From IMG/VR virus record IMGVR_UViG_3300043775_001393, positions 1 to 20,253 of that record: 20,253 nt of DNA; one strand, given 5' to 3'. Shown here piece by piece: positions 1 through 20,253 of this stretch (its first letter is position 1; every line of letters begins with the position of its first letter). The notes beneath the pieces were generated by a model, which worked only from the letters and a program-made list of their open reading frames with translations, did no database searches and was not told where the DNA came from. Both the position numbers and the translations under genes were made by a program. The stretch is from a virus.

Positions 1-1
1 G

Positions 2-1264
2 TCTACAGTTAAAAGAAAAACACAAAATGAACATCTAACAGAAGCTAGAGCAGCTAAAGGTAAAGATCTATCACCAAAATGGGATGGATGTGACGAATGG
101 GATACTAGAACATTCAGTTTAAACTTCCACTGGGCTATGAAGTATTATAACATCGAGAAATCTGCCAAGGATTTAAAACCAGCAGTTATCAAATGGATGG
201 GATTAAACGGATTCACAACCGACCAAATAGATATTTACAAGAAAGGTGCTGATTGGCGTTCTAATACATCAATTGGTGGTATAGCCAGTTGCTTATTAAA
301 AGGGATGCCGGCACAACGTGATGATTTCAATAACGGCGCTGATACTTCGGTGTGGCTAAGAACACGAATCCTTGAAATTATCGATGATTGTAATAAAGAC
401 ATTCAAGAAGAATCAGAAGATGTCAAACCTGCAGCACCTGTTAACATTCAAGAAAGACTAAAAGATATTAGTCTAAGTATGACCAATGAGTTAGAAGAAG
501 CAATTGAAACTTGGATTGAAAGCCCAGACACCTTCAATCCAAAAGCATTCAATATTCATAATTTGTTAAAAGGTAAGTCTGCTAAATCAAGCCACGTAAG
601 AATCATCAAGGATTATTACACACCAATGTTAACTGAATTTGAAGAGTTAGCCGGTCCAGCACCTGCTAAACCAGCAGATTACGACGAACCTGTTATATCA
701 GACGAAGAAGAAACAATCGAAGATCCTTATTTAAAAGAAAAGGATATCTATGACCAACTAAAAGAAGGTTATAAACAACGTACTAAAAAGAATATCACAA
801 GTATTCTAAACTTCTTGAAAGATATCATGAGTGCATGTGATATGATTATTCAAGAAGATAAAGCCAATAGAGTACCACGTGTTAAAAAGGCAGTCTCCAA
901 AGAGAAACTAGTTGAAAAACTAAACTACTTGAAAACAGATTCCAATTCTAAGTTAGTATCTATTAATCCAGTAACTATTATTGGTGCTGCTATACTATGG
1001 TGTTACGATAGCAAAACTAAGAAGTTATTCAGGTATCTAGCTGATGAGATAGACGGACCATTAGGTGTCAAAGGTACTACTATAATAGGTTACGACCCAA
1101 ATAAATCGATTGGTAAAACAATCAGGAAACCAGCCGAACAACTGGCAATATTCAAGGCCGGTAGTAAGACTGCGATTAACAAGTTCTTTGATAGTCTGAC
1201 TACCGTTGAAATAAAGGCAAATGGTAGGATAAATCCCAATCAGATACTTGTTAAAGTACATTAA
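2..1264 (+). CDS. Conserved phage protein of unknown function, 5' end outside the window
   Basis: The reading frame is open from base 2 to a TAA at 1264, so the gene starts upstream of the window; the first internal Met (137) is not a convincing start because coding sequence continues before it. The 421 visible residues contain no catalytic motif or membrane segment that I recognise. Near the N side is a compact basic, Trp-containing segment (KDLSPKWDGCDEW, then KDLKPAVIKWM), followed by an acidic, Pro/Ala/Glu-rich linker at about bases 620-740, and then a basic C-terminal half with IGAAILWCYD and an RYLADEIDGPLG stretch. From memory it resembles hypothetical proteins common in T4-like phages of marine bacteria, but I cannot assign a role. 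A strong terminator follows directly and the next gene has its own promoter, so this is the last gene of its transcription unit. Confidence 0.75.
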   Translation, partial: STVKRKTQNEHLTEARAAKGKDLSPKWDGCDEWDTRTFSLNFHWAMKYYNIEKSAKDLKPAVIKWMGLNGFTTDQIDIYKKGADWRSNTSIGGIASCLLKGMPAQRDDFNNGADTSVWLRTRILEIIDDCNKDIQEESEDVKPAAPVNIQERLKDISLSMTNELEEAIETWIESPDTFNPKAFNIHNLLKGKSAKSSHVRIIKDYYTPMLTEFEELAGPAPAKPADYDEPVISDEEETIEDPYLKEKDIYDQLKEGYKQRTKKNITSILNFLKDIMSACDMIIQEDKANRVPRVKKAVSKEKLVEKLNYLKTDSNSKLVSINPVTIIGAAILWCYDSKTKKLFRYLADEIDGPLGVKGTTIIGYDPNKSIGKTIRKPAEQLAIFKAGSKTAINKFFDSLTTVEIKANGRINPNQILVKVH

Positions 1265-1268
1265 CTTT

Positions 1269-1298
1269 AAAACCCAGACTTAAAAATCTGGGTTTTTT
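1269..1298 (+). terminator. Rho-independent terminator after the first gene
   Basis: A 10-bp perfect stem (AAAACCCAGA at 1269-1278 pairing with 1287-1296), an 8-nt loop and a run of six T at 1293-1298. It lies four bases past the stop codon at 1264. Confidence 0.9.
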
Positions 1299-1300
1299 GT

Positions 1301-1329
1301 TTGACATCGTGTAATTAATAAGTTAGTAT
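1301..1329 (+). promoter_or_regulatory. Sigma70-like promoter for the uvdE operon
   Basis: TTGACA (1301-1306), a 17-bp spacer and TAGTAT (1324-1329) fit a host vegetative promoter. Transcription would begin near 1336, which is downstream of the ATG at 1330. That excludes the longest possible start for uvdE and favours the ATG at 1360. Confidence 0.7.
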
Positions 1330-1359
1330 ATGCCCAACTTAAACCAACCAGAGAACATC

Positions 1360-2364
1360 ATGAGAATAGGATTTGCTTGTAAATACGTTCAACAAACGTC
1401 AAAAGGCGTAGTCAACGTACCAGAATTAAACATGGGTACTACTACAATCGCTTGGCTTAATCGTCAATCACGGGCAGTAGCAGAACAAAAACTAACTGAT
1501 TTAATGCAAGCTAACTTAACTGCTACCTATAAGTTAGTTGAGCGTGTTAGCCAATTACCAGAATCTTTACGTATGGTTCGTATCGGCTCTGATGTACTAA
1601 CTGCTTATACGCATGCCGATTATCGCAATTTTTACCAACAACCCGATGTTATCAACTACTTAGAACAAGGATTCAGCAAGATTGGCAATCTAGCACGTGA
1701 AAAGCAAGTTAGATTGAGTTTCCACCCAGGTCAGTTCTGTTGTATTGTCAGTGATAGACCAGAAGTCGTTGATAGTTCACTCGAAGAGCTAGAATACCAT
1801 GCAAATATGGCACGCTGGATGGGCTATGGTCGATCTAAATTAGATTTTAAACTCAACGTACACCTTAGTGGTAAGTTAGGCTCTGATGGCTTCGATGCAG
1901 CTTGGAATCGCATGAGTCCAGAACTTAGAAATACCCTAACCTTAGAAAACGACGAGTATCAAAAAGGTCTCGATGAACTTTTAGTTCTAAAAGATAAGGC
2001 AGGCATCGTGCTTGATATTCATCATCATTTGATTATGACTGGTGAGTATATCAAAGACACAGATCCACGAATCCAGCATGTTATTGATAGTTGGCAGGGT
2101 GTTAGACCTGTTATTCATTACAGTCAATCTAAAGAAGAGTTTTTAGGTAAATACAGGGATATACCAGCAATGGATACTCTATTGCTGGAATCAAATAAAA
2201 GTAAACTTCGTGCACACAGCGATATGTTCAATAACACCAAAATTAACGACTGGGCTTTGACTCATCTTAGTTGGGCTGATATTATGTGCGAAGCAAAATC
2301 AAAAAACCTAGCATCTCAACAACTTTTCAACCAATATGAAGAAAATAACCGTATTATGCGTTAA
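1360..2364 (+). CDS. uvdE: UV damage endonuclease (UvdE/UVDE family)
   Basis: A 334-aa TIM-barrel endonuclease that nicks DNA 5' of UV photoproducts and some other lesions, starting an excision pathway independent of UvrABC. Family blocks run in order: MRIGFACKY at the start, RIGSDVL, SFHPGQF (metal-binding His), NVHLSGKLG, LTLENDEY (Glu), VLDIHHH (Asp/His), IHYSQSK and LLLESNKSK (Glu). Length and motif order match complete bacterial and phage UVDE proteins. I chose the ATG at 1360 because MRIG is the conserved family start and because the ATG at 1330 lies at the -10 box of the upstream promoter. No strong Shine-Dalgarno is visible. The 3' end overlaps the glycosyltransferase gene by 29 bp, so the two are probably translationally coupled. 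It likely protects phage DNA in sunlit water (inference). Confidence 0.93.
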   Translation: MRIGFACKYVQQTSKGVVNVPELNMGTTTIAWLNRQSRAVAEQKLTDLMQANLTATYKLVERVSQLPESLRMVRIGSDVLTAYTHADYRNFYQQPDVINYLEQGFSKIGNLAREKQVRLSFHPGQFCCIVSDRPEVVDSSLEELEYHANMARWMGYGRSKLDFKLNVHLSGKLGSDGFDAAWNRMSPELRNTLTLENDEYQKGLDELLVLKDKAGIVLDIHHHLIMTGEYIKDTDPRIQHVIDSWQGVRPVIHYSQSKEEFLGKYRDIPAMDTLLLESNKSKLRAHSDMFNNTKINDWALTHLSWADIMCEAKSKNLASQQLFNQYEENNRIMR

Positions 2365-3034
2365 ATTTGGAACTGCTTACTCCACCGATTACGTGATTAG
2401 ATTGCGTAATATGATAGCTAGATACTTAACCGTTCCATATGAATTCGTTTGTCTAACAGATGATCCAACACCAATCGAAGGTGTTAGACTTATCGTACAA
2501 CCAACCGCAGATTATAAACGTGGTTGGTGGTACAAAGTCCATATGTTCGACCCTAATTTACAAGTTGAAGATACTATCCTATATTTCGACTTAGATGTTG
2601 TTATCACTGGTAATATTGATAAGTTGATATCGAAAGCAGGAAACTTCTATGGTATTCGCGACTTCAATCGTAAGTTCAACAAGGACTACAAATGTTTAAA
2701 TAGCTCAGTTATGTCATGGTCACATGGTGATCATGGTATTATATGGGAACAATTTAAAAAACTACCAGAAGAAGCAATGCGAGTTCATGGCGACCAAGAT
2801 TGGATATGGCGGATTGCTAAGTCTAAAATTACTTTCTGGCCTGATTCATGGATACAAAGTTACAAATGGGAAGTTCGTAATAGAAATGAGTTAGTAGTAA
2901 CCGATGGTAAACGAAACTTCGAGTCTATAGTAGACAACCCAGTTATATCAAACGAATGCTGTGTATTAGTATTCCACGGCGAACCAAAACCACACGAAGT
3001 TCAAGACCAGTTTATTATTGATAACTGGGTATAA
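2336..3034 (+). CDS. Glycosyltransferase, GT8-like (GT-A fold)
   Basis: A 232-aa protein predicted to transfer a sugar from a nucleotide-sugar donor. GT8/GT-A signatures appear in order: N-terminal beta strand ITVLCVKFG, the metal-binding DxD in YFDLDVV (residues 83-89), LNSSVMSW (121-128) in the place of the family's NAG-type motif, GDQDW (152-156), and the C-terminal FHGEPKPHE (213-221), which matches the GT8 HxGxxKPW-type motif. There is no signal peptide or membrane helix, so it should act in the cytoplasm. It begins inside uvdE and has no clear ribosome binding site of its own. A phosphomannomutase-like enzyme lies three genes downstream, so the pair may make and use an activated hexose for DNA, virion or host-envelope modification; the acceptor is unknown. 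Confidence 0.82.
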   Translation: MKKITVLCVKFGTAYSTDYVIRLRNMIARYLTVPYEFVCLTDDPTPIEGVRLIVQPTADYKRGWWYKVHMFDPNLQVEDTILYFDLDVVITGNIDKLISKAGNFYGIRDFNRKFNKDYKCLNSSVMSWSHGDHGIIWEQFKKLPEEAMRVHGDQDWIWRIAKSKITFWPDSWIQSYKWEVRNRNELVVTDGKRNFESIVDNPVISNECCVLVFHGEPKPHEVQDQFIIDNWV

Positions 3035-3044
3035 GGAGATTGAA

Positions 3045-3158
3045 ATGTTAAGAAAGTTACTAGAAGCATTGGTTGCAGCAACCATTTTAAAAGTTAAAGA
3101 AGTCGATTACAGACGGCCATATGTAAGATCGGTGGTTGTTATCGAAAGATGGAAATAA
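3045..3158 (+). CDS. Small 37-aa protein of unknown function
   Basis: A short ORF with an excellent ribosome binding site, AAGGAG at 3033-3038, seven bases before its ATG. The peptide has an N-terminal helix of alternating hydrophobic and basic residues (MLRKLLEALVAATILKVKEV) followed by a basic tail ending in ERWK. The helix is amphipathic rather than a clear membrane span. Its stop overlaps the start of the next gene by 10 bp. The strong RBS and the tight packing make it a credible gene even though it is short; it might also serve as a leader for the following gene. I recognise no family. Confidence 0.65.
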   Translation: MLRKLLEALVAATILKVKEVDYRRPYVRSVVVIERWK

Positions 3159-3442
3159 CAACCGTGGACTTCCAACGGTGGTTTTTGGAAGGTATTCTGA
3201 AATCGAATGTATGTAAAATCAGATTTACCAGGGTATCTGGTGGAATTAGTACAATGCGTTGTACATTAAAACCAGAATACATCCCGGAATATACCGGTGA
3301 TACTGAGAAGTTAGCAGTAGCTAATCGCATGAGGCAAGTCAATCATATTCTTGCAGTTTGGAATATTGATAAGAATGGATGGCGTTGTTTTAAAATTGAA
3401 AACTTAATAGATATGGAGATAGTAGATGCATTACCTATTTGA
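3149..3442 (+). CDS. WYL_2/DUF2693-like small beta-barrel protein
   Basis: A 97-aa protein resembling the phage DUF2693 family (renamed WYL_2, Sm-like/SH3-type beta barrel). The recognisable pieces are CKIRFTRVSGGI, MRCTLKPEYIPE (about 36-47) and ILAVWNIDKNGWRCFKIENL (about 67-86); the last is the family's most typical block. Members are common as tiny genes in T4-like phages, and their function is not established; a nucleic-acid or ligand-binding role is only inferred from the fold. It overlaps the gene before by 10 bp and the phosphomannomutase gene after by 17 bp. Confidence 0.7.
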   Translation: MEITTVDFQRWFLEGILKSNVCKIRFTRVSGGISTMRCTLKPEYIPEYTGDTEKLAVANRMRQVNHILAVWNIDKNGWRCFKIENLIDMEIVDALPI

Positions 3443-4121
3443 TGTGGATGGAACATTAACCCCAAGCCGAGAAAAAATCAATCCAGCATTTGGTCATTGG
3501 TTTCTAGGATTTGCACGATCACACGACGTATCACTTGTTTCAGGTGGTGATTATCAGAAAACCTTAGAGCAACTAGGTCCTGAAATAGTAGATGCAGCCA
3601 AGTTCATATTCAGTTGTTCTGGTAATGTTATTCGCGAAAACGGTGAAATACTACATGAACATTCTTGGTCAGTACCAGAACCCGTACTGGATTACCTAAA
3701 ATCTGAATTATTCACAAGCCCATACGAAGAACGTTTCGGTAAGCATTTTGAACATCGCACAGGTATGCTCAATTTTTCTATCGTTGGTAGAAATGCAAAA
3801 GGTCGCGATAGACTAGATTACTATCACTGGGATTTGAAGAACGGTGAGCGTGCTAGAATAGTAAACACCATCAATGATACTTGGCCTGACTTACATGCAG
3901 TTGTAGGTGGCGAAACTAGTATTGATATAGCAAGTATTGGTGCGGATAAATCACAAGTACTAGAATGGATTAAGGGTGATATCCTCTTTATCGGTGATAG
4001 AACTGACCCAATAGGCAATGATTATCCATTGTCTTGTGCTACAGTCGAACAACGTCGAGGATCGTTTGAGACTGTTACTAGTTGGAAGGATACGTGGGAA
4101 ATACTCAAGAATATTGATTAA
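3426..4121 (+). CDS. Phosphomannomutase-like HAD enzyme (eukaryotic PMM type)
   Basis: A 231-aa HAD-superfamily protein most like eukaryotic phosphomannomutase (PMM2/SEC53), which interconverts mannose-6-phosphate and mannose-1-phosphate for GDP-mannose synthesis. Motifs: nucleophile block FDVDGTLT (5-12, Asp6 and Asp8), motif II Ser in SGGD (39-42), cap block RTGMLNFSIVGRNA (111-124) equivalent to the PMM2 RNGMLNVSPIGR segment, GGETSIDI (161-168), Lys175 in GADKSQ, and the metal-binding GDRTDPIGND (190-199). Length is slightly below the usual 245 or so. It overlaps the preceding gene by 17 bp and ends at a bidirectional terminator. A plain HAD sugar phosphatase is possible, but the cap motif argues for the mutase. 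Together with the glycosyltransferase at 2336-3034 it suggests a sugar-modification module (inference). Confidence 0.85.
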   Translation: MHYLFDVDGTLTPSREKINPAFGHWFLGFARSHDVSLVSGGDYQKTLEQLGPEIVDAAKFIFSCSGNVIRENGEILHEHSWSVPEPVLDYLKSELFTSPYEERFGKHFEHRTGMLNFSIVGRNAKGRDRLDYYHWDLKNGERARIVNTINDTWPDLHAVVGGETSIDIASIGADKSQVLEWIKGDILFIGDRTDPIGNDYPLSCATVEQRRGSFETVTSWKDTWEILKNID

Positions 4122-4123
4122 GA

Positions 4124-4146
4124 AAAAGGGGCATTTAGCCCCTTTT
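4124..4146. terminator. Bidirectional terminator between convergent genes
   Basis: AAAAGGGGC (4124-4132) pairs perfectly with GCCCCTTTT (4138-4146) around a 5-nt loop. The T run on the + strand and the A run preceding the stem mean it can stop transcription from both sides, serving the phosphomannomutase gene (+) and the disordered-protein gene (-). Confidence 0.88.
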
Positions 4147-4151
4147 GTGAT

Positions 4152-4652
4152 TTAACGTTTTTTCTTTTTACCGCGTGGTGGTTTGTTCTGAACCGCCTTT
4201 GGTTTGTTATCGGGTTTCTTTGGTACCGATTTTACAACCTCTTGTTCAACTTTAACTTCTACTACCGGTGCGATAACTTCAATAACGGGTTCTGCTACAG
4301 AAACTTCAACAGACTTTTCAACTGTAGTAACTGGTTTCTTAGCAACTGGTTTCTTTTTCACCGGTGCTTTTTGAACAACAGCTTCTACCACTGGTTCGAT
4401 AACAGGTTCAGCAACCGCTTCTACTGCGGGTGCAGATAGTGGCGTAGCAGCACCAACCAATTGTCTAGCCATGATACGTGGTCTAACTGGTTCCGCTGGT
4501 GCTTCAGAAATAACAACAGGTTCTACCACAGCTTCTTCGACCTTGACGTCCGTTTTAGGTGCGCGTGGTTTATACTTACGCTTTGCTTTAACTTCCACTA
4601 CTGGCTCCTCTTGTGGTTCTTTTTTGAAAATCTTCTTGATGAAATCAAACAT
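4152..4652 (-). CDS. Low-complexity, probably disordered basic protein of unknown function
   Basis: A 166-aa protein made almost entirely of Val, Pro, Glu, Lys and Ala, with repeated AEPV/IEPV, KKPV and VEVK blocks and a basic tail (PPRGKKKKR). Only the first ten residues (MFDFIKKIFK) look structured, as a short amphipathic helix that could touch a membrane or a partner protein. Alternating acidic (VEP) and basic (KKP) stretches recall linker regions of TonB or FtsY, but no such domain follows. The start has a good Shine-Dalgarno (AAAGGAGC) about seven bases before the ATG, and CTAAATAC lies about 33 bases upstream of it. It is opposite in direction to both neighbours and flanked by its own terminator. 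The long overlapping + strand frames are composition artefacts. Function unknown. Confidence 0.72.
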   Translation of the reverse strand: MFDFIKKIFKKEPQEEPVVEVKAKRKYKPRAPKTDVKVEEAVVEPVVISEAPAEPVRPRIMARQLVGAATPLSAPAVEAVAEPVIEPVVEAVVQKAPVKKKPVAKKPVTTVEKSVEVSVAEPVIEVIAPVVEVKVEQEVVKSVPKKPDNKPKAVQNKPPRGKKKKR

Positions 4653-4684
4653 GTACTGCTCCTTTGGGGTTTGTTTAAGATAAC

Positions 4685-4692
4685 GTATTTAG
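4685..4692 (-). promoter_or_regulatory. T4-late-like promoter motif for the disordered-protein gene
   Basis: On the - strand this reads CTAAATAC, 6 of 8 bases of the T4 late consensus TATAAATA plus the following C. The same octamer lies before the GIY-YIG gene at 11468-12586 and before the gene at 9896. Confidence 0.4.
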
Positions 4693-4707
4693 TTTAAGCC
4701 AAAAACG

Positions 4708-4716
4708 GATAAATAC
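4708..4716 (+). promoter_or_regulatory. T4-late-like promoter for the virion gene block
   Basis: GATAAATAC differs from the T4 late consensus TATAAATA at one base and sits 32 bp before the ATG at 4749, with AAGGA as ribosome binding site at 4736-4740. There is no good -35 box, as expected for a gp55-type late sigma promoter. Confidence 0.55.
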
Positions 4717-4748
4717 CAGATACATTATACAAACTTAAGGAACTAAAA

Positions 4749-5129
4749 ATGTCAGCACACTCGACAATTGATCACTATGACGGCGACAGAGAGTACCCAG
4801 TGGGAACAGTCGTTATCTTCGGTGGTGAACGAGAAGTCACAATATCAAACCAATACTCAGATACAAGAGTTGCCGGTGTAGTTGCAGCTATTGCAGACCC
4901 AGTACACTTATTCCCTGGATTTAATATCCCAGTGGCTAGTCATGGCAGAGCACCATGCAGAGTAGTAGGTAAAGTTGAAAAAGGTGATCTTCTTGTAACA
5001 TCAAGAATTGCAGGTGTTGCAGTAGTTCCATCTAGTGGTGCAATCGCTGGTACTATTATCGGTAAAGCACTACAAGAGTTCAGTTCTGACCATATTGGAA
5101 CAATAGAAATCGCAGTTGGCTGCGCATAA
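4749..5129 (+). CDS. Virion-associated beta-rich protein
   Basis: A 126-aa, Gly/Val-rich beta protein. The block YPVGTVVIFGGEREVTISN, then TRVAGVVAAIADPV, PVASHGRAPCRVVGKVEKGDLLVTS and a closing AGTIIGKALQEF...IGTIEIAVGCA match a domain I know from structural and fibre proteins of T4-like phages, where it usually ends a longer protein. Here it stands alone. It begins the virion block, downstream of a late-type promoter and with AAGGA eight bases before the ATG, and the next gene follows after 12 bp. The exact place in the particle is not known; baseplate or fibre attachment is a guess. The sequence is not close enough to peptidase G2 domains for me to call autoproteolysis. Confidence 0.7.
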   Translation: MSAHSTIDHYDGDREYPVGTVVIFGGEREVTISNQYSDTRVAGVVAAIADPVHLFPGFNIPVASHGRAPCRVVGKVEKGDLLVTSRIAGVAVVPSSGAIAGTIIGKALQEFSSDHIGTIEIAVGCA

Positions 5130-5141
5130 ACAGGATATAAC

Positions 5142-5744
5142 ATGACTATAACCACCATTAACATAGGTAACAATGCAAACGACGGCTTGGGTGATAACCT
5201 AAGAACTGCATTTGAAAAAGTAAATGCTAATTTCACAGAGCTTTCGGCAGTTGCAAACGCAATTACCACGGTTAGTATTACTGCACCAGCAAACCCATCA
5301 GGTTATAGCATATTCAAAGGTCTTGATAATTCAACCTTAAACTTTAAAGATTTAGTAGCTGGCCGTAATATTTCATTTAATGAAACTCCGAATTCAGTTA
5401 TTATCTCAAATTCAGCCGCGATGTTCGCTAAGGTTGCAACTGCTACTAGTGAAATAAACGCTGCACTAACTTCGACTTTGAAATTTGCTGGTGATGATGA
5501 CATCAATGTTACACTCACACAACCAATTCCAAGTACCGCAATCCCACCAGGTGAAACGATCCCAGGTATTGTTAATATCAGAAGTAATACGCCAATTGGT
5601 CAAATTATAAAAACGTATGACTTTGGTCAACTTGATAATGTTATACATAACATATTTCAATTATACTTGGCTACTACGGCAATCGATTTTGGTACAGTAA
5701 CTTCACCAAGTTCATTTGCCATTGACATGGGTACTATAGTCTGA
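5142..5744 (+). CDS. Virion structural protein with an ANDGxGD/KVNxNF N-terminus
   Basis: A 200-aa protein that opens with the signature NIGNNANDGLGDNLRTAFEKVNANFTEL. This motif marks many phage tail, baseplate or neck proteins and probably forms a short trimeric coiled coil for attachment to the particle. The remainder is Thr/Ser/Asn-rich beta-type sequence. The last 45 residues carry several FDFGT-like elements (YDFGQLDN, IDFGTVTS, IDMGTIV). It starts 12 bp after the previous gene and its stop codon overlaps the start of the 837-aa gene (TGATGG), implying coupled translation. A tail-fibre or baseplate-wedge role is likely, but I cannot assign a T4 gene number. Confidence 0.75.
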   Translation: MTITTINIGNNANDGLGDNLRTAFEKVNANFTELSAVANAITTVSITAPANPSGYSIFKGLDNSTLNFKDLVAGRNISFNETPNSVIISNSAAMFAKVATATSEINAALTSTLKFAGDDDINVTLTQPIPSTAIPPGETIPGIVNIRSNTPIGQIIKTYDFGQLDNVIHNIFQLYLATTAIDFGTVTSPSSFAIDMGTIV

Positions 5745-8257
5745 TGGAAATTCAATGGGTAACACCAGCTGGTAATATCAACACTATTCAAGAAACAGTA
5801 TCATACTCGTTTCAATTAGTAGCACTATCAACGTTACCAGTGACTTTTAAAGTATTAGCAGGAAGTTTACCGGTTGGTTTACGGTTAAGTACAACTGGTT
5901 TAATCTCTGGTACACCACACGAAGTTAACAGAGACACAGAATCTAAATTTGTCATTAGAGCAGCTACATCGAATAGTGTTGCAGATAGAACATTTACTCT
6001 AAAAGTAATCGGTGCTGATACACCATCATGGGTTACTTCAAGTGGTTTTATTCCAGCTGGCGTTGTTGGTACGCAATATGTTTTAGATAACAGTTATGTG
6101 GATTTCCAATTAGAAGCCGCTGATAGTGATACAAATGCCGGTGATGTATTAACTTATAGATTACTACCAAATGCTGGACAATTTCCACCAGGATTAACCC
6201 TATCACCAGCTGGTAGAATTACGGGTTATACACAACCAATCTTAGCACTCGACTTCCAAGGCGTACAAGCTGGGTATGATACAACTCCTTGGGATACACT
6301 ACCGTTAGATATAGTTACTAGTACAGCAACTGGATTTGACGACTATCTCTATGATGTTGGAACCTACGATTATTCTGTTGTAGATACAAACCCAGTAAGA
6401 TTAAACAGAGCCTATACGTTTTCAGTAGAAGTGTCTGATGGATTTACTGAGCCGCAATCACGTATGTTTAAAATATATGTTGTTACTGATGATTTCTTAG
6501 TACAAAACAACATACCGTTCCAAAGAGTACCAATTTGGATCACTGATCCTTATCTTGGTAGAATTCGTGCGAATAATAACATTACTATTCTGTTAGATGT
6601 ATATGACCCACCATCCCTACCTGGTTTGCTTTCTTATTTTTTAGTGCCAACAAACCCAGATCAAACTGCTAGCACATTACCACCTGATTTAACATTTGAT
6701 ACATTTACAGGCAATCTTCAAGGAAGTATTCCTAAACAAATTCCAGTAACTACGCGTTACCAATTTACGGTAATGGCTGTTAAGTTCACCAACACGATTG
6801 CAAATGAATCATATGACTTAATTGGTGATTGGAACGCTACAACTACATACTATGCACATCAAGCAGTTAGATACAGTCATAACGAGTTAATACAAATCTA
6901 TATTTGTAAAGCAACTAATACAAACATAGCTCCAATATATACAGATTACTGGTATACAAGTTCAACTTCTGCTACTAGAACGTTTTCAATCGATGTGATT
7001 GGTGAAATAGAAAGCTCAATCGAATTGGTTACTCCACCAGATTTAGGTACAATTCAACCCTATCACCAAAGTACATTGCACCTAGAAGCAATTAGTCTAT
7101 TACCCAATGCACAGGTTTCAGTAGAATTGAAATCAGGTTCGTTGCCTACAGGTTTGTCTTTACTACCGAATGGTAATATTATTGGTAAAGCTGAACAGAA
7201 TCCAAGATTTTACGATGTTATTAATGGTATTAATACCTTTGATGTAACATTCGATATGGGAACTACCACGTTCGATACTACGTACAAGTTCACAGTAACG
7301 GCCCATGATGCAACTAATGTATCAGAAGTAGATAGAACTTTTTCCCTAACGGTTGCCGACACCACACCGACCAAATATTGCAATCTCTACGTAAAAGCAT
7401 TCCTAAGCAAAGAACAACGCAACGATTGGTATAACTTCATCACTGATGGTAATTTATTCCTATCAAATGAATTCTACCGCCCAGGCGATGTGCATTACGG
7501 CGTTCAAACAGAGTTGAGAACTCTTATCTACGCAGGTATTGAGGATAATGATGCAGTTAACTTTGTACAAGCAGTAAGCCGTAACCATAACAAAAAACAA
7601 ATGCTGTTTGGTGATATCAAATACGCAACTGCCTATGACCCAAATACACAAGAACCAGTATACGAAGTAGTTTATGTTGAAATGATTGATGATATTGCTG
7701 GTATTAGCCCAGAAACATCTCAAGATTTATCGGATGATTTAAAAGCTAAAGTCTTAACCAGTATTTCTACAATCACTATCGATAGCGATATTCCTTTTGT
7801 TAGTGATAGCGATAAACAACAAGTATTCCCTAACTCAATCGAAAACATGAGAGCAAGAATAGCAAACTCAGGGGTTCATACAAGTTCATTCCTACCACTT
7901 TGGATGAAAGGTATCTACTCAGCTGGATATGCAAGTGCACTGGTTCTATGCTATGTTAAACCAGGCAATGCACCAAATGTACTTGCTAGAATAAAAGCCA
8001 AACTACACACCGCTTCACGTGGCAATTGGACTAAAGAAGCTGCTTATCAACCAGGGGATACTGTATTCTATCTTGGTTTTTACTACACGTGTCAATTCAA
8101 CAACACAAACACAAAACCAACCGATAACACTATTAACTGGATTCGTAACTTTGATTTCAAAGCCCTTGATTTCACAGCAGACCGTTATGTTATCGATTCT
8201 ATCAGCGATGCATATCCTGATAAATACCTCGCATTCCCAAACAACAGAGAGAATTAA
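5744..8257 (+). CDS. Large Ig-like repeat virion protein with carbohydrate-binding modules (putative adhesin)
   Basis: An 837-aa protein with at least four putative Ig (He_PIG, cadherin-like) repeats, each marked by a GSLPxGLxLxxxGxIxG-type turn at about residues 40-57, 145-161, 311-327 and 465-481. Two short segments look like CBM5/12 chitin-binding-type modules with spaced Trp/Tyr: 363-405 (WNATTTYYAHQAVRYSHNEL...YICKA...YW) and 761-800 (NWTKEAAYQPGDTVFYLGFY, then YTC and NWI). Residues 540-760 form a separate domain without a recognised family. No signal peptide or transmembrane segment is present, as expected for a virion part. Ig-like and carbohydrate-binding modules on phage particles usually bind host surface glycans or mucus. 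Its start overlaps the previous stop and the next gene begins directly after its own stop. Confidence 0.78.
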   Translation: MEIQWVTPAGNINTIQETVSYSFQLVALSTLPVTFKVLAGSLPVGLRLSTTGLISGTPHEVNRDTESKFVIRAATSNSVADRTFTLKVIGADTPSWVTSSGFIPAGVVGTQYVLDNSYVDFQLEAADSDTNAGDVLTYRLLPNAGQFPPGLTLSPAGRITGYTQPILALDFQGVQAGYDTTPWDTLPLDIVTSTATGFDDYLYDVGTYDYSVVDTNPVRLNRAYTFSVEVSDGFTEPQSRMFKIYVVTDDFLVQNNIPFQRVPIWITDPYLGRIRANNNITILLDVYDPPSLPGLLSYFLVPTNPDQTASTLPPDLTFDTFTGNLQGSIPKQIPVTTRYQFTVMAVKFTNTIANESYDLIGDWNATTTYYAHQAVRYSHNELIQIYICKATNTNIAPIYTDYWYTSSTSATRTFSIDVIGEIESSIELVTPPDLGTIQPYHQSTLHLEAISLLPNAQVSVELKSGSLPTGLSLLPNGNIIGKAEQNPRFYDVINGINTFDVTFDMGTTTFDTTYKFTVTAHDATNVSEVDRTFSLTVADTTPTKYCNLYVKAFLSKEQRNDWYNFITDGNLFLSNEFYRPGDVHYGVQTELRTLIYAGIEDNDAVNFVQAVSRNHNKKQMLFGDIKYATAYDPNTQEPVYEVVYVEMIDDIAGISPETSQDLSDDLKAKVLTSISTITIDSDIPFVSDSDKQQVFPNSIENMRARIANSGVHTSSFLPLWMKGIYSAGYASALVLCYVKPGNAPNVLARIKAKLHTASRGNWTKEAAYQPGDTVFYLGFYYTCQFNNTNTKPTDNTINWIRNFDFKALDFTADRYVIDSISDAYPDKYLAFPNNREN
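8219..8227 (+). promoter_or_regulatory. Possible T4-late-like promoter inside the adhesin 3' end
   Basis: GATAAATAC, identical to the motif before the gene at 4749, lies 30 bp before the ATG at 8258. It is also coding (Asp-Lys-Tyr), so it may be chance, but the spacing to the next start matches the first copy (32 bp). Confidence 0.35.
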
Positions 8258-8863
8258 ATGACCGCCTCAGCAATTAACCCAAATATCAATGAAAATTTTC
8301 CAGTTCCAGGAGTTGATAACGATACCCAAGTATTCCGTGACAACTTTACTACCATCAAAGCTAGTTTATCTAGTGCAAAAAGTGAAATGGAACAGTTTCT
8401 TAATCATGGTGTTCGTGATGATACTGCAGTAACCAATCTTAACGGTAACACCCTAACCAATGCAGTTTTAACAAAAACAACCGAAAAGATCTACAACTTC
8501 AACGCATTATTGACCGCACAATTCGATGTTGATTTTAATAACGGTCCATACCAGTTAGCACAGGTAGGCGCTGACCTAAACATAAACCTTGTTAATTTTC
8601 CAAGTGACCAAACTGCATCTAAAAATGGTAGAGTCATACTACACTTGACAGCAAATGATTCACATCACACGGTATCATTCACATCAACTAACGGAACCCT
8701 AATCAAGTATGATGAAAACTTCCCACGTATTGATGATAGTACACTCGCTGGTCCTACAACAGTAAGACATTTAGGTGTTACTAGTTCATCAAACCCAGTT
8801 ATCGTTGAAATATGGAAGTTTAAAGATACATTCTTTATCAAATATATCGGATTCTTCTCGTGA
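8258..8863 (+). CDS. Virion structural protein
   Basis: A 201-aa protein opening with INPNINENFPVPGVDNDTQVFRDNFTTIKASL, a phage virion N-terminus related in style to the ANDG/KVNxNF attachment motif and followed by a predicted helix (SAKSEMEQFLNHGV). The remainder is beta-rich with a Thr/Ser/Asn-rich central part and an aromatic C-terminus (WKFKDTFFIKYIGFFS). It begins immediately after the adhesin stop codon and its own TGA overlaps the GTG start of the next gene. Position and sequence style indicate a particle component, perhaps of the baseplate or fibre base; no precise homologue can be named. Confidence 0.68.
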   Translation: MTASAINPNINENFPVPGVDNDTQVFRDNFTTIKASLSSAKSEMEQFLNHGVRDDTAVTNLNGNTLTNAVLTKTTEKIYNFNALLTAQFDVDFNNGPYQLAQVGADLNINLVNFPSDQTASKNGRVILHLTANDSHHTVSFTSTNGTLIKYDENFPRIDDSTLAGPTTVRHLGVTSSSNPVIVEIWKFKDTFFIKYIGFFS

Positions 8864-9093
8864 ATCACCCATTCGCACCTGATTTAACCGCCATGCGAGA
8901 TGATGAAGTCGAGTTGAAACTCAACGAACTCATGAAAAAATACCACATGGCTTATAGACTAGGTAACCAAGAACTCTTGACACAGTTGGCTACATTTGTT
9001 AACATCTACAAAGAAGAACTCTCCAATAGATTCCGTGCTAAGATTACCCAATCCGAAAATGGCGACCTTGGAGAACTCATTAACGTAGATTAG
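8860..9093 (+). CDS. Small conserved phage protein, probably helical
   Basis: A 77-aa protein beginning with GTG in the overlap GTGA with the previous stop. It reads FAPDLTAMRDDEVELKLNEL, then a helical middle (MAYRLGNQELLTQLATFVNIYKEEL) and a short acidic tail. From memory, similar small proteins with an AYRxGN...L element occur at this place in T4-like phages of marine bacteria, so I keep the full-length GTG start. The alternative is ATG at 8894, which would drop the APDLTAM segment. No Shine-Dalgarno is clear, in line with translational coupling. It may be a virion accessory or a chaperone for the preceding protein (guess). Confidence 0.62.
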   Translation: MNHPFAPDLTAMRDDEVELKLNELMKKYHMAYRLGNQELLTQLATFVNIYKEELSNRFRAKITQSENGDLGELINVD

Positions 9094-9101
9094 GAGTTCC
9101 A

Positions 9102-9557
9102 ATGACCAATACTGTAGACCAATTAGTCACAGGCGTTTTAAGACATGGCCCAGATATTCTGGGCTATTGCACATGTGCCGATGACATTTCAAAGTACGTC
9201 AATTATCTTTTAGATGAAAGACTTAATTACCCAGTACCACTCGAAGAAACCAATCCAAACAACTGGTTTATCCCAGATTCCTACAAAAACTTAGATATCG
9301 CAGCATGGTGTTTAGCCAAATGCAGCACTGACACGGAAGTCGCAAGAGTGGAATTAGAACTAACCGAGTTTAAATCACGTAACCTATTCCCAGTCCTACA
9401 ATGCATGCTTTATATCGTTGATACCCTACGTGCCCATAATATAGTATGGGGTGTAGGTAGAGGTAGTTCAGTGTCAAGCTACGTCTTATTCCTTATTGGT
9501 GTCCATAAAATCGATAGTATCAAATACGGTTTAGACATTAAAGAGTTTTTGCGTTGA
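9102..9557 (+). CDS. Stand-alone fragment resembling bacterial DNA polymerase III alpha (DnaE), without the catalytic site
   Basis: A 151-aa protein whose second half (about residues 80-151) aligns by eye with the C-family polymerase segment that ends in GRGSxxGSxVxYxxGIxxxDPLxYxLxFxRFL: here RVELELTEFKSRNL, VWGVGRGSSVSSYVLFLIGV and KIDSIKYGLDIKEFLR. The ORF stops exactly where a true alpha subunit would continue to the catalytic PDFDxD motif, so it cannot polymerise DNA. Residues 1-80 are not clearly related to DnaE. The start has AGGAG eight bases before the ATG and follows the virion block after 8 bp. I do not read it as a recent deletion, because no alpha-subunit coding remnant follows the stop and the gene has its own good RBS. 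Its role is unknown; it might bind the clamp, a nucleotide or a 5' phosphate. Confidence 0.72.
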   Translation: MTNTVDQLVTGVLRHGPDILGYCTCADDISKYVNYLLDERLNYPVPLEETNPNNWFIPDSYKNLDIAAWCLAKCSTDTEVARVELELTEFKSRNLFPVLQCMLYIVDTLRAHNIVWGVGRGSSVSSYVLFLIGVHKIDSIKYGLDIKEFLR

Positions 9558-9567
9558 TAATTAACCC

Positions 9568-9596
9568 TTGACAAACAATTCTAATTCAACTAAACT
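9568..9596 (+). promoter_or_regulatory. Sigma70-like promoter upstream of the gene at 9630
   Basis: TTGACA (9568-9573), a 17-bp spacer and TAAACT (9591-9596, four of six matches). It lies in the 72-bp gap after the DnaE-like gene. Confidence 0.55.
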
Positions 9597-9629
9597 ACAC
9601 CCACTTTCAACTTAACAAGGAATTTACAA

Positions 9630-9866
9630 ATGATTACTTTAAATACAACCGATGCAGGCGACGTAACCGTAGTATCACTCAATGGCACTTATGCTAGTAA
9701 TATCTATCACATCGAACCAGAAAACTTCCACGCATTCGCTATCGAAAACTTTGATGCCGAAAACGCTTCACAGGAAGAATTAGATAGAATCTGCAAACTA
9801 TGGGATGATCGACTCCTATTCAAATATCTTAACTTTCCAAACTTCGCAGCTGAGATGGCTGACTAA
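9630..9866 (+). CDS. Small acidic protein of unknown function
   Basis: A 78-aa protein with AAGGAA as ribosome binding site about seven bases before the ATG and a likely promoter 34 bp upstream. The first 30 residues look like a small beta hairpin (MITLNTTDAGDVTVVSLNGTY), the rest is acidic and helical (ENASQEELDRICKLWDDRLLF). No motif, membrane segment or known family is apparent. Own promoter and good RBS support expression, probably together with the following small genes. Confidence 0.65.
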   Translation: MITLNTTDAGDVTVVSLNGTYASNIYHIEPENFHAFAIENFDAENASQEELDRICKLWDDRLLFKYLNFPNFAAEMAD

Positions 9867-9870
9867 ATAC
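9863..9870 (+). promoter_or_regulatory. CTAAATAC late-like motif before the gene at 9896
   Basis: The octamer overlaps the stop codon of the preceding gene and sits 25 bp before the ATG at 9896. It is identical to the motifs on the - strand at 4685-4692 and 12652-12659. Confidence 0.35.
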
Positions 9871-9895
9871 TGCTTTATTAATCAGGAGAACAAAT

Positions 9896-10093
9896 ATGAC
9901 TGATCAAGTTTATAAATCTGCAAAAGGTAAATCCGTTGACATGGCTCGTTTAGCTTTAGAAAATGAATCCAGTGTTGCTGTTGGTAATATGAAATCCAAC
10001 GCTCGCGGTGATCTTTTGGAAAATGGCAAAGTTGTCAAATCACGCGAAGAATTACTTCAAGACTATTACAATCAAAATCCACGTAACATTTAA
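9896..10093 (+). CDS. Small conserved T4-like phage protein
   Basis: A 65-aa protein: VYKSAKGKSVDMARLALENE, then SSVAVGNMKSNARGDLLENG and KVVKSREELLQDYYNQNP. The pattern YKxAxGKxxDMxxLxxxNExxxAVGNMxxNARGD is one I associate with small proteins in T4-like phages of marine bacteria, where function is unknown. AGGAG lies at 9882-9886, about nine bases before the ATG. It precedes the GroES-like gene by only 8 bp, so the two are surely cotranscribed. A virion or morphogenesis role is plausible from this neighbourhood but is not shown by sequence. Confidence 0.7.
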   Translation: MTDQVYKSAKGKSVDMARLALENESSVAVGNMKSNARGDLLENGKVVKSREELLQDYYNQNPRNI

Positions 10094-10101
10094 GGCTTTC
10101 T

Positions 10102-10449
10102 ATGAGTGAAGTAATAACGATCGATCGAACTATACGGGATCACATTTTAATCAGAAACATGCGTCATAGTGAAACCGTTTTACAATCTGGTATAATTTTA
10201 AATTCTGATTCAGGAAAATCTCACGGTATACGCCCTCGTTGGGCTCAGGTGTTCATGGTGGGTCCGGATCAGAAATATATCAAGAAGGATGATTGGATTT
10301 TGCTTGAACATGCTCGTTGGACACGAAAAGTACGAGTAGAAACACCAGAAGGTCCAATGGATCTGCAACGAGCAGACAATGATGCAATTTTACTCGTATC
10401 TGATGTAGAACCACCGGTATCAGATCAATACATCCCATCCAAGTGCTAG
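10102..10449 (+). CDS. GroES/gp31-like co-chaperonin
   Basis: A 115-aa protein of co-chaperonin size. It carries the GroES-type beta-barrel layout: IRDHILIRNMRHSETVLQSGIIL at residues 10-32, where the DHxLIR opening and the segment leading to GIIL correspond to the barrel start and mobile loop. This is followed by HGIRPRWAQVFMVGPDQKYIKKDDWILLEHARWTR, equivalent to the GxVxAVGxG...VKxGDxVLF region, and a C-terminal DNDAILLVSDVE that matches the DDxxILxV strand. T4 gp31 replaces host GroES so that the major capsid protein can fold in GroEL; the same role is inferred here. The similarity is by motif order and length, not by close identity. It follows the 65-aa gene after 8 bp. Confidence 0.72.
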   Translation: MSEVITIDRTIRDHILIRNMRHSETVLQSGIILNSDSGKSHGIRPRWAQVFMVGPDQKYIKKDDWILLEHARWTRKVRVETPEGPMDLQRADNDAILLVSDVEPPVSDQYIPSKC

Positions 10450-10457
10450 GAGAAACC

Positions 10458-10955
10458 ATGTCACAAATATTTACTAGAGTTCTATATTATACATACGAGG
10501 AAGAGGATCAACCAGATAGTTTGGAAATCTTCGATCCGAAGTATAACAAACGCGTTACTATTCCTCGAGATCATGCCACAACTCCAGATTTTACTGCAAT
10601 GAACTTCTTACAGAAAAAGAATATCAGTGTGTTGGGTTGTATGATGAATCATATCACATGTGAATTCGAAGGTGCAGTACCTGATCTTTTTGAATTTAAC
10701 GTACCTGTTTCTCATGTATTGGAAATTTCAACCGTTAAAAACGAAGCCAGTGTGTATCAGTTAAAGATATATTCAGCTAGATATAACCAATCAGTGTATG
10801 TTGATATCAAAGATGGTAGAGATACCATAACGAACGCATATGAATGGCTTGATGAAAAAGGTTATACCCTTGTATCTGCTGATGTGGATTCATTGAAGTT
10901 GTTTGTTGTTACGGATGTTATAAAACCGCTTTACGAAACACCAGAATTAGTGTAA
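10458..10955 (+). CDS. Protein of unknown function, 165 aa
   Basis: The ATG at 10458 has AGGAG at 10448-10452 and is preferred over an upstream TTG at 10443 in the same frame. The protein is acidic and beta-rich with several aromatic stretches (RVLYYTYEEEDQPDSLEIF, FTAMNFLQKKNISVLGCMM, YQLKIYSARYNQSVYVDI) and a C-terminal part LYETPELV. No catalytic motif, signal or membrane segment is visible and I recognise no family. It follows the GroES-like gene by 8 bp and ends before a 91-bp leader with two competing hairpins, so it is the last gene of this run or reads through conditionally into the MazG-like gene. Confidence 0.7.
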   Translation: MSQIFTRVLYYTYEEEDQPDSLEIFDPKYNKRVTIPRDHATTPDFTAMNFLQKKNISVLGCMMNHITCEFEGAVPDLFEFNVPVSHVLEISTVKNEASVYQLKIYSARYNQSVYVDIKDGRDTITNAYEWLDEKGYTLVSADVDSLKLFVVTDVIKPLYETPELV

Positions 10956-10968
10956 ACTATCCTTTCAC

Positions 10969-11037
10969 TGGCTAAAAGATAATCGATCCACGCGTTCTTC
11001 ATTAGCTTTTAGCCACTTTATTTCAATTATCTTTTAG
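10969..11037 (+). promoter_or_regulatory. Attenuator-like leader with two mutually exclusive hairpins
   Basis: Hairpin A pairs TGGCTAAAAG (10969-10978) with CTTTTAGCCA (11006-11015) and is followed by CTTTATTTC, so it resembles a weak terminator. Hairpin B pairs CTAAAAGATAAT (10972-10983) with ATTATCTTTTAG (11026-11037). Both use 10972-10978, so they cannot form together. B ends at the Shine-Dalgarno AGAGG of the gene at 11047. Both arms of B are copies of the 12-mer repeat of this region. Confidence 0.45.
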
Positions 11038-11046
11038 AGGTAACAC

Positions 11047-11418
11047 ATGAGTATTAATGTATTCGAAGATCAGAAAATCTTTATGGAAGCCGGTGATCAA
11101 ACCACTGATCGTTTTAATAAAGAACAATTAGAGTTATATATCAATCTAATTAGAGAAGAAGTTGCAGAGATGGAAGATGCAATTAACGCATCAAATAACG
11201 TTGAATTACTAGATGCGTTCTTGGATATTGCTGTTGTTACGATCGGAGCCATACATTCACTAGGAATTGACGCTCAAGGGTCATGGGATGAAGTAACTCG
11301 ATCCAACTTCTCAAAAGTAGACAAAGCCAGTGGCAAACTGCTAAAGTTACCAAATGGTAAAATCAGTAAACCTGATACGTTTAGTCCGGTTAACCTAGAT
11401 CAGTTCTTCGTGAATTAA
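11047..11418 (+). CDS. MazG-like nucleotide pyrophosphohydrolase
   Basis: A 123-aa all-alpha NTP pyrophosphohydrolase-type protein. The metal-binding EExxE motif is REEVAEMED (residues 36-44) and the second acidic pair is in LLDAFLDIAVVTIG (DxxxD, 56-60). The C-terminal VTRSNFSKVDKASGKLLK and KLPNGKISKPDTFSPVNL are typical of phage members, which contact the nucleotide and complete the dimer. Such enzymes hydrolyse (d)NTPs to monophosphates; in phages they may clean the nucleotide pool or lower alarmone levels, but the substrate cannot be told from sequence. The start has AGAGG six bases before the ATG and is preceded by the attenuator-like leader. Confidence 0.85.
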   Translation: MSINVFEDQKIFMEAGDQTTDRFNKEQLELYINLIREEVAEMEDAINASNNVELLDAFLDIAVVTIGAIHSLGIDAQGSWDEVTRSNFSKVDKASGKLLKLPNGKISKPDTFSPVNLDQFFVN

Positions 11419-11427
11419 TACAAAAAC

Positions 11428-11460
11428 TAAAGCCAATGATCTTTTAGATCATTGGCTTTA
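11428..11460. terminator. Long perfect hairpin between convergent genes, probable bidirectional terminator
   Basis: A perfect 15-bp stem (11428-11442 with 11446-11460) and a TTT loop. It lacks a clear U tract, but its place between the MazG-like gene (+) and the GIY-YIG gene (-) fits termination. The loop region carries a one-mismatch copy of the 12-mer repeat. Confidence 0.7.
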
Positions 11461-11467
11461 TCGTGAA

Positions 11468-12586
11468 CTAATTATCTTTTAGTTCATCCGTTTTATTTTC
11501 TACCTGATGTGGTTTTACGAGTTTCTTACATTTCCAACCTTTGTGCTGCTTATATAATCCGCTCGAACACCGCTGCATACCGTCTGCAGATAAGTCATTC
11601 TCCCTACAAAACTTAGCAAGATTTTTGATAACAATCACTTCCCCATCTGGTTTAGTTAACTGCCAAATACTACTATGCTCTGCATCTTTTCCATTTTTCG
11701 CCCTTGTAGCAACTGCTTTTTGTGCTGCTATCTTATCAGTGCCATTGCGTTTACGCGTCTCAGCAGATTTCTGTGCTGAAATTTTAGAAGTACCATTACG
11801 CTTACGCGTCTCAGCGCCTTTTTGTGCTCCTATTTTACCAGTACCATTCCGTATACGGGTTTCCCCAGAACGTTTCCCTCCAATTTTATGCGTACCACGT
11901 TTCTTTTTAGTAGCAACAGCCTTTTGTGCTGCTAATTTTGAAGTTCCGTTAGCTTTTCTCGTAGCACCACCTTTCTTACCAGACGTTTCAAAAATACCAA
12001 GTTTCTTTTTTGTAGCAACTGCTTTTTGTGTTGCTAGTTTTGCAGTACCGTCAGCTTTTCTACGCTCACCGGCTACTTTATACGATCCACGTGCATTTCC
12101 AGTTTCAACGCCCTTTTGTTTCGATTCAGCGGTACCAGCCCACATCTTACCACCAGTTACTGGATCCTTGTATTGTAGATTCAATAGTAGTGGATTACCC
12201 CAATAAGCTTTTATGATGGTTTGTTCAAATAAATAAGTCTGTTCAATATCGGTTGATTGAAAAATGACTTTATAATCGAAACTATCTTTACCGTAAATTT
12301 CCACTAACGCATCAACAGGGTCACTACTTGCAAAATAATAGATCCATAGATCATCCTCTGGCATTCTATACTTTTTGATATTTGCATATCTAAGACCATA
12401 GTAAAACTGCCCAGTTGGTTTGCAGATTAGGCGATATACATACGCAGGTGTTGTGTTAATTGGTTCTTCTGCTTCGATTGTTGCAGATGTTAGTAGTTCT
12501 ACTGATTCAGTAGTAGTTGTAGTTGTAGTTGTAGTTGTTTGAATTTCTGACGACAACGCGTCATTTTGATTTGCATAAATACTCAT
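11468..12586 (-). CDS. GIY-YIG homing-type endonuclease with seven 17-residue NUMOD3-like repeats
   Basis: A 372-aa protein. Residues 1-45 are a Thr-rich linker including ten Thr in a row. Residues 48-138 form a GIY-YIG-type nuclease: YVYRLICKPTGQFYYG (49-64) with YVY/YYG in place of GIY/YIG, then the conserved Arg region, a Glu in FEQTIIKAYWG (120-130) and LLLNL. Residues 180-298 are seven tandem 17-residue basic units of the type GTSKISAQKSAETRKRN, like NUMOD3 repeats that grip DNA. Residues 308-356 form a terminal module (WQLTKPDGEVIVIKNL then FCRENDL and HKGWKCKKL) typical of intron- or homing-endonuclease C-termini. AAAGGAGC precedes the ATG. No intron is evident next to it, so it is a free-standing homing gene (Seg-like). 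Its leader is a duplicate of that of the gene at 17530-18693. Confidence 0.83.
   Translation of the reverse strand: MSIYANQNDALSSEIQTTTTTTTTTTESVELLTSATIEAEEPINTTPAYVYRLICKPTGQFYYGLRYANIKKYRMPEDDLWIYYFASSDPVDALVEIYGKDSFDYKVIFQSTDIEQTYLFEQTIIKAYWGNPLLLNLQYKDPVTGGKMWAGTAESKQKGVETGNARGSYKVAGERRKADGTAKLATQKAVATKKKLGIFETSGKKGGATRKANGTSKLAAQKAVATKKKRGTHKIGGKRSGETRIRNGTGKIGAQKGAETRKRNGTSKISAQKSAETRKRNGTDKIAAQKAVATRAKNGKDAEHSSIWQLTKPDGEVIVIKNLAKFCRENDLSADGMQRCSSGLYKQHKGWKCKKLVKPHQVENKTDELKDN
11693..12049 (-). repeat. 51-bp in-frame tandem repeat, seven units
   Basis: Seven consecutive 51-bp units encode the 17-residue repeats of the GIY-YIG protein. Each unit begins with Gly and ends in a basic run (KKK, RKR or similar). 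Confidence 0.85.
12513..12536. repeat. GTAGTT hexamer, four tandem copies (poly-Thr)
   Basis: Four perfect GTAGTT units on the + strand encode part of the ten-Thr run near the N-terminus of the - strand GIY-YIG protein. Gain or loss of units would stay in frame. Confidence 0.8.
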
Positions 12587-12605
12587 GCTGACATGCTCCT
12601 TTAAG

Positions 12606-12660
12606 TTAAATGTTAGAGAGGTTGGGTCCCCACGACCGCGAATCTCATTCTGTATTTAGC
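12606..12660 (-). promoter_or_regulatory. Late-like promoter and structured leader of the first GIY-YIG gene
   Basis: Read on the - strand: CTAAATAC (12652-12659), then TTCGC, a hairpin with stem GGTC/GACC (12634-12637 and 12625-12628) and a 5-nt loop, CAACC and TCTAACATTTA. The same order occurs before the gene at 17530-18693 with a different but again complementary stem. Confidence 0.6.
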
Positions 12661-12661
12661 C

Positions 12662-12690
12662 TTGACATTAAAATTCCCCTGATATATAAT
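12662..12690 (+). promoter_or_regulatory. Perfect-consensus sigma70 promoter for the clamp-loader operon
   Basis: TTGACA (12662-12667), 17-bp spacer and TATAAT (12685-12690): both boxes match the bacterial consensus exactly. It is divergent from, and directly abuts, the late-like promoter of the - strand gene. Confidence 0.88.
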
Positions 12691-12721
12691 CACCTCATAC
12701 CAACCAACCAAGGCAATTATC

Positions 12722-12943
12722 ATGACCAATCCAAAAGATAATGAAGAAATAAGACTTTCGATCATTACAAATATGTGTTATAGTTCACGTCCTGATTTCG
12801 AATACTTACCAAGACCAACTGGTGAAACTAAACACGAGAGACGGGCTTATGATCCACGAATGAAAACTACTTCGTTATGGTGCAGTATGGCCAAGATATT
12901 CGACAATGACATCCTTCCTTATATGAACTTTAAAGAGAACTAA
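12722..12943 (+). CDS. Small protein of unknown function preceding the clamp loader
   Basis: A 73-aa protein, first in the operon behind a consensus promoter (transcription start expected near 12697). The ribosome binding site is weak (AAGG at 12711-12714). The middle is basic and Pro/Arg-rich (SSRPDFEYLPRPTGETKHERRAYDPR) and the C-terminus hydrophobic (LWCSMAKIFDNDILPYMNF). No known motif. It ends 3 bp before the clamp-loader start, so the two are cotranscribed and probably coupled. It may be a small DNA-metabolism accessory protein (guess from place only). Confidence 0.65.
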   Translation: MTNPKDNEEIRLSIITNMCYSSRPDFEYLPRPTGETKHERRAYDPRMKTTSLWCSMAKIFDNDILPYMNFKEN

Positions 12944-12946
12944 GAT

Positions 12947-13879
12947 ATGGCAATTCCACAATTATGGGTTGAAAAATACAGACCGTCCACACTCGAAGGA
13001 TATGTTTTCACTGATCCTAAACAAAAAGCAACTATTGAAAAGTGGGTTAAAGAGAAAAACATTGGGCATTTGGGTCTCAGCGGTCCGGGAGGAGTTGGTA
13101 AAACAACTCTGGCACGATTACTTGTAAATGAACTAGGTGTTAATCCATACGATTTCTTAGAAATTAATGCAAGTCGAAATTCTAGTATCGACGAAGTCAG
13201 AGACCGTATAACAAACTTTGCTCAAATGATGCCATTTGGCGCATTTAAGATTATATTACTTGATGAAGCGGATGGCGTGTCTTTTAGTGGCCAACAGGCA
13301 TTGCGTGGTGTTATCGAGGCATATAGTGATACTGCACGGTTTATTCTAACCTATAATTATCCGCATCGAATCATCCCTGCGTTGAAAAGTCGTTGTCAAG
13401 GATTTCATATTGAGAAACCTGACGTAACCGAGTTTACTACTAGAGTTGCCACCATTTTAATCAACGAAAACGTTGAATTTTCATTGGATGTTCTCGATTC
13501 GTATGTCAGAGCAACCTATCCAGATTTGCGGAAATGTATCAACGAATTACAACAAAATACGATTTCAAATAAGTTAGTGTCGCCAGGTGATGGTGATAAT
13601 AGCACGGCTGAATGGCGTTTTCAGATGGTTGAGTTATTCAAAGCTGGTAAGATAAACGATGCACGTGCATTACTATGTGGTAAAATCTCAGCAGATGAAA
13701 TGGAGGATGTGTATAGATTTATCTATGATAACCTATCCATTTTTAGTGAGGATTCCACAGTTCAAGATTCTATTATCTTAATAGTTAAGCAATCTTTAGT
13801 GGACCACCAGGCGGTGGCAGATCCAGAGATCAACCTCAGTGCCTGTCTAATCCGTATTATGAGATTACTAAATAAGTGA
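12947..13879 (+). CDS. 44: Clamp loader ATPase subunit (T4 gp44-like)
   Basis: A 310-aa AAA+ ATPase, close to the roughly 319 residues of T4 gp44. Opening WVEKYRPSTLEGYV is the classic RFC/gp44 start. Walker A is GPGGVGKTT (46-54), Walker B ILLDEAD (103-109), sensor 1 Asn in TYNYPHRI (about 137) and the SRC box LKSRCQ (146-151) supplies the arginine finger acting on the neighbouring subunit. The ATPase opens the phage sliding clamp and places it on primer-template DNA for the replicative polymerase and for clamp-dependent late transcription. The small clamp-loader subunit (gp62), which follows gene 44 in T4, is not recognisable here; a dCMP deaminase follows instead, overlapping by one base. 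Confidence 0.93.
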   Translation: MAIPQLWVEKYRPSTLEGYVFTDPKQKATIEKWVKEKNIGHLGLSGPGGVGKTTLARLLVNELGVNPYDFLEINASRNSSIDEVRDRITNFAQMMPFGAFKIILLDEADGVSFSGQQALRGVIEAYSDTARFILTYNYPHRIIPALKSRCQGFHIEKPDVTEFTTRVATILINENVEFSLDVLDSYVRATYPDLRKCINELQQNTISNKLVSPGDGDNSTAEWRFQMVELFKAGKINDARALLCGKISADEMEDVYRFIYDNLSIFSEDSTVQDSIILIVKQSLVDHQAVADPEINLSACLIRIMRLLNK

Positions 13880-14322
13880 TGAAACCTAAATTTATACAAG
13901 CCTACATGAAAACTGCCTTTACATTCGCTGAACTCAGTACAGCAGAAAAGATGAAGGTTGGTTCTATCGTAGTTAAAGATAACCGGATAATATCGATTGG
14001 TTATAATGGCACGCCTTCAGGCTGGTCAAATGACTGTGAAGACCGTATAGTAAACCCAGATACAGGTGAAGTTGAATTAAAAACTAAACCAGAGGTAGCG
14101 CATTCAGAATCCAACGCAATTTTGAAATTAGCTAGAAGTCACGAGTCTGCGTTAGATGCCAGTTTGTTCATAACACACTCACCCTGTATAAATTGCGCAA
14201 AAATGATTTACCAAGCAGGAATCTCAGAGGTATACTATTCAATTGAATACAAATCAAGGGATGGTATCGAGTTCCTGAAAAAATGCAACATCCCCGTCCA
14301 CCAAGTAAAGGAAACACAATGA
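13879..14322 (+). CDS. cd: dCMP deaminase (T4 cd-like)
   Basis: A 147-aa zinc deaminase converting dCMP to dUMP, the substrate for thymidylate synthase. The zinc site is HSESN (75-79; His75 ligand, Glu77 proton shuttle) with SPCINC (101-106; Cys103 and Cys106). The upstream VGSIVVKDNRIISIGYNGTPSGW (28-50) and the N-terminal zinc-type NDCED are typical of the phage and bacterial dCMP deaminases. I start at the ATG at 13879, which overlaps the clamp-loader stop (TGATG), in preference to the adjoining GTG at 13876. It supplies dTTP for phage DNA synthesis. Its stop overlaps the next ATG in an ATGA. Confidence 0.93.
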   Translation: MKPKFIQAYMKTAFTFAELSTAEKMKVGSIVVKDNRIISIGYNGTPSGWSNDCEDRIVNPDTGEVELKTKPEVAHSESNAILKLARSHESALDASLFITHSPCINCAKMIYQAGISEVYYSIEYKSRDGIEFLKKCNIPVHQVKETQ

Positions 14323-14618
14323 AAGAACGCTTCATGATCATAACTTATGTACTAACCAGAAACGGTTCATACGATGAGTTAACTGATTTCAAAAACCGAG
14401 TATCACCTAAAAATTTGCAACAAGCAAGTGTAATCTTAGATCTTAAAGATCAGAAAGTTATCAAGAACAGTCTACAAAAGAAGTATGATTTCTTAGAAGT
14501 ATTGACAATCTATAGAAACGAGATCGGTGCCCAACTGGATCCATATATCCAACATCTTGGGTTATTTCCAACTGAATCGACTGAAGAAGTTGCAGAAGCG
14601 GAAGTCGTTGAGGCTTAG
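14319..14618 (+). CDS. Protein of unknown function, 99 aa
   Basis: The ATG at 14319 overlaps the dCMP deaminase stop (ATGA) and has AAAGGA eight bases upstream; an in-frame ATG at 14283 lies inside the previous gene and has no RBS. The protein reads MIITYVLTRNGSYDELTDF, then QQASVILDLKDQKVIKNSL, a helical part (YDFLEVLTIYRNEIGAQL) and an acidic Glu/Val tail. No catalytic motif is present. I considered the small clamp-loader subunit gp62 because of position, but see no supporting similarity. It closes the replication operon and is followed by a GC-rich hairpin element and a terminator. Confidence 0.68.
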   Translation: MKERFMIITYVLTRNGSYDELTDFKNRVSPKNLQQASVILDLKDQKVIKNSLQKKYDFLEVLTIYRNEIGAQLDPYIQHLGLFPTESTEEVAEAEVVEA

Positions 14619-14632
14619 ATTGTCGTAGTTAG

Positions 14633-14654
14633 GCTCGCGCCTAACGGCGCTCGC
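14633..14654 (-). repeat. 22-bp GC-rich hairpin element, copy 1
   Basis: On the - strand: arm GCGAG, stem CGCC, loop GTTA, stem GGCG, arm CGAGC. It is intergenic, 14 bp after the stop at 14618. On the + strand an alternative hairpin GTTAGGC/GCCTAAC overlaps its first part. Confidence 0.7.
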
Positions 14655-14670
14655 TAGGAGGTAATACACA

Positions 14671-14682
14671 ATTATCTTTTAG
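14671..14682 (+). repeat. ATTATCTTTTAG 12-mer, intergenic copy
   Basis: Exact copy of the dispersed 12-mer, lying between hairpin element copy 1 and the terminator at 14706. Confidence 0.7.
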
Positions 14683-14705
14683 TCATATTGAGCTCGCAAA
14701 ATATC

Positions 14706-14736
14706 AAAAGGGTCTATCTAATAGGCCCTTTTCTTT
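14706..14736 (+). terminator. Rho-independent terminator of the replication operon
   Basis: AAAAGGGTCT (14706-14715) pairs with 14723-14732 (ten pairs including one G-T) around a 7-nt loop, followed by TTTTCTTT. Confidence 0.82.
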
Positions 14737-14751
14737 ACCCATCGAAAAAGG

Positions 14752-14779
14752 TTGACATCCATTATCTTTTAGGTATAAT
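14752..14779 (+). promoter_or_regulatory. Sigma70 promoter of the DUF1566 operon, with the 12-mer in its spacer
   Basis: TTGACA (14752-14757), 16-bp spacer and TATAAT (14774-14779), both perfect. Twelve of the 16 spacer bases are an exact ATTATCTTTTAG (14761-14772), so a protein that binds the 12-mer would compete with RNA polymerase here (inference). Confidence 0.85.
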
Positions 14780-14810
14780 ACATACAATATCAACTACTAG
14801 GAGAATTAAA

Positions 14811-14891
14811 ATGTTTTACACTCTTACTTTCATCGCATTCTTATTTGTTTTTGCTTTTATGCTTGCTGATTTTCTTACGGACTTCGAATGA
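14811..14891 (+). CDS. 26-aa membrane peptide leading the DUF1566 operon
   Basis: The ATG at 14811 has AGGAG nine bases upstream and lies 31 bp after a perfect -10 box. The peptide is one hydrophobic helix (FYTLTFIAFLFVFAFMLADFL) with a short acidic end (TDFE) and no positive charge, so a single inner-membrane span is likely. The stop overlaps the next ATG in an ATGA, coupling it to the first DUF1566 gene. A longer reading from a TTG at 14688 would include the promoter and is rejected. Function unknown; small phage membrane peptides may act in superinfection exclusion or lysis control, with no direct evidence here. Confidence 0.7.
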   Translation: MFYTLTFIAFLFVFAFMLADFLTDFE

Positions 14892-15184
14892 ACATCGAAA
14901 TAGCACCGATTGCATTTCAAAAAGAATTAAACTGGTATGATGCTAGGTTGTACTGCTTTTCGTTGACCATTGATGGAAAAACTGGATGGCGTTTACCTAC
15001 CAATAAGGAACAAGAGTTTCTAAAATCACAGAACATTGAAAGTTCTGATGAATGGTATTGGACTTCCGATGATTACGCTGAAAACTTGGTAGTTTGTTAC
15101 AACTGGCATTCTGATATGTGTGCTAGTGGGAATAAAAATAACCCGTTTTACGCCAGACCAGTGAGAGATCTAAAAGATAATTGA
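14888..15184 (+). CDS. DUF1566/Lcl-type stand-alone protein, paralogue 1
   Basis: A 98-aa protein consisting of one DUF1566 (Lcl C-terminal-like, C-type-lectin-like) domain: start MNIEIAP, W-YDARLYCFSL (16-26), IDGKTGWRLPT (28-38), WYWTS (56-60) and a closing ARPVRDL. No signal peptide, so it is cytoplasmic or injected. The N-terminal 40 residues are nearly shared by all paralogues of the operon; the part after GWRLPT is variable. The start is coupled to the membrane peptide by an ATGA overlap. The C-terminal LKDN is encoded by a reverse copy of the 12-mer repeat (15170-15181), which runs into the stop codon. Confidence 0.8.
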   Translation: MNIEIAPIAFQKELNWYDARLYCFSLTIDGKTGWRLPTNKEQEFLKSQNIESSDEWYWTSDDYAENLVVCYNWHSDMCASGNKNNPFYARPVRDLKDN

Positions 15185-15190
15185 ATCAAC

Positions 15191-15212
15191 GCGAGCACCG
15201 CTAGGTGCGAGC
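15191..15212 (+). repeat. 22-bp GC-rich hairpin element, copy 2
   Basis: Arm GCGAG, stem CACC, loop GCTA, stem GGTG, arm CGAGC. It lies in the 44-bp gap between paralogues 1 and 2, and ends four bases before the Shine-Dalgarno AAGGA (15217-15221) of paralogue 2. Confidence 0.72.
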
Positions 15213-15228
15213 TATTAAGGAAAACCGC

Positions 15229-15567
15229 ATGAACTTTGAAGTAGCACCAGAAAAGTATTGGACTCGCCTACCCTACGATGAAGCAGTATTCTATTGCTTC
15301 ACATTAGGTTATCGTTTACCAACAGAAAAAGAATTCCTTGAACTCTCAGTTGCTGAATTTAGATTTGAAGGCCCTTATTGGACTAGTGAACCTCCTCGTC
15401 TTGAGTTCAGATATGTTTACATTAACTTACAAAAAGGCAGAGGTGGTTGCACCAGTTCACGGGTTAGTAGTAAATGTTTGGTTTTGCCAATTAGAACTAA
15501 ACAACCTATTGTCAAAACGCCAAATCTTTTCAAACGGATTATTAACCGACTATGTACATCGAAATAG
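15229..15567 (+). CDS. DUF1566/Lcl-type protein, paralogue 2 (divergent)
   Basis: A 112-aa paralogue from ATG 15229, preceded by AAGGA; a GTG at 15205 lies within the hairpin element and is rejected. It keeps MNFEVAP, YDEAVFYCF (16-24) and YRLPTEKEFLEL, but the segment IDGKTGW found in the others is shortened to LGYRLPT. The aromatic pair is PYWTSE (49-54), and the family's final RxVR appears as VLPIRT (85-90). It carries an extra basic tail (FKRIINRLCTSK), part of which overlaps the next gene by 16 bp. The degenerate core suggests it has drifted from the group or lost a binding loop. Confidence 0.76.
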   Translation: MNFEVAPEKYWTRLPYDEAVFYCFTLGYRLPTEKEFLELSVAEFRFEGPYWTSEPPRLEFRYVYINLQKGRGGCTSSRVSSKCLVLPIRTKQPIVKTPNLFKRIINRLCTSK

Positions 15568-15905
15568 CACCTCCCAAATATCAGGTTAAAATGCCACAAA
15601 ATACAGCAAAGATGTATTGTTTCTCCCTTAACATTGACGGTAAGGTAGGCTGGCGTGAACCAACCACCAACGAATTGCATAAGATTACGAAATCCATAGA
15701 TTACGAGGAATGGGCTTCTAACCGTGGTTGTTGGAGTGCTGATGGTTATACTATCTTACGTGATTGTTGGTCGTTACCATGGCCACTTATCAATGATTAC
15801 GAACTTAATACTCCACGTTTGGTAGTCCCAGTTAGAACCCTACCAGAAGTCGGTTGGTTTGGTAGGTTGATCTACAAATGGAACGGATATAGAGAAATCC
15901 TATGA
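15552..15905 (+). CDS. DUF1566/Lcl-type protein, paralogue 3
   Basis: A 117-aa paralogue: MYIEIAPPKY, AKMYCFSLNIDGKVGW (19-34) and REPTTNEL, where Leu of the RLPT motif is replaced by Glu. The Trp/Ser aromatic turn is GCWSADG (59-65), and the region between it and VPVRTL is unlike that of the other copies. An extra C-terminal segment (WFGRLIYKWNGYREIL) follows. The start lies inside the end of paralogue 2 without a good ribosome binding site, so translation is likely coupled. Its stop overlaps the next ATG in an ATGA. Confidence 0.76.
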   Translation: MYIEIAPPKYQVKMPQNTAKMYCFSLNIDGKVGWREPTTNELHKITKSIDYEEWASNRGCWSADGYTILRDCWSLPWPLINDYELNTPRLVVPVRTLPEVGWFGRLIYKWNGYREIL

Positions 15906-16237
15906 ACTTTGAAACAGCACCGAAGTCAGCAGTAATTGAAGCAAACTACGATGATGCCAGATTCTACTGTATGGCAAACATTGAGGGTAAAACAGGTTGG
16001 AGATTACCAACTATGGATGAATTGAATCAAATATACCTTGATAATCGATTACAGGTGCAAAAGTTTGAACCAGTTTGTTACTGGTCATGCACTCCGTATA
16101 ATGTACTCGATAACCCAGTTTTTGACAAAGCCGTTTGGACTCAAGATTTCAGAAAAGGATTCCAAACGTATTGCATACCAGGCAAAAACAATATACCATA
16201 CAATAGGTATTTTGTATTACCTGTTCGTGATCTCTAA
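15902..16237 (+). CDS. DUF1566/Lcl-type protein, paralogue 4
   Basis: A 111-aa paralogue beginning MNFETAPKSAVIEANYDDAR, with FYCMANIEGKTGWRLPTMDEL (21-41), CYWSCTP (59-65) and a terminal RYFVLPVRDL. The variable middle (66-100) is longer than in the shorter paralogues. It starts at the ATGA overlap with paralogue 3. Its TAA stop is formed inside a reverse copy of the 12-mer repeat (16234-16245), the second paralogue of the array to end this way. Confidence 0.79.
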   Translation: MNFETAPKSAVIEANYDDARFYCMANIEGKTGWRLPTMDELNQIYLDNRLQVQKFEPVCYWSCTPYNVLDNPVFDKAVWTQDFRKGFQTYCIPGKNNIPYNRYFVLPVRDL

Positions 16238-16263
16238 AAGATAATTAAACCAAGGAATCTAAC

Positions 16264-16551
16264 ATGAAAAGCATTGACGTATACAAACCAACCCACGATG
16301 ATTGGTACCCTTCATACCAAGTAGAAGGTTGGGATAACCTACAACTTGTTTGTGTTTCCTTTATTCAGACTGGTCCAGATCCAGCAAGGGGGAATGGCCA
16401 ATGGCGTGTTTGCGTTTGGGGTGCAGATGATTGCGGTATGGAAAGAGACTACGACGATCGCAGTGAAGCTATGACTATGTTCTATCGGGTTATCAGTTGG
16501 GAGTTTGTAGATCTTAAGTTGCTACGTGAACATGGGTTTGTTAGTGCATGA
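16264..16551 (+). CDS. Unrelated small phage protein embedded in the DUF1566 array
   Basis: A 95-aa protein without DUF1566 features. It reads YKPTHDDWYPSYQVEGWDNL, LVCVSFIQTG and QWRVCVWGADDCGMERDYDD, then a helical C-terminus (FYRVISWEFVDLKLLREHGF). The block RVCVWGxDDxGMExDF is, from memory, a small-protein family of T4-like phages with unknown role. AAGGAA lies seven bases before the ATG, a better ribosome binding site than most of its neighbours have. Its stop overlaps the start of the next DUF1566 gene in an ATGA, so it is fully part of the operon although unrelated to the other members. Confidence 0.72.
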   Translation: MKSIDVYKPTHDDWYPSYQVEGWDNLQLVCVSFIQTGPDPARGNGQWRVCVWGADDCGMERDYDDRSEAMTMFYRVISWEFVDLKLLREHGFVSA

Positions 16552-16841
16552 AATATGAAATAGCACCCAAATCAACAACAATCCAATCCACGTGGGATGA
16601 AGCTATGATATATTGTTTTTCTCTTAACATAGATGGTAAGGTTGGATGGTGGTTACCTACCTTCGAAGAACTCACCGAGATATTTTCAACAGATAAGGAT
16701 TTCGACGATGGGACGTATTGGTCTTCTACTGAGGGTGATAACAGTAACGCATTCGTTAAGATGCTCCCACGCCACGGGTTTGCAACTTCAAGTCAAAAAC
16801 ACATCGTCAATCATACCAGAGCAGTCAGAACAATCATATAA
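16548..16841 (+). CDS. DUF1566/Lcl-type protein, paralogue 5
   Basis: A 97-aa paralogue: MKYEIAPKSTTIQSTWDEAM, IYCFSLNIDGKVGWWLPT (21-38, with Trp in place of Arg in GWRLPT), FEELTEIF, TYWSSTEGDNSNAF (56-69) and a final HTRAVRTII. It starts at an ATGA overlap with the unrelated gene before it. Size and motif spacing are close to paralogues 6 and 7, with which it forms the tighter subgroup of the array. Confidence 0.8.
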   Translation: MKYEIAPKSTTIQSTWDEAMIYCFSLNIDGKVGWWLPTFEELTEIFSTDKDFDDGTYWSSTEGDNSNAFVKMLPRHGFATSSQKHIVNHTRAVRTII

Positions 16842-16865
16842 TCTTTTTAACCATTGGAATAATTT

Positions 16866-17156
16866 ATGAACTTTGAAATAGCACCAAAAGAAACCGAAAT
16901 AGAAGCAATCTGGAGTGATGCCGTTCTCTATTGCGCATCCATTTGTATAGATGGTAAGTCAGGGTGGCGTTTACCAACCAACGCAGAGTTATACACGATC
17001 AGTAAATCAACCAATGATTTCAAAAAGACATGGTATTGGTCATCAGTAGAAAGTGACAATTTTCACGCTTTTTCTCAGCATTTTACCACTAATATGCAAA
17101 GCGTACACAGCAAAAAACTATACGCAAATCGAGTCAGAGCAGTGAGAGATCTATGA
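16866..17156 (+). CDS. DUF1566/Lcl-type protein, paralogue 6
   Basis: A 96-aa paralogue: MNFEIAPKETEIEAIWSDAV, LYCASICIDGKSGWRLPT (21-38), NAELYTISKSTNDFKKTWYW (39-58), SSVESDNFHAF and NRVRAVRDL. The first 16 residues are almost the same as in paralogue 7, pointing to a recent duplication, while the segments after the WYWSS turn differ strongly. It lies 24 bp after paralogue 5 with a weak GGAATAA upstream; its stop overlaps the next start in an ATGA. Confidence 0.81.
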   Translation: MNFEIAPKETEIEAIWSDAVLYCASICIDGKSGWRLPTNAELYTISKSTNDFKKTWYWSSVESDNFHAFSQHFTTNMQSVHSKKLYANRVRAVRDL

Positions 17157-17455
17157 CTTTCGAAATCGCACCGAAAGAAACTGAAATAGAATCCAACTGG
17201 GATGATGCCAAACTATATTGCTTTGCTCTTAATATAGATGGTAAAACAGGTTGGAGATTACCAACCAAGAAAGAATTGTGGATACTAAAGGAATCAGACA
17301 ACGATTTTGCTATACGTTGGTATTGGTCATCTACTGAGAATGAGAACTGTGACAATATCGCGTGGTGTTATTACGGTGGTGTTACCGGTGGTGTTGGCTA
17401 CAATTTTAAAGATAATAACAGCATATGTGTTAGAGCTGTTAGGTCTATTGATTGA
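17153..17455 (+). CDS. DUF1566/Lcl-type protein, paralogue 7
   Basis: A 100-aa paralogue and the most typical member: MTFEIAPKETEIESNWDDAK, LYCFALNIDGKTGWRLPT (21-38), KKELWILKESDNDFAIRWYW (39-58), SSTENENCDNIAWCYYGG and a closing CVRAVRSID. Its second half is rich in Gly, Tyr, Asn and Cys, the composition expected of an exposed ligand-binding face in C-type-lectin-like folds. It ends the operon; a short hairpin follows at 17501 before the convergent GIY-YIG gene. Confidence 0.82.
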   Translation: MTFEIAPKETEIESNWDDAKLYCFALNIDGKTGWRLPTKKELWILKESDNDFAIRWYWSSTENENCDNIAWCYYGGVTGGVGYNFKDNNSICVRAVRSID

Positions 17456-17500
17456 GGTTTATTGTTGGTTTTGGGTTATTTTGGGGTTGCTATACTGAAA

Positions 17501-17520
17501 GGGCCCACTTGCGTGAGCCC
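17501..17520. terminator. Weak hairpin between convergent genes, possible terminator
   Basis: GGGC/GCCC (17501-17504 with 17517-17520) plus CAC/GTG around TTGC, with one C-A mismatch. It is followed on the + strand by CATTATCTTTT, so the neighbouring 12-mer would supply the T-rich tract. Confidence 0.5.
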
Positions 17521-17521
17521 C

Positions 17522-17533
17522 ATTATCTTTTAG
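17522..17533 (+). repeat. ATTATCTTTTAG 12-mer at the 3' end of the second GIY-YIG gene
   Basis: Exact copy overlapping the last codon and stop of the - strand gene. The first GIY-YIG gene ends in the same way at 11471-11482. Confidence 0.7.
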
Positions 17534-18693
17534 TCTAATCTTTTACACTTCCAGCCGCCTCGATGGGTTTCTCTAACGCCATTGGAAACTTTTTGCATAC
17601 CTCGGTATGATAAATTATTATCTTTACAGAATTGACGCATATCACCAACTTTGAAAACTTCACCTTGTGGGTTAATGACATCCCAGTAAACTGGTGTTCG
17701 TTCAACTCGATAATTAATACAGGTCCAACCATGATACTGGCGTTGAGAACCAGATGCCACTTTACACATAGCAGAATAACTAAGGTCATGTTCTACACAA
17801 AACTTTTTAAAATCATCTGGACAATGGACATTGCCATCTGGGTCAGTGGCCTCCCATTTACACATAGTCGTCAGTCGTTCCGTTTCTAAATGCTTACACT
17901 TCCAACCACGATGTGTATCTTGTCTGCCATTTGATACGTCTTTCATACACCCTGGATTCAATCCATTTTCTCTACAAAAACGTTCAAGATTTTTAATTTG
18001 AAATACAACACCTAACGGATTTGTAAGTTCCCAATGTTGATCGTGAGGATGATCCATCGTGTTTTTATCCAGCTTCACTTTGGTATTTTTGCGAATCACT
18101 TCTTCACGAACCTCTTGTGGCGTGCTCAAACACACGCAAGTCCATCCTTTGTGATTCGTTATTTTTCCTTTATCAACCGCATTCATACATGATCGATTTA
18201 ACCCGTTGTCCCTGCAATATTTTTCAAGATTGTTAATCTCAATAACTTCGCCGGTTGGAGTTGTCAATCTCCAGCGTTTAGTTGCTCGAATCTTCGTAAC
18301 CGTGTTGTTTTTCAACCTAGTTTGATACCCTTTCTTCGCACTCTTACTGGTAGTAACAAATTTCACAGTACCACCATTGTCAACACAATGTTTATTCAAT
18401 GAAAGTGGTTCTTTTCGATGTTTCTTGATGATATCCTGTTCGTACCAATAAACCGCATCAACGTCAGTAGATTCAAATATAATCTCATATTCAAATGCAC
18501 CTTTCCCGTATTCATCGATTAATGCTTCGACATAAGTACTACTAGTAAAGTAGTAAATCCAAAAATCATCATTTGGTAGTCGTTTTCGATCGATATTTAA
18601 TTTACGGTATCCGTAATAGAACTGACCTGTTGGTTTGCATACAAGTTTATACACGTATGCTGGCACACCCGTGCCGTTTTGATAAATACTCAT
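17530..18693 (-). CDS. GIY-YIG homing-type endonuclease with four C-terminal DNA-binding modules
   Basis: A 387-aa relative of the protein at 11468-12586. Residues 12-102 form the GIY-YIG-type nuclease: YVYKLVCKPTGQFYYG (13-28), a conserved Arg, Glu in YEQDIIKKH (84-92) and LSLN. One basic NUMOD3-like unit remains (KSAKKGYQTRLKNN, 117-130) instead of seven. Four modules of about 50 residues follow (140-188, 220-269, 279-328, 336-387), each with W-x-[LVA]-x-x-P-x-G, a [DN]-[LFM]-x-x-[FY]-C element and HxGW-x-C. Such modules occur singly at the C-terminus of many homing endonucleases. The last one reads HRGGWKC, with one extra Gly. The start follows AGAGG and the leader is a duplicate of the other GIY-YIG gene's. 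It is a free-standing homing gene; its target is not visible. Confidence 0.82.
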   Translation of the reverse strand: MSIYQNGTGVPAYVYKLVCKPTGQFYYGYRKLNIDRKRLPNDDFWIYYFTSSTYVEALIDEYGKGAFEYEIIFESTDVDAVYWYEQDIIKKHRKEPLSLNKHCVDNGGTVKFVTTSKSAKKGYQTRLKNNTVTKIRATKRWRLTTPTGEVIEINNLEKYCRDNGLNRSCMNAVDKGKITNHKGWTCVCLSTPQEVREEVIRKNTKVKLDKNTMDHPHDQHWELTNPLGVVFQIKNLERFCRENGLNPGCMKDVSNGRQDTHRGWKCKHLETERLTTMCKWEATDPDGNVHCPDDFKKFCVEHDLSYSAMCKVASGSQRQYHGWTCINYRVERTPVYWDVINPQGEVFKVGDMRQFCKDNNLSYRGMQKVSNGVRETHRGGWKCKRLD

Positions 18694-18704
18694 GCTGATG
18701 TTTC

Positions 18705-18760
18705 CTCTAAATGTTAGATTGGTTGGGCTTTACCGAGCCGCGAACCTACTACTATTTATA
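18705..18760 (-). promoter_or_regulatory. Perfect T4-late-type promoter and structured leader of the second GIY-YIG gene
   Basis: On the - strand, TATAAATA (18753-18760) matches the T4 late consensus exactly. It is followed by TTCGC, a hairpin with stem GGCT/AGCC (18736-18739 and 18726-18729) and 6-nt loop, CAACC and TCTAACATTTA, then AGAGG and the ATG. Confidence 0.72.
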
Positions 18761-18768
18761 CGGAATAC

Positions 18769-18797
18769 AAAAAAGAGCCCGTTAAGGCTCTTTTTTT
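18769..18797. terminator. Bidirectional-type terminator after the gene at 18802-19236
   Basis: AAAAAAGAGCC (18769-18779) pairs with GGCTCTTTTTT (18786-18796) around a 6-nt loop. On the - strand, the direction of both neighbours, a run of T follows the stem. Confidence 0.88.
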
Positions 18798-18801
18798 CAC
18801 A

Positions 18802-19236
18802 TCAAGAATCTAATTGTTTACATGTCCATCCCTTGTGACTTTTCCTAACTCCCCGTGATACCTTTCCCATAGTAGACGGATCTAAGCCATTTTCTTTACA
18901 AAACAGTTCAAGATTACGTATTGTGAATGTGTTGCCTTCAGAATTAGTTAATTCCCAAGTTTTGGTATTAGCCTCGTTTGCAGCTGCCATTGATAAATTA
19001 CCATTTGCAATCCGCGATGCCAATGATTTCTGCGCATTTTCTTTGGTTATCCCACGTTCTCTACAAGTTATCGCAGCTTTATCAGCAGCTATCTGAAATG
19101 TTCCGTTATTAGTTTTAGTAACTTTTGCTTTTGCCGCACCGGTCACATACGAGTTATTAGCCAATCTAGTTTCACGGATCTTTTGTCCAACTGTTTTAGT
19201 TTCTGCTGTGGTTTCTGTATCTTCAGTCATGTTCAC
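18802..19236 (-). CDS. Nuclease-less relative of the GIY-YIG proteins (DNA-binding modules only)
   Basis: A 144-aa protein containing the DNA-binding parts of the two GIY-YIG proteins but no nuclease domain. Residues 20-90 hold NUMOD3-like units with the same 17-residue period (GTFQIAADKAAITCRER, GITKENAQKSLASRIAN), and 92-143 form one terminal module (TWELTNSEGNTFTIRNLELF, then CKENGLDPSTMGKVSRG and HKGWTCKQL). The first 16 residues are Thr/Glu-rich. AGAGGTG precedes the ATG, TATAAT lies about 46 bases upstream of it, and a terminator follows directly, so it looks expressed rather than decayed. It may be a repressor or competitor of the homing enzymes, or a remnant that lost its nuclease domain; sequence alone does not decide. 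Confidence 0.76.
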   Translation of the reverse strand: MNMTEDTETTAETKTVGQKIRETRLANNSYVTGAAKAKVTKTNNGTFQIAADKAAITCRERGITKENAQKSLASRIANGNLSMAAANEANTKTWELTNSEGNTFTIRNLELFCKENGLDPSTMGKVSRGVRKSHKGWTCKQLDS

Positions 19237-19280
19237 CTCTGATTAATATTCAAAAAGAATTCATATTATACTATATATTC

Positions 19281-19302
19281 GCGAGGCACGCTAGTGCCGA
19301 GC
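19281..19302 (+). repeat. 22-bp GC-rich hairpin element, copy 3
   Basis: Arm GCGAG, stem GCAC, loop GCTA, stem GTGC, arm CGAGC. It lies between the phoH terminator and the probable -10 box (TATAAT on the - strand at about 19265-19270) of the gene at 18802-19236, that is, in the usual -35 zone. Confidence 0.72.
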
Positions 19303-19307
19303 CATCG

Positions 19308-19330
19308 AAAAAGGGCCCGAAGGCCCTTTT
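19308..19330 (-). terminator. Rho-independent terminator of phoH with a UUCG tetraloop
   Basis: Read on the - strand: AAAAGGGCC, TTCG loop, GGCCCTTTTT. The stem is nine perfect pairs with an extra-stable UUCG loop and it starts a few bases after the phoH stop. Confidence 0.9.
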
Positions 19331-19334
19331 GTTG

Positions 19335-20253
19335 TTAATCATCTTCACCATAATATCGCAATACTTCTGCAACGACCTTTGATCTTTCAATATCAGAATG
19401 ATTAAAATGAACAATCGAGATTGCTGAATCTGCTTCCTTTGCACTTTCATACAATTCCATGAAATTCCTCAATCCATTACGATCACCCCTATCACTCTGC
19501 GCTAAATCACCCGTAATTATCAATTTACTCGACGAAGCTATTCGAGTAAGAAGCATTTTCATTTGATTGGGTGTGGTTAACTGCGCCTCATCTGCAATAA
19601 TAACTGAATTCTGTAAGTTTCGCCCTCTAAGGCACCCTATTAATGCAAATTCAATAACTTTTTCATTGACATAATGATTTACCGTATCTGGACTCCAATT
19701 ATCTTCAAGTATATCAACGATGCTCAATACATACGGTTCGATTTTATCACGTACTCCGCCCGGTAAGGCACCAATAATTTCATCAGTAGCGTATAGCGGT
19801 CTAGCAATCACCAGTTTATCATATTTTCCCTTTTTTAACTGATCAATTCCATACTGCACTGCTAATAAAGTGTTGTGATTCACAATAAACTCATCAGTAA
19901 CATACAGATGATCCTCACTATCAATCAAGATACACTGACATTCTTCCATCTCAGCTTCTACAACTGAGAGCACTGGCATTAACTCTAAAGGACTCTCAAC
20001 GATACTAAACCGAATATGAACACCAGTGTCTTTGATACAAGCAGAACCACCGATAGAACGAACTAAGTAGACAACCGAGTCTTGTAACAAGGCACCAGCA
20101 GTAAAGACTAGGTTACCAGAATCGACAGCATGGATGCTGGTATCGAGTAGACCTTGTAGTAATTTAACTTTTTGTGAACGAGAAGCGTTGAGATATTCCG
20201 CTGGGATAGCTGTATCGTCTTTTAAAAGCATAGTACCTAATTGGAAAGGGTCG
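19335..20253 (-). CDS. phoH: PhoH-family ATPase interrupted by an intein (5' part outside the window)
   Basis: The - strand frame is open from the window edge (20252) to the stop at 19335; the Met at 20231 is internal. From 19871 to 19335 it encodes a PhoH ATPase: TLLAVQYGIDQLKKG, LVIARPL, ALPGGVRDKIEPY, CLRGRNLQNSVIIADEAQLT (Walker B) and MLLTRIASSSKLIITGDLAQ (sensor). The family normally reads GxAGTGKTLLAV; here the residues before TLLAV are LYVTDEFIVNHN, an exact intein C-terminus with the penultimate His and final Asn. The intein therefore sits between the Walker A Lys and Thr. Upstream intein sequence (IPAEYLNASRSQKVKLLQGL) is of LAGLIDADG type. PhoH proteins of phages are ATPases of uncertain role, possibly RNA helicase-like. 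No active ATPase forms without splicing. Confidence 0.87.
   Translation of the reverse strand, partial: DPFQLGTMLLKDDTAIPAEYLNASRSQKVKLLQGLLDTSIHAVDSGNLVFTAGALLQDSVVYLVRSIGGSACIKDTGVHIRFSIVESPLELMPVLSVVEAEMEECQCILIDSEDHLYVTDEFIVNHNTLLAVQYGIDQLKKGKYDKLVIARPLYATDEIIGALPGGVRDKIEPYVLSIVDILEDNWSPDTVNHYVNEKVIEFALIGCLRGRNLQNSVIIADEAQLTTPNQMKMLLTRIASSSKLIITGDLAQSDRGDRNGLRNFMELYESAKEADSAISIVHFNHSDIERSKVVAEVLRYYGEDD
19872..20253 (-). mobile_element. Intein C-terminal part with a degraded LAGLIDADG motif, inserted in phoH
   Basis: The visible portion ends at the Asn codon 19872-19874; the next codon is Thr, a permitted +1 residue. Block F/G is QCILIDSEDHLYVTDEFIVNHN. The endonuclease motif reads GLLDTSI where active members have GLLDTDG, so the catalytic Asp and the helix-packing Gly are both changed. 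The N-terminal splicing half lies beyond 20253. Confidence 0.83.

Follow-up and report, generated by a model that had tools for sequence, protein, structure and literature searches.

A phage-specific minimal Pol III alpha, made up of two proteins encoded by distant genes, has been described from the jumbo phages of group 2.2, in which Atu_ph07 was placed, and a role in one-strand synthesis or in repair was suggested for it (Iyer et al., 2021; PMC7824862). A homologue of one of these proteins was termed truncated in the 2017 genome paper on phage CBB (PMC5259590), and elsewhere a homologue was simply called Pol III alpha (PMC6102473). In the available portions of these sources and of the further literature, PMC12926913 included, the split enzyme is described only in PMC7824862, and no experimental study was found. 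Bacterial DnaE (Pol III alpha of E. coli, 1160 aa) shares with the phage pair the motifs GRGS, DxDxD, KxD, RP and KSHxxAY as well as the fold of palm and fingers, whereas the pair comes to only ~340 aa altogether, is split between the positions of E. coli residues ~393 and ~400, and is devoid of PHP, thumb, most of the fingers and the clamp- and tau-binding parts. Cyanobacterial DnaE is likewise encoded by two genes, the products of which are joined by a split intein, but the phage pair has no intein segment. The unsplit small Pol III alpha of phages resembles the pair in presenting a C-family catalytic core in a phage, in LR756508.1 together with a family B polymerase (PolB); it differs in consisting of a single chain whose motifs are spaced further apart and in being nearer to cellular DnaE than the pair is (PF07733, E 1.5e-40).

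The stretch of DNA analysed here, called the window in the following, comprises 20,253 nucleotides of the virus record IMGVR_UViG_3300043775_001393 in IMG/VR. It adds a member to the kind already known from Iyer et al. (2021; PMC7824862) and shows no essential difference from the split enzyme of group 2.2, being an uncultured relative with its closest related contigs in IMG/VR. The gene of interest, referred to as the stub (9102..9557, + strand), has an ATG start, 151 codons and a TGA stop, directly beyond which a second stop follows in the same frame. Its product of 151 aa (PHROG 11127) is the putative N-terminal, NTP-binding half of a minimal Pol III alpha that is divided over two proteins. 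An AGGAG ribosome-binding site (9092..9096, +) is separated from the ATG by 5 nt and overlaps the stop of the gene directly upstream (8860..9093, +; 77 aa, with a weak match to PHROG 15348, E 4e-4), so that the stub starts just 3' of that stop.

The original prediction had recognised in this gene a relative of DnaE which ends just before the catalytic motif, and both points were confirmed. In a profile search, residues 77-150 were matched by positions 21-94 of 260 of the Pfam family DNA_pol3_alpha (PF07733; E 1.9e-8, 34.7 bits against a cut-off of 23.9), the whole protein matched PHROG 11127, ‘DNA polymerase’, with E 2e-44, and a profile-profile alignment equated residues 77-150 with E. coli DnaE 319-392. 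The match to Pol III alpha is more than chance, the stub profile yielding no match among 1000 shuffles of the stub protein. The GRGS motif (residues 119-122; 9456..9467, +), which starts at residue 361 in E. coli, is invariant in 49 aligned stubs. The aspartates of the DxDxD motif, which we take to be catalytic, are residues 401, 403 and 405 in E. coli, and the alignment thus ends at 392 before the first of them; the metal-binding DxDxD is absent from the stub. The palm half (residues 49-151; 9246..9554, +), of which residues 49-137 fit E. coli DnaE 272-379, is preceded by a helical, confidently modelled N-terminal stretch of only ~48 residues (9102..9245, +) outside the range aligned in the PDB rows, and no PHP family match was obtained in the stub. 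A six-frame search of the 20-kb window for a catalytic remainder revealed no DxDxD, and the profile of the partner protein found no match there either.

The missing motif was encountered in a separate gene, the C-half. In the closest large relative of the window, a 327-kb record with a stub 93% identical to that of the window, the stub (219848-220303) and its partner (65205-65768) lie 154 kb apart, and the partner, which opens with MMDIDIDF, also has K-x-D and the finger motifs. A DnaE finger profile, searched against 13 whole relative records, gave weak matches in nine, two of them over the cut-off; with a single exception, the places matched lie in ORFs 190-217 aa long. One gene matched in this way is also matched by PF07733 from position 92, where the match of the stub ends. 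In the other four records the C-half was detected by tblastn (Paride, Vibrio 2.275, SCTP-2) or by profile (the record of L073). C-halves start with MPDIDIDF, MMDIDIDF, MDIDIDI and similar, some of them after a short N-terminal extension; the first Met stands two residues before DxDxD in 72 of 105 C-half ORFs, and DxDxD and KxDxL are present in all 105. The finger motifs RPxK and KKxHAxAYA are retained, and the match to the Pfam finger domain falls below Pfam's cut-off. Because DIDID and HxxG are separated by only ~27 residues, compared with ~105 in E. coli (405 to 511), the thumb, which presumably corresponds to the missing segment, is considered absent from the C-half. Together the two proteins hold all motifs of the C family (Asp, GRGS and finger), with the aspartates only in the C-half, and we infer that these motifs form one active site. 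Among 95 stub-matched and 105 C-half-matched ORFs, none contained both halves fused.

Structure models were compared with DnaE as well. The AlphaFold model of the C-half (pLDDT 90.6) retrieved exclusively bacterial C-family polymerases in its first 14 rows (first unrelated row Z 3.6), with 3e0d as best row (Z 9.2, 187 aligned, rmsd 3.6) and E. coli 2hnh 400-781 at Z 8.2 (179 of 188 residues, rmsd 3.8), and the model of the stub (pLDDT 82.6) had C-family members in all of its first five rows (first unrelated row Z 2.9), E. coli 2hqa 272-379 among the structures matched (Z 6.2, 85 aligned, rmsd 3.6); by the tool's own guidance the Z values of both are intermediate, and the Foldseek E-values of the two models are weak (0.017 and 0.11). 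The weight of this comparison lies in the facts that all top rows belong to one family and that the two ranges are complementary, the models mapping to DnaE 272-379 and 400-781 without overlap. Confidence in the stub model drops from ~90 to 42 over the GRGS end, as would be expected if the partner were needed for the folding of this part.

With regard to gene neighbourhood, which was counted at loci with enough flank only and with redundant loci included, stubs are followed downstream by a GroES-like gene at 71 of 72 loci and by the gp44 clamp loader at 60 of 64. Both are present in the window as a GroES-like (Cpn10) protein (10102..10449, +; PHROG 931) and a T4 gp44-like clamp loader ATPase (12947..13879, +; PHROG 168). 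Upstream of C-halves a gp62-like gene (89/97) and a zinc-finger protein (PHROG 11058; 92/103) were found, downstream a primase (63/63) and a helicase (44/50). A gp62-like gene occurs near stubs at two of 64 loci downstream and at none of 81 upstream, gp44 near C-halves at one of 63 upstream and at none of 44 downstream. Slicko01 (141 kb) has the stub, gp44, gp62-like, zinc-finger, C-half and primase-helicase genes all within ~15 kb. The name gp62 was chosen because of matches to PHROG 225, ‘clamp loader’ (XacN1 E 2.9e-10, RAS14 7e-7, Slicko01 3e-4), together with the order gp44-gp62, in these three phages only. The gp62-like proteins tested from CBB, Atu_ph07 and the window relative belong to PHROG 11758 and not to PHROG 225, and profile alignment of T4 gp62 with the gp62-like family gave no convincing match (E 0.03 and 0.048). 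In the available text of its genome paper, CBB is reported to lack gp62 (PMC5259590). The gene upstream of the C-half in CBB (L116:4083-4928) matches PHROG 11758 with E 3e-144. The PHROG 11758 proteins encoded upstream of C-halves, that of CBB and its homologues, are probable gp62-like small subunits of the clamp loader.

Unsplit polymerases were met with in several places. Apparent stubs in three metagenomic contigs proved to be unsplit small Pol III alpha ORFs (L178:5384-7120, with 563 aa at 5429-7117; L179:11383-12756; L186:8872-10572), and these contigs, like a fourth one (L168:12760-14178), hold a C-half gene in addition to the unsplit C-family ORF; some phages may hence carry two C-family enzymes, as seen in contigs that are fragments. 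The 484-kb phage record LR756508.1 encodes PolB and a single C-family frame of 575 aa to which the profiles of both halves align; neither half was found there as a gene of its own. The combination of PolB with a one-chain core in this phage supports the view that stub and C-half work together. When an unsplit polymerase was sought in 17 records, five matches were obtained, all of which were the stubs themselves.

It is proposed that stub and C-half are the two subunits of a minimal C-family DNA polymerase, that the stub is its N-terminal half, with a GRGS motif that would bind the phosphates of the incoming nucleotide, and that the unlinked second gene would provide the three metal-binding aspartates (DIDID, KxD) along with a finger domain of reduced size. 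Stub and C-half would meet in trans to build one palm of the pol-beta fold without thumb, PHP, clamp-binding and tau-binding domains, and the assembled pair would perform metal-dependent nucleotide transfer. As both genes sit in replisome clusters, one with the clamp loader and the other with primase and helicase, short-tract synthesis beside the family B replicase, e.g., primer extension with subsequent hand-off or gap filling, appears to be the most likely job. From the sequences we infer that the halves form a complex, that this complex works as an enzyme and that it has such a job; it is considered highly probable that stub and C-half form one enzyme, and the chances that this enzyme is a DNA polymerase engaged in primer extension, gap filling or repair are put slightly above even. 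A more far-reaching scenario, in which a thumb-less two-subunit second replisome polymerase extends primers and hands them off to the family B replicase, and in which the halves ancestrally lay beside gp44 (stub) and gp62 (C-half) in a single cluster, later disrupted in jumbo phages between these two clamp-loader genes, is tentative and rather doubtful as a whole; in Slicko01 both halves are still close to gp44 and the gp62-like gene.

Without a thumb, the pair may be unable to work as a normal polymerase. The pol-beta fold is used by many transferases, and with thumb, PHP, clamp- and tau-binding parts all missing the two halves could form one nucleotidyltransferase other than a DNA polymerase, which would tag, e.g., a protein, a nucleic acid end or a small molecule. 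However, the finger motifs RPxK and KKxHAxAYA are kept, the whole C-half fits the palm and fingers of a polymerase, and the neighbours of both genes are replisome genes, which makes a transferase of this kind improbable.

The original prediction had been correct in expecting the stub to coexist with a family B polymerase: stub, C-half and PolB were present in all 13 relative genomes that were searched whole, the closest relative included. It had further regarded the stub as a non-catalytic protein that might bind ends or dNTPs or hinder host replication, and this view is wrong or superseded, since the catalytic remainder exists as a conserved gene elsewhere and begins with precisely the motif before which the stub breaks off. 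A tblastn query with the C-half of the closest relative retrieved 63 phage records, with a distant C-half 64, and all 60 stub-bearing phage records also hold a C-half when the two lists are combined and compared by eye (57 of the 60 seen with the query from the closest relative, for which 60 of the 63 records were listed, and three with the distant one). Beyond these 60, C-halves were found in Slicko01, in Slickus01 (141 kb) and in a 109-kb Klebsiella phage record; the stub of Slicko01 was detected by profile search. In 21 further records stub profiles matched 20, three of which were unsplit polymerases, and C-half profiles matched 13. Both halves were present in each of the four further records of at least 300 kb, a stub without a C-half in eight of the 21, all of 102-217 kb, and a C-half without a stub in one of 148 kb; records showing one half only are probably fragments. 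A catalytically dead decoy, in which the stub alone would bind dNTPs or DNA ends or block the host replisome, would agree with the lack of the metal-binding DxDxD, but is very improbable in view of a partner which accompanies every stub in the phage records, begins at the missing motif and keeps its catalytic motifs, and of a GRGS end which is the least confident part of the stub when modelled alone.

Relatives of the stub are encoded in 60 of 50,697 phage records, and 217 were found in viral contigs, of which the best 80 were kept. The survey of stub limits comprised 95 matches minus four, namely L021, which runs off its contig, and the long unsplit polymerase ORFs of L178, L179 and L186; the remaining 91 closed stubs (66 distinct) share one end point and all stop 33-41 residues beyond GRGS. 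Between the stub of the window and relatives in three contigs, dN amounts to ~0.026-0.035 and dS to 0.23-0.35 (dN/dS ~0.07-0.12). The stub is under purifying selection and constitutes a family, not a fragment, which together with the well-spaced ribosome-binding site agrees with the earlier impression of a functional gene. A DnaE gene truncated by mutation, or an assembly artefact, might be suspected where the CBB homologue is called truncated in the available text (PMC5259590), but this is next to impossible given the constant end point, the purifying selection, the many relatives in viral contigs and the absence of a frameshifted remainder downstream in the window, the partner being an unlinked intact ORF; a simple broken DnaE gene is refuted. 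Protein trans-splicing, known to rejoin the halves of split DnaE in cyanobacteria, is dismissed with the same firmness, since polymerase sequence continues to the end of the stub at the split point and in most C-halves DxDxD follows the start within a few residues, which leaves no room for intein segments, and none were seen at the split ends.

Several other features of the window were recorded. A UvdE-type UV endonuclease is encoded at 1330-2364 (+; PF03851, E 2e-38), and seven tandem paralogous ORFs of ~100 aa with the pattern WRLPT...YWSS occupy 14888-17455 (+); the two that were tested match Lcl_C (PF07603), which we take to be a C-type-lectin-like domain. Homing-endonuclease-like ORFs with repeats lie at 11468-12586, 17530-18693 and 18802-19236 (all -), the first two with weak SegE GIY-YIG matches. 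A PhoH-like ORF (19335-20252, -; PF02562, E 2e-46) shows weak terminase-family matches in residues 94-134 (2e-5); its N-terminal part, which runs off the window edge, ends in ‘...FIVNHN’ directly before ‘TLLAVQYG’, and the Walker A motif appears to be interrupted here by an intein.

Compared with the description of group 2.2, the pair is also found in a 141-kb phage, i.e., below jumbo size, and is linked to the clamp loader. New are the conservation of the active site in ~100 ORFs, the constant split boundaries and the purifying selection, as well as the linkage to gp44, to the gp62-like gene and to primase-helicase, the occurrence in the 141-kb phage and the unsplit version in a huge PolB phage. 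The ‘truncated DnaE’ oddity of genome papers thereby turns into one half of a probable enzyme, the other half of which is present in every examined large record of at least 300 kb. Should the pair prove active, it would be a C-family core of ~340 residues with the split running across its palm, and it would reveal what Pol III alpha can do without.
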